From assembly GCA_021789895.1 (NCBI GenBank), contig JAJYIU010000006.1, positions 1 to 64,000 on the forward strand: a stretch of 64,000 nt of DNA. Reading direction: 5' to 3'. The position numbers were made by a program, and so were the translations under genes. The notes under the pieces are model-generated. The model worked only from the letters and a program-made list of their open reading frames with translations. It was not told the origin of the DNA and did not search any database. Positions 1-64,000 of the stretch are shown here, piece after piece (position 1 is the stretch's first letter; every line of letters starts with the position of its first letter). Source of the DNA: Acidobacteriota bacterium. GTDB lineage: Bacteria; Acidobacteriota; Terriglobia; Terriglobales; SCQP01.

Positions 1-1
1 G

Positions 2-169
2 CTGCCCGAACTGCGGGCGAGCGGAAGGCCGGCGGCGCCGGCGGCGGTGCGGGTGGCGCGCGCGGCGGCGCTGGCGGGGCTGGCGGCGGCGGGCGTGTGG
101 GCGGCGGGCAAGGGCTGGAAGCTTATACGAGGCCGCGGCCAGGGAATAGAAAAGAAAAAAGCCGCATAA
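2..169 (+). CDS. C-terminal fragment of an unknown protein (5' end outside window)
   Basis: An open frame enters from the left edge and ends at TAA 167-169, giving about 55 residues. The fragment has an Ala/Leu/Val-rich hydrophobic stretch (around AALAGLAAAGVWAAG) followed by a basic tail ending in KKKAA, so it could be the last membrane segment and cytoplasmic tail of a larger protein. No family is recognisable. The following 263 bases (170-432) hold no gene and contain a promoter-like sequence for the next gene. The call rests only on an open frame and composition, and a chance open frame in GC-rich DNA is possible. Confidence 0.4.
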   Translation: MPELRASGRPAAPAAVRVARAAALAGLAAAGVWAAGKGWKLIRGRGQGIEKKKAA

Positions 170-355
170 GAGATGCGCCGCGCAGGAACGCAAGCAACGG
201 CCGGCCAGGATGCGTTCCAGGCATAACGGGGGACGAACTCTAGGCCAGCGGCCGCGCGACCCCGCAATGTTGTCTGCTCAACGCCGGTTCATGGGCTGCC
301 GTCAGCGGCTAACTGGTTGAAGATCATAGATATCGCCCGGCATCCAAATTCAGGC

Positions 356-385
356 TTGCAATAGTCCCGGCTTAAGGTCTATATT
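356..385 (+). promoter_or_regulatory. Putative sigma70-type promoter for the 433-3791 gene pair
   Basis: TTGCAA (356-361) and TATATT (380-385) are separated by 18 bases and match the -35 and -10 consensus at 4/6 and 5/6 positions. Initiation near 392 would leave a leader of about 40 nt before ATG 433. Seen by eye only. Confidence 0.45.
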
Positions 386-432
386 CCCGCTCAATTCGGT
401 ATTCCCCCCCGAGGGTGCGCCTGGGAGGGAAT

Positions 433-2415
433 ATGCAACGCCACTTCGTTCACGTTCTCAGTTTCACAATTTTGGCCGCCCTGTGTTGGTGTGTGATGCC
501 GGCACTCGGGCAAAGTCCGGGGGCGCAAAATTATTTGTATTGGCGCAGCCCGCATGGCCGGGTGGGCTTTTATGCCCGGCGAGCGAAACCGGGCACGGTT
601 TCTCCGGCAGCGACGGCGTCATTCGCTTCCGACAGTTTTCAGGGTTTCTACCGCTTTCCGGCCGAGACGCAGCAATTCACGTTGATGCAAGCCACGACGA
701 TCAACGGCGTTTCGCAGCCAACCGCGTATTATCGCGACAATTTTACCGGCGGCGAGACGTACGATTTCGGCGCCAGCAACGGCGACCAGCTCGAGGCCAC
801 CATGACCCTGCCCGGCGGCAATGTCGAAACCTGGCCGGCCTTTACCTTCTACAGCAGCTATAACGGGCAGACGGATTGCTGGGTCAGCAGCCAGCAATAC
901 ATCTGCAATGCGATGGACATCGTCATTCTCTGGTTCAGCGAGACGCAATGCGACGCCGAGGGCGCCTATTCGATGAGCTTCAGCCGGAATGGAAAGGTCT
1001 TCTATACCGGCAGCTTTCACCTGACGCCGCGGATACCGCCCAACACCATCCCGCTCTACGCTCAGGGAAACTTGCTGCTCACGAATACACTCGAGCCCTG
1101 GGCCACCGACCAGGTGGATAATTTTTGCTGGCTTTGGAACGCCTATAAAAAGCGGAACACGCCGCAACCCTGCAACTGGGCGCTCTATCCGAACGCGAAA
1201 AAAGTCACCATCTGGCAAATCGGCTGCCTGATGACCGATTACGCGATGATGCTCAGCTATCATCACGCCGCGACCACGCCCGGCGCATTGAACCAATGGC
1301 TATCGCTCAACCGCGGATACGACTCGGGCGCCGACGTTCAACCCGACGCGATCGTAAGATTCGCCCAGACCAACGGGGTGAGCCTGGCGTTTCATCGCTA
1401 TGATTCACCGCGCGGATTGCCGGGCAGCGGGCTGGACGACTACGCCAGCCATAACTACGTCTGCGCGCAAGGCCCGACGGCGATGTATGTGAAGCATGCG
1501 AACTTCGCCCGGTCGCACTTCGTGCTGGCCTACGGGAAAAACGATCCCGCGCTATCCACCTATTTGCTGAAGGATCCGGCGGGCGGCATCAACGATCAAT
1601 TGCAGGGATTGAATCTCAATCAATACGATTATCAAAATACCTATTTCGGCTTGCGCGGATTGGAGGGGCATTCACAAGTCTATTTTTCCGGCATCGGCTG
1701 GATCGCGATCCATTCGCCGGCGGAACTGGTGCTGATCGATTCGCAAGGCCGGAAAACAGGTTTCGATCCCAGCACGGGAACCAACTACGCCCAGATACCG
1801 GGCGCAACGTATGGCGGCGAGTCGATCAGCGACGACAATCCGCTCGATACCGAAGACTTCTCCATCGACACGAAATCGTTGTATTGGCCAACGCTCTCGC
1901 CGGACACCTATACCCTGGAGGTGATCGGCACGCAAACCGGCTACTACGATCTCGACCTGCATTACTCCGATCCGCAATTTAACCAGGCTAACAGCTCGTT
2001 CCAGGATTTGCCGATTGCCAGCGGGCAAGTCGAGAGCTTTACCTTCAGCCTGCCCATGGCGACGGGCGGAGGGTTCGCCATTTCGGGCGGGTTTGCCGGC
2101 GGCGGGCAGCGTCCAGCCACGGTGGATAAATTTTTAACCTACGCCAACCCCACCAACCGCAGCACAACTATGCCGGCCGGCGTTTACAGTTTTCCGCTGA
2201 TCGTTTTCTACGGCCCGAGCACGAATCCAGCCAGTTTCGCAGCGGTTTTGGACGGCATGAACGTCACCGCGCTTTTCCGCCCCCAGCCGGGCGGGATGAA
2301 TTTCGTTGCCCTGCCGCTCAGCCTCGGGCGCAATGTGTTGAAGCTTTCGATACAAGGAACGGCCGGCGGACGCACGGCGACCGATACCGACCGCTTGGTT
2401 TTCAAAACTCAATGA
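433..2415 (+). CDS. Exported protein with C39-like cysteine peptidase fold
   Basis: A 660-residue protein. ATG 433 was chosen over the upstream in-frame GTG 415 because GGAGG (424-428) lies just before it and a signal peptide starts there (MQRHF, hydrophobic core, cleavage near ALG-QSP). The middle carries the hallmarks of a C39/papain-like fold: Cys265 in QIGCLMTDYAM, His362 in SHFVLAYG and Asp381 in LLKDPAGG, in the Cys-His-Asp order of bacterial C39-like domains. The flanking regions look beta-rich and the C-terminus resembles an Ig-like domain. It probably acts in the periplasm or outside the cell. Substrate unknown; the domain could also be a non-proteolytic binding version. Its stop overlaps the next start by 4 nt, which suggests the two proteins are made together. 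Confidence 0.7.
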   Translation: MQRHFVHVLSFTILAALCWCVMPALGQSPGAQNYLYWRSPHGRVGFYARRAKPGTVSPAATASFASDSFQGFYRFPAETQQFTLMQATTINGVSQPTAYYRDNFTGGETYDFGASNGDQLEATMTLPGGNVETWPAFTFYSSYNGQTDCWVSSQQYICNAMDIVILWFSETQCDAEGAYSMSFSRNGKVFYTGSFHLTPRIPPNTIPLYAQGNLLLTNTLEPWATDQVDNFCWLWNAYKKRNTPQPCNWALYPNAKKVTIWQIGCLMTDYAMMLSYHHAATTPGALNQWLSLNRGYDSGADVQPDAIVRFAQTNGVSLAFHRYDSPRGLPGSGLDDYASHNYVCAQGPTAMYVKHANFARSHFVLAYGKNDPALSTYLLKDPAGGINDQLQGLNLNQYDYQNTYFGLRGLEGHSQVYFSGIGWIAIHSPAELVLIDSQGRKTGFDPSTGTNYAQIPGATYGGESISDDNPLDTEDFSIDTKSLYWPTLSPDTYTLEVIGTQTGYYDLDLHYSDPQFNQANSSFQDLPIASGQVESFTFSLPMATGGGFAISGGFAGGGQRPATVDKFLTYANPTNRSTTMPAGVYSFPLIVFYGPSTNPASFAAVLDGMNVTALFRPQPGGMNFVALPLSLGRNVLKLSIQGTAGGRTATDTDRLVFKTQ

Positions 2416-3791
2416 AGGCGGCCGTGGGAAGGATCCAAGGCAAGTGGCTGCAGGTTGTATGGGCGCTGGCGGCCTTTATGGCCGCCGGCGCCGCGGCTGC
2501 AAGCGGTCAAACGGGCGGCGCGAAATGGAACAGCGATGTATTGGTTTATGCCGAAACCCGGCTGCGTTCGCAATGGAACGGAGTGCCGCCGGGGAAGAAC
2601 ACGACGCGGATTTTTGCCATCACGAGCCACGGCAAGCCCTATGGCGAAATCGCCTCCGATCGCCGCTGGGCTTATGCGCTGCAGCCGGGTATGCTGCTCG
2701 AGGGCGGCCGGCTTTATAACCGTGCCGTACCGCGCAGCGGGCCGGCTGAGAACGCCGGCCTGATCGTGCTGCATTTTCCCGCCGGCGCGCCCGCAAGCCG
2801 GCTTTGGAGCCCGGCGAAAAACGAGAGCGCAACGATGTTTCTCAACGCCAACGGCACGCACCTGGGGCTGGCGCTCACCCCCGGTTTGCTTCCCGGCGCC
2901 AAGCTGCTGAGCTTTAATACCGCCACGGAAAAGCTCGTGGCGCGGCGGAATCTCAATTCTTACCTGGGCAATTGCATGCTGCTGGGAGCCGGATGGCTGC
3001 GCGATGCCCAGACCTTGTTTCTCAACCTGATGGTTCCCGAAGGCGATGGGGAATCGTGCAACCGCGAAGGGATGTGGCTGCTGACCCGGACCGGCCGGTT
3101 CCTGCGCTTGCCGGAGGAATGGGCCGATCCCCGGGTGCCGGCGTATAGCTTCAAAATCTCCGGTTGGCCGCCAACATTCATTGGCGAGACGCCAAACGGC
3201 ACAGGAGTTTTTATCACCGAAGTCGATCAGCGCAGCTCCAGGGGGCCGATGCCCCGGCGAGAATACGTGGTTTTACATCGTTTACCGGGCCTCGCACAGA
3301 TCGCGAATATGCAGCGGCAGCCCTCGCTGGCTCGCTTCCGGGCGGAGCCGCGCGCCTATCTGCTGGTTAGTGATGGTTCTGTCGGCGAACGGTCGCTTTC
3401 GCCCTCGGGCCAAACGTTAGCCTATATTGCAAACATCACCCGATACCGCACCGTCGCCAGCCGGTTAATTTCCACGACCCGGAATTGCGTCGAGGTCATT
3501 TCCCTGGCCAGCGGCAAACGGCATACGGCGATGCCTTGCCTGCGGACGAATACGGGGCAATTACTCTCGATTCTCGGCTGGGTGAGACGGAATGAGTTGC
3601 CGCCGAGGCCCAAGCCTGCTACGGCAGGCCGGCCCAGGCATCAGCCATTGCCGCCAAGCCGGCCGGCGGTGAGGGCGGGAGCGAAGCGGGCGGGGGCGAA
3701 CGGGGCGAGGTCGAATTCGGGGCGGAGACCGCGCACGAGCGAACTGAGCAGGCGGGCGGTAATCGGGGCGAGCAGGATGCCGTCGCGATAA
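2412..3791 (+). CDS. Exported beta-propeller-like protein, coupled to the C39-like gene
   Basis: The ATG overlaps the preceding TGA (ATGA at 2412-2415), a sign of translational coupling. The N-terminus has a basic stretch and a hydrophobic segment (VVWALAAFMAAGAAAA), so it is exported or anchored. Residues about 35-390 contain repeated short beta-strand motifs such as RSLSPSGQTLAYIAN and VEVISLASGKRHT, typical of WD40-like/PD40 propellers. The last 70 or so residues are Arg/Pro/Ala-rich, lie antisense to the end of thiO and do not look like the rest; the ancestral stop may have been lost by a small indel near 3580-3600, where both other frames close at once (TGA 3583 and TGA 3593). Function unknown; perhaps a partner or substrate-presenting subunit of its neighbour. 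Confidence 0.6.
   Translation: MKAAVGRIQGKWLQVVWALAAFMAAGAAAASGQTGGAKWNSDVLVYAETRLRSQWNGVPPGKNTTRIFAITSHGKPYGEIASDRRWAYALQPGMLLEGGRLYNRAVPRSGPAENAGLIVLHFPAGAPASRLWSPAKNESATMFLNANGTHLGLALTPGLLPGAKLLSFNTATEKLVARRNLNSYLGNCMLLGAGWLRDAQTLFLNLMVPEGDGESCNREGMWLLTRTGRFLRLPEEWADPRVPAYSFKISGWPPTFIGETPNGTGVFITEVDQRSSRGPMPRREYVVLHRLPGLAQIANMQRQPSLARFRAEPRAYLLVSDGSVGERSLSPSGQTLAYIANITRYRTVASRLISTTRNCVEVISLASGKRHTAMPCLRTNTGQLLSILGWVRRNELPPRPKPATAGRPRHQPLPPSRPAVRAGAKRAGANGARSNSGRRPRTSELSRRAVIGASRMPSR
3614..3629. terminator. GC-rich hairpin with UACG loop at the end of the 2412 gene
   Basis: GCCTGC (3614-3619), TACG, GCAGGC (3624-3629). On the + strand the loop is C(UACG)G, an unusually stable tetraloop. 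There is no T-run after it on either strand, so it is at best a weak or factor-assisted terminator or an mRNA 3'-end stabiliser. It lies between the credible coding part of the + gene and the thiO stop. Confidence 0.3.
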
Positions 3792-4759
3792 TGCCCGGTG
3801 GCGGCCCAAAGTCCGGGCTGGCCGGCTTCGCCGAGCAGAGGCAGGTGGTCGCTGGTATCGGGGCGGAGTCCGGCCCAGGTTTCGAGGGTGCGCGCGGAAT
3901 CGAGCGCGGGCAGCAGCGCGACGGCGGAGCGGCGCAGGCGGGCGAGGGTTTCCGGATCGGTGCGGTCGTCGTAGCCGGTGTATTCCATAGTCGAGCCGGC
4001 CAGGATGCGTCCCTGGCTCTGGGGCACGAGATAAACGTCGGGGCCGAGCAGGACATGGCGGAGAAGATCCGGCGGGGCCTCAAGGGCGTGGATTTGTCCT
4101 TTGCAGGGGATGACGGGGAGGAAGACGCCGGCGAGCCGGGACGACCAAGCTCCGCTGGTGACGATGACCTGATCGGCGATATAGGATTGGGGCGCGGCGG
4201 TGACCGTGAATCCGCCCTGCGGACGAGGCTCGATGGCAGCGGCGGCGCAGTTTTCGACGACGCTTACGCCGCGGCGGCGCAGCGAGGCGAGCAGCATTTC
4301 GCAGAGCAGTCGCGGGTTTAGGCAATGATCCGCGGGCAGCGAATACCAGGCGCCGGCAGAACGCAATTCGGGCTCGGCGAGCGGCGGCATGGGCTCGTGC
4401 GCGGCGGGATCGCCGCCGTGGCGCTCGATCGCCGCCTGGGAAGCGAAGGTGCCGATCTGGCGATAGCCGCACTGCATTCCGGTTTCGGCTTCGAGTTGGC
4501 GCACAAATTCGGGATAGAGCTCGCCCGAGGCGAGCGCAAGCGGGACAAGCGGGGAAGAAGAGGGGAAGCCGGAAACGGCGAGCATGCCGGCGGCAGCGCG
4601 GGAAGCGCCGCTGCCGGCGCGGTGACGCTCGATCAGAGCGACTCGCATTCCGGTGCTGGACAACTCGCGCGCCAGGGAAAGCCCGATAATGCCGGCGCCG
4701 ATCAGAAGAACATCGAAGGATTCAGGGGTGGTGGAATCTGGGGTGGAAATTACAGGCAT
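3641..4759 (-). CDS. thiO: FAD-dependent glycine oxidase / D-amino-acid oxidase family (ThiO)
   Basis: A 372-residue protein of the DAO flavoprotein family. Near the N-terminus, LIGAGIIGLSLARELS is the Rossmann GxGxxG dinucleotide-binding motif, followed by VALIERHRAGSGAS; near the C-terminus GLRPDTSDHLPLLGE and GHYRDGILLAP are typical of the glycine oxidase ThiO branch. ThiO oxidises glycine to dehydroglycine, which supplies the C2-N3 unit of the thiamine thiazole in aerobes. The cytosolic location is inferred from the absence of a signal peptide. No other thi gene is nearby, so the pathway assignment rests on the family alone; another D-amino-acid oxidase specificity is possible. Its 3' end overlaps the convergent + gene by about 150 bases. 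The sortase gene lies 51 bases upstream on the same strand. Confidence 0.85.
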   Translation of the reverse strand: MPVISTPDSTTPESFDVLLIGAGIIGLSLARELSSTGMRVALIERHRAGSGASRAAAGMLAVSGFPSSSPLVPLALASGELYPEFVRQLEAETGMQCGYRQIGTFASQAAIERHGGDPAAHEPMPPLAEPELRSAGAWYSLPADHCLNPRLLCEMLLASLRRRGVSVVENCAAAAIEPRPQGGFTVTAAPQSYIADQVIVTSGAWSSRLAGVFLPVIPCKGQIHALEAPPDLLRHVLLGPDVYLVPQSQGRILAGSTMEYTGYDDRTDPETLARLRRSAVALLPALDSARTLETWAGLRPDTSDHLPLLGEAGQPGLWAATGHYRDGILLAPITARLLSSLVRGLRPEFDLAPFAPARFAPALTAGRLGGNG

Positions 4760-4810
4760 TACAGATTAAGGTGGCCGAGCTCGGCCGCGGCCACTGATTG
4801 CCGGTGCGCG

Positions 4811-5386
4811 TTATTTAGACAGCAGGCGCGCCTGCACGATCAGCCGCTTGGGCGCCGGCCCGATCCAATATGTAGGGTAGCAGGTCACCAGCGTCAGCGC
4901 AGGCTGAGGCGTAGGGGCGAGCCAAGCCGTGTCGCTGGGCCGGACGATACGGCGAGTGACCACCTGGTAGCGGAAGCTGCGTTGTCCCTGTTCGAGCCGT
5001 AAGATATCGCCGGGGCGAAGCTTATGCACGCCGCGGAAGAAGGTATCGCGATGGCCGGCAATGACGGTATTGCCCCGGCCAGGAGGGGCGGAGGAGCGCA
5101 TCCAGCCGGGGCCTTCGAGCAGGCTGGTGTAACCGGTGCCGTTGACGACGACATCGTCAAGCTCAATGCGCGGGATGACCAGCTTGAGCAGGCGAGGCGC
5201 CGAGTCAGCGGCGGCAGAGTGGACAGGAGGCGAAGCCAGTTGCGCATGCCAAGCCTGGCGGAGTTGGTGCTGGCGCCAGAACATGAATCCATACTGGCCG
5301 AGGGAAAGCGCCAGCAGGATCAAGCCGGCGACGGCAAGAACTAGGCCTAGCCGGTGGTGGAATATGGGAGGCGTTTTGGACGGCAT
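4811..5386 (-). CDS. Sortase (class D-like cysteine transpeptidase)
   Basis: A 191-residue protein with one N-terminal membrane segment (about residues 12-35: LVLAVAGLILLALSLGQYGF) and a C-terminal sortase barrel. The catalytic triad is complete: His112 in IAGHRDTFF, Cys169 in TLVTCYPTY and Arg181 in APKRLIV. TLxTCYP followed by IGPAPKR is typical of class D-like sortases. Sortases cleave an LPxTG-like sorting signal and join the protein to an amine, acting on the outer face of the membrane. No neighbour here ends in an LPxTG-hydrophobic-basic tail, so the substrate must be encoded elsewhere. It sits between thiO and the UPF0182 gene on the same strand. The 136 bases 5387-5522 upstream contain no recognisable gene. 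Confidence 0.88.
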   Translation of the reverse strand: MPSKTPPIFHHRLGLVLAVAGLILLALSLGQYGFMFWRQHQLRQAWHAQLASPPVHSAAADSAPRLLKLVIPRIELDDVVVNGTGYTSLLEGPGWMRSSAPPGRGNTVIAGHRDTFFRGVHKLRPGDILRLEQGQRSFRYQVVTRRIVRPSDTAWLAPTPQPALTLVTCYPTYWIGPAPKRLIVQARLLSK

Positions 5387-5522
5387 GCTGTAGAAAATTA
5401 GATGCAGCCATCAACGTAGAGGACGAGGGGATCAGCGCCGCCTAATTGGCTGCACAGCGATCCATCGCCGGCCATCGGCAATCAGCCCGCCGCCGGTATT
5501 CGAATCGCCCGCTGCCCCCCGC

Positions 5523-8489
5523 TCAGGCGTGGGGGTGAGGCATTTTGAGTTTGAGCTTAGGAACAGGGACGGGTTTGGCGGGGCGGCGGGGTTGCGGCGG
5601 TTTATGCGCGGGCGCATGAACGGGCACGGCGCGTCCGTAGCGGGTCAGGGCCTGGGCGATGGTTTGAGAAATCGCCTGCAGGCGAGCGCCGGCCTGATCG
5701 AGCTTGCCGGCGGCGGTGAGCGAACGATACTGGCGGAAATCGGCGGCGATCTGCTCCAGGACGGCGGCGGGAATGGCGCCGGTGATGGCGGCGGCGCCGG
5801 GAGCGAGCGTGGTTTCCGCGGCTGCGGTGGAGGCGAACGCCGTTCCGCCGGGCGGCTGGGCCATGAGCGCCATTGCCTGGGGCAGGGTGTCGCTGTAGAT
5901 CAGGCGGTTGCCGACGGCGAGCACGACTTTTTTCAATTCCGGCAGATGCGCCTGAGTGGCCTGTATGTAGATCGGCTCGATGTAGATGAAGGTATGATCC
6001 ACGGGCAGCACCAGGGTGGTGCCGCGAATGACGCGGCTGCCCTGCTGATTCCAGAGGCTGAGGTCTTTGCTGATATTGCGGTTTTGATCAATCCGGCTTT
6101 CGATCTGGAGCGGGCCGTAAACGAGCTGTTCCTTGGGCAGCCGGAAGAAAAGGATCTGGCCGTAATGCCGGGGATCGCAGCGGGCGGCGATCCAGGCGAT
6201 CAGGTTGTCGCGCGTATGGCTGGTGAAGGGCAGCATGAGCACGAACTCGGCGTGGGATTCGCCGGGGAGCTGCATCATGATGTAGTAGGGATTCGTTTCC
6301 GAGGTTTCGCCCTGGGAGACGACCTGGCGGGCGATATCCCATAAATCTTCCTTGTTATAGAAGACCTGCGGGTCAGTCATGTGGTAAATGCGGTAGATTT
6401 CCGCCTGCGCCTGAAACAGGGTTTCGGGGTAGCGCACGTGGCGCAGCAGGCCGGCGGGCATGGCCGAGCGCGGCAGGAAGAGATGCGGAAAGACATTGCG
6501 ATAGGCGGCGAGGATGGGATCGCGCGGATCGAAGACGTAGAAGCGCACGCTGCCGTTGTAGGCATCTACGGTGATCTTGACGCTGTTGCGGATGTAGTTG
6601 ATCGGCGCGCCGTTATAATCCATCGGCTGGGAATAAGGATGCAGGCCGGAGAGGGTATAGGCGTCAAGCATCCAGAACAGGCGGTCGCGCGGATCCACGA
6701 CCAGGTACGGGTCGGGGTCGAGATGGAGGAAGGGAGCGAGGCGCTTGACGCGCTTGACGATCTGGCGATGCAGCAGCAGGCGCGACTGCGGCGTGAGGTA
6801 TTTTGTCAGCAGGATGTTGGTATCGTTTTCCGTGATCGCGGCAGCGAGGCGGATGCCGAAGCCGGCGAGGGGAATGCCGGCGCGGCCATGGTAAGTGGAG
6901 TAGGCGTTTTCATCGCCTTTGGGATAATTGAATTCCTGCTGGGAGGTATCCACGAACACCCAGTTGCTGGTCTGCTCGCCGAAATAGGTTTCAGGGCGGG
7001 TGAGCTGAAAGCGGGGCAGTGAAGATTCCGGCGGGGCGTTTTGCAGCACCAGCCGGGGCTCGCCCTCCTGGCTTGCCTGGTTGACCAGGCCGACGACGGC
7101 GCCGTAGCCATGGGTGTATTGGAGATGCAGGTTGACCCAGGTTTGGGCCTCGCTGGGCAGGAGCGTGGTATTGAGATTGCGGGCAGCGATCATCACCTGG
7201 CGCTTTTCGTTGCCGATCCGGTAACGATCCATGCCGATGGTGGGGAAATCGTAATAAGGGCGGAGCGCCTGCAATTGCGTCAGGTTTTCGAGGAAAGGAG
7301 TGGAATCCCAGAGGCGTATGTTATCGGCGGTATCGGGCCAGTTGGCCAGATCGAGCGAGGCCAAAGGCGCCGGAACGAAAGCCTGTTCGCGCGAGTTCTG
7401 CTGAATGCCGTAGGCCATGCGAGTGGCGGCAATGTGGTTGATGATGTAGGGGCGCTCGAGGGTGAGCTGATTGGGATTGACGTAGATGCTGCGCACCACG
7501 GCGGTCATCACCGGCGGCAACAGCAGGATCAGCAGGAAGGCGGCGCCGGCCAGAGGAGCGAGCCAGCGGGGCCGCAGTCCAAGCACGGAGGGCTCGCCCT
7601 CCGGCGCGCGGCGGGCGAGGAGCAGCGCCAAGGCCAGCAGCGCGGCGGCGGCAAGCTGAAACCAGATCAGCGGCAGGCCGAGGCGGACATCCACGTAATC
7701 GGCGCCATATAGAAAGCTGTGCTGGTTGTAAAGCAGATCGTAACGCGCAAACCAGCAATGCACGACGTAGAGCAGAAGCAGCAACACCGCGCCGGCGCGA
7801 GCCAGCCCGTTGAAGGAGGGCAGCGAGGCCTGCGGCTGGCGGCGCATGGGGATGGGATAGCCGCGCGCCTGGGCCTCAAAGCGCTCACGAAACTCGTTCA
7901 TGCGCTCGGCAGAGGCGCCCAGCACCAGCGTGCCGCCATAGAGCAGCAGCGCCAGCACGGCCAGAAAGCCGAGCCAGGCAAACAACATTTGATAAAAGGG
8001 CAGCCGGAACAAATAAAATGCCAGGCTGCGCCCGAAGACGGGGTCGTGATATTGGCCGGGGAGGCGGCTGCCGAGCCAGAGGGCGACGGTCCAGGGATCA
8101 ATCAGACTGATCGCAAGAAAGAGGCCGACGCCGAAGGCGACCAGGTGGCCGAGCCAGCCGAAGAGGCGGGTAGAGGCGACGGCGCCGGTGGAGCGGCGGC
8201 GGCCGAGGCGGAAAGCCACAACCAGGACGAAGATCCCCAGGATGGTGGCCAGCAACTGCGGCGCCCAACGGATGCGGATCAATTGCCAGTAGGTCGGCAA
8301 GTAGCCGAGCTCACGCCACCAGGCGTAATTGATCCAGAAGCGCGAGCCTTCAATGACCAGGTAAAGGCCGGCGAGCGCGATGCCAATATCGCGAATCAGG
8401 ACGGTGGGATCGTAGCGGCGGCGGCGCAGAACGCGGCGGACGTCGAGGAAAACCGCCGCAATCGCCACCAGGATTAATAAATTCACCAT
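5523..8489 (-). CDS. UPF0182 family (COG1615) large integral membrane protein
   Basis: A 988-residue protein. Residues 1 to about 335 hold roughly seven hydrophobic segments separated by short loops (for example WWRELGYLPTYWQ after the second). A long soluble domain follows from IYVNPNQLTLERPYI (about 335) to about 840, with the conserved-looking YTHGYGAV and YPEDLFQ-like RYPETLFQAQAEIY motifs of this family. The final 130 residues are Ala-rich and then Pro/Lys/His-rich (ending KLKMPHPHA). The length and the membrane-plus-large-domain plan match UPF0182. The family has no established function. ATG 8489 is preceded on the coding strand by AGGGA about 8 bases upstream. It may be co-transcribed with the downstream sortase and thiO, all on the minus strand. 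Confidence 0.88.
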   Translation of the reverse strand: MVNLLILVAIAAVFLDVRRVLRRRRYDPTVLIRDIGIALAGLYLVIEGSRFWINYAWWRELGYLPTYWQLIRIRWAPQLLATILGIFVLVVAFRLGRRRSTGAVASTRLFGWLGHLVAFGVGLFLAISLIDPWTVALWLGSRLPGQYHDPVFGRSLAFYLFRLPFYQMLFAWLGFLAVLALLLYGGTLVLGASAERMNEFRERFEAQARGYPIPMRRQPQASLPSFNGLARAGAVLLLLLYVVHCWFARYDLLYNQHSFLYGADYVDVRLGLPLIWFQLAAAALLALALLLARRAPEGEPSVLGLRPRWLAPLAGAAFLLILLLPPVMTAVVRSIYVNPNQLTLERPYIINHIAATRMAYGIQQNSREQAFVPAPLASLDLANWPDTADNIRLWDSTPFLENLTQLQALRPYYDFPTIGMDRYRIGNEKRQVMIAARNLNTTLLPSEAQTWVNLHLQYTHGYGAVVGLVNQASQEGEPRLVLQNAPPESSLPRFQLTRPETYFGEQTSNWVFVDTSQQEFNYPKGDENAYSTYHGRAGIPLAGFGIRLAAAITENDTNILLTKYLTPQSRLLLHRQIVKRVKRLAPFLHLDPDPYLVVDPRDRLFWMLDAYTLSGLHPYSQPMDYNGAPINYIRNSVKITVDAYNGSVRFYVFDPRDPILAAYRNVFPHLFLPRSAMPAGLLRHVRYPETLFQAQAEIYRIYHMTDPQVFYNKEDLWDIARQVVSQGETSETNPYYIMMQLPGESHAEFVLMLPFTSHTRDNLIAWIAARCDPRHYGQILFFRLPKEQLVYGPLQIESRIDQNRNISKDLSLWNQQGSRVIRGTTLVLPVDHTFIYIEPIYIQATQAHLPELKKVVLAVGNRLIYSDTLPQAMALMAQPPGGTAFASTAAAETTLAPGAAAITGAIPAAVLEQIAADFRQYRSLTAAGKLDQAGARLQAISQTIAQALTRYGRAVPVHAPAHKPPQPRRPAKPVPVPKLKLKMPHPHA

Positions 8490-8555
8490 AACGAATCCCT
8501 AACTATAACAGGCGGGAGTGGCGCGAACCAGATGGCGGCCGGCATGGAGGCCGAC

Positions 8556-10220
8556 TCACGCCGGCGAATGGAGCCGGGCGAGCAGTTCGTGGCGCATCAG
8601 GTCGAGAGGCGCGGGCTTGCCGGTCCAGAGCTGGAACTGGCGGGCGCCCTGGGCGAGCAGCATTTCATAACCGGGAATGGCGGCGGCGCCGGCGTCGCGG
8701 GCGAGGCCGAGCAATTGGGTTTCGAGCGGGTTATAAACGAGATCAAAAACGATCTTCGGTTTCAGCAGGGCCAATTCGGGGGCGGAAAGCGGGGATTGGT
8801 GAATCTGGGGCTTCTGGCCGACGGGAGTGGCGTTCAGGACGATATCCACGGTGAGGTTTTTCAATTCCGGGCGCTTGATGGCGTGGGCGTGAGACTGGCG
8901 GGCGAGCGCAAGCGCGCGGGCGGGGGTGCGGTTGAGCAGCCAGACGTTGGCGCCGCGGGCTTTGAGCCCGAAGACGGCGGCGCGGGCGGCGCCGCCGGCG
9001 CCAATCACCAGCACCCGGGCAGACTGCAGCGGCTGGCGCTGCTCGAGCGGGGCGAGAATGCCGGCCACGTCGGTGTTATAGCCGTAGAGCTTGCCATTGC
9101 TGCGGATGACGGTATTGATGGCGCCGACTTTGCGGGCCAGCGGGTCGAGCCCGTCCATGGCGTCGAGCAGCGCAGATTTGTGCGGCAGGGTAATGCTGAA
9201 ACCGCTGAGCGGCAGCTCCTGCGCGGCTTCGAGAATTTCCTCCGCCTTTTTGGCCGCCAGGGGAAGATAGAAGGCGTTGATGTTTTCATGCTGGAAGGCG
9301 GCGTTGAGCATGTGCGGCGAAAGCGAATGCGCAATAGGATAGCCGAGGACGCCGTAAACGCGGGTGGCGCGGTTGGTTTCATCCACGCGATAGAGCGAGC
9401 GGAGGGTGGCGAGATCGAGCTGTCCGGGGGCGGTGGCGTCGCCGGGCGAGAAGCCGGCAAAGGTAAAGGCGGCGCCGGCGCGCAGCGCCAGCAGACGGCT
9501 GGGCAATCCCCATTCCCCCATGGCCAGGGCCACGATCGGGAAAGCGTGGGCGTAGCGGCGGAGAAAGCGCTCGAGCACCAGATTGTCGCTGAAGCCGCGG
9601 GCGGTGAAGGCCAGCTTGTAGATCGCCGGCTCGAAGCGGCGCATACGCTCAAAAACCGGCTCGGGAGGACGGGTGCGCTCGTAATCGTGATGCGAGAGAA
9701 TCAGCCGCGCCTGGCGACGCAAGGCGTTCAAAGCGCGCGCTTCCGCGTGCTCGGCGGTTTCCAATTCGAGATCCACAAAACGGCAGCCGGCCTGCGCAGC
9801 TTTCAGCAGCAGCGCTATTTCGGCGGCGATGGAACCGCGGTACCGGCCGCCGAGGCTTTGCCGCCGGCAGGTGGCGATGCATAAAACTTCCGGCCAGGAT
9901 TGCAGAAACTGGCGAATACGGGGCAGGGCGGATTCGGGATGCTTTAGCGAGTCCAGCCTTAATTCCAGCAATAAATTTTCTCGCGCCACCTGTTCCGCCT
10001 TGGCCAGCAGTTCATTCGCACTCTCCGCCTGTAACGCCAGGCAGAGGCGGGGCAGGTTGGGCGGAAGAATGGAAGATAGCGAAACTTCAGCGCTCGCCTC
10101 CGCCACGGCGGAGACAGGAGCGTTCGCCGGCGCGCGGGAAACGCGCACCGGGTGGGAGTTGCGGGATACCCGCTTGCGCCCGCCAGATACTCCGGCTTTT
10201 GTAGTGGATAGGGTCGGCAT
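8556..10220 (-). CDS. aroDE: Bifunctional 3-dehydroquinate dehydratase (type I) / shikimate dehydrogenase
   Basis: A fused shikimate-pathway enzyme catalysing dehydration of 3-dehydroquinate and NADPH reduction of 3-dehydroshikimate. The N-terminal half is a type I dehydroquinase, with the catalytic His in ILSHHDYERT and the Schiff-base Lys in AIYKLAFTA. The C-terminal half is AroE: GYPIAHSLSPHMLNAAF (substrate site), LPHK (catalytic Lys), YNTDVAG, and GAGGAARA (NADP-binding loop). Such AroD-AroE fusions are known in plants and some bacteria. The start is uncertain: TTG 10262, ATG 10220 and GTG 10148 are all in frame and none has a clear ribosome binding site; the conserved domain begins only some 55 residues after ATG 10220. 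A good promoter lies at 10286-10315. UPF0182 follows after 66 bases. Confidence 0.9.
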   Translation of the reverse strand: MPTLSTTKAGVSGGRKRVSRNSHPVRVSRAPANAPVSAVAEASAEVSLSSILPPNLPRLCLALQAESANELLAKAEQVARENLLLELRLDSLKHPESALPRIRQFLQSWPEVLCIATCRRQSLGGRYRGSIAAEIALLLKAAQAGCRFVDLELETAEHAEARALNALRRQARLILSHHDYERTRPPEPVFERMRRFEPAIYKLAFTARGFSDNLVLERFLRRYAHAFPIVALAMGEWGLPSRLLALRAGAAFTFAGFSPGDATAPGQLDLATLRSLYRVDETNRATRVYGVLGYPIAHSLSPHMLNAAFQHENINAFYLPLAAKKAEEILEAAQELPLSGFSITLPHKSALLDAMDGLDPLARKVGAINTVIRSNGKLYGYNTDVAGILAPLEQRQPLQSARVLVIGAGGAARAAVFGLKARGANVWLLNRTPARALALARQSHAHAIKRPELKNLTVDIVLNATPVGQKPQIHQSPLSAPELALLKPKIVFDLVYNPLETQLLGLARDAGAAAIPGYEMLLAQGARQFQLWTGKPAPLDLMRHELLARLHSPA

Positions 10221-10285
10221 CCAGTATTTGGGGGTGTGTCCGCAGCAAATCCATCTGGCCAACGGACTTATAGAGTCCGCAAGGC

Positions 10286-10315
10286 ATCATAGCCGCAATG
10301 TCAGCGGGATGCCAA
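10286..10315 (-). promoter_or_regulatory. Putative sigma70-type promoter for aroDE
   Basis: On the minus strand TTGGCA (plus 10310-10315) and TATGAT (plus 10286-10291) are 18 bases apart, each 5/6 to consensus. Initiation is predicted near 10279, just upstream of the candidate aroDE starts. A GGACT/AGTCC inverted repeat (10264-10278) sits at the predicted start point. Confidence 0.55.
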
Positions 10316-10376
10316 ATATTTTCTTTTCCACGGCGCATTTATGCACCTTGAAGAGCAACTTTAGCTTTCAGCCCGG

Positions 10377-13300
10377 CTATTTTTGATGCGCAAGCGCATA
10401 GCTGGCCAGAGTTTGGGCGCTCGAAGGCATATGCCGAGTGTTGTATTTGAGGCGATAAGCCTGCACTTTCAAGGGGATAGGAACCCCAGGCGGGGTGGGA
10501 TAAGCGACGCCGCGCAAGGGCAGGGGGCCGACCCGGTTGGGGCGCGCGTCGAGGAAATCATCGCCCTTGGTATAGCCATAGGCAAAGAAGAAGAAAGTGC
10601 GTTTCCAGCCGGCGGGCAAGGGGGGCAGGGCGGCGGAAGAAAAGCGCAGGGCGATTTCGTCGCCACTCGACATGATGGCGTATTCGTTGTCCACGCGATC
10701 GAGCAGCGGGCGGACGTCGCCGTAACGGGTATAGTTGCCGGCGACCTGGCGATAGCCGATATTTTGGCGGATTTGGGCGTAGTCGTAGCGGGCCGGGTGA
10801 TAGGCGATCTGGCGCGGGTAGCCGAGATGGCGCAGCCGGGCGGAGGCGGCCCGCAGCCGGGTAATATGCATGCGGTCGCGCGGGGCATCGAGGCTGAGCT
10901 GTATGCGGTCCCAGTAGATGGCGAGGTTGGTGCGAATGCGCAACCGCACATGGCGCCGGCGCAGCCATTTCAAATAAGGGTTGAGGTTGACGACGATGGT
11001 GCGGGGCAGGCCGGCGGGCGCGCCGATCGAGGGAATGAGCGTGCGCCAATGCCCGCCGACAGACACGGCCAGCGAGGGCGCAAGATCGTGAATGCCGGCC
11101 AGGCGGGCGGTCCATTCCTGATCGGGAAAGTAATAATCGGTCCAGCCATGGAGCAGCAACTGGGCGCTGCGGGCGCCGCGCAGGTCGCCAAAGTCGAGGA
11201 TCAGCGAGTGCCTGCCGGCATAGCCGGGGTAGCGGGAGCGGGCGTAAATGGGGACATAGCGGCCGGCGCCCTGAAGATAGGGAAGCAGATTATGGCCGCG
11301 CTCGTCGCGGGCGGCGACCGGATTGCGGAGCCGACCGGTCTGCCACCAGCGGAAAGGCGCGGGACGTCCGGCAGGCTGATAGCGGCCGTTGCCGAAGACG
11401 TGGACGGCGGCGGGGTGATCCACGGCGAGCAGGCGGACTTTATCGAGGAAGATCACTTCTTCCATCTGGTCGGTGAAGCGGAAGGAATAATAGCCGCGGC
11501 GGGAGCGCAGCGGCGAAGTGATTTTGAAGTATTCGGCGGGGTCGGGGGTGTCAAAACGGCCGGGGCCGGCCCATTCGCCAATCACGCCGGGGCCGATGAT
11601 GTCATCAAGAAAACGGAAGCGGCTGCCGTCCCAGGCATAGAGCATCGGGCAGGAGCCGCCGGCGCGGTTCAATTCGGCGATGCGCGCGATGGGCGGGCTG
11701 GGGAACTCGTACTGATCCACGCCGGTCGGCCAAAGGATGCGGACGAAGTCGGGCCGGGTTTCGGCGCCGAGGCCAAAGAGCTGGGCAGCGGGGTTCTGGC
11801 CGAGATAGCCGGATCCGCCCTCCACCTCGATTTTCTGGTGCAGCGGGCCGGCGTAGGCGGTGATTTTACTGCCGAGCCCGAGGCGATTGTCTTTCACGCC
11901 GGCGCCGGCGACCAGGATGGAGCGATTGCGGGTGGCGCCGAGGTTGCGCAGGATCAGCGCCGGCCCGCCCGCCTGGGTGACGACCAGGGCGGGGGCGCCG
12001 TCGCCGAACAGATCGGCGGCGAGCAGGGTGCGGGCATGATGCAGCGGAATCGCGTCCAAGCCGGCGGCGCGGGAGACGTCGGCAAAAGCGCCGTTGCCGA
12101 GGTTGCGGTAGAGATAGACATGTTCGCCGCCGCGGCTTTTGCCGATGAAGGCGATGTCCATAAAGCCGTCATTGTCGAAATCGAGCGCGGTAGCGCCCCA
12201 TTCGGACTGAATGCGGGCGCTGCCGGCGGGCAGCGGGAGCGGGCGGAAGCGGTAGCCGAGGGCATTGCGCAGCAGCACGGGCGGGCCCGCGGGACGGGTG
12301 AAGAAGAGATCCATCCGGCGATCGTGATTGAAATCGAGCGCGATGACGCCGCGGGCGGAGGGGACGGGATCGCCGCTCCAGGGGCGGCGCGGCTGGAACC
12401 GGCCGGTGCGCAGGTTGGCGAAGATGGCAGGCGGGCCGTCGAGGCGCGTGAGCACGACGTCCACGGCGCGGTCGTTGTTGTAGTCGGTGCCGAGCAGGCC
12501 AGAGTAATCGCCCGGGGTTTGTCCGATATGGAAGGCGGCGGAAGCGAGGGAGAAGCGGCCGGTGGCGAGATTGCGAAAGACGCGCAGGCGTCCACGGCCG
12601 CTGACCAACAGATCGGCAAAGCCGTTGTGCATGAGATCAATGAAGGCGACGCCGAGATTGGGGCCGGGGGCGTTCAGGCCGATGCGCGCGGCGAGGTTGA
12701 CATAGCGCCCGGCGCGGTTGAGGTGGAAGAGCAGCAGGCGATGGGGCTCGGTGACGGCGATCGAGGGGCGACCTGAGTTATCGTAATCGCCGACGGCGCA
12801 GGCGAGCCCGTGCATGGGGCGATCGAAGCCGAGCCGGGTAGTGACGTTGGCGAAGTGCCCGCCGCCAAGATTGCGATAGTAAGCCGGCACGCCGTTGCCG
12901 TTGACGAAAAACAAGTCAGGGCGGCCGGGATGGCCTTCATCCACCACGCAGGCGCCGGAACCGGGAAAGCGCGAGGGATCGCGAACCGGATTGCGGAAGG
13001 CGATGCCGGCGGCGGCGGCGGCGTTGATGTAATGCACCGGAACGGGGCGGGGGCGGGCGCGTTCGGCGGCGGGGACGAGGCCGGAGGCGCGGGCGAGAAC
13101 GCCCTGCTTGCCATAGACGACGCCGACGGTCTGATTCAGCGGCGAGGCTTTGCGCAGCTGGAGGAAGCGGCGCATGTAGAGATTGGCCAGGCGCGGCTGA
13201 TTCATCTGGCGATAGACGGTGGACAGGCCGAAAAGGGCGGAGAGGTTGCGCGGGTTGTCGGCCAGGGTGCGGCGGTAATAAGTTGCGGCCGGCTGCAACT

Positions 13301-13745
13301 GCTGCAGGTGGAAGAGGCAGAAGGCGAGGAAGTAATTGGCGTCGGGATCGTGCGGCAGCAGTTGCAGCACGGCGCGGAAGCGGGCGGAGGCGGCGGTGAA
13401 GCGCCCGTGATTCATGCCCATCAGGCCGAGCACATACAAGGCGCGCGGCTCGCGGGGATGCCCGCGCAGGACGCCCCGCAGGATGGCGGCGGCGCGACCG
13501 TCTTTGCCGTCGGCGAACCAGCCGATGGCGAGATTCACCCGGGCTTCGGTCCAAGCGGGAGCGAGGCGCAGGGCGCGTTGGAAATCGGCGCGGGCGGCGG
13601 GGTACTCATTGCGGTTCATGTGCGCCAGGCCGAGATTATTGGCATGGATGGCGGCGCGGATGCCGCCCGCGGGCGCAGCCGCAGCCAGGGCCGGGGCGAG
13701 CAGAGCCATCAGCAAGCAGGGGCGCAAGCGGGACAAGACGAACAC
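10377..13745 (-). CDS. Exported TPR + VCBS/FG-GAP + ASPIC/UnbV-like protein
   Basis: A 1122-residue protein. GTG 13745 was chosen because GGAGGAG lies a few bases upstream and a signal peptide begins there (hydrophobic LLMALLAPALAAAAPA); the open frame continues upstream but over kdsD. Residues about 30-215 are tetratricopeptide repeats (NNLGLAHMNRNEYPAARADFQRAL and later copies). Residues about 245-595 hold FG-GAP/VCBS repeats with acidic Asx turns (DYDNSGRP, DYNNDRAVD, DFNHDRRMD, DFDNDGFMD) that may bind calcium. Residues about 605-690 match the ASPIC/UnbV domain (GLGSKI, LGAETRPDFVRILWPTG). A further 430 residues of beta-rich sequence are unassigned. Probably a periplasmic or surface interaction scaffold; no catalytic motif seen. 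The same modules occur as two separate genes at 34886-37653. Confidence 0.75.
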   Translation of the reverse strand: MFVLSRLRPCLLMALLAPALAAAAPAGGIRAAIHANNLGLAHMNRNEYPAARADFQRALRLAPAWTEARVNLAIGWFADGKDGRAAAILRGVLRGHPREPRALYVLGLMGMNHGRFTAASARFRAVLQLLPHDPDANYFLAFCLFHLQQLQPAATYYRRTLADNPRNLSALFGLSTVYRQMNQPRLANLYMRRFLQLRKASPLNQTVGVVYGKQGVLARASGLVPAAERARPRPVPVHYINAAAAAGIAFRNPVRDPSRFPGSGACVVDEGHPGRPDLFFVNGNGVPAYYRNLGGGHFANVTTRLGFDRPMHGLACAVGDYDNSGRPSIAVTEPHRLLLFHLNRAGRYVNLAARIGLNAPGPNLGVAFIDLMHNGFADLLVSGRGRLRVFRNLATGRFSLASAAFHIGQTPGDYSGLLGTDYNNDRAVDVVLTRLDGPPAIFANLRTGRFQPRRPWSGDPVPSARGVIALDFNHDRRMDLFFTRPAGPPVLLRNALGYRFRPLPLPAGSARIQSEWGATALDFDNDGFMDIAFIGKSRGGEHVYLYRNLGNGAFADVSRAAGLDAIPLHHARTLLAADLFGDGAPALVVTQAGGPALILRNLGATRNRSILVAGAGVKDNRLGLGSKITAYAGPLHQKIEVEGGSGYLGQNPAAQLFGLGAETRPDFVRILWPTGVDQYEFPSPPIARIAELNRAGGSCPMLYAWDGSRFRFLDDIIGPGVIGEWAGPGRFDTPDPAEYFKITSPLRSRRGYYSFRFTDQMEEVIFLDKVRLLAVDHPAAVHVFGNGRYQPAGRPAPFRWWQTGRLRNPVAARDERGHNLLPYLQGAGRYVPIYARSRYPGYAGRHSLILDFGDLRGARSAQLLLHGWTDYYFPDQEWTARLAGIHDLAPSLAVSVGGHWRTLIPSIGAPAGLPRTIVVNLNPYLKWLRRRHVRLRIRTNLAIYWDRIQLSLDAPRDRMHITRLRAASARLRHLGYPRQIAYHPARYDYAQIRQNIGYRQVAGNYTRYGDVRPLLDRVDNEYAIMSSGDEIALRFSSAALPPLPAGWKRTFFFFAYGYTKGDDFLDARPNRVGPLPLRGVAYPTPPGVPIPLKVQAYRLKYNTRHMPSSAQTLASYALAHQK

Positions 13746-13815
13746 GCGACTCCTCCGGCCGCCGCAGCGGCGGCGGTCAGGCTCGATTGTAATCCAGCTC
13801 ATCGGCAGGGTTTGG

Positions 13816-13857
13816 CGCGCCAGGGCGCATAAGGCTCGCGCCGGGGCGCATAAGGCT
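13816..13857. repeat. Exact 21-bp tandem duplication in the divergent kdsD promoter region
   Basis: Two adjacent 21-bp units, 13816-13836 and 13837-13857, differ only at A13822/G13843. Each contains CGCGCC then GGGCGCATAAGGCT. The repeat lies between the divergent starts at 13745 (-) and 13912 (+). A period of two helical turns would place two protein-binding sites on the same DNA face. Confidence 0.7.
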
Positions 13858-13911
13858 ATGGTTCGGCCGCAAAAAGCCGGGGATTTTCCGCTGCAGTTGG
13901 AGGGAACTTGT

Positions 13912-14955
13912 TTGCTACCATCGGGTTTGACCATGCCATCAAGCGCAAAAACGGCGGCCCAGCCGGACGCGGCGGCAAGCAGCGAGCGCCGGCAGCGAAT
14001 GCTGGCGATTGCCCGGCAGGTGCTGGAGATCGAAGCCGAAGCCGTCGCCGGGCTAGCCGAGCGCCTGGACGAGAGCTTCGCGCGGGCGGTGGAGCTGCTG
14101 CTGGCCTGCAGCGGGCGGGTGGTGGTCACCGGGCTGGGCAAAAGCGGCTTGATCGCGCGCAAGATCGCGGCAACGCTGAATTCAACCGGAACGCCGGCGC
14201 TGTATCTGCATCCCACCGAGGCGCTACACGGCGACCTGGGCATGCTGGTGCGGGGCGATCTGGTGATGGCCTTGTCGCAGGGCGGGGAAACGGAAGAAAT
14301 CCTGCGGCTGCTGGAGTGGATCAAGCGGCTGGATATCAAGCTAATCGCGCTGACCGGCGCGCCGTTGAGCACGCTGGGACGGAATGCGGACGTGGTGCTG
14401 GACGCCGGCGTGAAGCAGGAAGCGTGCACGCTGGGGCTGGCGCCGACGGCTTCCACCACGGCAGCACTGGCGCTGGGCGACGCACTGGCGGTTGCGGTGG
14501 CGGAAGCGAAAGGCTTCGCGGCGGAAGATTTTGCCAGCCTGCATCCCGGCGGGCGGCTGGGCAAGCGGCTCTCCACGGTGGCGCGTCTGATGCATACCGG
14601 AGGCGAGCTGCCGCAGGTCGAGGAAGAGACGCCTTTTCACGAATTGGTGTACGAGATGAGCCGCAAGGGTTTCGGCATCACCAGCGTGGTGGACGGCGAA
14701 GGGAGGCTGCGCGGGGTGATCTCCGATGGCGACCTGCGCCGGCTTTTCCACCGCCATGGCCCGGAAGCGGCGCGGCTGAAGGCGAAAGAGTGCATGACGG
14801 CGAATCCGGTGACGATCGCTCCCGAAGCGCTGGCCGGGGCGGCGCTCAGCCTGATGGAAAGCCACCGCATCACCTGCCTGCTGGTGACGGATGGAGGGAA
14901 AAAGCTACTGGGGCTGGTGCACCTGCACGACCTCTGGTCCACGGGGATGATGTGA
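13912..14955 (+). CDS. kdsD: Arabinose-5-phosphate isomerase (KpsF/GutQ/KdsD family)
   Basis: Interconverts ribulose-5-P and arabinose-5-P, the first step towards KDO for lipopolysaccharide. An N-terminal SIS sugar-isomerase domain (about residues 35-190) has VVTGLGKSGLIARKIAATL, TPALYLHPTEALHGDLGM and ALSQGGETEEI; ASLHPGGRLGKRL leads into two CBS domains (about 215-345). TTG 13912 was chosen because GGAGGG (13899-13904) is ideally spaced before it; ATG 13933 seven codons later is the alternative but has no such site. The stop overlaps the kdsC start, so the two form an operon. Length (347 residues) is slightly above the usual 320-330 because of a short N-terminal extension. Cytosolic. Confidence 0.92.
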   Translation: MLPSGLTMPSSAKTAAQPDAAASSERRQRMLAIARQVLEIEAEAVAGLAERLDESFARAVELLLACSGRVVVTGLGKSGLIARKIAATLNSTGTPALYLHPTEALHGDLGMLVRGDLVMALSQGGETEEILRLLEWIKRLDIKLIALTGAPLSTLGRNADVVLDAGVKQEACTLGLAPTASTTAALALGDALAVAVAEAKGFAAEDFASLHPGGRLGKRLSTVARLMHTGGELPQVEEETPFHELVYEMSRKGFGITSVVDGEGRLRGVISDGDLRRLFHRHGPEAARLKAKECMTANPVTIAPEALAGAALSLMESHRITCLLVTDGGKKLLGLVHLHDLWSTGMM

Positions 14956-15572
14956 TGCGGCGGGGAACATCGCTGCCGGCGCGGGCGCGGCGCATCAAGC
15001 TGCTGCTGTTCGACGTGGACGGCGTGCTGACCGACGGCGTGATCTGGTTTTATCCCATTGACGACCGCAACCCGCGCGCCGCGGCCGGCAGCGCGGAAGG
15101 CGTCAGCCTGGTCGAGATCAAGGGCTTCAGCGCGCACGACGGCATCGGCATGATGCTGGCGCGGCACGCCGGATTGAAAACCGGGGTGATTACGAAGCGG
15201 CGTTCAGCTTCGCTGGCGCTGCGGGCGCGCGACCTGCACATGAATTACATCTACCAGGCGATTGACGACAAGCTCGCGGCCCTGCGCGAGATCTTGGGCG
15301 CCGCCGGGGTGAAGCCGGAGGAGGCGGCCGCGATGGGCGACGACATCGTGGATTTGCCGATGATGCGGATCTGCGGGCTGGCGGTGGCGCCGGCCAATGC
15401 GCGTCCCGAAGTGAAACGCGCCGCCGATTGGGTCACCCCGAGCCGCGGCGGCGAGGGCGCCGCCCGCGATCTGGTGGAAATGATCCTGAAGGCGCAGGGG
15501 CGCTGGCGCGAGGTGAGCGAGGGGTATTTGCGTTCGCAAGCCGGCCGGCGCGGGCACGGCCGCGAACAGTAA
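14955..15572 (+). CDS. kdsC: KDO-8-phosphate phosphatase (KdsC, HAD superfamily)
   Basis: A 205-residue HAD phosphatase. Motif I is LLLFDVDGVLTDG (nucleophile and acid/base Asp pair), motif II/III are represented by ITKRRSAS and KLAALREIL, and motif IV is GDDIVDLPMM. This is the KdsC pattern; the enzyme releases phosphate from KDO-8-phosphate. ATG 14955 overlaps the kdsD TGA (TGATG). Compared with typical KdsC, an insertion of roughly 14 residues (PIDDRNPRAAAGSAEG) sits in the beta-hairpin flap that shapes the tetramer active site. kdsA and kdsB are not in this window. An intrinsic terminator follows at 15645-15676. Confidence 0.88.
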   Translation: MRRGTSLPARARRIKLLLFDVDGVLTDGVIWFYPIDDRNPRAAAGSAEGVSLVEIKGFSAHDGIGMMLARHAGLKTGVITKRRSASLALRARDLHMNYIYQAIDDKLAALREILGAAGVKPEEAAAMGDDIVDLPMMRICGLAVAPANARPEVKRAADWVTPSRGGEGAARDLVEMILKAQGRWREVSEGYLRSQAGRRGHGREQ

Positions 15573-15644
15573 GCGGCGGCTGAATCGAAACCACCGGCCG
15601 GAGCTTCTAATGAATTAACGCCGCAGCGCCCGGATTACGGGAAT

Positions 15645-15676
15645 GCGGGCCTTGTTCGGGCCTGCCCGCTTTTTTT
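15645..15676 (+). terminator. Intrinsic terminator after kdsD-kdsC
   Basis: GCGGGC (15645-15650) pairs with GCCCGC (15664-15669), followed by seven T residues (15670-15676). It separates the KDO genes from hrcA. TATACT (15676-15681), overlapping its T-run, is a possible -10 element for hrcA. Confidence 0.75.
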
Positions 15677-15718
15677 ATACTTGAGATGAGCGGACCGGCG
15701 ATCGCTCGTAGTGGACGA

Positions 15719-16789
15719 ATGCTGCCAATTCAAAACCAAAATGAGCTGTCCGCCCGCCAAAAGGCAGTGCTGGAAAGCCTGCTGATCCAGTATTTGCAGT
15801 CGGGCGAGGCAGTGGCTTCCGGCCGGCTGGCGGAACAAAACCGGCTGAGCTCCGCCACCATACGCAACGTGCTGTCGGGGCTGGAGGAAGAAGGCTGGCT
15901 TTACCAGCCGCATACCTCGGCCGGACGGCTGCCGACCCGGCTGGCGCTGCAATACTACGCCTGCCATATGGCGGCGCCGGCGCCGCTGCCGGAAAGCGCC
16001 GAAGAACTGCTGGAGCGCGAGCTGGACGCGGCGGAGAACTATCGCCAGCGCCTGAGCGCGGCCTGCCGCTTTCTGGCGGAATTTTCACGCCAGGCGGCCG
16101 TGGCGGCGCTCTCGCCGGCGCACGGCGAAGGCGTGCGCGAAATCCGCTTCCTGCGCCTGCACGACCGGCGCGTGCTTTCGGTGCTGGTTTCAACCCTGGA
16201 CGAAGTGCGCGAGCAGGTGGCCACCTTGCCCGAAGATTACACGCAGGATGAGCTGGACGCTGCCGGGCGCTATCTGATGCGGCATTTCACCGGCTGGAGC
16301 CTGGAGAAAATCCGGCAGGAACTGGCGCAGCGCGTGCGGGAAGATCGCGCCGCCTACGATCAACTGCTGAAACGGGTGCTGGTGCTGGTGCATTGCGGGC
16401 TGGCGGCGGCGCAAGGGCAGGAAGAAGTTTACCTGGAAGGCGCGTCGCGGCTGCTGAAGCTGCTGGAAGGGCATCCGCATCTGACCGAAATGCTCGAAGC
16501 CTTGACGCGGAAGGAAAAATTATTGGAGCTGGTGCAGGCGCTGCTGGCCGAAGGCGATACCGGCGAGCGGACCGGAGTGCGGGTGCAGGTGGGGCTGGAG
16601 CGGCAGCACTGGCCGGAACTGGCCCTGCTCTGGGCCCCTTATCAAATGCCCGATCACCGCCTGGGGGCGGTGGCCGTGCTTGGCTCTGCGCGCATGGAAT
16701 ACGGGCGCGTGCTGGGCGCGCTGGCGCGGGTGGGCGAGATGCTCGCGGGCGAGCCGGGCCTGCCGCCACAACTGATCATCGAGGAGTAA
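15719..16789 (+). CDS. hrcA: Heat-inducible transcription repressor HrcA
   Basis: A 356-residue protein with the HrcA plan: an N-terminal winged helix (ELSARQKAVLESLLIQYLQSG, then SSATIRNVLSGLEEEGWL and QPHTSAGRLPT) followed by the dimerisation/inserted domain. HrcA represses chaperone operons by binding CIRCE elements and is activated by GroEL. ATG 15719 gives the usual short lead before ELSARQ and fits a possible TATACT -10 at 15676; ATG 15686 is an in-frame alternative. No CIRCE (TTAGCACTC-N9-GAGTGCTAA) is visible upstream of hrcA, grpE, dnaJ or hsp20, so its targets may lie elsewhere. grpE follows after 4 bases. Confidence 0.9.
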   Translation: MLPIQNQNELSARQKAVLESLLIQYLQSGEAVASGRLAEQNRLSSATIRNVLSGLEEEGWLYQPHTSAGRLPTRLALQYYACHMAAPAPLPESAEELLERELDAAENYRQRLSAACRFLAEFSRQAAVAALSPAHGEGVREIRFLRLHDRRVLSVLVSTLDEVREQVATLPEDYTQDELDAAGRYLMRHFTGWSLEKIRQELAQRVREDRAAYDQLLKRVLVLVHCGLAAAQGQEEVYLEGASRLLKLLEGHPHLTEMLEALTRKEKLLELVQALLAEGDTGERTGVRVQVGLERQHWPELALLWAPYQMPDHRLGAVAVLGSARMEYGRVLGALARVGEMLAGEPGLPPQLIIEE

Positions 16790-16793
16790 GCGC

Positions 16794-17384
16794 ATGCCTG
16801 CCAAAACCGATTCCCCGAAGCCGGCCGCGCCGATCGAGCCGGAGCGGGAGTTGCCGGAAAACGGGGCCAACCCCGGGCCCGACACCGCAGCGGAGGCGGA
16901 GGCGGCCGCGGGCGAGCCCAAGAATGCCGAGCAGGACGAGATCCGCCGGCTGCTGGAAGAACGCGACCGGCTGAACGACCGGCTGCTGCGCTCCCTGGCC
17001 GATTTCGACAATTACCGCAAGCGGATGCAAAAGGAAGCCGGCGAACAGCGGGCGCTGGCGCTGGCGGAAGGGCTGCGGGCGCTGCTGCCGGTGCTGGACG
17101 GCTTTGAACGGGCGCTGGCGGCGGGCGGCAGCGCCGACGACCTGCGCCGCGGAGTGGAATTGATGGCGCGGCAATTTCAGGACAATACGCGCCGGCTCGG
17201 CCTGGAACCGATTGCCAGCCTGGGCCAGCCGTTCGATCCCCACTGGCATGAAGCCATCGAGGTGGTCGAGCGCGACGACGTGGCCGACAACACGGTGATC
17301 GAGGAGCTGCAGCGCGGCTATCGCCTGAACGGACGGCTGGTGCGGCCGGCGATGGTCAAGGTAGCGCGCAATGCGCGCTCGTAA
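16794..17384 (+). CDS. grpE: Nucleotide exchange factor GrpE
   Basis: A 196-residue DnaK nucleotide-exchange factor. An acidic, disordered N-terminus (about 1-45) precedes a long helix with LLRSLADFDNYRKRMQKE; the C-terminal beta domain has the signature from PFDPHWHEAIEVVE to VIEELQRGYRLNGRLVRPAMVKVA. The ATG follows GAGGAG at the end of hrcA at good spacing, so hrcA and grpE are co-transcribed. dnaK, the usual next gene, is not here; dnaJ is. Cytosolic. Confidence 0.95.
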   Translation: MPAKTDSPKPAAPIEPERELPENGANPGPDTAAEAEAAAGEPKNAEQDEIRRLLEERDRLNDRLLRSLADFDNYRKRMQKEAGEQRALALAEGLRALLPVLDGFERALAAGGSADDLRRGVELMARQFQDNTRRLGLEPIASLGQPFDPHWHEAIEVVERDDVADNTVIEELQRGYRLNGRLVRPAMVKVARNARS

Positions 17385-17421
17385 ATTCAAAAGCCTGGCG
17401 CAGGCCTGATTGCGGGAGAAT

Positions 17422-18570
17422 ATGCCGGCAGTGGAAAAACGCGATTATTACGAGGTGCTGGGAGTCAGACGCGACGCCAGCGAGCAGGAGATCAAGTCGG
17501 CCTACCGGCGCCTGGCGCTGCAGTACCATCCCGACCGCAATCAGGAGCCGCAGGCGGAGGATCGCTTCAAGGAAGCTTCCGAGGCGTATGGGGTTTTAAG
17601 CGACGGCGAGAAGCGGGCCCGCTACGATCGTTTCGGGCATGCCGGGGTGGGCAACGGCGGCGGCGGGGTGGAATTCGATCCCAACATCTTCGGCGATTTT
17701 TCCGACATTCTGGGCGACCTGTTCGGCTTCGACATGTTCGGCGGCGGAGCGCGCGCGCGGCGGCGTCCCCGTGCGCAGCGAGGCAGCGACCTGCGCTACG
17801 ACCTGGAAATCGCCTTCGAGCAGGCGCTATCGGGCACGGAAACCAAGCTGCAATTCACGCGTGAGCAGAATTGCGAAGAATGCAAAGGCACCGGCGGACG
17901 CCATGGGGCGGAGCCGGTGACCTGCCCGCAGTGCAGCGGGCGGAGACAGATCCGGCGCCAGCAGGGGTTTTTCACCCTTGCGGTCACCTGCCCGGGCTGC
18001 AAAGGCGCGGGACGGGTGATCCGCGAGGCCTGTCCGGCCTGCCGCGGCCGCGGCCGGAGCGAGCGCCCGGTGAACCGCCAGATCCAGATTCCCGCAGGGG
18101 TGGACGACGGCACGCAACTGCGGCTGCAGGGCGAGGGCGAGGCGGGAGTGAACGGCGGGCCCTCCGGCGATCTCTACATTGTCATTCACGTCAAGCCGCA
18201 TCCGTTTTACGAGCGCAAAGGCGACGAGCTTTATTGCGCCATCCGCATCTCGTTTCCCCAGGCGGCGCTGGGCTGCGAGTTCGAGGTGCCGACTCCGTGG
18301 GGACTGGAGAAGGTCGAGGTGCCCGCCGGCACGCAATGGGGAACGGAGTTGTCTCCCTTGAAAGGCAAAGGCGCGCCCCGGCTGAACGGGCGCGGGCGGG
18401 GCGACCTGCACGTGCTGGTGCATATCGAAGTGCCGGCGAAGATGACGCGCGAGCAGCGCGAATTGATGAAGCAGTTGGAAAGCGCCATGCCGGCGGAGAA
18501 CAAGCCATGCGAGCGCGACAGCCTGAAAAACCGCATTCATCAACTGCTGTTCCGTGTGGTGGGCAAGTAG
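17422..18570 (+). CDS. dnaJ: Chaperone DnaJ (Hsp40)
   Basis: A 382-residue type I J-protein. The J-domain (about 5-70) has [14 protein letters not shown] with the HPD triad that stimulates DnaK ATPase, and YDRFGHAG. A Gly/Phe-rich linker follows (about 75-115). The Cys-rich zinc region has [24 protein letters not shown] and CPACRGRG: all eight Cys are present but the second repeat has lost its two Gly positions. Two C-terminal beta domains ([20 protein letters not shown] onward) bind substrate. ATG 17422 with GGGAG upstream was preferred to the in-frame TTG 17410. It belongs to the hrcA-grpE unit (37 bases downstream of grpE). Confidence 0.94.
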
Positions 18571-18723
18571 CCACTCCATTAAAATGTGCGGTTTTCCACT
18601 GCGCAAAAAAGCTGAAAAAATATCGCCTTCAAAGTGAAACCAGGCGTCTAATCGAACCATCCATGCCTATGAAAACTGAGTGAGCTGAACGCAACTCAGA
18701 GTCGTTTGTGAGGAGGTAAAACC

Positions 18724-19209
18724 ATGCCCAATCGCGGTTTAATGCGGCGGGATCCATTCTGGCAGGAGCTGATGGATTTCCGCAGCAACTTCGATGACAT
18801 CGTCAACCGGTTTTTCCAATTCCCGCAGGCCGGCACAGAAGCAGGCGCCGGCGCCAACTGGGTACCGCCGGCGGAGTGCTATTTGAAGGACAATCGTTTC
18901 CATGTCCGCCTGGCGCTGCCGGGAGTGGAGGCGAAAGACGTCAGCATTCAAGTGCACGGCAATCAACTGACCATCAGCGGCGAGCGCAAGCAGGAACAGA
19001 AGCTGTCGGAGGAGAATTACGCGTTTCGCGAATTCAGCTATGGCAGCTTCCAGCGCATGATCTCGCTGCCGGAAGGGGTGAAGAGCGAGCAGGTCGAGGC
19101 GAACTACAAGAACGGCGTGCTTGAAATCACCGCTCCGGTGGCGGAAGCGGCGCTGCCGCGGAAAGTGCAAATCAAGACGTCGCCGGAGTCGAAGAGCATC
19201 GCGGCCTGA
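18724..19209 (+). CDS. Small heat shock protein, Hsp20/alpha-crystallin family
   Basis: A 161-residue ATP-independent holdase. The alpha-crystallin domain spans about residues 43-140 (VPPAECYLKDNRFHVRLALPGV, VHGNQLTISGERK, then EANYKNGVLEITAPV), with the conserved GVLxI-type motif as NGVLEI near the end. AGGAGG lies ideally before ATG 18724, so strong translation is expected. A 153-base gap separates it from dnaJ and could carry its own promoter, though no convincing -35/-10 pair was seen; a 6-bp inverted repeat CTGAGT/ACTCAG (18676-18699) sits in the leader. It completes a chaperone cluster that lacks dnaK. Confidence 0.93.
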   Translation: MPNRGLMRRDPFWQELMDFRSNFDDIVNRFFQFPQAGTEAGAGANWVPPAECYLKDNRFHVRLALPGVEAKDVSIQVHGNQLTISGERKQEQKLSEENYAFREFSYGSFQRMISLPEGVKSEQVEANYKNGVLEITAPVAEAALPRKVQIKTSPESKSIAA

Positions 19210-19231
19210 AGCCGCGGCATGCATCGGTCTT

Positions 19232-19303
19232 GCCGGCGTCCCGCCGGAATCGCGGCTAGAGAGAAAACCGCGCAGGTCCCCGGGACGCCGGCATTGTTGT
19301 TTT
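19232..19303. terminator. Long stem terminator-like structure between convergent hsp20 and argS
   Basis: GCCGGCGTCCC (19232-19242) and GGGACGCCGGC (19282-19292) are perfect 11-bp inverted repeats with a 39-base loop that contains smaller GC stems. The + side is followed by the T-rich ATTGTTGTTTT. It lies between the hsp20 stop and the argS stop and may end both transcripts. Confidence 0.55.
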
Positions 19304-19342
19304 CGCGCGGCGGGGATGGCGGCGATCCCTTCGCCGGCCAGC

Positions 19343-21484
19343 TTACATAGCGCGCGGGGTTTCGATTCCCAGCAACGCGAGCACGGCGGCGAGCTGCCGG
19401 CGCACCAGCGCGGTGAGCATCAACAACAGCCGGCGGCGGGCGGCGTCGGGCTCGCCCAGCACGGCAAAGCGGTGATAGAAGTTGTTGAAGTTTTGCGCCA
19501 GAGCGAAGGCGTATTTGGCCATGTGGGCCGGCTCCAGCGATTCCAGCGCGATTTCCAATTGAGCCTCCAGCCCGGCGGCGAGGCGGACGAGCGGCCAAAG
19601 GCCGGCGTCGGCGGCGAAGGCATCGAGCGCGGCCGGGCGATCGAAGGGGGCGGCCAGTTCGGCGGCCAGGCCGGGCTCGGCGGCGGCCTTGCGCAGAATA
19701 TTGCCAGCGCGCACGGCGGCGTACTGCACGTAAGGCCCAGTTTCGCCCTCGAAACTCAAAGCGTCTTTGAAATCGAAGGCGATGACGGTATTGCGGGTGA
19801 ATTTCAGCAGAAAATAGCGCAGCGCGCCCACCGCAATCGGCAGCGCCAGGGCAAACTGCTCTTCGGGGCCGAGCCCGGCATGGCGTTGGCGCACCTCGGC
19901 GAGGGAATCGGCGATCAGGCGATCGAGCAGATCGTCGGCCTTAACGCCCTGGCCTTTGCGTCCCGAAACTTCGAGGTGGGGACGGGCAAGGTCTTCGGGG
20001 CTGAGCTGGTAGCCGAGCTCGAGTGCGCAGCGCGGGGTGAGGGCGACCATGGCATAGCTGAAGTGGCGGCTCTGGCGCGCAGCCGCTTCATGGCCGAGGG
20101 CGCGCAGACCGGCGATCACGATTTCCTGCAAATCGCTCTGGCGGGAATCAATGACATTAAATACCCAGGCGGCATGGCCAAAGCGGGGCGCGTCCGGCTC
20201 GCCCTCGACCGCGCTCATCCAGACCGCGGGAGCGGCGGAATCGGGCCGGAAGCGGCGGCAGGGAAGCTCCAGGCCCAGCAGCCCGAATTTCCAAAGCTGG
20301 TAGGCGATGTCCTTGCCGATGTAGGTTACCGTGCCGTCGGAGCGGACCACCACCTTGGAAGCCTCGGCGGCAACGTCTTCCAGACTCGCATCTCCGGCGG
20401 CGGCGATGCGGGCGCCGGGGCGCTCCATCACCCAGCAGCCGGCATTTTTGCCGGACGCTTCCAGGCGAATGGCGCCGGCCTGGCGCAGCAGGGCGAAGGC
20501 GCGCGCCCAGAAGTTGAGGTGCAAAATTTCGCTTTCCCGGGGCAGCACATCGTAGGCGACGTTGATGCGCGCCATGGTGGTCAGGTGGGCGGCGACGACA
20601 GCGTCGGCGATGAGGTGCGCTTCCGGCGCCAGCGGCGGCTCGCCGGCCTCGATGGCGTGCAGTGCAGCCGCGCGCCAGGGGCGGGCATCGGGATCGGATT
20701 GATAGCGCTGCGAGATGCGCGCATAGACGTCCCAGCAGAGGTAATCGAAGCTGCAGGCGGCGCGAGGCGGGGCGGAATCGCGGCGGGGGACAAAATGCGG
20801 CCAGGGGGTGAGTTCACCGGCGGCAAATGCGCCGCGGCGCGCGTTGCGGGTGGATTCCAACGCCTGGCCGGGAGCGGGAAGATCGCCGCCCAATGCGCCG
20901 CGATGGGCAAAGGCGGCGGCGACGTCGGCCACCTGCACGCCGGTATTGTCAATGTAGTTTTGCACCTCGACCTGCTCGCCGCGGCGGCGCAGCAGGCGCA
21001 CCAGGGTGTCGCCCAGCACGGCATTACGCAAATGGCCGATGTGGGCTGCTTTATTTGGGTTGATATTGGTATGCTCAACTATTACTTTAGCTTTGTAGCG
21101 AGGGCGGGGCGGGGCGGAAGGGAAGGCGGCAAGGGCGTCCAGCGGGTCGGCGCCGGGGGGCTGGGCAAACAGCGCCGCGGTGAAGCCCAGGCGGCGCAGC
21201 AGGGCGGGGCGGTCGAGGAAAAAGTTGAGATAGCCGGCGCCGGCGATTTCGAGCCGGTCCAGGCCGGGCGGGAGCTCGAGCGCGGCCTGGATTTCCTGGG
21301 CGAGGACGCGCGGGGCGCGGCGGGCGACGCGGGCCAGCTCGAAACAGAGCGGGGAGGCGAAATCGCCCAACTCGGCGCGGGGCGGGGTTTCGAGCACGAT
21401 CTCCAGCCCGGCGGCGGCGGCGTAGTGAAGTTCAAGATGGCGGCGCAAGGCGTCGCGCAGGCTGTTTTCCAGTTGCAGGATCAC
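19343..21484 (-). CDS. argS: Arginyl-tRNA synthetase
   Basis: A 713-residue class I synthetase that charges tRNA-Arg. The N-terminal additional domain ends in GAGYLNFFL; the catalytic core has EHTNINPNKAAHIGHLRNAVLGD (HIGH motif) and QNYIDNTGVQVAD; the position of the KMSKS loop is occupied by EVSGRKGQGVKADD, as in other ArgS proteins of this type. The C-terminal DALR anticodon-binding domain ends LALLGIETPRAM. It is longer than the usual 550-590 residues, mainly through insertions around residues 205-250 and in the C-terminal half of the core. It diverges from mreB, with 206 bases between the two starts. Cytosolic. Confidence 0.93.
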   Translation of the reverse strand: MILQLENSLRDALRRHLELHYAAAAGLEIVLETPPRAELGDFASPLCFELARVARRAPRVLAQEIQAALELPPGLDRLEIAGAGYLNFFLDRPALLRRLGFTAALFAQPPGADPLDALAAFPSAPPRPRYKAKVIVEHTNINPNKAAHIGHLRNAVLGDTLVRLLRRRGEQVEVQNYIDNTGVQVADVAAAFAHRGALGGDLPAPGQALESTRNARRGAFAAGELTPWPHFVPRRDSAPPRAACSFDYLCWDVYARISQRYQSDPDARPWRAAALHAIEAGEPPLAPEAHLIADAVVAAHLTTMARINVAYDVLPRESEILHLNFWARAFALLRQAGAIRLEASGKNAGCWVMERPGARIAAAGDASLEDVAAEASKVVVRSDGTVTYIGKDIAYQLWKFGLLGLELPCRRFRPDSAAPAVWMSAVEGEPDAPRFGHAAWVFNVIDSRQSDLQEIVIAGLRALGHEAAARQSRHFSYAMVALTPRCALELGYQLSPEDLARPHLEVSGRKGQGVKADDLLDRLIADSLAEVRQRHAGLGPEEQFALALPIAVGALRYFLLKFTRNTVIAFDFKDALSFEGETGPYVQYAAVRAGNILRKAAAEPGLAAELAAPFDRPAALDAFAADAGLWPLVRLAAGLEAQLEIALESLEPAHMAKYAFALAQNFNNFYHRFAVLGEPDAARRRLLLMLTALVRRQLAAVLALLGIETPRAM

Positions 21485-21566
21485 GGGAATTTGGTGGATA
21501 CAACGCCGCCGCGGGCGCGACTAAGCAGTATAAAGCAGGCGGCGAGGAATTCAGCGCATTCCCGGC

Positions 21567-21595
21567 TTGGCCTGAGCCGGTGTTTCTTTTATTAT
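21567..21595 (+). promoter_or_regulatory. Putative promoter for the mreB operon
   Basis: TTGGCC (21567-21572) and TATTAT (21590-21595) with 17-base spacing match consensus at 4/6 and 5/6 positions. Initiation near 21602 would give an mreB leader of about 90 nt. Confidence 0.5.
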
Positions 21596-21600
21596 CGTAG

Positions 21601-22716
<1,116 letters not shown>

Positions 22717-22724
22717 GTGCCGGC

Positions 22725-24005
22725 TTGATCAGGCTACAACGCCACCGCGGGGCCGGAGTGCTGGGGCTACTGCTGCTGGCGCAGTTGCTGCTGCTGGGCT
22801 CTCAGCTCCGCTCGCCCGCCAATGGCATGCGGCTGGACCGGTGCTGGTCGCTGGCGCTGATGATGCCGTTCGAGCGCGGGCTGCAGGCCAGCATAGGTTG
22901 GGCTGCCGGCGGGTTCAAGCACTACATGATGCTGTACCGGGTGCGCCGCGAAAACGCGCAGCTTCGCGCCCGCATTGCGCAACTGCAACTGGAAAATGGA
23001 GAGCTGGCTTCGGCAGGCCGGGAAAACGACCGTCTGCGCCAGTTGCTGGGCTTGCATCCGCGATACATCGAGAAAACCCTCACCGCCACGGTCATCGGGC
23101 TGGGGCCGGCGCCGCAAACCCAGGTGCTGTACGTGAACCGCGGCGCGGACGAAGGAGTGCGGCCCGGCATGCCGGTGGTAACGCCGGAAGGCGTGGTCGG
23201 CAAGATCGGGCGGGTGCTCGAGCACGAATCGCAAGTCATGTATATCACCGATCCCTCCATCGGCGCGGGCGCCAGCAGCGAAGATGGCAAAGTGAGCGGG
23301 GTCTTGCGCGGCACGGGCGCGCTGGGCTGCCGCTGGGACTGGATACAGGATGGCCAGCCGGTGCAACCGGGGGAGTTGCTGGTGACCACCGGCCAGGACC
23401 GCATTTTCCCCCCGGGACTGCCGATCGGCAGGGTCGTTTCCGCCCATTCCGGGAACATGTTTCAGGAAATCGAAGTGCGCCCGCTGATCCGCATGACCGA
23501 GTTAAGAGAAGTCCTGATCGCGCTTCAACTCGGCAAGCTGCCGGCGTTGAGCGAGGGAAACAATCTTCTACAGGCGGGCGCAACGCCCAGCCGGCAGCAA
23601 CTGCCCCACCTGCCCGCCGCGGCGATCGGTCCCACCCAGGGCGCGCCGCTGCCGATTGCGGATTGGATCGCATTGCATCATCGGCAGGCGCCAGCCAGGC
23701 CGGCGGCGAAGCCCGGCGCGGCAGCGGCGGGAAGCGCGCAGCCACAACCGGGCCTGGCCGGGCCACCGGCGGCTGGAGCGGTGAATACGCCGGCCAAGCC
23801 CGGCAAGGCGCGGCAGCATCCAAGCGCGTCCAGGCCGCCTGCCACCACACACCTTCCGATCCGGCTGCGGCGGCGCACCGTACAGCCCGCGACACTGTCC
23901 ACACAGCCAGCCGCGCCGCCGGCTAAAAAAACGCCCTCCATCAAGCCGGGCGCGGCCGCTCCGGCGCCCCATAAGCCGCATACCCATCCGGCTAAGCTGA
24001 TTTAA
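22725..24005 (+). CDS. mreC: Rod shape-determining protein MreC with long disordered C-terminal tail
   Basis: A bitopic elongasome protein linking MreB and MreD to PBP2. TTG 22725, 8 bases after the mreB stop and preceded by TAGGTG, was chosen; the frame is open further upstream only inside mreB. Residues about 9-28 form the membrane anchor (GVLGLLLLAQLLLLGSQL), about 60-100 a coiled coil (LRARIAQLQLENGELASAGRENDRLRQLL), and about 105-275 the two beta-barrel domains (VLYVNRGADEGVRPGMPVV, VVGKIGRVL, LLVTTGQD). From about residue 283 to 426 the protein is a Pro/Ala/Lys-rich, low-complexity periplasmic tail, roughly 140 residues beyond the usual MreC end. Confidence 0.93.
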   Translation: MIRLQRHRGAGVLGLLLLAQLLLLGSQLRSPANGMRLDRCWSLALMMPFERGLQASIGWAAGGFKHYMMLYRVRRENAQLRARIAQLQLENGELASAGRENDRLRQLLGLHPRYIEKTLTATVIGLGPAPQTQVLYVNRGADEGVRPGMPVVTPEGVVGKIGRVLEHESQVMYITDPSIGAGASSEDGKVSGVLRGTGALGCRWDWIQDGQPVQPGELLVTTGQDRIFPPGLPIGRVVSAHSGNMFQEIEVRPLIRMTELREVLIALQLGKLPALSEGNNLLQAGATPSRQQLPHLPAAAIGPTQGAPLPIADWIALHHRQAPARPAAKPGAAAAGSAQPQPGLAGPPAAGAVNTPAKPGKARQHPSASRPPATTHLPIRLRRRTVQPATLSTQPAAPPAKKTPSIKPGAAAPAPHKPHTHPAKLI

Positions 24006-24161
24006 AATTGAGAGCATCAGGCGGCAGCGGCGTCCCGATTGCTTTTCCGCTCCACGCGGCCGACGCCGGGGTGGAGAATCCGTGCAAGCAGGAAAAGCTT
24101 GAGTTGAGCGCCCACCGCTGACGACAATAGACCCGCGCCCAGCGGCGGCGGACGGAATCGG

Positions 24162-24752
24162 ATGCGGGCAGGCCGGCGCCGGCTTCGCGGCCGGCGGCGC
24201 GCGAAGAAGGGACAGCGGCGCGGCGGCACATTGCAGGAAAGCTACGGCACAATTCGCGAACACGCGGCAGTCTATCGGGTTCCCGCCGGGCTGTTATTCG
24301 GGCTGCCGATCGCGGCGCTGCTGGCGCAAAGTTATCTGCCGCTGTGGATTCCTCCGCTGCACTGGCTGAATCTGCCGCTGGTGGCGATCGTGTGGATCAG
24401 CCTGACCTGGCGCAATCCGGTCAGTTCGATGCTTTGGGGAACGGCGATCGGGCTGACCCAGGACAGCCTGGCGCACATGCCGCTGGGCATCAACGGCATC
24501 AGCGGCACGCTCACCGGCTACATTGCGGCTTCACTCGGCGGCAGGGTGGACGCCGAGCATCCCTGGATCCGTTTTCTGCTGCTCTGGAGTTTGTATTGGC
24601 TGAATCTGCTGGTGTGGTTCAGCATCGAGAAGTACCTGATGGAAGCCGCCGTCGCCTGGCCGGGCTGGAACTGGATGTTTGCCTCGCTGGTCAATGCGGG
24701 GCTGGGAGTCGTGATATTCGCCGTATGCGACCGTTTTCGCACACTCCGATAG
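24162..24752 (+). CDS. mreD: Rod shape-determining protein MreD
   Basis: A small polytopic membrane protein with about five hydrophobic segments: LLFGLPIAALLAQSYLP, WLNLPLVAIVWISL, the SMLWGTAIGLTQDSL segment, FLLLWSLYWLNLLVWF and LVNAGLGVVIFAV. The GLTQDSL and LGINGISGTLTGY stretch is the characteristic MreD motif region. The start is uncertain: ATG 24162 gives an Arg-rich N-terminal tail of about 20 residues, while TTG 24231 gives a more usual length (173); neither has a strong ribosome binding site. The 156 bases between mreC and mreD hold no other gene. It forms the MreCD complex supporting PBP2-RodA. Confidence 0.87.
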   Translation: MRAGRRRLRGRRRAKKGQRRGGTLQESYGTIREHAAVYRVPAGLLFGLPIAALLAQSYLPLWIPPLHWLNLPLVAIVWISLTWRNPVSSMLWGTAIGLTQDSLAHMPLGINGISGTLTGYIAASLGGRVDAEHPWIRFLLLWSLYWLNLLVWFSIEKYLMEAAVAWPGWNWMFASLVNAGLGVVIFAVCDRFRTLR

Positions 24753-24798
24753 CCGCGGCGCGCGCGGGCGAAGCTGAGCCCGCCGCTGCGAGGCGCAA

Positions 24799-26790
24799 AT
24801 GAAACCGCAGCAGGACGCGATTTCCGGGGCGCGGATGCTGGTGCTGCAAGGGCTGGCGCTGATCACGCTGGCGTCCATCGGCTATGGATTCTGGCGCCTG
24901 CAGATCGTGCACCATGCGTACTACGCCCGGCTGGCGAGCGAAAATCACATTCGCTACGAGCCCATACCGGCGCCGCGCGGGCTGATCGTGGACCGCTTTG
25001 GCCATCCGATCGTGGACAACCGTCCGACGTTCGACGCCTTGCTCGAGCGCAACCTGATGCGCGGGCGGCAGGCGGACCTGCCCCTCATCGCGCGCGGCCT
25101 GGGCTTGCCGGCCGGGGCGCTCGAGGCGCAATACCAGGCGGCGGCGCACTTGCCCGATTACACGCCGCTAATCGTCAAGCGCCGGCTGAGCCTGGCCGAC
25201 GTAGCCTTCATTGACTCGCATACCGACCAGTTTCCCGAGCTGCGCACGCTGATGGTGACGCGGCGCGTGTATCCGCCGAACGGCCTAGCGGCGGCCATGC
25301 TGGGCTATGTCGGGCTCGCCGACGCGCGCCAGACGCAGCGCTGGCGTCTGGCGCCGGACACGGTGGTGGGCAAGGCGGGACTGGAGGAGTTTTACAACCG
25401 CTATCTGATGGGTGTCGCCGGGGCGCAGCGGATGGCGGTGGACAGCCGCGGCCGGATCATGGCCGTGCTCAGCGCCCTGCCGCCCCAGCGCGGCCGCACG
25501 CTGCGCCTGACGCTCGATAACAATCTGCAAATCGCCGCCGAGGCCGCGCTCGGCGAGCGCAACGGCGCGGTGGTGGCGCTCGACCCGCGCAACGGGCAGG
25601 TGCTGGCCATGGCCAGCCGGCCCGGCTACAATCCCAACGATTTCGTCCACGGCATTCCCGCCGCCGAGTGGCGCGCGCTGCTCGACAATCCCGACCATCC
25701 GCTGCTGAATAAAGCCATCCAGGCGCAATTGGCGCCCGGCTCGGTGTTCAAGCTGGTGATGTCGTCGGCCGGGCTGGAAACCGGGCTGGCGCAGAAGCTG
25801 ACCGTGAACTGCCAGGGCAAGGCGGTGTTTTACGGCCACATTTACAAATGCCATGCGGTGCACGGAATCACGCGAGTCCGCAAAGCGATCGCGCAATCCT
25901 GCGACGTTTATTTTTATACCCTGGGCAATGAGTTAGGCATCAGCACGATCGCGAAGTACGCCCGGGGCCTGGGGCTGGGCCGGCCCACCGGCATTGACCT
26001 GCCGCACGAAGCGGCAGGCATGATTCCGACTCCGGCCTGGAAGATGCGCCGCTACCATCAGCCGTGGTGGCGGGGCGAAACCATCAGCGTGGCCATCGGC
26101 CAGGGTCCGATCACGGTGACGCCGCTGCAACTGGCGCATACCGTGGGCGGCATTCTCGAGCACGGGCGGCTGATGCGCCCGCACCTGGCCTTCAACGGGG
26201 AAGTGCCGGCCGGCGAGCACGACCCTATCCGCGAGCCGGAGGAACTGGATTTTCCGCTCAGCGAGGCGACCGTGCAGACGATCGAGGCCGGCATGGCGGG
26301 CGTCGTCGCGCCGGGGGGAACGGCGGCCAGCGCGCAGATTCAGAACGTGGATTTCGGCGGCAAAACCGGCACGGCGCAGACGGTTTCGGAAAGCTATTTC
26401 CGCCGCGCCGGCGGCGGCCGGCGGCTGGTGGACAACGCCTGGTTCGTGGGCGCCTATCCGTTGAGCGATCCGAAGATCGTGGTCGCGGTGCTCTATGAGC
26501 ACGGCGCGCTCAGTTCCTACTCGGCGCGAATGGCCGCCGAGGTGATCGAGAGTTATATCGAAGAGCAGCAGACTCCGCGGCAGATCAAAGCGGCCTGGCG
26601 ATGGACGGAGCCCGGAGCGCGGGGCGCCAGCCATCCGGAACGCCTGTTCTGGGTGCAAAGCAGGTGGAGACCGGAGGCCGCCGGCAGCGCCAACGCGCTT
26701 TTGCACCGCTACCAGCCCGCAGGACAGCCGGAAGAACCGCGGCGGCATTTAGCGCTATGGCTGGCAAGATTTGGGGTTAAGGCGAGCTAA
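24799..26790 (+). CDS. mrdA: Penicillin-binding protein 2 (elongasome transpeptidase)
   Basis: A 663-residue class B PBP cross-linking peptidoglycan during elongation. An N-terminal membrane anchor (about 12-32) is followed by the pedestal (APRGLIVDRFGHPIVDNRP) and transpeptidase domain. The catalytic motifs are complete: SVFK with Ser315 and Lys318 (APGSVFKLVMS), SCD at 367-369 (AQSCDVYFYTLG) and KTGT at 522-525 (FGGKTGTAQTV). The C-terminal 60 residues after IEEQQTPRQ are an extension of unknown role. It is followed after 3 bases by rodA, its glycosyltransferase partner. Sits in the inner membrane with the catalytic domain in the periplasm. Confidence 0.95.
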   Translation: MKPQQDAISGARMLVLQGLALITLASIGYGFWRLQIVHHAYYARLASENHIRYEPIPAPRGLIVDRFGHPIVDNRPTFDALLERNLMRGRQADLPLIARGLGLPAGALEAQYQAAAHLPDYTPLIVKRRLSLADVAFIDSHTDQFPELRTLMVTRRVYPPNGLAAAMLGYVGLADARQTQRWRLAPDTVVGKAGLEEFYNRYLMGVAGAQRMAVDSRGRIMAVLSALPPQRGRTLRLTLDNNLQIAAEAALGERNGAVVALDPRNGQVLAMASRPGYNPNDFVHGIPAAEWRALLDNPDHPLLNKAIQAQLAPGSVFKLVMSSAGLETGLAQKLTVNCQGKAVFYGHIYKCHAVHGITRVRKAIAQSCDVYFYTLGNELGISTIAKYARGLGLGRPTGIDLPHEAAGMIPTPAWKMRRYHQPWWRGETISVAIGQGPITVTPLQLAHTVGGILEHGRLMRPHLAFNGEVPAGEHDPIREPEELDFPLSEATVQTIEAGMAGVVAPGGTAASAQIQNVDFGGKTGTAQTVSESYFRRAGGGRRLVDNAWFVGAYPLSDPKIVVAVLYEHGALSSYSARMAAEVIESYIEEQQTPRQIKAAWRWTEPGARGASHPERLFWVQSRWRPEAAGSANALLHRYQPAGQPEEPRRHLALWLARFGVKAS

Positions 26791-26793
26791 GGC

Positions 26794-27867
26794 ATGGGAC
26801 AGTGGCGAGATTTCGACTGGTATCTGCTGGGGCTGGTGCTGATGGTCTCGATTCTGGGCGTTTTGGAGATTTACACCTCGACGCACGGCACGCGCTTCGC
26901 CGGAGCGGCCGGACGGCAAGTGTTTTACATCGGGCTGGCGCTGGCGGTGATGTTTTTGTTTTCGCGCATTTCCTATCATCGCTGGTTGGCGCTAAGTCAT
27001 TGGCTTTATGGGGTTTGCCTGCTGGCGCTAGCGGGCGTGCTGGCGGTAGGGCAAACCATCTTCCACTCGCGGCGCTGGATTCCTATTGCCGGCATCCATC
27101 TTCAAGTATCCGAATTCGCCAAACTGGTTATAATCGTTGTAGTTGCGCGCTATTGCAGCGAACTCCGGCGCGTCACCTGGCTGGATATCGTCCGGCTTGG
27201 GGTGCTGGTGGGGCTGCCGATGGCGCTGGTAGCGTTAGAGCCGGATTTAGGGACCGCTTTAACCTACGCACCGATCGCCGCCGTAGGGCTGTTTTTGGGC
27301 GGCTTGAGTTGGCGGCAGGGCGCCGCGCTTTTATTGCTGGCGCTGCTGGTGCTGCCGGTAGGGTGGCACGAGTTGAAGCCATATCAAAAAGCGCGGCTGG
27401 AAAACTTCATGAACCCGAGTACCGATCCCCTGGGGCGGGGCTATCAGCTACTGCAATCCAAGATCGCGGTTGGCTCGGGCGGCTTCTGGGGACAAGGGCA
27501 GGGGCGCGGGACGCAGGTGCAGGGCGCGTTTCTGCCGGTTTCGCAGGCCGATTTCATCGCCGCCGCCTACGCGGAAGAGCGGGGTTTGGTCGGCGTCTTC
27601 GTGCTTCTGGGTTTGTACTTTCTCATTCTCATGCGATTGTTGGCGGATGCCCGGACGGCGCCGGACCGCGCCGGCGGCTTTCTGGTGGTCGGGGTGGCGG
27701 TGTTATTGGCGTTTCATATCGCCGTCAACCTGGGCATGGTGGTGGGCTTTATGCCGGTCACGGGCATTCCGCTGCCCTTCATGAGTTCGGGAGGATCTTC
27801 GCTGTTGTTTTTGTTTGCGGCGCTGGGCGTGATCATGAACGTCCACATGCGCCGCCTGGTGAACTGA
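26794..27867 (+). CDS. rodA: Peptidoglycan glycosyltransferase RodA (SEDS family)
   Basis: A 357-residue polytopic SEDS protein polymerising lipid II in the elongasome. Seen: about ten membrane segments, HSRRWIPIAGIHLQVSEFAKL, ALEPDLGTAL with the essential loop Asp region, the large loop HELKPYQKARLENFMNPSTDPLGRGYQLLQS, LPVSQADFIAAAYAEE, and the final GIPLPFMSSGGSSLL motif. It directly follows mrdA, giving the usual PBP2-RodA pair, and closes the mre/mrd block. The next 255 bases form a structured leader before the RNase gene. Confidence 0.95.
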   Translation: MGQWRDFDWYLLGLVLMVSILGVLEIYTSTHGTRFAGAAGRQVFYIGLALAVMFLFSRISYHRWLALSHWLYGVCLLALAGVLAVGQTIFHSRRWIPIAGIHLQVSEFAKLVIIVVVARYCSELRRVTWLDIVRLGVLVGLPMALVALEPDLGTALTYAPIAAVGLFLGGLSWRQGAALLLLALLVLPVGWHELKPYQKARLENFMNPSTDPLGRGYQLLQSKIAVGSGGFWGQGQGRGTQVQGAFLPVSQADFIAAAYAEERGLVGVFVLLGLYFLILMRLLADARTAPDRAGGFLVVGVAVLLAFHIAVNLGMVVGFMPVTGIPLPFMSSGGSSLLFLFAALGVIMNVHMRRLVN

Positions 27868-27930
27868 GAATTGCGCCGCGAGCGGTTAGGGCCGCCGGCG
27901 GCGGGAAAAAAAATTCGGGCTCCGCTGGAT

Positions 27931-27964
27931 CCCCCGGGCTGCGGCCAAGCCGCCCAGCCGGGGG
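27931..27964 (+). promoter_or_regulatory. Strong hairpin in the leader of the RNase E/G gene
   Basis: CCCCCGG (27931-27937), CTG (27939-27941) and CGGC (27942-27945) pair with GCCG (27949-27952), CAG (27955-27957) and CCGGGGG (27958-27964), leaving a 3-base loop and two small bulges: 14 base pairs in all. The rodA-RNase gap (27868-28122) is otherwise free of a credible gene. A 5' stem-loop sensed by the enzyme controls rne in E. coli; a similar role here is only an inference. Confidence 0.4.
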
Positions 27965-28122
27965 AGGGAAGCGGGAAGCAGGTTTTCACGGGGCAGGCCG
28001 CGCCCGCGCAGCGCGCCGGTGGCAGAGGCCGTCCCGACCGGGCTGCGGTTTCGCGCGTCGAGGCCGCCATCCACCTATCCCTTCCTTCCGCTCTCCCTCC
28101 GGCCGCCCCAACCGGAGTTGAC

Positions 28123-30840
28123 ATGAACAAAGAAATGTTCGTTTCCTCGACCCCGAGGGAAACCCGCCTGGCCGTCAACGAAGAAGGCGAGGTGGCCGAG
28201 GTTTATTACGAGCGCGAGCACGAGTACTCGCTGGCGGGCAGCATCTACAAGGGGCGCGTGACGCGGGTATTGCCCGGCATGCAATCCGCCTTCGTGGATA
28301 TTGGCCTGGAGCGGGACGCCTTTCTCTACGTCTCCGATTTTTTCGAGGACAGCGAAGAGTACGACCGGGTGGTGAGCACGGCTGAAGAAGAAGCCCACCG
28401 CCAACCCGGCGCGGGCAACGGCGCGCCGGCGCCGGCGGCTGAAGCGAGCCGCGCCGCCCAACCGGCCGAAGCCGCGCCGCGCCAGGCGGAAGGCGGCGAA
28501 GGCCGGGACGAAGCGCCCCGCGAAGGCGAACCGACCATGCGACGCAGCCGCCGCCGGCGCGATCGCCGACACCGCCGCAGCAGCGGCTTTCCCGCCGACA
28601 AATTCGTCAGCGCCAATGCTCCGCTGACGCCTTCGCCTTACGAAGCGCATCGCGCCGAGGCGGAGGAGAAAGAACCCTCCGGCGAAGCCGCGGCCAAGCC
28701 CGCCGGCATGGCGGAATCCGCCGCCGAAGCGGCCAAGCCCGCGCCAGCGCCGGAAAAGCCGACGCCGGCGAAGGCGGCCGCACCAGCGCCCGCCGAGCCG
28801 GCGCCAAAGCCGGGCGCGCCCGCCGCGGAGTCCCCGTTCGTGCTGCCCGGCGAGCGGCTGGCGAAATACACCAGCCCCCGGAGGGGGCCGGAAGCCAAGA
28901 CCGCGCCCGCGCCGGAAATGCGCATGCCGGTCAAGCCGGAACCGCCCGCGCCCAAGCTGCAGGCGCCGGTCAAGCCCGCGCTGGAAAGCGAGGCGGAGGC
29001 GGCCGAAACCGGCGTAGTCGGAGTCGAACACGAGAAGATTCAACCCGAATCCCCGTGGTACGCCGCGGCGCCGCCGGCCAAGCCGAAGAGCACCGATGCC
29101 GATATCTACGTCCAGCCCTTTTTCGAGCCGGGAGAATTCGAGCAGGTTGGAAAATACGAACTGCAGATCGAAGACAGCGAGAGCGAAATCGAATTCAGCG
29201 AGTTCAAGGCGGGTTCGGAAGCGGATGCGGCCCCGGCCGGCGCGGGCGCGATGGATTATACGGCGGCCGAATATGAATTAACCGACATCAGCGATCCGGA
29301 GTTGGAAAACAAAGGCGCGGGGCCGCGGGCAGCGGACAAGCCAAAGCCGGAGGCGGCGGCGAAGCCGGCAGCCGCGCCGGAGGCGGCTGAAGACACCGGC
29401 GGCACGGAGGAAAACCTGAAGGCCAATCTGCGCACGCCCAACCAGCCGCCGCGCCTGCAAACGCGCGGCCGGCGGCGCCGGCGCGGCGGGCGGGGGCGCT
29501 CGCGCGGCGGGGAAAAGCCGGGCGCGCCGGAGAGCGAGGCCGCTCCGGCCGAAACCGGCGCCGAAGGCGAGGCGGCGGAAGCCGAGGCGCCGGCCGCGCC
29601 CAACGGCAATGGGCGGGAGCCGCGGGCCGAGCGCGGGCCGCGCCAGATCGGCGAGCTGCTGAAAGAGGGGCAGGAGATTTTGGTGCAGATCGCCAAGGAG
29701 CCGATCGGGCGCAAAGGGGCGCGCATCACCAGCCATCTGGCGCTGCCCGGCCGCTACTTGGTGTACATGCCGACGGTGCAGCACATCGGGGTTTCGCGCA
29801 AAATCGCTTCGGACGAGGAACGCGCCCGGCTGAAGCGCTTGATTCTGGAAAATATCGGCGACCTGCCCGGCGGCTTCATCGTCCGCACCGCGGCGGCCGG
29901 CGCCGACGAGGCCGATTTCAAGGCGGACATGCGTTTTCTAGGCAGCCTGTGGAACGACATTCGGCAGCAGTTCGAGAAGAGCCGCGCGCCGGCGCTGATC
30001 TACCACGACCTGGGGCTGGTGGAGCGCACCCTGCGCGATCAATTGTCGCCGGAATTCACCCATATCTGGGTGGATTCGGAAGAACAGTACCAGCGGGTGC
30101 TGCGCTTCGTCAGCCATTTCATGCCGGCGTTGACGCAGCGGGTGCGGCTCTACACCCGCAGCGAGCCGATGTTCGAGCATTTTCGCATCCAGGAAGAAAT
30201 TGACCGGGCGCTGAAGAGCAAAGTCTGGCTCAAGAGCGGCGGCTACATCGTCATCAACCAGACCGAAGCGTTGGTTGCGATCGACGTCAACACCGGCAAA
30301 TTCGTGGGCAAGTCGAACCGGCTGGAAGACACCATCGTCAAGACCAACGTGGACGCCATCCGGGAGATCGTGCGCCAGATCCGGCTGCGCGACCTGGGCG
30401 GCATCATCGTCATTGACTTCATTGACATGGACGAGCGGCGCAACCGGCAAAAAGTGATGCAGGCGATGGAAGAGGCGATGCGCGGCGATCGCGCGCCCTT
30501 CAAGCTGCTTTCGTTCAACGATTTCGGCCTGATGGCGCTGACCCGCAAGCGGGTCAAGCAATCGCTGGAGCGCGCGCTGGGCACGCCCTGTCCCTATTGC
30601 ACCGGCTCGGGGCTGGTCAAATCGGTGGTCACCGTCTGCAATGAAATCTACGCCGAGGCGCGCAAGATGGCGCCGCAACTGGAGCGCGGCGAAATCGTGC
30701 TGCGGGTGAATCCGGAAGTCGCCAAGGCGATGAAGGCCAAAGGCGCGGGTTACCTGAACGACATCGAGGAAGCCACCGGGAAAACGGTGCTGGTGCGCTC
30801 CGACCCGCAGGTGCACCAGGAGCAATTCGAGATCTTTTAA
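28123..30840 (+). CDS. rng: Ribonuclease E/G family endoribonuclease with a 425-residue insert in the S1 domain
   Basis: A 905-residue endonuclease for mRNA decay and rRNA/tRNA maturation. ATG 28123 has GGAG upstream and matches the RNase G N-terminus; the open frame extends 84 codons further up without family similarity. S1 domain part one (MNKEMFVSSTPRETRLAV, IYKGRVTRVLPGMQSAFVDIG) ends near residue 80. Residues about 80-506 are Ala/Pro/Glu/Arg-rich low-complexity sequence. The S1/RNase core then resumes (QIGELLKEGQEILVQIAKEPIG, KGARIT). Catalytic Asp721 (VAIDVNTGKF) and Asp765 (IVIDFIDMDERRNR) and the zinc-link Cys823/Cys826 (CPYCTGSG) are present with E. coli-like spacing. Whether to call it Rne or Rng is a matter of convention. 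Confidence 0.9.
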   Translation: MNKEMFVSSTPRETRLAVNEEGEVAEVYYEREHEYSLAGSIYKGRVTRVLPGMQSAFVDIGLERDAFLYVSDFFEDSEEYDRVVSTAEEEAHRQPGAGNGAPAPAAEASRAAQPAEAAPRQAEGGEGRDEAPREGEPTMRRSRRRRDRRHRRSSGFPADKFVSANAPLTPSPYEAHRAEAEEKEPSGEAAAKPAGMAESAAEAAKPAPAPEKPTPAKAAAPAPAEPAPKPGAPAAESPFVLPGERLAKYTSPRRGPEAKTAPAPEMRMPVKPEPPAPKLQAPVKPALESEAEAAETGVVGVEHEKIQPESPWYAAAPPAKPKSTDADIYVQPFFEPGEFEQVGKYELQIEDSESEIEFSEFKAGSEADAAPAGAGAMDYTAAEYELTDISDPELENKGAGPRAADKPKPEAAAKPAAAPEAAEDTGGTEENLKANLRTPNQPPRLQTRGRRRRRGGRGRSRGGEKPGAPESEAAPAETGAEGEAAEAEAPAAPNGNGREPRAERGPRQIGELLKEGQEILVQIAKEPIGRKGARITSHLALPGRYLVYMPTVQHIGVSRKIASDEERARLKRLILENIGDLPGGFIVRTAAAGADEADFKADMRFLGSLWNDIRQQFEKSRAPALIYHDLGLVERTLRDQLSPEFTHIWVDSEEQYQRVLRFVSHFMPALTQRVRLYTRSEPMFEHFRIQEEIDRALKSKVWLKSGGYIVINQTEALVAIDVNTGKFVGKSNRLEDTIVKTNVDAIREIVRQIRLRDLGGIIVIDFIDMDERRNRQKVMQAMEEAMRGDRAPFKLLSFNDFGLMALTRKRVKQSLERALGTPCPYCTGSGLVKSVVTVCNEIYAEARKMAPQLERGEIVLRVNPEVAKAMKAKGAGYLNDIEEATGKTVLVRSDPQVHQEQFEIF

Positions 30841-30844
30841 GCGT

Positions 30845-30866
30845 CCGCGGCGGCCGGCCGCCGCGG
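30845..30866. repeat. Perfect 22-bp GC palindrome between rng and recO
   Basis: CCGCGG (30845-30850), CGGCCGGCCG (30851-30860), CCGCGG (30861-30866) is fully self-complementary. It fills most of the 31-base gap and ends 5 bases before the recO ATG at 30872, so in RNA it would fold over the place where a ribosome binding site is expected. Confidence 0.7.
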
Positions 30867-30871
30867 GCGCA

Positions 30872-31690
30872 ATGCCAACCGGGCCGTTTCGTATGCCGCT
30901 GCGGCAAACCGACGCCATCGTGCTGCGCACCTATCCGCTGAAAGAATCGGACCGGATCGTGGTGTTTTTCACCCGCGAGTACGGCAAGCGGCGCGGGGTC
31001 TCGCGCGGCGCGCGCAACACCCGCAGCCGGTTCGGCAGCGCACTGGAGCCGCTGACCGAGGTGCGCATCACCTACTTCGAGCGGCCGCAGCGCGAGCTGG
31101 CGACGATAGATCACTGCGAACTGCGCCAGTCGCTGCTGGCGAGCGGCGATGGCGCCGGCTTCGAGCGCCTGCTGGCGCTGGGTTGCATTGCCGAGGTTTC
31201 CGACCGCATCCTGCCCGACCACGAAACCAACGACGCCGCCTACCGGCTGCTGCGGCTAGTGCTGGAGGCGCTGCGCTCGGAACTACCGGTGTGGCTGCCG
31301 CTCACTTATTTTCTGTATTGGATGGTGCGGCTGGGCGGCTTTCTGCCCGATCTCGAGTATTGCGCCGGCTGCCGCCGCGGTCTGGGCGAGGCGGAATCGT
31401 TTTATGCCCGCGGCCGCGCCGGGCTATACTGCTCCGGCTGCCGTCCGCCGCATGGCAGCCGGCTGCGCGCCGCGCCGCGGCGGCTGGCCGCCGCCGGGCT
31501 TGCCGGCCCGTTGGCGGCGCTCCCGCCGGAAGCCTGGCAGGCACCGGAACCCACCGCCGACCTGCGCGAATTTTTCCGCTGCGCGCTCGAAGACCATCTC
31601 GAAGCGCCGCTGCGCAGTTGGCCGCTGCTGGCCGGCCTGACACCGGAAACGGCGCCGCCGAAGGCCGGAAACGACATCGAAAATGCCTAA
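30872..31690 (+). CDS. recO: DNA repair protein RecO
   Basis: A 272-residue recombination mediator that helps load RecA at gaps with RecR. The N-terminal OB fold has [22 protein letters not shown] and [21 protein letters not shown]; the C-terminal helical domain holds a zinc site with YCAGCRRG and LYCSGC. ATG 30893 seven codons later is an alternative start; neither has a clear ribosome binding site, and a 22-bp palindrome precedes the gene. Its last 8 bases overlap glyQ, so the two are co-expressed. Cytosolic. Confidence 0.92.
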
Positions 31691-32663
31691 CCCGACGCCT
31701 ACCGCCGCTTCGTCCACCGCCGCCGCCGGCTCGCCCCGCGCCCAGCCCGCCGCCGGACTCGATTTCCAGCAGCTTTGCCGCGAGCTGCAGGATTTCTGGG
31801 CGAAGCAGGATTGCATTCTGCAACTGCCATACGACCTTGAAGTCGGGGCGGGCACGATGGCGCCGGAGACCTTTTTGCGCGTGCTGGGGCGCGCGCCCTA
31901 CCGCGTGGCCTACCTGCAGCCCAGCCGCCGCCCCGCCGACGGCCGCTATGGCGAGAATCCCAACCGGCTCTACAAGCACATACAGTTGCAGGTGGTGCTC
32001 AAGCCGCCGCCGGAAAACATACAGCAGCTTTATCTCGACAGCCTGCGCGCCATCGGCATCCGGCTGGAAGAACACGATATCAAGTTCGAAGAGGACAATT
32101 GGCAGTCGCCCACGCTCGGGGCCTGGGGCCTGGGCTGGCAGGTGATGCTCGATGGGCTGGAAATCACGCAGTTCACCTACTTCCAGCAGTGCGGCGGGCA
32201 GGCGCTCGACCCGGTTGCGGTCGAAATCACCTACGGCATGGAGCGCATCGCCGCATTCCTGCAGGACGTGGATTCGGTGTACGACGTGCGCTGGAACCGG
32301 CGCTGGACCTATGCCGATGTGCGCCTCGACGATGAAGTGCAGATGTCGGCGTACAATTTCGACGCCGCCGACGTCGAAAAGCTGTGGCAGCATTTTCGAC
32401 TGAATGAAGCCGAGGCGGCGGAGCTGCTAAAAGCCGCCCGCCGGCAACTAACCCCACCGGAATCCGGGGCGGAGGCGGTTGCCCGGGCACCGCTGCGGCT
32501 GCCGCTGCTAGGGGCTTACGAGCTCTGCCTGAAGTGCTCGCATTTATTCAACCTGCTGGACGCGCGCGGGGCGATATCGGTCACCGAGCGAGTCGGCATC
32601 ATTCAACGCGTCCGCCGGTTGGCGGTCGAGACGGCGGAGCTCTGGCTTCGCCTGCATCCCTGA
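31683..32663 (+). CDS. glyQ: Glycyl-tRNA synthetase alpha subunit
   Basis: A 326-residue class II catalytic subunit of the alpha2beta2 enzyme. After an Ala/Pro-rich lead of about 25 residues, the catalytic core shows [43 protein letters not shown]-like sequence, [42 protein letters not shown] and [15 protein letters not shown]. The lead is longer than usual, so a later start is possible, but the ATG overlapping recO by 8 bases is the first in frame. glyS follows 8 bases downstream. Confidence 0.95.
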
Positions 32664-32671
32664 AAACCGCC

Positions 32672-34801
32672 ATGCCTGTTCCCCTGCTTTTAGAATTCGG
32701 CTGCGAGGAAATACCCGCCGCTCTGCTGCCCGAGCTAGCCGCGCGCCTGGCCGCCGGCCTGGAAAAAGAGCTGCGCGAGGCGCAGCTTTGGACCGCGGAC
32801 AGCCGGCTGGACCACGCCTGGACGCCGCGCCGCCTCGCCTGTCATGCCGGCGGGCTGCTGGAGCGCCAGCCCGATCGCGAAGAAGCCGTCACCGGCCCAC
32901 CGGCCCGCGCGGCATTCGATGCCGAGGGCAAGCCCACCCGCGCCGCCGAGCAGTTTGCGGCGCGCTTCGGACTGACTGCCGCGGCGCTCGTGCGCGTGCA
33001 GCAGCCCAAGGGAGAATACGTCACCCTGCGGCACGCGATTGCGGGGCGCGTTGCTACCAAGCTGCTGCCGGAATGCATTCTGCGCGCCTGGAAGGCGATA
33101 GCGCCGCCGCGCACGATGCGCTGGGACGAAAGCGGGCTGGAGTTCATACGCCCGCTGCGCTGGCTGGTCGCGCTGCTGGGCGACGCCGTGCTGCCGCTGC
33201 GGCTGGGCATGATCGAAGCCGGGCGCGAAACGCGCGGCCACCGCACTCTGGGCGGCGCCGAAATCCGGCTGCATTCGGCCGACTGGCAGGCATATCTGCA
33301 GGCGCTCGAGCGGAATTTCGTGCTGGCCTCGACCGTTGCCCGGCGCCGGCGGATTGCCGCCGGCCTGGAAGCGGCCGCCGACGGCGCGCACCCGCGCCCG
33401 GATGAGGAACTGCTTGAGCTGCTGGTCAACCTGACCGAATACCCGAGCGTGGTGCGCGGGGAGTTCGATGCGGACTTTTTAGATCTCCCCGCCGAAGTGC
33501 TGATTACGGTGATGCGCGGCCACCAGCACTACTTCGCGCTGGAAGCAGCCGGGGGCAAGCTCGTCCCCGCTTTTCTGGCAGTTGCCAACCAGGACAGCGA
33601 CCGCGAAGGATTGATCCGGCACGGCAACGAGCGGGTGCTGCGGGCGCGCTTCAACGATGCCCGCTTTTTCTGGCAGCACGACCGCGCCCGAAAGCTGGAG
33701 GAGAGACTCGAAGATTTAAAGCACATCAGCTTCCACGTCAAGCTGGGGAGCTATTATGACAAAGCGCAAAGAATGCGTACGCTTGCACATCGGATTCTGC
33801 TGCTATCGCACATTCCGGCTTCAGATTTCAATGACATTCTGGATGCCGCCACCTTGTCCAAATGCGATCTCGGCACCAACCTGGTGAAGGAATTCACCGA
33901 ACTGCAGGGCCAGGTCGGCGGCCTGCTGGCGCGCGCCGAAGGTTTGAATGCAGCCGTCTCCGAAGCGATCTACGATCATTACCTGCCGCTGTCGAGCGAG
34001 GGCGAAATTCCGCGCACGAAAGCCGGCGCCATCGTTGCGCTGGCCGACAAGCTCGACACCATCGTTGGCATGTTTGGCATTGGCGAAATTCCCTCCGGCT
34101 CGCGCGATCCCTATGCGCTGCGCCGGCAGGCGAATGGCATCGTTCGCATCCTGGCCGAGCATGAACTGCCGTTCAACCTGCCGGCGTTGTTTGGTGCGGC
34201 TTCCTATTTACTTTCCGAATTTAAATATTCCGATTGGCAGCCGCCGCAAAAACAAGATTTGAAGTCATTTTTCCAGGAGCGCCAGGCATTCATTTTCACC
34301 GAGGTCAAATCGTACCCCGCGGATGAAGCGCGCGCGGTAGTGTACAACGAAACCGAACCATCGGCCCAAGCCGAATCCGTTCCTTATCGCAATTGGCTCA
34401 AGCTGCAGGCAGTACACGAGAGCCGCGAGCGCTACCCGGAAAAATTCGCGCGCACGGCGGAAGCGCTAAAGCGCATGCGCAACATCGTCGAGCAGGCGGG
34501 CGGGCTGGCGCAATGGCTGGACGCGCGCTGGAACCCGGAATTGTTCAATCTAGACGCGGAAACCGAACTGCAGCGCGCGATCGAGCCGATCGTGGAAACC
34601 ATCGCGCAAGCCCATGACCGCCAGGCTTATGCCCTGGCGCTGGACCGGATTGCCGCGCTGGCCGAGCCGCTGGAAAACTATTTTCAAAAGGTCAGGGTCA
34701 ACGACGCCGACACCGCCCTGCGCGAAAACCGGCTGCGGTTTCTGGGCTGGGCGGCCACCGGGCTGGCAGGAATCGCCGATCTGGCGCAAATCGCGGCATA
34801 A
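32672..34801 (+). CDS. glyS: Glycyl-tRNA synthetase beta subunit
   Basis: A 709-residue subunit. ATG 32672 was chosen because the family begins here (PLLLEFGCEEIPAALLP); the frame is open further upstream only inside glyQ. Seen: RRLACHAGGLLERQPDREEAVTGP, GLEFIRPLRWLVALLGD, ITVMRGHQHYFAL, FNDARFFWQHDRARKLEERL, an HD-like region and SGSRDPYALRRQANGIVRIL, then the C-terminal DALR-like anticodon-binding region. It pairs with glyQ just upstream. Cytosolic. Confidence 0.96.
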   Translation: MPVPLLLEFGCEEIPAALLPELAARLAAGLEKELREAQLWTADSRLDHAWTPRRLACHAGGLLERQPDREEAVTGPPARAAFDAEGKPTRAAEQFAARFGLTAAALVRVQQPKGEYVTLRHAIAGRVATKLLPECILRAWKAIAPPRTMRWDESGLEFIRPLRWLVALLGDAVLPLRLGMIEAGRETRGHRTLGGAEIRLHSADWQAYLQALERNFVLASTVARRRRIAAGLEAAADGAHPRPDEELLELLVNLTEYPSVVRGEFDADFLDLPAEVLITVMRGHQHYFALEAAGGKLVPAFLAVANQDSDREGLIRHGNERVLRARFNDARFFWQHDRARKLEERLEDLKHISFHVKLGSYYDKAQRMRTLAHRILLLSHIPASDFNDILDAATLSKCDLGTNLVKEFTELQGQVGGLLARAEGLNAAVSEAIYDHYLPLSSEGEIPRTKAGAIVALADKLDTIVGMFGIGEIPSGSRDPYALRRQANGIVRILAEHELPFNLPALFGAASYLLSEFKYSDWQPPQKQDLKSFFQERQAFIFTEVKSYPADEARAVVYNETEPSAQAESVPYRNWLKLQAVHESRERYPEKFARTAEALKRMRNIVEQAGGLAQWLDARWNPELFNLDAETELQRAIEPIVETIAQAHDRQAYALALDRIAALAEPLENYFQKVRVNDADTALRENRLRFLGWAATGLAGIADLAQIAA

Positions 34802-34885
34802 ATTAGTAACGTTACGGCAGGCATTGCAGTCCTGCTTGGCAATAGCCGGCATCAAGCGGATGGATTTTGAGGCAATATCCAGCGT

Positions 34886-36622
34886 ATGCCGTTGAAGCGG
34901 CGCGAGTTTATGCGATTGGCCGGAGGCGCGGCGCTGTGGCCGGCGGCGCTGCCGGCGCACGGCCGGACGGGAGCCATTCCACCGCGCTTTGCCGAGCGCA
35001 CCGCGGCGGCGGGCATACATTTCCTCCACCGCGCCTCGCCCAATCACAATAAATACCTGCTTTCCACCATGGGCTCGGGCGTGGCGCTGTTCGATTCGAA
35101 CCGCGACGGGCGGCTGGATATATTTTTTGCCAATGGCGCGCACATTCACGATCCGCAGCCGCCGGGGGCGCCGCTGCGAAAATCCGGGCCGGAGTATTGG
35201 AACCGCTTCTACCGCCAGCTTTCGGACGGCCGCTTCGAAGATGCAACCGCGGAGGCCGGCCTGGCCGGCGAAGGCTTTTCGACCGGAGTGGCGGTGGGCG
35301 ATTTCGACAACGACGGCTTTCCCGACCTTTATGTCTGCGGCTACGGCGGCAATCACCTCTACCATAACGACGGCCGGGGGAAATTTACCGACGTCACCGC
35401 CGAAGCCGGCGTCGTGGGCGGCGGATGGTGCACCTCCGCCGCCTGGTTCGACTACGACCGCGACGGGCGACTCGACCTGATCGTCTGCCGCTACATGATC
35501 TGGAATTTCGATGCCCGCTGGTGCGGTCCGCATCGCCCCGGCTATCGTTCTTACTGCCATCCCAATCTGTTTCCCCCGGCTTTGGTGCTGCTGTATCACA
35601 ATGAAGGCGGCGGAAAATTTCGCGAAGTCGCGGCGGAGGCCGGCTTCAAACCGGGCAAGGGGCTGGGGGTGGCGGTGGCCGATTATGACCTGGACGGTTG
35701 GCCCGATGTCTATATCACCAATGACACGATGCCCGAATTCCTTTACCACAATCGAGGCAATGGGAGCTTCGAAGAGGTGGCGCTGCTCGACGGCTGCGCG
35801 CTCGACGGCGACGGGCGCACCTTCGCCGGGATGGGCGTGGATTTTTCCGACTACGACAACGACGGCCGGCCCGACGTGGTAATCGGCGACCTGGGACACC
35901 AGATGTATCCGCTGTACCACAACGACGGCGCTGCCGGCTTCAGCTACCAGACCTACGCCAGCGGCCTGGGGGCGATTTCGGCACGGCATGCCGGCTGGGG
36001 CTTGCGCTTCATGGATTTCGACAACGACGGCTGGAAAGACCTGCTGGTCACCCAGGCCGACGTGCTCGACACCATACACCTGCTGCATCCCGACTTGCGC
36101 TACCGCCAGCCGATGCTGCTGGCGCGCAATGTGGGCGGGAAGCGGTTCGAAGATATTTCCGCCCAAGCCGGCCCGGCATTCCGCGAAGACTGGGCGGGGC
36201 GCGGCCTGGCCATCGGCGACATTGACAACGACGGGCGGCTGGACGCGGTGGTGACCACCAATAACGGCCCCGCCCATCTGCTGATGAATCGTACCCCTAC
36301 CCGGCATCATTGGCTGCGGCTGCGGCTGGAAGGGAAGCGCTCGAACCGCGACGCTCTGGGCGCGCGCGTGAGCGTGACCACCGCCGCCGGCGCGCAAACC
36401 GCCGAGTTGACCACCGCCGGCAGCTACCAATCTTCGAGCGATTCGCGGCTACATTTTGGCCTGGGCGATGCAGCGAGGGTGCAGGCCATTGAAATTCACT
36501 GGCCCAGCGGCCTCCGGCAGCGGCTGGAAAATATCCGCGCCGACCGCCAACTGAATCTTACCGAACCGGAAGGCGCGCCGGGCGGCGATGCGCCCGCGCC
36601 TACACGCCGGCATAGGGAATGA
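34886..36622 (+). CDS. Tat-exported CRTAC-like protein (VCBS/FG-GAP repeats + ASPIC/UnbV domain)
   Basis: A 578-residue protein. The N-terminus KRREFMRLAGGAALWPAALPAHG is a twin-arginine signal, implying export in folded form. Residues about 45-460 hold FG-GAP/VCBS repeats with calcium-like Asp/Asn turns (DSNRDGRLD, DFDNDGFPD, DYDRDGRLD, DYDLDGWPD, DYDNDGRPD, DIDNDGRLD). Residues about 490-565 form an ASPIC/UnbV domain (ALGARVSVTTAAGAQTAEL, SSSDSRLHFGLG, IEIHWPSGLRQRLE). A seven-bladed integrin-like propeller is expected. No catalytic residue recognised; adhesion or scaffolding is a guess. Its stop overlaps the TPR gene by 4 bases. It follows glyS by 84 bases and may be read from the same transcript. 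Confidence 0.8.
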   Translation: MPLKRREFMRLAGGAALWPAALPAHGRTGAIPPRFAERTAAAGIHFLHRASPNHNKYLLSTMGSGVALFDSNRDGRLDIFFANGAHIHDPQPPGAPLRKSGPEYWNRFYRQLSDGRFEDATAEAGLAGEGFSTGVAVGDFDNDGFPDLYVCGYGGNHLYHNDGRGKFTDVTAEAGVVGGGWCTSAAWFDYDRDGRLDLIVCRYMIWNFDARWCGPHRPGYRSYCHPNLFPPALVLLYHNEGGGKFREVAAEAGFKPGKGLGVAVADYDLDGWPDVYITNDTMPEFLYHNRGNGSFEEVALLDGCALDGDGRTFAGMGVDFSDYDNDGRPDVVIGDLGHQMYPLYHNDGAAGFSYQTYASGLGAISARHAGWGLRFMDFDNDGWKDLLVTQADVLDTIHLLHPDLRYRQPMLLARNVGGKRFEDISAQAGPAFREDWAGRGLAIGDIDNDGRLDAVVTTNNGPAHLLMNRTPTRHHWLRLRLEGKRSNRDALGARVSVTTAAGAQTAELTTAGSYQSSSDSRLHFGLGDAARVQAIEIHWPSGLRQRLENIRADRQLNLTEPEGAPGGDAPAPTRRHRE

Positions 36623-37653
36623 AAAGCCGCGGCCTCATGGCGCTCGGTATGGCGCTCACGCTCGCCGCCGGCCTGGCGGCGCAAACCGGCGCCGTTGGAA
36701 TGCGACCGGCCGCGGCAGCCGAGCTGGCGCCCGGCATCGCGTTATTTCAAAAATCTCATTTCCGCCAGGCGGCGCAGTTTTTCCGGATGATGGAAGCCCG
36801 CGCGCCGGGCAAGTCGGGCGCGCTGCTCTGGCTGGCCAAGTGCCGCATCAATCTTGGACAGCTCGAGGAAGCGCAAACCGACCTGGAAGTGTATCTGAAG
36901 CGGCATCCACGCTCGGACGACGCCGAGTCGCTGCTGGGCTTCGTCTATTACCGCTTGCGGCAGCCGCGCGCATCGCTCGCCGCCTATGCGCGTGCCGCGG
37001 CGCTGCGCCCGCCGCTGGGCGACGATTACAAGATCATGGGGCTCGATTACATCGCGCTGCGGCAATGGCCGCAGGCGGAACGCGAGCTCGAGCAGGCGGT
37101 GAAGCTCGAGCCGGATAACCCGCAGGCGCAGTACTTCCTGGCCTGGATGGAATATATCGCCAACCACTTCACCCGGGCGCGCGGCCGGCTGGAAGCGCTG
37201 GCGCGCCAACAGCCGCGCAATCTCGCCGCCGCCTCGCTGCTCGGCCTGGTGCTGATTGCGCAAAGCCACTATGCGCAGGCATCGCGGGTTTACCGCCGCG
37301 CCATCGCGCTCGAGCCCAAGCTGCCGCGCCGCGACGCCCAGCCCTATATCGGCTATGGCATTCTGCTTGAAAAAACCGGGCATTTGCACCAGGCAGCCGG
37401 CGAGCTGCGGCAGGGACTGGCGATCAAGCCGGATTCCTTTCGCGCCCATGCCCACCTCGGCCATATCGAATTGATGCTCAATCAACTGCCCGCCGCCGAG
37501 CGCGAGCTGAAGCGGGCGCTGAGTTTGAATCCGCGCTACCGGCCGGCGTATTACCAACTGGCGCAGATCTACCGCCGCGAAGGCAAGCACGAGCTGGAGC
37601 GCCAGGCGCTCGAACAGCTCGCGAAACTGCCGCTCCGCAACGTGCCGCAATAA
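36619..37653 (+). CDS. Exported TPR protein coupled to the CRTAC-like gene
   Basis: A 344-residue protein starting at ATGA (36619-36622) overlapping the CRTAC stop. A Sec-type signal peptide (MALGMALTLAAGLAAQTG) is followed by about eight tetratricopeptide repeats through the C-terminus, with typical A-xx-Y/F and P-rich turns (FQKSHFRQAAQFFRMMEAR, LGFVYYRLRQPRASLAAYARA, WPQAERELEQAVKLEPDNPQA, LNQLPAAERELKRALSLNPRY). TPRs bind partner proteins, so this is probably an interaction partner of the upstream propeller protein. The same two modules are fused in the protein at 10377-13745. Confidence 0.8.
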   Translation: MKSRGLMALGMALTLAAGLAAQTGAVGMRPAAAAELAPGIALFQKSHFRQAAQFFRMMEARAPGKSGALLWLAKCRINLGQLEEAQTDLEVYLKRHPRSDDAESLLGFVYYRLRQPRASLAAYARAAALRPPLGDDYKIMGLDYIALRQWPQAERELEQAVKLEPDNPQAQYFLAWMEYIANHFTRARGRLEALARQQPRNLAAASLLGLVLIAQSHYAQASRVYRRAIALEPKLPRRDAQPYIGYGILLEKTGHLHQAAGELRQGLAIKPDSFRAHAHLGHIELMLNQLPAAERELKRALSLNPRYRPAYYQLAQIYRREGKHELERQALEQLAKLPLRNVPQ

Positions 37654-37725
37654 AGCGCGCGGCAATTAGCGGTGATGATAGCTTTCCGGGCGGCCGGCGG
37701 CGGGACGCCGCGCGTCGCGCGAGCT

Positions 37726-38262
37726 TCAGCGCGAGCTCAACGCCGCGGCCGCCAGCGCTTTGCGTGGAAGGCGCGGCAGCCAGCGCCAGACCTCGCGCCG
37801 GTATTCCCGATAGGTCTCGCCGAATTTGCTTTCCAGGCGCGGCTCTTCATAAATCACGATGAAAAGATGGAAGCCGAATGCCATCGCGCCGGCATATACG
37901 AGCAAGGCATAAGAATGAAACAGCCAGGCTTCGCCGAGCACGACCAGGAGCGCGCCGATATAAATCGGGTTGCGCACCCAGCGGTAGGGGCCCACGGCGA
38001 CGAAATGCCGCGGCGCATCCCAGGGCCCGGGCGTGCCGCGCCCGACCACGACAAAGGCGCGCAGGCAACAGCCGTACAAGGCGGCCCCGGCCGCCATCAC
38101 GAACACCGCGTACCAGGCCTCCGGGCGGGAGTATTCGCCATCGTGCGTAAGAATCCACCAAGGCGCCCAAACGGCGCCGGCGCCGGGGATCACCAGGGTG
38201 AAGGTCAGGTTGCGCAGAAAGAGGCTGGAGCGAACGCGTGTGCTCAAGAGATGCGCGCCCAT
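37726..38262 (-). CDS. Isoprenylcysteine carboxyl methyltransferase (ICMT)-like membrane protein
   Basis: A 178-residue membrane protein with four to five hydrophobic segments. The C-terminal half has the phospholipid/isoprenylcysteine methyltransferase signature: GPYRWVRNPIYIGALLVVLGEA, then EEPRLESKFGETYREYRREVWRWLP. Members use S-adenosylmethionine; bacterial substrates are mostly unknown and may be lipids, thiols or isoprenoids. It converges on the TPR gene (72-base gap) and diverges from padR across a 430-base structured region. The ATG (38260-38262) is the first in frame; a clear ribosome binding site is not visible. Confidence 0.8.
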   Translation of the reverse strand: MGAHLLSTRVRSSLFLRNLTFTLVIPGAGAVWAPWWILTHDGEYSRPEAWYAVFVMAAGAALYGCCLRAFVVVGRGTPGPWDAPRHFVAVGPYRWVRNPIYIGALLVVLGEAWLFHSYALLVYAGAMAFGFHLFIVIYEEPRLESKFGETYREYRREVWRWLPRLPRKALAAAALSSR

Positions 38263-38336
38263 GGTTCGAGGCTTTCACGAGAATACAAAGAGTTCAAGTG
38301 GAAAAAATACCTAACATCGGCGCGGAGTTTATTAAA

Positions 38337-38470
38337 GCGCTATAGCGCAGAAGGAGGTCAAAAAATTGGTGTCATGGTGTCAGCCGGTATCTAAATTACT
38401 GACTATCAGATATATACGGCTGACGGCAAATTAGAATTTGCCGTCAGCCTGCCGTCAGCTTGCCGTCACC
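38337..38470. repeat. Structured AT-rich island: palindromes and five GTCAGCC-type heptamers
   Basis: GCGCTATAGCGC (38337-38348) is a perfect palindrome. GTCAGCC or close variants occur at 38379-38385, inverted at 38418-38424, then at 38443-38449, 38454-38460 and 38465-38471. They form two mutually exclusive hairpins: TCAGCCG (38380-38386)/CGGCTGA (38417-38423) enclosing TATCT/AGATA, and a perfect 15-bp stem with 2-base loop, 38418-38432 pairing with 38435-38449. The last copies offer further alternative right arms. The stretch is far more AT-rich than its surroundings. Nothing here matches a known riboswitch or element that I recognise. Confidence 0.7.
38366..38434 (+). CDS. Possible 22-residue leader peptide inside the structured island
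   Basis: AAGGAGGT (38351-38358), fully complementary to the 16S rRNA 3' end, is 7 bases before TTG 38366. The frame TTG GTG TCA TGG... runs 22 codons to TAG 38432-38434, which lies at the loop of the 15-bp hairpin. Translation would cover the first hairpin and the left arm of the second. The peptide has no run of one amino acid that would name an attenuation signal. Real coding is uncertain. Confidence 0.25.
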   Translation: MVSWCQPVSKLLTIRYIRLTAN

Positions 38471-38527
38471 CTAGGGCGGAAGGAGCGGCCCCGCCGGCGT
38501 ACGGCGCAGGGGCAAAATGACATCAGC

Positions 38528-38562
38528 AGGACGGAGCCTCCCGGAGCCCGATGGGCCGTCCT
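38528..38562 (+). terminator. Hairpin upstream of padR
   Basis: AGGACGG (38528-38534) pairs with CCGTCCT (38556-38562), and an inner CTCC/GGAG stem lies within the loop. It is followed by the partly T-rich CTATTTATATGG. It may end a transcript coming from the structured island, or be part of a longer padR leader. Confidence 0.35.
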
Positions 38563-38631
38563 CTATTTATATGGAAGATCTGACGGTCCCCTGCACCGCG
38601 GGCGCGCGAGTCCAAGGCAAGCCGACTCACC

Positions 38632-38649
38632 TCTTGTACTTCTACAAGA
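38632..38649. promoter_or_regulatory. Candidate PadR operator upstream of padR
   Basis: TCTTGTA (38632-38638), CTTC, TACAAGA (38643-38649) is a 7-bp inverted repeat centred about 50 bases before the padR ATG. It overlaps TTGTAC, a possible -35, with TGTAGT (38655-38660) downstream. Its position fits autoregulation by the encoded PadR protein, which is common in this family. Confidence 0.45.
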
Positions 38650-38692
38650 AGAGGTGTAGTCTGCCCGTGTAGAAGGTGAAGGGGACGCCGGC

Positions 38693-39031
38693 ATGGCGCA
38701 AACCACGCTCGATCTGCCGCAAGGCACGCTCGATCTTTTGATTCTGAAAACGCTGGCGCTGGCGCCGCAGCATGGTTGGGCCATCTCGGAGAGGATCCAG
38801 CAGATTTCGAGCGAGGTGCTACGAATCAAGCAGGGCTCGCTCTACCCGGCCCTGCAGCGGCTGGAACGGCGCGGCTGGATCCAAGGGAAATGGGGCGCTT
38901 CGGAAAGCAATCGCCGGGCGAAATTTTACGGGTTGACCCGAAGCGGGCGCAAACAGTTGGCGGCGGAAGAATCCGCCTGGCGCCGGCTCACCGCCGCGGT
39001 CGGCCAAGTGCTGGCTGCGGCGAAAGGATGA
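38693..39031 (+). CDS. PadR family transcriptional regulator
   Basis: A 112-residue winged-helix regulator. The N-terminus LDLPQGTLDLLILKTLAL, then HGWAISERIQQISSEVL, GSLYPALQRLERRGWIQGKW and the wing ending FYGLTRSGRKQLAAEE are the PadR core (recognition helix SLYPALQRLE). The short C-terminal helix (EESAWRRLTAAVGQVL) serves dimerisation. It is followed 3 bases later by an ADOP permease, an arrangement very common in Acidobacteriota, and probably represses its own operon from the inverted repeat at 38632-38649. Ligand unknown. Confidence 0.92.
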   Translation: MAQTTLDLPQGTLDLLILKTLALAPQHGWAISERIQQISSEVLRIKQGSLYPALQRLERRGWIQGKWGASESNRRAKFYGLTRSGRKQLAAEESAWRRLTAAVGQVLAAAKG

Positions 39032-39034
39032 GCC

Positions 39035-41701
39035 ATGCTGAGTGAATTCCGCTACCGCCTGCGTGCGATTTTCCGGCGTAAAACCGTTGAAGCAGAGCTG
39101 AACGAAGAACTCGCACAGCATCTGGAGCGCCAAGCCGCCAAGCACATTTCCGCCGGCATGCCGCCCGACGAAGCTCGCCGCCGGGCACGCATCGAATTGG
39201 GCGGCACGGAACAGATTCGGGAAGAATGCCGCGATGGCTGGGGATCACGAGCCTGGGAGCGGGTAATTGGAGATTTGGGCTATAGCCTGCGGCAGTTGCG
39301 GCGCAACCCGGGCTTTACCGTGCTGGCGATCGTCACGCTATCGCTTGGCATCGGCGCCAATACCGCCATCTTCAGCCTGGTCAATGGCGTACTTTTGCAG
39401 CCGTTAAACTATCGGAATCCCAAACAGCTTTTCCTGATCCAGGAAATAGTTCCTCGCTGGCATGGTGCATTGGAGGCCAATCTGCCCGATTTTCAAATCT
39501 GGCAGCGCCGGGCGAAATCTTTTCAAGGCATCGCGATTGCGGAACAAAGCGATGCCATTCTGACCGGAATGGGCGAGCCGGTCGAGATCCACGGCGTGCG
39601 CTGCTCGGCGAGCTTCTTCGACGTGCTGGGCGTGCGCCCGGCATTGGGGCGCGGCTTTTTGCCGAATGAAGATGCAAGCGGACATGGACAGTTCGTGATG
39701 CTTGCCAACGGGTTCTGGCGCAGCCGTTTTGGTGGCGATCCGGCCATCGTCGGGAAAACAATCACCCTCGACGGTAAGCCTTACGAGATTGCAGGCGTTT
39801 TGCCGCCTGGTTTTCGCTACCTGGGGGCCGGCCATCCGGCGTATTTTGAACCGCTCAATGGGCCCCGCTCGTACGAACGCGGCCTCATCGGCGAATTCGA
39901 TTTTGACGCCATCGGACGCCTGGCGCCGGGCGCAACCCCGCGTCGAGCCCTGGCCGAATTGAACCTGATCCAGGCGCAGATTGCGCGGGAAGCAAAAGCC
40001 GGGGTTAGGCTAGAAGCTAAAATTACGCCCCTGAAAGACGTGATTGTCGGGCCGGCGCGGCACGGGCTGATTTTTCTGCTGCTGGCGGTCGGCGCAGTGC
40101 TGCTGATCGTTTGTATCAATCTGGCGAACCTGCTGCTGGCGCGCGCGCCCGGTCGGATGCGCGAGGCGGCGATCCGGGAGGCGTTGGGGGCGTCGCGTGC
40201 AAGGATCGCAGGTCAACTGCTGGCTGAAAGCCTGCTGCTGGCGCTGGCGGGTGGAGTGCTTGGAGTCGGGCTTGCGGCGACCGCCTTGCACGCGCTACCA
40301 CATGCGGCAGCGGCCGGAATACCGCGCCTGAACGAAGTCGCCATGGATGGGCGAGTGCTGATTTTCACCCTGGGCGCGGTCCTGGCGGTGGCGGCGCTGT
40401 TTGGCGCGCTGCCGGCATGGAAAATCAGCCGTTACCATACCCGGCAAGCGTTACAAAGCGGTTCCTTGACGGTGAGCGAATCGCGGCGCACGCGCCGGAT
40501 GCGGCAGGGGCTGGTTGGAGGCGAAGTGGGCTTGAGCACGGCGCTGCTGATTGTCGCCGCCTTGCTGGCTATGAGCCTCGTCAACCTGCTGCGAATCAAC
40601 CCCGGCTTCGTGCCCCGGCATGCACTGGCGGCCGAGGTAGATTTGCCGCCGCAAAGCTATCGGCAACTCTCGGCCCGGCTGCTTTTCTACCACGACGTGC
40701 TGCACCGGCTGCGGGCGTTGCCCGGAGTAAAGCATGCAGGCTTCATTCACATTCTTCCTCTCACCGGTTCCGGCAGCGTCTCGCAGGTGACGGCGCCGGG
40801 CCAGCCACAGAGTCTGGCCAGGATGCCGATGGCGAACTACCGGGCGGTGAGCCGGGATTATTTTGCGGCGATGGGCATACCGGTATTGCGCGGCCGAAGC
40901 TTTGCCGCAACCGATCGCGGGCGCAGTGTGGTGCTGGTTTCGCAAAATCTGGCGCGGCGCTTCTGGCCGGGCGAGAATCCGATCGGAAAGATTTGCATTA
41001 ACGAATGGGGCCCGGCGCAGCGCGAGGAAGTCGTCGGCGTGGTCGGCGATGTGCGCAACCAACTCAACCGGAAGCCCCCGATGATGGTTTACGTGCCGGA
41101 CTGGGGGTTCGATGCGATCTCCCCGGCGCCGGCCAGAAAAATAATGCAGAATTTCGCGCTGCTGCAGGCGGCGATTGTCGTACGCACGTCGGCAGGCGTG
41201 GCGGGGACGATGAGCGCGATGCGGCAGGCGATTCACCGGGCGGGCCCGGACGTGCCCATCGTCAGCCTGCGTCCGATGACCACCTACATCGGGAAGGCGG
41301 TCAGGACACGACGCTTCGGGCTATGGATCGTATTTTGTTTTGGCGGGTTTGGCGTGTTTTTAACGGCGCTGGGTATTGCCGGGGTGGTGGCCAACGCCGT
41401 GGCGCAACGTCGGCACGAACTGGGCATCCGCATGGCGTTGGGCGCGCAGGCGGTCCAACTCCGGCGGCTGGTGGTGCGGCAGGGGATGATACCGGTGCTG
41501 GCCGGGCTGGCCGCCGGCATGGGCCTGGCCGGTCTGGCCGGCCGGCTGATTCAGGGAGTATTTTTCGGCGTCGGCGCGGACGAACCGGTCGCGTTGCTGG
41601 CGGTGGCCGGAATAATGTTGGTCGTCGCCTATGGCGCCTGCGTGCTGCCCGCCCGCCGCGGCCTGGAAATCAACCCGGCGGCGATTTTGCGCCGGGAATG
41701 A
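39035..41701 (+). CDS. ADOP-type ABC transporter permease (MacB/FtsX domains, duplicated)
   Basis: An 888-residue permease. An N-terminal cytosolic helical domain (about 1-80: FRYRLRAIFRRKTVEAELNEEL, then HLERQAAKHISAGMPPDEARRRA) is typical of acidobacterial duplicated orphan permeases. Then a first MacB-PCD periplasmic domain follows the membrane helix near 90-110 (NPGFTVLAIVTLSLGIGANTAIFSLV), an FtsX domain with three helices (about 340-460), a second periplasmic domain (about 500-740), and a second FtsX domain (about 760-880, with ALGIAGVVANAVAQRRHELGIRMALGA). No ATPase is encoded next to it, as usual for ADOPs. Its ribosome binding site AAAGGA overlaps the padR stop. Likely a MacB-like mechanotransmission or efflux component; substrate unknown. 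Confidence 0.88.
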   Translation: MLSEFRYRLRAIFRRKTVEAELNEELAQHLERQAAKHISAGMPPDEARRRARIELGGTEQIREECRDGWGSRAWERVIGDLGYSLRQLRRNPGFTVLAIVTLSLGIGANTAIFSLVNGVLLQPLNYRNPKQLFLIQEIVPRWHGALEANLPDFQIWQRRAKSFQGIAIAEQSDAILTGMGEPVEIHGVRCSASFFDVLGVRPALGRGFLPNEDASGHGQFVMLANGFWRSRFGGDPAIVGKTITLDGKPYEIAGVLPPGFRYLGAGHPAYFEPLNGPRSYERGLIGEFDFDAIGRLAPGATPRRALAELNLIQAQIAREAKAGVRLEAKITPLKDVIVGPARHGLIFLLLAVGAVLLIVCINLANLLLARAPGRMREAAIREALGASRARIAGQLLAESLLLALAGGVLGVGLAATALHALPHAAAAGIPRLNEVAMDGRVLIFTLGAVLAVAALFGALPAWKISRYHTRQALQSGSLTVSESRRTRRMRQGLVGGEVGLSTALLIVAALLAMSLVNLLRINPGFVPRHALAAEVDLPPQSYRQLSARLLFYHDVLHRLRALPGVKHAGFIHILPLTGSGSVSQVTAPGQPQSLARMPMANYRAVSRDYFAAMGIPVLRGRSFAATDRGRSVVLVSQNLARRFWPGENPIGKICINEWGPAQREEVVGVVGDVRNQLNRKPPMMVYVPDWGFDAISPAPARKIMQNFALLQAAIVVRTSAGVAGTMSAMRQAIHRAGPDVPIVSLRPMTTYIGKAVRTRRFGLWIVFCFGGFGVFLTALGIAGVVANAVAQRRHELGIRMALGAQAVQLRRLVVRQGMIPVLAGLAAGMGLAGLAGRLIQGVFFGVGADEPVALLAVAGIMLVVAYGACVLPARRGLEINPAAILRRE

Positions 41702-41742
41702 TCCTGCCAGAGTCCGGGACGCGATGGCCGTGGTTCTAACTG

Positions 41743-41781
41743 TGCAACTAAAAAACACATATGGTGCTAATGCAACTAAAA
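41743..41781. repeat. Short direct repeat in the ADOP-nuoN convergent gap
   Basis: TGCAACTAAAA occurs at 41743-41753 and 41771-41781, 28 bases apart, in an AT-rich 127-base gap between two converging genes. No hairpin terminator is evident here. Significance unknown. Confidence 0.4.
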
Positions 41782-41828
41782 TTTCACTGCCGGCATAGCG
41801 GAGGTAAAAGTTATCAAGCCTGCAAAAT

Positions 41829-43345
41829 TTACCGCAGGTGGTAGGCGGCGGTGCGGGCGAAGTTGAGCACGGCTTCGGGGAAGATGCCCAGCCAGAGTAC
41901 GGCCAAGACGCAAGCCGCCATGACCAAGCCAAAGGCGCCGGAAGCGGCTGGGGCGGGCACTTCCTGCTCGGCGGGGCGCATGTACAAATAAACGACGACG
42001 CGCAGGTAATAGAACGCCGCCACGGCGCTGTTGAGCACGGCGACGATGACCAGGCCGACCAGATGCGCCTGGAGGGCAGCGCGGAAGACGTAGAGCTTAC
42101 CGAAAAAACCGGCAGTGAGCGGCACGCCGATGAGCGAGAGCAGGAAAACGGTGAGCGCGGCGGCGGCGAGCGGGAAGCGGAAGCCCAGGCCGGCGTAGTC
42201 GCCCAATTCGACATAGCGTTCGTCGCGATGGGCGAAATGGGCCAGCACGCCAAAGGCGCCGAGATTCATGGCCACATACGCGGCCAGGTAGAAGAGGATG
42301 GACGCGATGCCGTTGCCGGGGACGAGGGGGGCGGAGGGGCCGGCTTGGGCGGCGAGGATGGCGGGATTGACGGCGAGGGCAGCGAAAGCGACCAGGATAT
42401 AGCCGGCATGCGCGATGGAGGAGTAGGCCAGCATGCGCTTGAGATTGGTTTGCAGCAGGGCGGCGACATTGCCGACGGTCATGGACAGCAGGGCGGCGGT
42501 CCAGACCAGCCAGAACCAGGCGTGCGCGTAGCCGTGCAGCGCGACGTAGAAGATGCGCAAAAAGACGACGAAGGCGGCGGCCTTGGGCGCGGTGGCGAGC
42601 ATACCGGTGACCAGCGCGGGAGCGCCTTCATAAACATCCGGGGTCCAGACCTGGAAAGGGACGGCGGAAACCTTGAAGGCGACGCCGACGAACATCAGGC
42701 CGGCGGCGGCGGGAATGAGGCTGGCGGTGGTCAGACCGCCGAGCGAGATCTTGCCGGCGACGCCGCGCGCGATGGCGTCAATCATGGTCGAGCCGGTGCC
42801 GCCGTAAATCAGCGCGATGCCGTAGAGGAAAAACGCGGTGGCGAAGGAGCCGAGCAGCAGGTACTTCAAGGCGGCTTCGGTCGAGCGCGGGGCATGGCGG
42901 CGGTAGCCGCAAAGCACGTAGCTGGCGATCGAGGAAATTTCCAGCCCGATGAAGATCATCACCAGCTCGACCGAGCCGACCATGAAATCCATGCCGACGG
43001 CGGCGAAGAGCAGCAGGGCGTAGAATTCGCCGCGTTCGAGCTGCTGGGCGCGGAGATAATCCATGCCCAGCAGAACCAGGACGATGGTGGCCAGGGCAAT
43101 CAGGAAATGGAAAAAGACGGCGAGCGGGTCCACGCGGAACAGGCCGGAGAAGGCGTCGCCGGGGAAGCGCGCCTGCACGAAGCAGGCGGCGAAGGCGGCA
43201 AGCGAGCCGATCAACGCAATCCAGCCGCCGGCGCGGCCGCGGCTGCCGGCGCGCGCGGGGCCTTCCACCAGCAGAATCAGCGCTCCGAACGCCGTCAGCA
43301 CGATTTCCGGCAGGATGCGGGCATACCAGACGGCGGGCACGAAGC

Positions 43346-43349
<4 letters not shown>
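41829..43349 (-). CDS. nuoN: NADH-quinone oxidoreductase subunit N
   Basis: A 506-residue antiporter-like, proton-pumping membrane subunit of complex I, last gene of the operon. About 14 hydrophobic segments; the conserved region LERGEFYALLLFAAVGMDFM, GLEISSIASYVLCGY, STEAALKYLLLGSFATAFFLYG carries the key Glu in the fifth helix and the Lys in EAALKY. LQTNLKRMLAYSSIAHAGYI holds the discontinuous-helix Lys. Start overlaps the nuoM stop by 4 bases (ATGA). Inner membrane. Confidence 0.95.
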
Positions 43350-44947
<1,598 letters not shown>

Positions 44948-44964
44948 CGGCAAATCCTGTCCGG

Positions 44965-46971
<2,007 letters not shown>

Positions 46972-47001
46972 CGGGAAAACCGGGGCGCGCCGGCCGGGCG
47001 C

Positions 47002-47313
47002 CTAATTTTTCATCAGGTCCATCTTGTCAATGTTGAGCGTGTTGCGATTGCGCACCACGGCAATGATGATCGCCAGCCCGACCGCGGCCTCGGCCGCGGC
47101 CACCACCATCACGAAAAAGACGAACAGGTTGCCGTCAATCGCGTTCTGGCGCAGGTAATGACTGAAGGCGACGAAGGTCAAGTTGACGCCGTTGAGCATC
47201 AGCTCGATCGAGATGAAGACCGTGATCAGGTCTTTTTTGAACAGGAACCCGGCCACGCCCAGCGCGAACAGCAGGGCGCTCAAGACCAGGTAATCCGCCA
47301 GGGATACCACCAT
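47002..47313 (-). CDS. nuoK: NADH-quinone oxidoreductase subunit K
   Basis: A 103-residue, three-helix membrane subunit. ATG 47313 was chosen because it overlaps the nuoJ TGA (TGATG) and gives the family length; an in-frame upstream extension lies inside nuoJ. Seen: [38 protein letters not shown] with the conserved helix-2 Glu, and [21 protein letters not shown] with the helix-3 Glu, both part of the proton path. Ends IDKMDLMKN. Inner membrane. Confidence 0.95.
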
Positions 47314-47879
47314 CAGGCTCCGGCTCCTTTTTCCCGGGTCATGGAATCCGCCGGCTCGGGGCATTCCTGCCTTGCCGGCTGCGGAGCCTCTTCCGGGCGC
47401 GCCGCCAGCATCACCGCGCCGGCCACGCCCACCAGGAAGAGCACCGAGGTGACTTCGAAGGGAAGCAGGTACTGATGAAACAAGGCCTGGCCGATATCGC
47501 CGATCTGGAACATCGGCTGTCCCAGGTTGGCGGGCACGCGGTGGTAGCGGCCGGCCACCCGCACCGCCAGCAGGATGGCCAGCAGGCCCGCCACCGGCGG
47601 TCCCAGCCAGCGCGCGGCGCGGCTGGCGCGCGAAGGCTCGCTGGGCTGGGCATTGAGCAGCATGATCACGAACACGAACAGCACCATGATGGCGCCGGCA
47701 TAGACCAGAATCTGTATGAAGGCGATGAATTCGGCGCCGAGCAGCAGGAACAGCACCGCCAGCGAGCCCATCACCAGCACCAGCGAAAGGGCGCTATGGA
47801 TGGGGGCCTTCTGCACCAGCAGGTTGATCGCGCCCGCCAGGGCGAGGCCGCCGAAGAGGATAAACAGCGCCAGTTGCAT
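47313..47879 (-). CDS. nuoJ: NADH-quinone oxidoreductase subunit J
   Basis: A 188-residue membrane subunit with about five hydrophobic segments. [47 protein letters not shown] contains the conserved helix-3 region with the pi-bulge Tyr. The C-terminal 25 residues after [10 protein letters not shown] are polar. It starts only 4 bases after the nuoH stop: nuoI, which normally lies between nuoH and nuoJ, is absent. Overlaps nuoK by 1 base. Inner membrane. Confidence 0.94.
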
Positions 47880-47883
47880 AGGC

Positions 47884-48900
47884 TTAGTGCAGCACCGCCA
47901 CCGCGAAGCTGGTGACCAGCACGTTGGCCAGCGCCAGTGGTACCAGCACTTTCCAGCCGAAGGCCATGAGCTGATCGTAGCGGAAACGCGGCAAGGTGCC
48001 GCGCACCCAGATGAAGAGGAAGAGGAAGGCCGCCACCTTCAGGGCGAACCAGAAGATGGGCAGCAGGATGCGCAGCGGCGCGGGGCCGAAGACCGGGCCC
48101 GACCAACCGCCGAGAAACACGATCGTGGCAACCGCGCTCACGGTGATCATGTTGGCGTACTCGGCGAGGAAGAACATGGCGAACTTCATCGCGCTGTACT
48201 CGGTATGGTAGCCCGCTCCCAGCTCGCCCTCGGCCTCGGGCAAATCGAAGGGGATGCGGTTGGTTTCGGCGAACCCGGCGGTGAGATAGATAAAAAAGGC
48301 CAGCCACTGCGTCCAGAGAAACCAGTGGCCGCCGGCCTGCGCCTCGACGATGCCGTGCAGGCTCAAGGTGCCGGCCAGCAGGATGGGGCCGATCAGCGCC
48401 AAGCCCAGCGACAGCTCGTAGCTGACCATCTGCGAGCCGGCGCGCAGCGAGCCCAGCAGCGAATACTTGCTGTTGGACGACCAGCCGGCCAGCACGATGC
48501 CGTACACCCCCAGCGAGGTCACGCCCAGCACGTAGAGCAGGCCGATATTCAGGTCGGTCAACTGCAGCGGAATGGTCCAGCCGTGGATCTGCAGCGGCGG
48601 GCCGACCGGAATCACCGCAATAGCCAGCAACGCCAGCGTGACCGACAGAATCGGGGCCAGGAGGTACAGCCCTTTTTCCGAAGCCGTCGGGGTAATGTCT
48701 TCCTTGAGGATGAACTTGACCGCATCGGCGAGCGGCTGCAGCAAGCCAAACGGGCCGACGCGCGTGGGGCCGACCCGCGATTGCATGCGGGCGACGATTT
48801 TGCGCTCGGCCAACTGGATATAGGCGATCAGGGTGGTGAGAATGAAGAGCGCAATCAGCGCTTTCACGATCGCGACCACCACGAACGTGCCGATCGTCAT
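47884..48900 (-). CDS. nuoH: NADH-quinone oxidoreductase subunit H
   Basis: A 338-residue membrane subunit forming the quinone chamber with NuoB and NuoD. Seen: QLAERKIVARMQSRVGPTRVGPFGLLQPLADAVKFILKED (family signature), GVYGIVLAGWSSNSKYSLLGSLRAGSQMVSYE, and AETNRIPFDLPEAEGELGAGYHTEYSAMKF with the conserved acidic loop. About eight membrane helices. Its ATG overlaps the nuoG stop by 4 bases. Inner membrane. Its NuoB partner is not encoded in this operon. Confidence 0.96.
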   Translation of the reverse strand: MTIGTFVVVAIVKALIALFILTTLIAYIQLAERKIVARMQSRVGPTRVGPFGLLQPLADAVKFILKEDITPTASEKGLYLLAPILSVTLALLAIAVIPVGPPLQIHGWTIPLQLTDLNIGLLYVLGVTSLGVYGIVLAGWSSNSKYSLLGSLRAGSQMVSYELSLGLALIGPILLAGTLSLHGIVEAQAGGHWFLWTQWLAFFIYLTAGFAETNRIPFDLPEAEGELGAGYHTEYSAMKFAMFFLAEYANMITVSAVATIVFLGGWSGPVFGPAPLRILLPIFWFALKVAAFLFLFIWVRGTLPRFRYDQLMAFGWKVLVPLALANVLVTSFAVAVLH

Positions 48901-51188
48901 GGCCGCCCCTCCGCAGTTTTGCGCAGGTACTTTTCCATCACCGAGTTCAAGGCCGCGCTGTAGCGGCCCAGGGTGCCGGCCTCGAACAGGCGGTCGCGGC
49001 CGCCGGCCTGGCCCTCCGGATGCGGCCCGGCGGCGGCGGCGATGGGCGTTGCCAACTGGCTCTGCCCGGCCCAGAGCTGCAGCAAGGAAACGTCATAGCC
49101 GCGAACCGCGCCGCGAATTTCCTGCAATACTTTTTCCGGGCTGGGCTCGCCCCATTCCAGGCCCAGCAGCGCCGCCAGCTCGTAGAAGATTTCCAGGTCG
49201 GACTTGGCCCCTTCGAATTCGGCGGCGCGGCGCTGGAGTTGCACTTCGCCGCAGGTGTTGGTCAGCGTGCCCTGCTTTTCGTAGGCGCAGAGGGCGGGCA
49301 GCACCACGTTCGCCTGGCGCGCGGTTTCGGTCAGGAACAGGTCCTGGGCGACCATAAAGCCGGTTTCGGGATCGCGCTCGATTCCCAGCCGGCCGAATGG
49401 ATTCGCGCCCACGGTATAAAGCGCGCCCAGTTTGCCCGCGGCGAAGGCGCGCGCCATCTGGCCGGCGTCCATGCCGGGCGCGGCGGGGATTTCGCCGCCC
49501 CAGAGCCGGGCGAAACGCTCGCGCGCGGCCGCGTCGCCGAGCGGTTCGTAACCGGGCAGCAGATCGGGATACAGCCCCATGTCGGCCGCGCCGCGGGAAT
49601 TGGAATCGTCGCCGGCGAGGATGAAGCGGGTCCGGCCGCTGCGCGCAAATGCGAACTCCGCCAGCGCGGCCAGCGCCGGGCCGCTCAACTCCGCCCCGAT
49701 GACGGCGATCAGGTCGGCTTCGCCCGCCACCAGGCGGCGGAAATCGGCCAGCGATTCGGCCACCGGCGCGGCGGGCGGAATCGGCGTCTGCGGCCAGCGC
49801 TTGTCATCGGGCGGCAGCGCGCGGAACATCTGCGCCGCCGGCGGCTCCGGCCCGGGCTGGGCCAGGTATTGCAGCGCCTGCAGCAGCGTTCCCGCTGCGA
49901 CCCGGGCGCTGCGGTGCGACTGGCGTTCCAGTTTGATTTCGCGATCGGCGAGGGTATAGATGCGCGCGCCGCTCAAGCGCCAGGCCCAACGCAGGTTCCA
50001 GGCCAGCAGCGGATGCTGCTCGGTCGGATCGCCGCCGGCCACCAGCACCGCCGCCGCCGTTTTCAGATCGCCGGTAGCGGCCAGGCCGGCGTTGGCGCGG
50101 CCGGCCAGCAGGGCCAACAGGGCGGGGAAGTCGGCGCTGCGGTGATGATCTATATGGTTGGTGCCAAGCCCGGTGCGGGCCAGCTTTTGCAGCAGATAGC
50201 TTTCCTCGTTCAGGCAGCGGGTCGAGCCGATCACGCCCACGCCCGCCCCGCCGTCGCGCTGGCGGCGCAGCCCGGCGGCGGCGGTTTCCAGCGCATGCGC
50301 CCAACTCGCCGGCTGCAGCCGGCCTTCGCGCCGCACCAGCGGCTGGCGCAGGCGCTCGTCATGGCGGGTAAAGTCGAAGGCGTAGCGCCCCTTGATGCAG
50401 AGGAAGTCGCCGTTGATGCCGCTTTTGTCGCGGTTGTCGCCGCGTAGAATCTGCCCGTTGCGCACCCCCAGCGTGGTGCGGCAGCCATCGCCGCAGAAGG
50501 TGCAGACGGCGGCGGTGTGCTGCATTTCCCAGGGCCGGGTCTTGTAGCGGTAGGCGCCGCTGGTGAGCGCACCCACCGGGCAGATATCAATACACATGCC
50601 GCATTCTTCGCACTGCAGGTGGTCGCCGTGGTTGGGAATGATGCTCGAACCGACGCCGCGCTGGCCGCCGATGCCCAGCGCCCAGACGTCCATGCCCTCG
50701 CCGCAGACGCGCACGCAGCGATAGCAAAGGATGCAGCGCGGCCGGTCGAAATAGACGATCGGCGACCACTGCTGCTCGTCGCGATGCCGCTTGGGCTCGA
50801 TGAACCGGCTGGAAGCGGCGCCGTAGCGGAAGGTCATGTCCTGCAATTCGCACTGCCCGCCGGCGTCGCAGACCGGGCAGTCGAGCGGGTGGTTGGTGAG
50901 GATGAATTCGATCTGGCCCTTGCGCGCCGCCTTCACCGCCTCGGTCTCGGTGCGCACCACCATCCCCTCCGCCACCGGGACCGTGCAGGCGGTCTGCAGC
51001 TTGGGCATCTTCTCGATTTCCACCAAGCACATGCGGCAGGCGGCCTGAAGCGAAAGATTAGGGTAGTAGCAGAACGACGGCACCTCGATTCCGGCCGCGC
51101 GGCAAGCTTCGATCAGCAGCATGCCGGCGGGCGCGGTCAGCGCCCGTCCATTGACGGTCAAATTCACCGTGGTCTTCGCCTCGCTCAT
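48897..51188 (-). CDS. nuoG: NADH-quinone oxidoreductase subunit G
   Basis: A 763-residue peripheral-arm iron-sulfur subunit. ATG 51188 ([10 protein letters not shown]) overlaps the nuoF TGA (ATGA). A [2Fe-2S] ferredoxin domain comes first ([24 protein letters not shown], then ACTVPV), followed by the His/Cys [4Fe-4S] site ([19 protein letters not shown]), two further [4Fe-4S] motifs ([27 protein letters not shown]) and a molybdopterin-oxidoreductase-like domain opening with CTFCGDGC. The domain order is that of bacterial NuoG. It overlaps nuoH by 4 bases. Cytoplasmic side. Confidence 0.95.
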
Positions 51189-52483
51189 GCCTCCGCCCCG
51201 TGTACCGCGCCGAACGGGCACGCCCGCCCGCGCAAATGGTCTTCGAATTCGCCGCGGAACTTGCGCACGATGGAGATGATCGGCATGGCGGCCGCATCGC
51301 CCAGCGGGCAGAAAGTCCGGCCCAGGATGTTTTCCGAAACGCTGCGAAACAGCTCGATATCCTCCTGCCGCCCGCCGCCGCTATGGAAGCGGCGCAGGGC
51401 CAGCTCCAGCCAGTTGGTGCCCTCGCGGCAGGGGACGCACCAGCCGCAGGATTCATGCCGGTAGAAGTGCATGATGCGCAGCGCGAACTCGACCATGCAG
51501 GTATGCTCGTCGGCCACCACCACCCCGCCGGAGCCGAGAAACGAGCCCAGCTTGGCAATGGAGTCAAAATCCATATTGGCGCTGAGGGCTTCCTCGGCGG
51601 TGAGGATGGGGGTGGAACTGCCGCCCGGCACCACCGCTTTCAGCTTGCGCCCGCCGGGCAGGCCGCCGCCGAGTTCCTCGATCATGCGCCGCAGCGGAAA
51701 GCCGAGCGGCAGCTCGTACACGCCGGGGGTATTGAGGTGCCCGCTGAGGCAGAACAGCCGCGTGCCGCCGTTTTTCGGCGGCCCAAAGCCGGCAAACCAG
51801 GCGCCGCCGCCCAGCAGGATGTGCGGGACGCTGGCCAGGGTTTCGACGTTGTTGATGACCGTCGGCCCGCCGTAAAGGCCGGAGGTGGCGGGGAAGGGCG
51901 GCTTCATGCGCGGAAAGCCGCGCTTGCCTTCGAGCGACTCCATCAGCGCCGATTCCTCGCCGCATTCGTAGGCGCCGGCACCGCTGTGCGCGGCCAGATG
52001 AAACTCGAAATCGCTGCCCAGAATGTTTTTGCCCAGCAGCCCGGCGGCATAGGCTTCGGCCAGGGCGCGCTCGACGATCTCGATCAGGTAGCGATACTCG
52101 CCGCGGATGAAGATGTAGCCCTGCCGGGCGCCGATCGCGCGCGCGCAGATGCTCATGCCCTCGATCACGGCGAAGGGATCGCGCTCCAGAATGACGCGGT
52201 CTTTGCAGGTGCCGGGCTCGCTCTCGTCGGCGTTGCAGAGCACGTATTTGGGCTTGGGCGACTGCGCCGGCACGAACGACCATTTCATGCCGGTGGGAAA
52301 GCCGGCGCCGCCGCGGCCGCGCAGGCCCGACTGCTTGACTTCGTCAATGATCGCCGCCGGGGTCATGGCCAGCGCTTTTTCCAGCGCGCGGTAACCGTCG
52401 CTGCCGCGGTAGCCGGCAAGAGTCGCCGCGGCGTCGTCGTCGAAGCGCCGGCTGACAATGCGGATTTCGGCCGGATGGCTCAT
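51185..52483 (-). CDS. nuoF: NADH-quinone oxidoreductase subunit F (NADH/FMN-binding)
   Basis: A 432-residue subunit that oxidises NADH. ATG 52483 ([10 protein letters not shown]) overlaps the nuoE TGA (ATGA) and gives the family length, so the long upstream open frame was not used. Seen: [17 protein letters not shown] (NADH site), [22 protein letters not shown] (FMN/NADH site), and the N3 [4Fe-4S] ligands [12 protein letters not shown] plus the Cys in [12 protein letters not shown]. Works with NuoE and NuoG as the electron-input module. Cytoplasmic. Confidence 0.96.
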
Positions 52484-53037
52484 GCCCGTGGCTTGCCCTT
52501 TCCCTCCGCCGGCGCGGCGCCGTTGCCGGGGTAAGCGGGGTCGGGCCGCGGCGGCGCGCCGCGGCGATAGCCGTCCAGAATCTGATCCACCCGCTCCGGG
52601 GTCAGGTGATGAAAGAAGTCGTAATTGACCTGCATCGCCGGCGCCCAACTGCAGGCGCCCATGCACTCGACTTCTTCCAGCGAAAACGTCCCCTCCTCGC
52701 CGCCGCCGCTCCCGGCCGCCGCGCCGTCCAGGCGATGCCGGCAGTGCTGCAGGATGCGCTCGCCGCCGCGCAGCAGGCAACTGATGTTGGTGCAGACCTG
52801 CACGTGATAGCGGCCCGCCGGCTGGGTGCGCAGCATGGAGTAGTAGCCGATCGCTTCGCGCACCGCGATTTCGGGAATTTCCAGCCGCTCGGCCACGGCC
52901 GTGATCGCTTCCGGCGTGAGCCAGCCGATTTCGTCCTGCGCGTACAGCAGCATCGGCACCAGCGCCGAGCGCTTGTGCGGGTACGACGCCAGCAGCTTGC
53001 GAAAGCGTTCTTCCAATTCCGGGCTGAAAGTCGCCAT
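52480..53037 (-). CDS. nuoE: NADH-quinone oxidoreductase subunit E
   Basis: A 185-residue thioredoxin-like [2Fe-2S] subunit. An N-terminal helical bundle ([22 protein letters not shown]) is followed by the cluster ligands CTNISC and CMGAC ([29 protein letters not shown]). The C-terminal 30 residues are Pro/Gly-rich. Overlaps nuoD by 1 base and nuoF by 4 bases. Cytoplasmic. Confidence 0.95.
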
Positions 53038-54260
53038 CAGCGGTCCACCTCGCCCAGCACGATATCAATGCTGCCAATCACCGCTACCACGTCGGCCAGC
53101 AGCCGGCCTTCCACCATCCGCGGCAGCGCCTGCAGGTTGACGTAGGAAGGCGAGCGCATGTGCACCCGGAAGGGCCGCGGGCCGCCGTCGCTGACCAGGT
53201 AATAGCCCATCTGCCCGCGCGGCGATTCCACCGCCTGGTACACCTCGCCCGGCGGCACCGCAAAGCCCTCGGTCACGATCTTGAAGTGATAGATGAGGGC
53301 TTCCATCTCCGATTTCATCTGGTCGCGGTCGGGCAGGGTCACGCCCGGCGCGTCGGCCTTGAAATGGCCCGCGGGCATGCCCTCCAGCGCCTGGCGTATG
53401 ATCTTCACGCTCTCGCGCATTTCCTGCAGCCGGATGAGATAGCGCGCATAGACGTCGCTTTCGGTGCGCACCGGCACCTCGAACTGGAACTCCTCATAGC
53501 AGGAATACGGCCGGTCGCGGCGCAGATCGAGGCTGATGCCGGCGGCGCGCAGGCAGGGGCCGGTCACGCCCAGGGCGATGGCGTCATCCGGCGAGATGTA
53601 GCCGACGCCGCGCGTGCGCCCGCGCCAGATGGTGTTGCGGGTGAGCAGCGCCTCGTATTCGTCCACCCGGTCGGGGAAGTAGCCGATGAATTTCCGCACC
53701 CGTTCGAGCATGCCCAGCGGCGGCTCCAGCGCCAGCCCGCCGACGCGGAAATACGAGGTCATCATCCGCTGGCCGCTGACGTATTCGAAAATTTTCAGGA
53801 TTTCCTCGCGCTCGCGGAAGCAGTAGAGGAACACCGTCATCGCGCCAATGTCGAGCGCGTGCGTGCCCAGCCAGACCAGATGGCTGTTGAGGCGGGTCAG
53901 CTCGTTGAGCAGAACGCGGGTCCAGGCGGCCTTGCGCGGCGGCTCGAGCTGCAGCAGTTTTTCCACCGCCAGCACGTAGCAGAGATTGTTGGTCAGCGGG
54001 CAGAGATAGTCTATGCGGTCGGTGAGCGTGACCGCCTGCTGGTAAAACTTCGATTCGCAGCTCTTTTCGATGCCGGTATGCAGGTAGCCGATATCGGAAC
54101 TGGCCTTGACCACCAACTCGCCGTCAATTTCCAGCACCACGCGCAGTACGCCGTGAGTCGAGGGGTGCTGCGGCCCCATGTTCAGGATCAGATGGCGGCC
54201 GTCGGCGCTGCGTTCGCTGCCGAACGGATTGGCTGGAGGGAGCGGGTTCGCGGCGCCCAT
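53037..54260 (-). CDS. nuoD: NADH-quinone oxidoreductase subunit D
   Basis: A 407-residue quinone-binding subunit related to hydrogenase large subunits. ATG 54260 ([13 protein letters not shown]) overlaps the nuoC TAA by 1 base; an upstream open frame in nuoC was not used. Seen: [23 protein letters not shown] with the quinone-site His, [18 protein letters not shown]-like [37 protein letters not shown] and the terminal DIVLGEVDR. Next to NuoB in the assembled enzyme, yet no nuoB is present in the cluster. Cytoplasmic face. Confidence 0.96.
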
Positions 54261-54736
54261 TAGCGGTAGCCCTCCACGGGATAATCCTTGCGCAGCGGGT
54301 GTCCTTCCCAATCGTCCGGCAGCAGGATCCGGCGCAGGCCGGGATGGCCTTCGAAACGCACTCCAAACAGGTCGAAAACCTCGCGCTCGAACCAGTTGGC
54401 CGTGGGCCAGATGCTGGTGACCGAGGGCACCGGCGCCGACTCGTTGGCGCCCACCTTGACCCGCAGCCAGTCGCGGCGATGGACGGAATAAAGCTGGTAG
54501 GCGACTTCGAAGCGCGGATCGGCGGTGCGCCAATCCACGCAGCTCAGGTCGCAAAGCAGCTTGAAATCCAGCTCGGCGTCATCGCGCAGCGCCAGCATCG
54601 CCGCCGCCAGCCGCGCCGCGGGAATCCAGACCGTTAGCTCGCCGCGGTCGTGCCGCACCCGCTCGATCGAGCCGGGCAGCAGTTGCTCCAGCCGCTGGGC
54701 CGCCGCGTGGGCGGCAATGTCTTCGTTCAATGCCAT
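54260..54736 (-). CDS. nuoC: NADH-quinone oxidoreductase subunit C
   Basis: A 158-residue (30 kDa-type) subunit. Seen: LLCDLSCVDWRTADPRFEVAYQLYSVHRRDWLRVKV, then the signature PSVTSIWPTANWFEREVFDLFGVRFEGHPGLRRILLPDDWEGHPLRKDYP (quoted here only as landmarks: ANWFEREVFDLFGV and DDWEGHPLRKDYP). Shorter than some NuoC proteins but complete. Starts 52 bases after the nuoA stop, a gap too small for nuoB, the gene that normally lies there. Confidence 0.94.
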   Translation of the reverse strand: MALNEDIAAHAAAQRLEQLLPGSIERVRHDRGELTVWIPAARLAAAMLALRDDAELDFKLLCDLSCVDWRTADPRFEVAYQLYSVHRRDWLRVKVGANESAPVPSVTSIWPTANWFEREVFDLFGVRFEGHPGLRRILLPDDWEGHPLRKDYPVEGYR

Positions 54737-54788
54737 GGGTGCAATCGAACCAACTCAAAACCGGCCGCCGGGAGGTTTACGGCCACGC

Positions 54789-55205
54789 TCATTCCGCCCG
54801 CTCCGGCTGGTTCCAATCAATTACGCCTTTTCTCCAAATGTAGTAAAAGCCCGCCAGCACAATACCGACATACACCAGCATTTCGAGAAAACCGAACAGC
54901 AGCAACTGGCGATAGACCACTGCCCACGGCAGCAGGAAGACTGCTTCGATGTCGAACAGGATGAAAACGATGGCGACCAGATAAAACTTCACTGCGAAGC
55001 GGTGCTGGGCATCCCCGGTCGGAATGATGCCGCACTCGTAGGGCGAAAGTTTGCGCCGGGTGCGGCGGTGCTGTCCGACCAGATAGGAGATGGCAACGAT
55101 CACCAGGGCAAAGCCCAGCGCCAGCACAAATTGAATCAGCACCGGCACATAGTGGACGATGTAAGGTCCGGGGGTGGCGGGCTGGGCGGGTAAGGCCACG
55201 ATCAT
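54789..55205 (-). CDS. nuoA: NADH-quinone oxidoreductase subunit A
   Basis: A 138-residue, three-helix membrane subunit, first gene of the operon. ATG 55205 (MIVALPAQ) is the likely start; the frame is open further up without family similarity. Seen: YVPVLIQFVLALGFALVIVAISYLVG, KLSPYECGIIPTGDAQHRFAVKFYLVAIVFILFDIEAVFLLPWA region with the conserved YECG and FDIEAVFL motifs. A strong promoter lies at 55399-55428, leaving a leader of about 187 nt. Inner membrane. Confidence 0.95.
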   Translation of the reverse strand: MIVALPAQPATPGPYIVHYVPVLIQFVLALGFALVIVAISYLVGQHRRTRRKLSPYECGIIPTGDAQHRFAVKFYLVAIVFILFDIEAVFLLPWAVVYRQLLLFGFLEMLVYVGIVLAGFYYIWRKGVIDWNQPERAE

Positions 55206-55398
55206 GCGTGCTGTTTCCGACTGGCGGCGGCCCGCGGCAACCGCGGCCGGCGGCTGCGCCGCGCTGCCGCGGCGAAGACTGGATTTTGCCGGGTGCCCAC
55301 CGGCGGGAAGCGGAGCTGGCGCCTGCTCGGGCCGGTTCCGGAATGAGAGCTGTTGCAACGCGAATCGCCGCGCTGCGCGTATCGCAATCGAACTTTCG

Positions 55399-55428
55399 AC
55401 TATACGGTTGCCCGCGCCGCGCTGTCAA
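55399..55428 (-). promoter_or_regulatory. Strong putative promoter of the nuo operon
   Basis: On the minus strand TTGACA (plus 55423-55428, perfect -35) and TATAGT (plus 55399-55404, 5/6) are 18 bases apart. Initiation is predicted near 55392, about 187 nt before nuoA. The 339-base nuoA/RND intergenic region (55206-55544) holds no other recognisable gene; an AT-rich patch at 55495-55505 may include the promoter for the + strand pair. Confidence 0.6.
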
Positions 55429-55544
55429 CCCGCGCCCGTTGCCGGCGGCCGTATGCGGCCGCACAAGCTCACGCCGGGGCGAAAAAAACTGGGCCATAAT
55501 ATTTAGACTGAAATTTTCCACTTGCCGCCGGCGTAACCAAAAAA

Positions 55545-56681
55545 ATGACACGCTTCCGCGACCTCGCCCTCGGGTTGGCCACGCCGGCCGCGGCGCTGGC
55601 GTTCGCCGGATGCGGAGGGCATGCCACGCCCCTCGCGCAGCCGATGCGCGCCCTGCCGGTGATGGTGATGCCGGTCCGGCTGACGCCGGTCGCGCAGACC
55701 ACGCAATATGTCGCCACGCTGCAGTCCCGGCTGACCGCCACGCTGCATCCCCAGGTGACCGGCTATATCCGCGCCATCCGGGTGCATGCCGGTGAACGGG
55801 TGCCGGCGGGACGCCTGCTGATGGTGATTGATCCACTCAAGCAGCAAGCGACGGTGCGCAGCCAGGCCGGCGCGCTGGCGGCGCAACGGGCGCAGGTAGC
55901 CTACGACCGCCAGCAACTGCAGCGCGCCGAGGCGCTCTGGAAAGCCAAGGTCGCCGCCCGCCAGGAGCTGGACCAGGCGCGCTCCGCTTATGCCAGCGCC
56001 GCCGCCCAACTGGCCGCGCTGCAGGCGCAGTTGCGCGAGCAGCAGGTCGAGCTTCGCTACTACGACATCGTCGCTCCCCGCGCCGGCATCGTCGGCAACA
56101 TCCCGGTGCACGTCGGCGACCTGGTCACCAACACCACCGAGCTGACCACGGTGGACCAGCCGGGCAATCTCGAAGCCTACATTTACGTTCCGGTAGAGCG
56201 CGCCGCCGGGCTGCGCCCCGGCTTGCCGGTGCAACTGGTGGGTGCCAGCGGCAAAGTACAGGCGTCCAGCCGCATCAGCTTCATCTCGCCGCAGGTGGAT
56301 GCGAGCGCCCAGACCATCCTGGTGAAGGCGGTTTTCGGCGATGAAGGCGGCCGGCTGCGCAACCAGCAAACCGTCAACGCGCGCATCGTCTGGGGCAGGA
56401 AGCCGGCGATGCTGGCGCCGGTGCTTGACGTCAGCCAGATCAATGGCCGCCAGTTCGTCTTCGTGGCCGAGCCGGGGCCGCACGGCTACGCCGCCCGCCA
56501 GGTGATGATCACCGTCGGTCCGATCATAGGCAACAACTACGTGGTCGAAAGCGGCTTGAAGCCGGGCGACCGGATGATCGTCTCCGGCACCCAGTTTCTG
56601 GTTTCGGGTATGCCGGTGATGCCGATGACGCCTCCGGCGAAAGGCGCGCCCCCGCGCGCGCCGGCTCAGCCCCATGGTTGA
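55545..56681 (+). CDS. RND efflux periplasmic adaptor (membrane fusion lipoprotein)
   Basis: A 378-residue AcrA-type adaptor. The signal peptide ends in a lipobox (ALAFAGCGG, lipidated Cys about residue 23). Lipoyl half-motifs (ATLHPQVTGYIRAIRVHAGERV; DIVAPRAGIVGNIPVHVGDLV) flank an alpha-hairpin coiled coil (about 100-170), followed by beta-barrel and membrane-proximal domains (SRISFISPQVDASAQTILVKA; GLKPGDRMIVSG). It links the inner-membrane pump to an outer-membrane channel. Overlaps the pump gene by 8 bases. Divergent from nuoA. Confidence 0.92.
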   Translation: MTRFRDLALGLATPAAALAFAGCGGHATPLAQPMRALPVMVMPVRLTPVAQTTQYVATLQSRLTATLHPQVTGYIRAIRVHAGERVPAGRLLMVIDPLKQQATVRSQAGALAAQRAQVAYDRQQLQRAEALWKAKVAARQELDQARSAYASAAAQLAALQAQLREQQVELRYYDIVAPRAGIVGNIPVHVGDLVTNTTELTTVDQPGNLEAYIYVPVERAAGLRPGLPVQLVGASGKVQASSRISFISPQVDASAQTILVKAVFGDEGGRLRNQQTVNARIVWGRKPAMLAPVLDVSQINGRQFVFVAEPGPHGYAARQVMITVGPIIGNNYVVESGLKPGDRMIVSGTQFLVSGMPVMPMTPPAKGAPPRAPAQPHG

Positions 56682-59600
56682 TTTCTTCATCCGCCGCCCG
56701 ATCTTCGCCACGGTTTGCGCGCTGATCATCATCCTGGCGGGCGCGATGGCGATTCCCACCCTGCCGGTGGCGCAATACCCGCAACTGGCCCCGCCCACGG
56801 TCACCGTCACCAGCATCTACACCGGCGCCAGCGCCCAGGAAGTCGAGACGGCGGTCACCATTCCGCTGGAGGAAGCGATCAACGGCGCCATCGGGCTGCG
56901 CTACGTCTCCTCCAGCAGCAGCAATAACGGCGTCAGCACCATCACCGCGACCTTCGACGTGACCCGCAACCTCGATCTGGCGGCGGTGGACATTCAAAAC
57001 CGCATCAACAGCATCGAGGGCTTGCTGCCGGCCTCGGTGCTGACCAACGGCATTTCCGTCACCAAGAACGGCGCCGGGTTCGTCCTCGCCGCCGGCTTTT
57101 ACGCCTCCCATCACCAGTACAACAACCTGTTCATCAGCAATTACCTGAGCGTCTATGTGGCCGACGCCATCGCGCGCGTGCCGGGCGTGGCCAACGTCAA
57201 CGTCTTCGGCCAGCGCACCTATGCCATGCGCATCTGGCTCGATCCGCTCAAGCTGGCGGCGCGCGGCCTCACCGCCGACGACGTGCTCGCCGCCTTGCGC
57301 GAGCAGAACGTCGAAATCGCCGCCGGCGCGGTGGGCGCGCCGCCGGCGCCGCCCCGCCAGGCGTACCAGTTTTCGGTGCGCGCCGCCGGACGGCTGAGCG
57401 AGCCCGCCCAGTTCGACAACATCGTGCTCAAAACCCAGCCCAACGGCGGGCTGATCCGGCTGAGCGACGTCGGCCGGGCGGAATTGGGCGCCCAGGATTA
57501 TTCCATCAACCTCGATTTCAACGGCCGGCAGCTCCTCGGCCTCGGCGTGCAGCAGTTGCCCAACGCCAACGCTCTGGCGGTGGATACGGCGGTGAAAGCC
57601 GAGCTGGCGCGGCTGGCGCGCAATTTTCCGCCCGGGCTGAAATACGCCATCGCCTTCGACACCACCACCGCCGTGCGCGATTCGATTCACGACGTACTGG
57701 TCACGCTGATCGAGGCCATCGTCCTGGTCATCCTGGTCATCTTCCTCTTCCTGCAGGACTGGCGCACCACGCTGATTCCCGCGGTCACCATCCCGGTTTC
57801 CCTGATCGGCACCTTCGCCTTCGTCAAGCTCTTCGGCTTCTCCATCAACACCCTTACCCTGTTCGCACTGGTGCTGGCCACCGGGCTGGTCGTGGACGAC
57901 GCGATTGTGGTGATTGAAAACGTCGAACGCCATCTTTCCGAGGGCGTCACCGAGCCCCACCGCGCCACTTCGGTGGCCATGGGCGAAATCACCAGCGCCG
58001 TGATCGCCACCTCGCTGGTGCTGATCGCCGTCTTTGTGCCGGTCGCGCTGTTTCCCGGCACCACCGGCATCCTGTTCCGCCAGTTCGGGCTGACTATCGC
58101 CTTCTCCATCGCCATCTCGGCCTTTAACGCCCTGACCCTGTCGCCCGCCCTCTCGGCCATCCTGCTGCGCGAAGTGCACCATAAAAAAGGCGTCTGGGGA
58201 TGGATTGATGGCCTGATCCAGGCGCTCACCCGCTTTTACCGCCGCCTGCTGGCGGCGATGCTGCGCTGGCGCTGGGCGCTGGCGCTGCTCTTCCTCGTTA
58301 CCGCCGGCCTCGCCTGGTTCATCTTCCAGCAGGTGCCCACCGCCTTCGTCCCCTCCGAAGACCAGGGCTACATCATGGTGCTGGCGCAGGCCCCGCCCGG
58401 CGCTTCGCTCGGATATACCACCAACATCCTGCGCCAGGCGGAGGCCATTCTCGCCCGCCAGCCGGAAGTCGAGGGCGCCTTCGCCATCGCCGGCTTCAGC
58501 TTCGCCGGCGCCGGCGCCAACGCGGGCATGATGTTCGTGGATCTAAAGCCCTACAACCGGCGCCCCGGCGCCGCCCACTCCGCCCAGGCGCTGGTGGCGC
58601 GCCTGCAACAACAGTTTTTCGCCATCCCCGGCGCGCTGGTCGCGCCCATTTTGCCGCCGGCCATACAGGGGCTGGGCACCTTCGGCGGCTTCCAGCTCGA
58701 AGTGCTGGACCAGAGCGGCGCCAGCGAGCAGCAGCTTGCCGCCGCCACCCAGGCGCTGGTGCGGGCGGGCAACGCGCTGCCCAGCCTGCGCGGTCTCTTC
58801 AGCACCTTCACCGCCAACGATCCCCAGGTCCAGGTCAGCATCCATCGCAACCTGGCCAAAAGCCTGCAGGTGCCGCTCGAACAGATCACCAGCGCCTTGC
58901 AGACATACATGGGCTCGGTTTACGTCAATAACTTCGATTTCAACCACCGCGCCTACCGGGTGTACGTGCAGGCGGCGGCGCGCAATCGCAGCCGGCCGCA
59001 GGATATCGTCGAGTATTATGTCAAGGCGAACAACACCAACCGCCTGATTCCGCTCGCGCACCTGGTGCATATCGGCTACACCTCGGCGCCGCAGAACATC
59101 AACCATTACGACCTGTTCCGCTCAGCCGAAATTGACGGCTCCGCCGCCCCCGGCACCAGTTCCGGCCAGGCGATGACCACCATGGAGCGGATGGCGGCAA
59201 AGGTGCTGCCGCACGGCATGACCGTCGCCTGGACCGGGTTGTCGCTGGAAGAGCTGCAATCCGGCAGCAAGGTGGTGATGCTGTTCGCGCTCGGCTTCCT
59301 GGTGGTTTTCCTCACCCTTTCGGCGCAGTACGAGAGCTGGGTGCTGCCCTTCATCGTCATGCTGGCGGTGCCGGCAGCGATGCTGGGCGCGCTGGGGGCG
59401 CAGTGGCTGCGCGGTCTCAACAACGACGTCTATTGCCAGATCGGGTTGGTGATGCTGATCGGGCTGGCCAGCAAGAACTCGATTCTGATTGTCGAGTTCG
59501 CCGAGCAGTTGCGCGATCGCGGGCTGTCGCTCTTCGAGGCCACGCTGGAGGCGGCGCGGGTGCGGCTGCGGCCCATCCTGATGACCTCGGTGGCGTTCAT

Positions 59601-59790
59601 GTGCGGCCTAATCCCGCTGCTGGTGGCCACCGGTTCCGGCTCCGCCGCCCGCCATTCGGTCGGCACCGCAGTGTTTGGCGGCATGCTGCTGGCCACCACG
59701 CTCAACCTTTTCTTCATCCCCGCCCTTTACCTGATCGTCCGCGGCCTCTTTCCCGGCGGCGGCCGCCACGCGATCAAAATTGAAAAATAA
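56674..59790 (+). CDS. RND multidrug efflux pump, HAE1/AcrB family
   Basis: A 1038-residue inner-membrane proton-drug antiporter. The N-terminus VDFFIRRPIFATVCALIII is the HAE1 signature; the proton-relay residues match AcrB: Asp408/Asp409 in GLVVDDAIVVIEN and Lys934 in GLASKNSILIVEFAEQ. Two sets of six membrane helices and two large periplasmic loops (about 35-335 and 560-865) are visible. No TolC-like outer-membrane gene lies in the window, so a shared channel is likely. Substrates cannot be read from sequence. A hairpin 50 bases after the stop may terminate the operon. Confidence 0.94.
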   Translation: MVDFFIRRPIFATVCALIIILAGAMAIPTLPVAQYPQLAPPTVTVTSIYTGASAQEVETAVTIPLEEAINGAIGLRYVSSSSSNNGVSTITATFDVTRNLDLAAVDIQNRINSIEGLLPASVLTNGISVTKNGAGFVLAAGFYASHHQYNNLFISNYLSVYVADAIARVPGVANVNVFGQRTYAMRIWLDPLKLAARGLTADDVLAALREQNVEIAAGAVGAPPAPPRQAYQFSVRAAGRLSEPAQFDNIVLKTQPNGGLIRLSDVGRAELGAQDYSINLDFNGRQLLGLGVQQLPNANALAVDTAVKAELARLARNFPPGLKYAIAFDTTTAVRDSIHDVLVTLIEAIVLVILVIFLFLQDWRTTLIPAVTIPVSLIGTFAFVKLFGFSINTLTLFALVLATGLVVDDAIVVIENVERHLSEGVTEPHRATSVAMGEITSAVIATSLVLIAVFVPVALFPGTTGILFRQFGLTIAFSIAISAFNALTLSPALSAILLREVHHKKGVWGWIDGLIQALTRFYRRLLAAMLRWRWALALLFLVTAGLAWFIFQQVPTAFVPSEDQGYIMVLAQAPPGASLGYTTNILRQAEAILARQPEVEGAFAIAGFSFAGAGANAGMMFVDLKPYNRRPGAAHSAQALVARLQQQFFAIPGALVAPILPPAIQGLGTFGGFQLEVLDQSGASEQQLAAATQALVRAGNALPSLRGLFSTFTANDPQVQVSIHRNLAKSLQVPLEQITSALQTYMGSVYVNNFDFNHRAYRVYVQAAARNRSRPQDIVEYYVKANNTNRLIPLAHLVHIGYTSAPQNINHYDLFRSAEIDGSAAPGTSSGQAMTTMERMAAKVLPHGMTVAWTGLSLEELQSGSKVVMLFALGFLVVFLTLSAQYESWVLPFIVMLAVPAAMLGALGAQWLRGLNNDVYCQIGLVMLIGLASKNSILIVEFAEQLRDRGLSLFEATLEAARVRLRPILMTSVAFMCGLIPLLVATGSGSAARHSVGTAVFGGMLLATTLNLFFIPALYLIVRGLFPGGGRHAIKIEK

Positions 59791-59839
59791 GATGGCGGGT
59801 TGCCGGTGTATCTCTCACGCTTCAAAAGGCTTATTCATA

Positions 59840-59877
59840 CTGAAGCCGCAAAACGGCGATTCAGCGTGTCTCTTTTC
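59840..59877 (+). terminator. Probable terminator after the RND pair
   Basis: CTGAAGCCG (59840-59848), CAAAA loop, CGGC (59854-59857) then TTCAG (59860-59864) with a 2-base bulge: nine base pairs, followed by CGTGTCTCTTTTC. The T-run is imperfect. It sits 50 bases after the pump stop. Confidence 0.4.
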
Positions 59878-60023
59878 ATGGTTTCCCGCCGTCGAGTCCG
59901 CTGCATCAGGAAAATTGGGTAGGAATGTGGCAGCCGCAAGCACCTTTGTAACGGCATCCTTCGCGCGAAGGCTGGAAATTGGGCCAATGCGAATGGCTGC
60001 CAAGCTGCATTGAAATCAGCGGC

Positions 60024-60344
60024 ATGGCCCGCGCTAAATTCACCGACCTGCTGTTCGAGCCCGGCCCGGCTTCCAGTTTGCCGGATATCCCGATTCCCGG
60101 CGCCATCCCCTTTCAGGAAGCGCGCTTATGCCTGGATTGCGAGGTGGTTTGCCAGAGCAGCCGCTGTCCCAAGTGCGCCGGCCGCTCGGTGCATCCGATC
60201 GCAACCTGGCTGAAAACCATGCCGGCGCCGATGCTCCGCCTGGAACGGCGCCGCTCCGGCCATGACCGCCGCAAGCGCAACGACCCCAACTATCGCGGGC
60301 CGGAACGCCGCAAAGGCGAGCGCCGGAAAAGCCTCCATCCCTGA
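60024..60344 (+). CDS. Small zinc-ribbon protein with Arg-rich tail
   Basis: A 106-residue protein from ATG 60024 (MARAKFTD); TTG 59979 in the same frame is a less likely start, and neither has a good ribosome binding site. Residues about 33-52 hold two Cys pairs (CLDCEVVCQSSRCPKC, with one extra Cys), a zinc-ribbon pattern. The C-terminal 35 residues are highly basic with repeated RR dipeptides (RLERRRSGHDRRKR, then GPERRKGERRKS), a pattern seen at the ends of various bacterial hypothetical and signalling proteins. It might bind nucleic acid or the membrane surface. Function unknown. It stands alone between the RND terminator and a convergent citrate synthase. Confidence 0.55.
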   Translation: MARAKFTDLLFEPGPASSLPDIPIPGAIPFQEARLCLDCEVVCQSSRCPKCAGRSVHPIATWLKTMPAPMLRLERRRSGHDRRKRNDPNYRGPERRKGERRKSLHP

Positions 60345-60377
60345 ATCAGGCCAACGGCGCCGCCGGGGAAAACGCGA

Positions 60378-60407
60378 CGGGCCGGCTGCGCTTGCTCAGC
60401 CGGCCCG
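60378..60407 (-). terminator. Hairpin terminator between convergent zinc-ribbon and citrate synthase genes
   Basis: CGGGCCGGCTG (60378-60388) and CAGCCGGCCCG (60397-60407) form a perfect 11-bp stem with an 8-base loop. On the minus strand it is followed by TCGCGTTTTCC, so it fits termination of citrate synthase best; it may also slow the + transcript. Confidence 0.6.
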
Positions 60408-60457
60408 CCGTTCCGTCCAACCGAATTGCATTTATCTATCTAAATACCGGGCCGGGG

Positions 60458-61741
60458 TCAGGAGACATGGCTCGGCACCGTCACGTGTTCCAACAGCCAG
60501 CGGGTGCTGACCGACTTGGGACGCATGATGGGCGTGCCCACGGCGCGGTTCAAAATCAGTTGCGAGCACAGTCCCAGGGCGCGCGAGACGCCGAACAGCA
60601 CGGTGTAGTAATCGAATTCCTTCAGGCCGTAATGATAGAGCAGGGAACCGGAAATGGCGTCCACGTTCGGCCAGGGATCCTGCACTCGCGCCTGCTGCTT
60701 CAGGATATTCGGCACTACCGCGAACAGCCGGTCCACGATATTGAACAACTGCTCGTTGCGGCAATAGCGCTCGCCAAACTGGTGGAAGGCGCTGTAGCGG
60801 GGGTCGGTCACGCGCAGCACGGCATGGCCGTAGCCGGGAATGACCTGGCCGTGCTGCAGCCGGTCTTGGATGTAGCCGCTCAACTGGGCTTCGCTGGGCG
60901 CGCCGCCGAAATGGTTTTCGATATCGAGCACGAAATGCAGGCTTTCCTGGTTGGCCAGGCCATGCAGCGGACCCGCCAGCCCGTTCAAGCCGGCGGCAAC
61001 CGCGTAGTAGGCGTCGGATAGCGCCGAGCCCACGGTATGGCTGGTGAAGGCGCTGACGTTGCCGCCCTCATGATCGCAATGCAGGGTGAGGTAGAGGCGC
61101 ATGAGCTGCGCGAATTCCTCGCCCTCAACGCCCAGCATCTGGGCAAAGTCCGCTCCCCAGTCCAGTTCCGGCCGTGAAGGGAGCCGCGCCTGGCCGATAT
61201 GCAGCCGGTAGATGCCGGCGGCGACCGCCGGCAGCCGGGCCAGCAGTTGCAGGCAATCCTCCAGCGTGGATTCCCAATACTGCTCCTTCGGCATGCCGTC
61301 TTCATAGTGGCGGCGGAAAACCGATTCCCGCTCCAGCGCCAGCAGCGCCACGCTGAACATCGCCATCGGGTGGGTATCGTGCGGCAACGCTTCCAGCACC
61401 TTCCAGACGTAGCCGGGGATGCGGGCGCGCGAGCTCAACTCCTGCCGCAGGTCGTCCAGCGCCTCGCGGCCGGGTAGCTCGCCGGTCAGCAACAGGTACA
61501 ACATCTCTTCCGGCAGGCGATTGGATAGCTCGCCAATCGGAATGCCGCGCACCACAAGGCCCTGGTCCGGCGACACCACCGAGGTATCGCATACCAGGCC
61601 CGGCAGTCCCCGCAGCCCGCCCATGACCTGGATTACCTTCAAATCCGCCAGTTTTTCCTCGCCGTGCGCCAGCAGTTCCTGCCGCTGTTTGCGCCACTCG
61701 GGAACCTTCTGCTGCAGCTTGGATTTCAATGCGCCGGGCAT
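60458..61741 (-). CDS. gltA: Citrate (Si)-synthase, eukaryotic (mitochondrial)-type
   Basis: A 427-residue enzyme condensing acetyl-CoA and oxaloacetate. The catalytic residues are His260 (GPLHGLANQE), His306 (PGYGHAVLRVTDPRY) and Asp361 (WPNVDAISGSLL). Their spacing (46 and 55) equals that of pig heart citrate synthase (274/320/375) and differs from E. coli GltA (264/305/362). The motifs LHCDHEGGNVSAFTSHTVGSAL, NGLAGPLHGLANQ and YYTVLFGVSRALG also resemble the mitochondrial enzyme. Eukaryotic-like citrate synthase is documented in Geobacter, so bacteria do carry this branch. AAAGGAGG is ideally placed 5 bases before the ATG. One difference from the animal enzyme is Ile in place of His in NVDAHSG. 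Confidence 0.93.
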   Translation of the reverse strand: MPGALKSKLQQKVPEWRKQRQELLAHGEEKLADLKVIQVMGGLRGLPGLVCDTSVVSPDQGLVVRGIPIGELSNRLPEEMLYLLLTGELPGREALDDLRQELSSRARIPGYVWKVLEALPHDTHPMAMFSVALLALERESVFRRHYEDGMPKEQYWESTLEDCLQLLARLPAVAAGIYRLHIGQARLPSRPELDWGADFAQMLGVEGEEFAQLMRLYLTLHCDHEGGNVSAFTSHTVGSALSDAYYAVAAGLNGLAGPLHGLANQESLHFVLDIENHFGGAPSEAQLSGYIQDRLQHGQVIPGYGHAVLRVTDPRYSAFHQFGERYCRNEQLFNIVDRLFAVVPNILKQQARVQDPWPNVDAISGSLLYHYGLKEFDYYTVLFGVSRALGLCSQLILNRAVGTPIMRPKSVSTRWLLEHVTVPSHVS

Positions 61742-62201
61742 GCCAGCCTCCTTTCCTGCTCCGCGACCTCAGGCGGAGCTATCCAAGATTTATATTGACG
61801 CTATTCGGAAATGCCGGATATAGCAAAAACCACAAAAGAATGTAAGGCGCATCACTGCATAGCGCTTGAATATTATCCTGACGCGCGGCGGCGCGCCGCC
61901 GGCATACGGCTTCGCCGCGCCAGCCGCCGCCAGCAGCGCCATCCAGGCGCCGGATGATGGACACCCTCGCGTGCATTTTTTTCCCCGCCCCCTCCAGGCG
62001 CGCCCCTGCCGCCATGACGCTTTCGGTGGGCGGAGCGATTAAATTGAGCACGGGCAGTGTGATAGCGTACTTTTACAATCAGGCAAGCTTGAACCAAATC
62101 CGGCATATATTGCAGTAAGTAACTGATTTAAAAATACTTGACAAACATTAGCCGAGTGTTAGCCTGACACTCAACCCCGGCTCGAGGTCGCCGGGAAATA
62201 C
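61742..62201. other. 460-base intergenic region between divergent citrate synthase and histidine kinase
   Basis: It holds the citrate synthase ribosome binding site (61747-61754 on the minus strand), AT-rich patches at about 61785-61875 and 62050-62150, a GC palindrome GGCGGCGCGCCGCC near 61885-61900, and a TTGACA plus inverted repeat near 62138-62172. Short open frames here have no visible family features and weak starts, so no gene is called. Confidence 0.6.
62138..62172 (+). promoter_or_regulatory. Putative -35 and operator-like inverted repeat before the histidine kinase gene
   Basis: TTGACA (62138-62143) is a perfect -35 but no good -10 lies 16-18 bases downstream, suggesting an activator-dependent promoter or none. 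The inverted repeat GAGTGT (62154-62159)/ACACTC (62167-62172) with 7-base spacer falls where the -10 would be. The direct repeat TTAGCC overlaps it. Confidence 0.35.
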
Positions 62202-63683
62202 ATGCGTCCGACGCGCCTGAATTTTTGGATTGAGCCGGCTCATTCCTACACCACGCCCTTGGGCGCCGGTGCTGCCTTGGGGAAAACCGGCCTCGACGGC
62301 TGCATTCTGCCTGACGCTGCCGGTCTGCATCGCGTCCTCAGCTACCAGAATCTGGCCAGCCTGCTGGCGATTGCGGTCTTGCTGCTGGTGTTGCTGCTAT
62401 TGCTGCTGCAGCGGCGCAGCCGGCGCCAGGCGCTGCAGGCGCGCAAACAACTGCGCCAGACCGCGCATGAATACCAGTTGCTGTTCCAACGCAGCCCCAT
62501 GCCGAAGTGGGTGTACGATCTGGAAACCCTGCGCATCCTGGCGGTAAACCAGTCCGCGATCGAGAGTTATGGCTACACGCGCGAGCAATTCCTGGCCATG
62601 ACCATTGCCGACATCCGGCCGGCGGAAGACCACTTGCGCCTTCAGACCATATTGGAAAGTTACACGGAGCGGCGCTCCGGAGGCACCGAATATTCCGGCA
62701 TCTGGCGCCACCGCGCCGCCGGCGGGCGCGAAATCCTGGCGGAAATCTATTCCCACGAGCTGCGCTTTGCCGGCCGCGCCTGCCGCATGGTTTTGGCGCT
62801 GGACGTGACCGCGCGCGAAGCGGCCTTGCAGCAAATCGCCGCCCTGAACCGGGGGCTGGAGGCGCGGGTGCAGGCGCGCACCGCGGAATTGGAAATCGCC
62901 AACCGCGGACTCCGCGCCGCCAATCAGGAGATGGAGGCGTTCAGCTATTCGGTGGCGCACGATTTGCGCGCCCCGCTGCGCGCCCTCGACGGCTTCAGCC
63001 AGGCGCTCGTCGAGGACTGCGCCGGGCAGCTCGACGCCACCGGGCGCGGCTATCTGGCGCGCATCCGCTCCGCCGCCCAGCGCATGGCGGTGCTGATTGA
63101 CGATCTGCTGGAGCTTTCCCGCGTCACCCGCCGCGAGCTGAACTGGCAGCGGTTGAATCTGGCCGAGCTGGCGCGCGCGATTGCCGCCGAATACCGCCGC
63201 GCCGAGCCCGGGCGCGAGATCGAATTCCTCGCCCCGGCCGAGATCGAAATCGCCGGCGACCCGGCGCAGATGCGCATCCTGCTGGTCAACCTGTTGGGCA
63301 ACGCCTGGAAATTCACCGCCCGCCATCCCCGCGCCCGCATCGAGCTGGGGCGGGAACCGGCGCCGGAACCCGGCCGCCAGCTCTGCTTTGTGCGCGATGA
63401 CGGCGCCGGCTTCGACATGGCCTGGGCCGGCAAGCTGTTCCGTCCCTTCCAGCGCCTGCACAATGCCGGCGAGTTTCCCGGCACCGGCATCGGCCTGGCC
63501 ATCGTGCAGCGCATAGTGCAGCGGCATGGCGGCGAGGTGAGCATTGACGCCGCGCCCGAGCGCGGCGCCACCGTCTATTTCAGCCTGCCGGTCGAAATCC
63601 CGCAATCGCGGCCGGCGCCGGCGGCTAAACCCGAGGAGGTCTCGCATGCAACCACCGCGCTACGTGCTGTTGGTCGAGGATAA
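62202..63683 (+). CDS. PAS-domain sensor histidine kinase (membrane-anchored)
   Basis: A 493-residue kinase. A short N-terminal part (about 45 residues, no recognised sensor) precedes one membrane helix (about 49-70, LASLLAIAVLLLVLLLLLL). A PAS domain follows (about 88-210: YQLLFQRSPMPKWVYDLETLRILAVN, YGYTREQFLAMTIADIRPAED), then a coiled-coil linker, the HisKA domain with phospho-acceptor His253 (FSYSVAHDLRAPLRAL), and HATPase with NLLGNAWKFT (N box), DDGAGFDMAW (G1) and GTGIGLAIVQRIVQRHGG (G2). The HisKA sequence resembles phytochrome-type and CheY-Rcp-partnered kinases. It overlaps the response regulator gene by 38 bases, so the pair is surely a two-component system; the input signal is unknown. 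Confidence 0.9.
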   Translation: MRPTRLNFWIEPAHSYTTPLGAGAALGKTGLDGCILPDAAGLHRVLSYQNLASLLAIAVLLLVLLLLLLQRRSRRQALQARKQLRQTAHEYQLLFQRSPMPKWVYDLETLRILAVNQSAIESYGYTREQFLAMTIADIRPAEDHLRLQTILESYTERRSGGTEYSGIWRHRAAGGREILAEIYSHELRFAGRACRMVLALDVTAREAALQQIAALNRGLEARVQARTAELEIANRGLRAANQEMEAFSYSVAHDLRAPLRALDGFSQALVEDCAGQLDATGRGYLARIRSAAQRMAVLIDDLLELSRVTRRELNWQRLNLAELARAIAAEYRRAEPGREIEFLAPAEIEIAGDPAQMRILLVNLLGNAWKFTARHPRARIELGREPAPEPGRQLCFVRDDGAGFDMAWAGKLFRPFQRLHNAGEFPGTGIGLAIVQRIVQRHGGEVSIDAAPERGATVYFSLPVEIPQSRPAPAAKPEEVSHATTALRAVGRG

Positions 63684-64000
63684 TCCCGACGACGAAGCCC
63701 TGATTCTGCGCTCGCTGAAAAAAAGCGGCGTCATCAATGAAGTCGCGATCGAGCGCGATGGCGCCGCCGCGGTGGATTTCCTGCTGGGGCCGGAGTCCCG
63801 CCCGCTGCCCGCGGTGGTGCTGCTCGACTTGAAGCTGCCCAAGCTCGATGGCCTGGAGGTGCTGCGGCGCCTGCGCGACGATGAGCGCACGCGGCGGCTG
63901 CCGGTGGTGATTCTCACCTCCTCGCGCGAGGAGCAGGACATTGTGAACGGCTACGAAGTCGGCTGCAACAGTTACGTCCGCAAACCGGTCGAGTTTGAGG
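63646..64000 (+). CDS. Rcp1-like single-domain response regulator (3' end outside window)
   Basis: The visible 118 residues cover nearly a whole receiver domain: acidic pocket VEDNPDDEALIL (Glu11/Asp12), phospho-acceptor Asp61 in VVLLDLKLPKLDGLEVL, Thr in ILTSSRE and Lys113 in YVRKPVEF. The DNPDDEALILRSLKK start and the long loop before the Asp are typical of Rcp1/RcpA-type regulators paired with phytochrome-like kinases. GAGGAGG (63633-63639) lies 6 bases before ATG 63646, inside the kinase gene. The frame is open at the right edge; such proteins usually end about 25 residues further on. Confidence 0.9.
   Translation, partial: MQPPRYVLLVEDNPDDEALILRSLKKSGVINEVAIERDGAAAVDFLLGPESRPLPAVVLLDLKLPKLDGLEVLRRLRDDERTRRLPVVILTSSREEQDIVNGYEVGCNSYVRKPVEFE

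Follow-up and report, generated by a model that had tools for sequence, protein, structure and literature searches.

The window, as we call the whole 64-kb stretch of DNA analyzed here, belongs to contig C13 of a 3.75-Mb assembly (G000) that is fragmented into 79 contigs and is 95.5% complete. It contains a complex I operon on the minus strand, whose genes were named by using Pfam or NCBIfam profiles and follow the order nuoA, C, D, E, F, G, H, J, K, L, M, N (Table 1). No gene lies between nuoH, whose 3' end reads ...GTG CTG CAC TAA, and nuoJ; only GCCT (47883 to 47880) separates the stop codon at 47884 from the ATG at 47879. The original prediction that nuoI is missing here and that 4 bases remain was therefore correct to the base. 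It had also stated that two FeS subunits are absent from the operon, and indeed, nuoB was not found either, the end of nuoA (54789) and the start of nuoC (54736) being only 52 bases apart. The locus is not a contiguous nuoA-N operon with nuoB between nuoA and nuoC and nuoI between nuoH and nuoJ.

Table 1. Features of the complex I operon in the window
Feature	Position	Strand	Length	Evidence or remark
nuoN	41829..43349	-		TIGR01770 above cutoff
nuoM	43346..45025	-		TIGR01972 above cutoff; upstream-most start probably too early
nuoL	44965..46971	-		NCBIfam NuoL above cutoff
nuoK	47002..47364	-		PF00420 4e-27
nuoJ	47313..47879	-	188 aa	PF00499 1e-37
nuoH-nuoJ junction	47880..47883	-	4 bases (GCCT)	nuoI slot of canonical operons
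nuoH	47884..48900	-	338 aa	PF00146 3e-126, NCBIfam NuoH
nuoG	48897..51221	-		TIGR01973 455 bits, slightly below cutoff of 470; motif scan
nuoF	51185..52486	-		TIGR01959 above cutoff; ESCGxCxPCR N3 ligand motif; start coordinate approximate
nuoE	52480..53037	-	185 aa	PF01257 6e-46
nuoD	53037..54260	-		TIGR01962 above cutoff; HPSTHG and DRIDY quinone-site motifs intact
nuoC	54260..54736	-	158 aa	PF00329 9e-48
nuoA-nuoC junction	54737..54788	-	52 bases	nuoB slot of canonical operons
nuoA	54789..55205	-		PF00507 9e-36 and reading

A tblastn search of the window with four queries, two each for NuoB and NuoI, gave only weak similarity to NuoG and NuoE. Paired 4Fe-4S motifs (CxxCxxCxxxCP) were present in NuoG only, as had been claimed before; a scan of the 64 kb in six frames for C..C..C...C gave two matches in NuoG, and the other two were in frames of 29 and 3 amino acids. 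The catalytic motifs of the peripheral subunits are intact, including the cysteines of NuoE, NuoF and NuoG and the HPxTHG and DRxDY motifs of NuoD. Directly divergent from nuoA, the plus strand carries a probable RND-type efflux pair (55545 to 59790), a membrane fusion protein and a 1038-aa pump, which were named by reading. No tRNA was found between positions 40000 and 60000 of the window.

NuoB bears cluster N2, and NuoI bears clusters N6a and N6b. A search of the whole genome revealed two NuoI above the curated cutoff and two NuoB, one of each within a second nuo operon on contig C54. The other two are encoded by lone genes on contig C39: nuoB at C39:23402-23983 (NuoB profile match at C39:23564-23890) and nuoI at C39:85504-86034 (NuoI profile match at C39:85540-85923 with 142.7 bits, above the curated cutoff). 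The lone nuoI is not beside nuoB but 62 kb away from it. Lone NuoB matched Nqo6 of Thermus (3e-71) and lone NuoI matched Nqo9 (7e-49), and both have kept all of the cysteines that ligate their clusters. Nqo6 and Nqo9 have solved structures, and the similarity to them is strong enough to establish the fold. With NuoA, NuoC to NuoH and NuoJ to NuoN encoded in the window and NuoB and NuoI encoded on contig C39, the genome encodes 14 of the 14 subunits. The lone nuoI is predicted to be monocistronic, since the aquaporin gene upstream is divergent and the gene for a fumarase-type lyase downstream is convergent; a promoter scan upstream of it did not reveal a sigma-70-like site. An open reading frame that fuses an ABC-transporter ATPase to the C-terminal domain of an iron-dependent repressor (PF00005 and PF02742; L014:5254-6363 on C39) ends 39 bp before the lone nuoB, an adjacency that is conserved in the sister species only.

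We consider it very probable that the window operon belongs to an ordinary 14-subunit NADH:quinone oxidoreductase to which NuoB and NuoI are supplied in trans and that this dispersal is ancestral. The operon would make the main part of the enzyme (NuoA, C, D, E, F, G, H, J, K, L, M, N), and NuoB (N2) and NuoI (N6a/N6b), made from the single genes elsewhere, would join the same enzyme. If the subunits coassemble in this way, electrons would flow from NuoG via NuoI and NuoB to the quinone. The original prediction had offered two explanations for the gap, relocation of the genes or their replacement by another electron transfer partner. Relocation is supported by the intact nuoB and nuoI elsewhere in the genome, and because these exist, replacement is not needed. 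That a different electron transfer protein connects NuoG to the quinone site, without NuoB or NuoI, has a practically negligible probability: we found no evidence for such a protein, the remaining NuoI profile matches in the genome were weak (≤33 bits), and canonical NuoB and NuoI with all of their ligands are present, conserved and encoded by single-copy genes in relatives.

Lone-type nuoB and nuoI, located away from nuoH, were present in 41 of the 41 genomes of the order that were searched whole. Identities of the lone-type copies across the order were 77 to 93% for nuoB (with one fragment at 86%) and 65 to 89% for nuoI; in the contig-fragmented genome G007, lone-type nuoB was found only as a piece of 32 residues. 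In 17 of the 41 genomes (G004, G006, G015, G017, G018, G021-G023, G026, G028, G029, G031, G033, G035-G037 and G039), NuoB, NuoH and a real NuoI are each encoded only once, and since there is no other copy, the lone genes must serve the complex. One of these genomes, G035, is closed and has nuoB at 1.31 Mb, nuoI at 2.02 Mb and nuoH at 2.61 Mb, with nuoB and nuoI some 0.72 Mb apart. Terriglobia loci were gathered by similarity to the NuoH of the window, so that the counts speak for operons of this kind. nuoI was lacking in all 80 named operons and at all 79 readable nuoH-nuoJ junctions (largest gap, 375 bp), and nuoB was lacking at all 57 readable nuoA-nuoC junctions (largest gap, 158 bp); wherever readable, the 80 loci hold the order A-C-D-E-F-G-H-J-K-L-M-N. 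Because the Terriglobia operons share both empty junctions, the gap is not an accident of assembly. Most likely, it reflects an inherited gene dispersal, an arrangement common to the whole order of soil Acidobacteria, and the enzyme is probably complete.

The second operon (nuoA-B-CD-E-F-G-H-I-J-K-L-M-N; L013) is complete and of the E. coli type, with a fused nuoCD and a NuoG of 896 amino acids, and would encode a separate, second complex I. Such a second set is found in several relatives and is absent from many. According to the original prediction, a complete second operon could make the gap that of a degenerate paralogue. The complete operon does exist (G000:C54:619-15108), but we regard it as very improbable that it encodes the working complex I and that the window operon is a decaying spare. 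All twelve remaining genes in the window have intact frames and are under purifying selection where tested, and the 17 relatives, which do not have a second operon, have kept the dispersed set alone, by which this explanation is refuted in the relatives. As both sets are present together in the genome, both complexes could also receive their NuoB and NuoI from the C54 operon, with the lone copies doing something else. However, the lone copies share only 55% (NuoB) and 43% (NuoI) identity with those on C54 and persist in relatives without a C54-type operon, which makes such sharing of subunits extremely improbable.

Supply of NuoB and NuoI from the lone genes is also in line with the substitution rates. 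When this genome was compared with the congener G001, dN/dS was 0.064 for the lone nuoB and 0.049 for the lone nuoI, and the values for seven in-operon subunits (A, C, D, E, H, J and L) were all above those of the lone genes (0.085 to 0.225). Purifying selection is strong on both the operon and the lone genes. A shared neighborhood of the lone nuoB and nuoI was sought in ten genomes, but none was found beyond the sister species, save for a few cases in the family: a gene for an HD-domain protein adjoins the lone nuoB in some members, and a lyase gene and an iron-sulfur-assembly gene lie near the lone nuoI in one further genome. Since the neighbors are not conserved beyond close relatives, selection acts on the genes and not on a new cluster, and across the order, it is thus only sequence and copy number that tie the lone genes to the operon.

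A comparison of gene order across Acidobacteriota indicated how the dispersal may have arisen. In a phylum-wide sample, nuoH loci occurred in three states: nuoB and nuoI in place, nuoB present without nuoI, and neither present. Outside the order, the closest relatives retain nuoB in the operon, and their nuoI stands alone elsewhere. In trees of the two proteins, which are short and gave several weakly supported deep branches, the lone NuoB of the order grouped with the in-operon NuoB of genomes whose operon has nuoB but not nuoI (support, 90) and the lone NuoI grouped with the lone NuoI of the same genomes (support, 81 to 84). Since there are related operons with nuoB but without nuoI, nuoI most likely left first; nuoB would have left later, on the branch leading to the order of this genome, a sequence of events suggested by trees of moderate support. 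This is the simplest interpretation; alternatively, nuoB may have been reinserted into the operons that have nuoB without nuoI.

The original prediction had assumed that nuoB and nuoI were removed together, possibly by relocation of a nuoB-nuoI pair. Detached nuoB-nuoI or nuoI-nuoB pairs do occur in other acidobacteriotal families, and both genes could have left as a pair that was split afterwards, which would affect only the order of events. For this genome, we consider a joint departure to be quite unlikely. The genes are 62 kb apart here and 0.72 Mb apart in G035, and the nearest outgroup operons still hold nuoB with nuoI alone elsewhere. In the trees, it is the NuoB and NuoI of these outgroups that are most closely related to the lone proteins, and the copies from detached pairs are placed on different branches. 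The stepwise states, with nuoB kept while nuoI is gone, argue for separate departures in this lineage.

Detached pairs of nuoB and nuoI, in either order, were found in G103, G075, G085, G154, G121, G114, G142 and G128, and a detached B-I-B arrangement was found in G098; in the few kilobases read around each of them, no other nuo gene was present. A pair cut by the end of a contig was found in G111, and in G116, the pair adjoins a second operon. In the triplet of G098 (L261:5143-6611 on contig C23), two different NuoB flank one NuoI, and a different contig of the same genome carries a nuoC-D-H-I-J-K fragment (L156). Operons without nuoB are not monophyletic (AU test, p = 3e-10; five or more changes of state in the NuoH tree) and arose more than once. 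This recurrent, lineage-specific detachment provides natural replicates for the question of why subunit genes stay together or drift apart. It is conceivable, but in our view doubtful, that the repeated exit of the genes for the Q-module iron-sulfur subunits NuoB and NuoI, paired or singly, was selected rather than being the outcome of neutral shuffling, with promoters of their own being an advantage; for instance, expression could then be tied to iron or cluster assembly.

With regard to canonical complex I (Nqo1-14 of Thermus, nuoA-N of E. coli), all 14 subunits are encoded here, there is agreement in the profiles, the ligand cysteines and the motifs of the quinone site, and the remaining genes stand in the canonical order, but nuoB and nuoI lie apart as single genes. 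Split gene sets for complex I have been described before. A survey from 2025 spoke of "split" and "single cluster" complex I across many clades (PMC12361115), and in NUO-2 of Nitrospina gracilis, nuoB2 and nuoF2 lie outside the clusters (PMC3578206). As in these sets, the genes for what would be one complex are at separate loci and dispersed over the genome; in contrast to them, it is precisely nuoB and nuoI that lie outside, an entire order is fixed for this state, and NuoF has retained its ligand motif. NDH-I is transcribed in Acidobacterium capsulatum, which belongs to the same phylum and has been cultured, and nuoAC and nuoE-N are the operon genes named in that study; the location of nuoB and nuoI is not addressed in the part of the paper that deals with these genes (PMC11636273). 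Our search of open-license papers gave no description of nuoB and nuoI becoming detached repeatedly in Acidobacteriota. The present case shows that a gene missing from a nuo operon does not indicate that complex I is broken or altered. Among the members of a major soil phylum, the genes for the two subunits that pass electrons on to the quinone are often located elsewhere, and automated pathway calls that require a contiguous operon would misread such genomes.

Other dispersals were also observed in the phylum, and thus, nuoB and nuoI are recurrent but not the sole genes to leave. G048 (L269, L122) has a detached nuoA-nuoB pair and an operon in which neither nuoA nor nuoB was found before nuoC. 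In G154 (L270, L273) and G117 (L272), the operon is divided into two blocks, A-B-C-D-E(-F) and H-J-K-L, the split falling after nuoE or nuoF, and nuoI is alone elsewhere.

Follow-up and report, generated by a model that had tools for sequence, protein, structure and literature searches.

The 12-gene nuo operon in the window (the whole 64-kb stretch of DNA that was analysed) very probably encodes the main proton-pumping NADH:quinone oxidoreductase (complex I) of a soil acidobacterium from the class Terriglobia, an enzyme that would be an ordinary 14-subunit complex I with nuoB and nuoI supplied in trans. We propose that these genes for Q-module iron-sulfur subunits, nuoB (cluster N2) and nuoI (clusters N6a and N6b), have left the operon and are now expressed from separate sites, and that the 12 operon products assemble with the two trans-made proteins into a complex that would function normally. 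The same split was found across the class Terriglobia, which makes it a stable inherited rearrangement, and neither a broken enzyme nor an assembly error. The genes and junctions identified in the window were as follows.

55399..55428, minus strand: candidate sigma-70 promoter of the operon, TTGACA-18-TATAGT, 11/12 consensus matches
54789..55205, minus strand: nuoA (PF00507, 123.8 bits; NCBIfam subunit A)
54737..54788, minus strand: nuoA-nuoC spacer, the usual nuoB site, 52 bases, without a NuoB remnant
54260..54736, minus strand: nuoC (TIGR01961, 144.8 bits, above cut-off)
53037..54260, minus strand: nuoD (TIGR01962, 562.6 bits)
52480..53037, minus strand: nuoE (TIGR01958, 153.3 bits, above the curated cut-off)
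51185..52483, minus strand: nuoF (TIGR01959, 599 bits, above the curated cut-off)
48897..51188, minus strand: nuoG (TIGR01973, 455.4 bits, slightly below the cut-off of 470.05, with a match spanning nearly the whole profile)
47884..48900, minus strand: nuoH (NuoH profiles, up to 441 bits)
47880..47883, minus strand: nuoH-nuoJ junction, the usual nuoI site, 4 bases, nuoI absent
47313..47879, minus strand: nuoJ (NuoJ profiles)
47002..47313, minus strand: nuoK (NuoK profiles)
44965..46971, minus strand: nuoL (TIGR01974, 706.7 bits)
43346..44947, minus strand: nuoM (TIGR01972, 578.5 bits)
41829..43349, minus strand: nuoN (TIGR01770, 400.8 bits)

NCBIfam profiles placed the 12 genes on the minus strand in the order nuoA-C-D-E-F-G-H-J-K-L-M-N, with all three N-module subunits, NuoE, NuoF and NuoG, encoded among them. 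The original prediction held that 52 bases without nuoB separate nuoA from nuoC, and the coordinates bear this out, as nuoA with its stop codon extends to 54789 and the ATG of nuoC lies at 54736. No nuoB profile matched in the window, and the same genome gave matches only on contigs C39 and C54; tblastn of three NuoB queries against the window returned chance matches only (best E 0.055), and GxxCCxxE and GCPPRPE-like motifs were absent from all six frames. The parallel absence of nuoI had been overlooked; in the window, the sole NuoI-like profile match was the ferredoxin domain of NuoG. The canonical single-operon arrangement, with nuoB between nuoA and nuoC and nuoI between nuoH and nuoJ, is thus lacking here, the two gaps measuring only 52 and 4 bases. 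We also considered a nuoB remnant inside the spacer and rejected it, since the spacer had no tblastn match and the spacers of relatives are short and of unrelated sequence. An 807-aa stop-free frame on the plus strand (45052-47475), antisense to nuoL and nuoK, most likely results from the high G+C content of the coding sequence.

Examination of the genome containing the window (a 3.75 Mb draft in 79 contigs, about 96% complete) revealed the two missing genes, each alone and about 61 kb apart on C39.

C39:23402-23986, plus strand: lone nuoB, profile match above the curated cut-off
C39:85501-86034, minus strand: lone nuoI, profile match above the curated cut-off

The lone NuoB retains all four N2 cysteines (GLACCAIE, GACATSGG, PGCPPRPE), and the lone NuoI has both 4Fe-4S motifs intact, CVACFLCAAACP and CIFCGYCVEACP, with every N6a/N6b cysteine present. 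The closest solved relatives of the two proteins are NADH-quinone oxidoreductase subunits 6 and 9 (PDB 2fug/4hea). Together with the 12 operon genes they bring the genome to all 14 Nuo subunits, in more than one cluster, which is a split complex I gene set. The original prediction had proposed either that nuoB is encoded elsewhere or that the operon makes a non-standard complex, and had held that ordinary decay was not involved. We agree on the last point, and the lone nuoB supports the first proposal; the second is unsupported, because the lone nuoB and nuoI complete a normal 14-subunit set. Within the neighbourhood of the lone nuoB, only the directly downstream gene (HD-domain-like by eye) was common among loci, at 7 of 56, and the remaining neighbours changed, which would fit independent expression.

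The arrangement is widespread among relatives, the nearest named of which are Acidobacteria/Terriglobia. In each of the 13 family genomes in which nuoA was matched (that of the window and 12 further ones), nuoA is followed directly by nuoC, and the profile matches of the two genes are about 50-240 bases apart, too short a distance to fit nuoB. Six of these 13 family operons were read completely, and all six are without both nuoB and nuoI. All ten genomes sampled from another family of the same order also have the operon A-C-D-E-F-G-H-J-K-L-M-N, as do eight genomes to which named loci belong, among them Edaphobacter (now Tunturiibacter) lichenicola and two species of Granulicella. For two genomes (G167 and G170, loci L370 and L376), the stretch read contained only A-C-D-E-F-G-H; nuoJ to nuoN were not found there, and the contig continues. 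Among the best 80 nuoB loci, whose surroundings were covered for up to 10 kb on each side and less where contigs were short, the 47 closest from named records (L115-L161) had no other nuo gene nearby, and nearly all from L163 onward sit in nuoA-nuoB-nuoC operons. In the isolates E. lichenicola and Granulicella rosea, nuoA, nuoB and nuoI each occur exactly once and far apart, and three genomes that are 99-100% complete (G035, G057 and G136) likewise have single copies of each. In these genomes, therefore, the 12-gene operon has no candidate source of NuoB and NuoI other than the lone genes. Two of the lone loci had additional features. A metagenome-assembled genome titled Bacillota, probably misbinned or mislabelled, carries a lone nuoB that shares 83% identity with its Terriglobia counterpart (L145), and a partial second nuoB-like stretch with 71% identity lies about 2 kb downstream of another lone nuoB (L144:12595-12810).

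Phylogenetic analysis linked the lone genes to the operon. Lone NuoB proteins form one clade (96/97), which corresponds to that of NuoD from the 12-gene operon (100/99). The two trees share their main branching, with Bryobacter-like genomes, the family of the window and Acidobacteriaceae as the branches. At the level of coding sequence, lone NuoB and NuoI are under purifying selection comparable to that on nuoD and nuoH, with dN/dS of about 0.08 for lone nuoB and nuoI versus 0.09-0.10 for nuoD and nuoH in a comparison of two same-genus genomes.

The search of the genome for NuoB homologues and further nuo clusters, as proposed in the original prediction, yielded not only the lone nuoB but also a second, complete and divergent 14-gene operon with its own nuoB and nuoI on C54 (L047), so that the genome holds two nuoB genes, one in each context, and two nuoI genes above cut-off in the same two places. 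Proteins of the C54 operon are only 27-53% identical to those of the window operon and to the lone proteins. Conceivably, this second operon, which encodes both NuoB and NuoI, supplies them to the complex of the 12-gene operon, but we consider this very improbable, as several relatives keep the 12-gene operon although they are without a second nuoA/nuoB set, and C54 proteins fall far off in both the NuoB and NuoD trees, with C54 NuoB on a long separate branch. The C54-type operon occurs in some family genomes but not in others, and in this species subunits may be cross-used between the two nuo systems.

Two further explanations were weighed against supply by the lone genes. The physical separation of these genes from the operon would also be expected if the lone genes served another enzyme and the operon complex contained neither NuoB nor NuoI. 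There is very little likelihood of this, given that both lone proteins match complex I profiles above cut-off, that several genomes have no further copies of their genes, that the tree of lone NuoB agrees with that of the operon NuoD, and that NuoB carries cluster N2, which is needed for quinone reduction. A local assembly or sequencing deletion that took nuoB from the contig might be suspected in a 79-contig draft, but its probability is close to nil: the nuoA-nuoC spacing is short in 12 other family genomes and also in cultured isolates, on large contigs, nuoI is missing likewise at a different spot, and intact lone copies of both genes lie elsewhere in the genome. The comparison of spacing in related genomes thus refutes a local deletion. 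The preferred reading remains an ordinary complex I completed by the lone nuoB and nuoI.

Layouts in other Acidobacteriota families suggest the order in which the two genes departed. Some have nuoB in place and nuoI gone from operons that contain nuoE and nuoF (L240-L242, L269-L271), with the nuoI of such nuoB-keeping families located on other contigs or far away, and lone NuoI proteins cluster together with moderate support (82/83). These nuoB-keeping, nuoI-less operons and the grouping of NuoI suggest that nuoI was first to leave, probably early in Acidobacteriota, and that nuoB followed later, in the Terriglobia ancestor. Five further families have an A-C-D-H-J-K-L-M-N operon, without nuoE, nuoF and nuoG and also without nuoB and nuoI, and in each genome an adjacent nuoB-nuoI pair occurs elsewhere (L257, L261, L273, L278, L281; L379-L381). 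At seven loci titled mostly Acidobacteria, with one Vicinamibacterales (L163, L165, L168, L173, L177, L269, L270), the nuo operon retains nuoB, but neither nuoG nor nuoI turned up in the nuoF-nuoH and nuoH-nuoJ intervals.

The TTGACA-18-TATAGT sequence upstream of nuoA is likely the sigma-70 promoter of the operon. One such pattern was found versus 0.3 expected, and similar sequences were seen by eye upstream of nuoA in relatives. The operon leader had no Rfam match to a riboswitch or other known RNA, and a by-eye comparison of the regions upstream of nuoA, nuoB and nuoI established no common regulatory motif. The repeated loss of exactly nuoB and nuoI from Acidobacteriota nuo operons could conceivably be adaptive, with the genes' own promoters letting the cell gate complex I assembly independently of the remaining 12 subunits; the detached nuoB-nuoI pair in five other families is a hint in this direction, although we regard the idea as speculative and rather unlikely.

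The Terriglobia system resembles the canonical 14-gene nuoA-N (NDH-1) operon in gene order, in the tightly overlapping arrangement of the 12 genes that remain and in its 14 subunits, and differs in having nuoB and nuoI at two separate loci. Main-text passages of a study of 'split' complex I (Genome Biol Evol 2025, PMC12361115) report split sets alongside single-cluster ones within most clades, and complete complex I in most Acidobacteriota species. The split sets described there and that of the Terriglobia genome alike comprise all 14 subunits outside a single cluster, and these passages do not mention the class-wide removal of nuoB and nuoI seen here. In Nitrospina gracilis NUO-2 (Front Microbiol 2013, PMC3578206), nuoB2 is likewise apart from the other nuo clusters, but nuoF2 also lies outside, the rest is in two clusters with nuoI within one, and the enzyme is a proposed ferredoxin-linked variant, unlike the ordinary complex I that we propose for Terriglobia. 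In the literature searched, of which coverage was partial, we did not find the nuoB/nuoI pattern described, and statements on the nuo layout of Acidobacteria were general only. As 'split' complex I is already known, we view the class-wide Terriglobia removal of both genes as a modest new variant.

Our model would mean that nuoB and nuoI need no co-transcription with the rest of complex I, across a whole bacterial class and over long evolutionary time. Operon-based annotation would wrongly label these abundant soil bacteria as complex I-deficient. Acidobacteriota also offer a case in which the break-up of an operon can be traced through stepwise layouts. Outside this phylum, one genome titled Methylomirabilota (G173, L162) has two nuoB genes separated by about 6 kb on a single contig, as well as two nuoA genes on a different contig, and possibly represents another split complex I.
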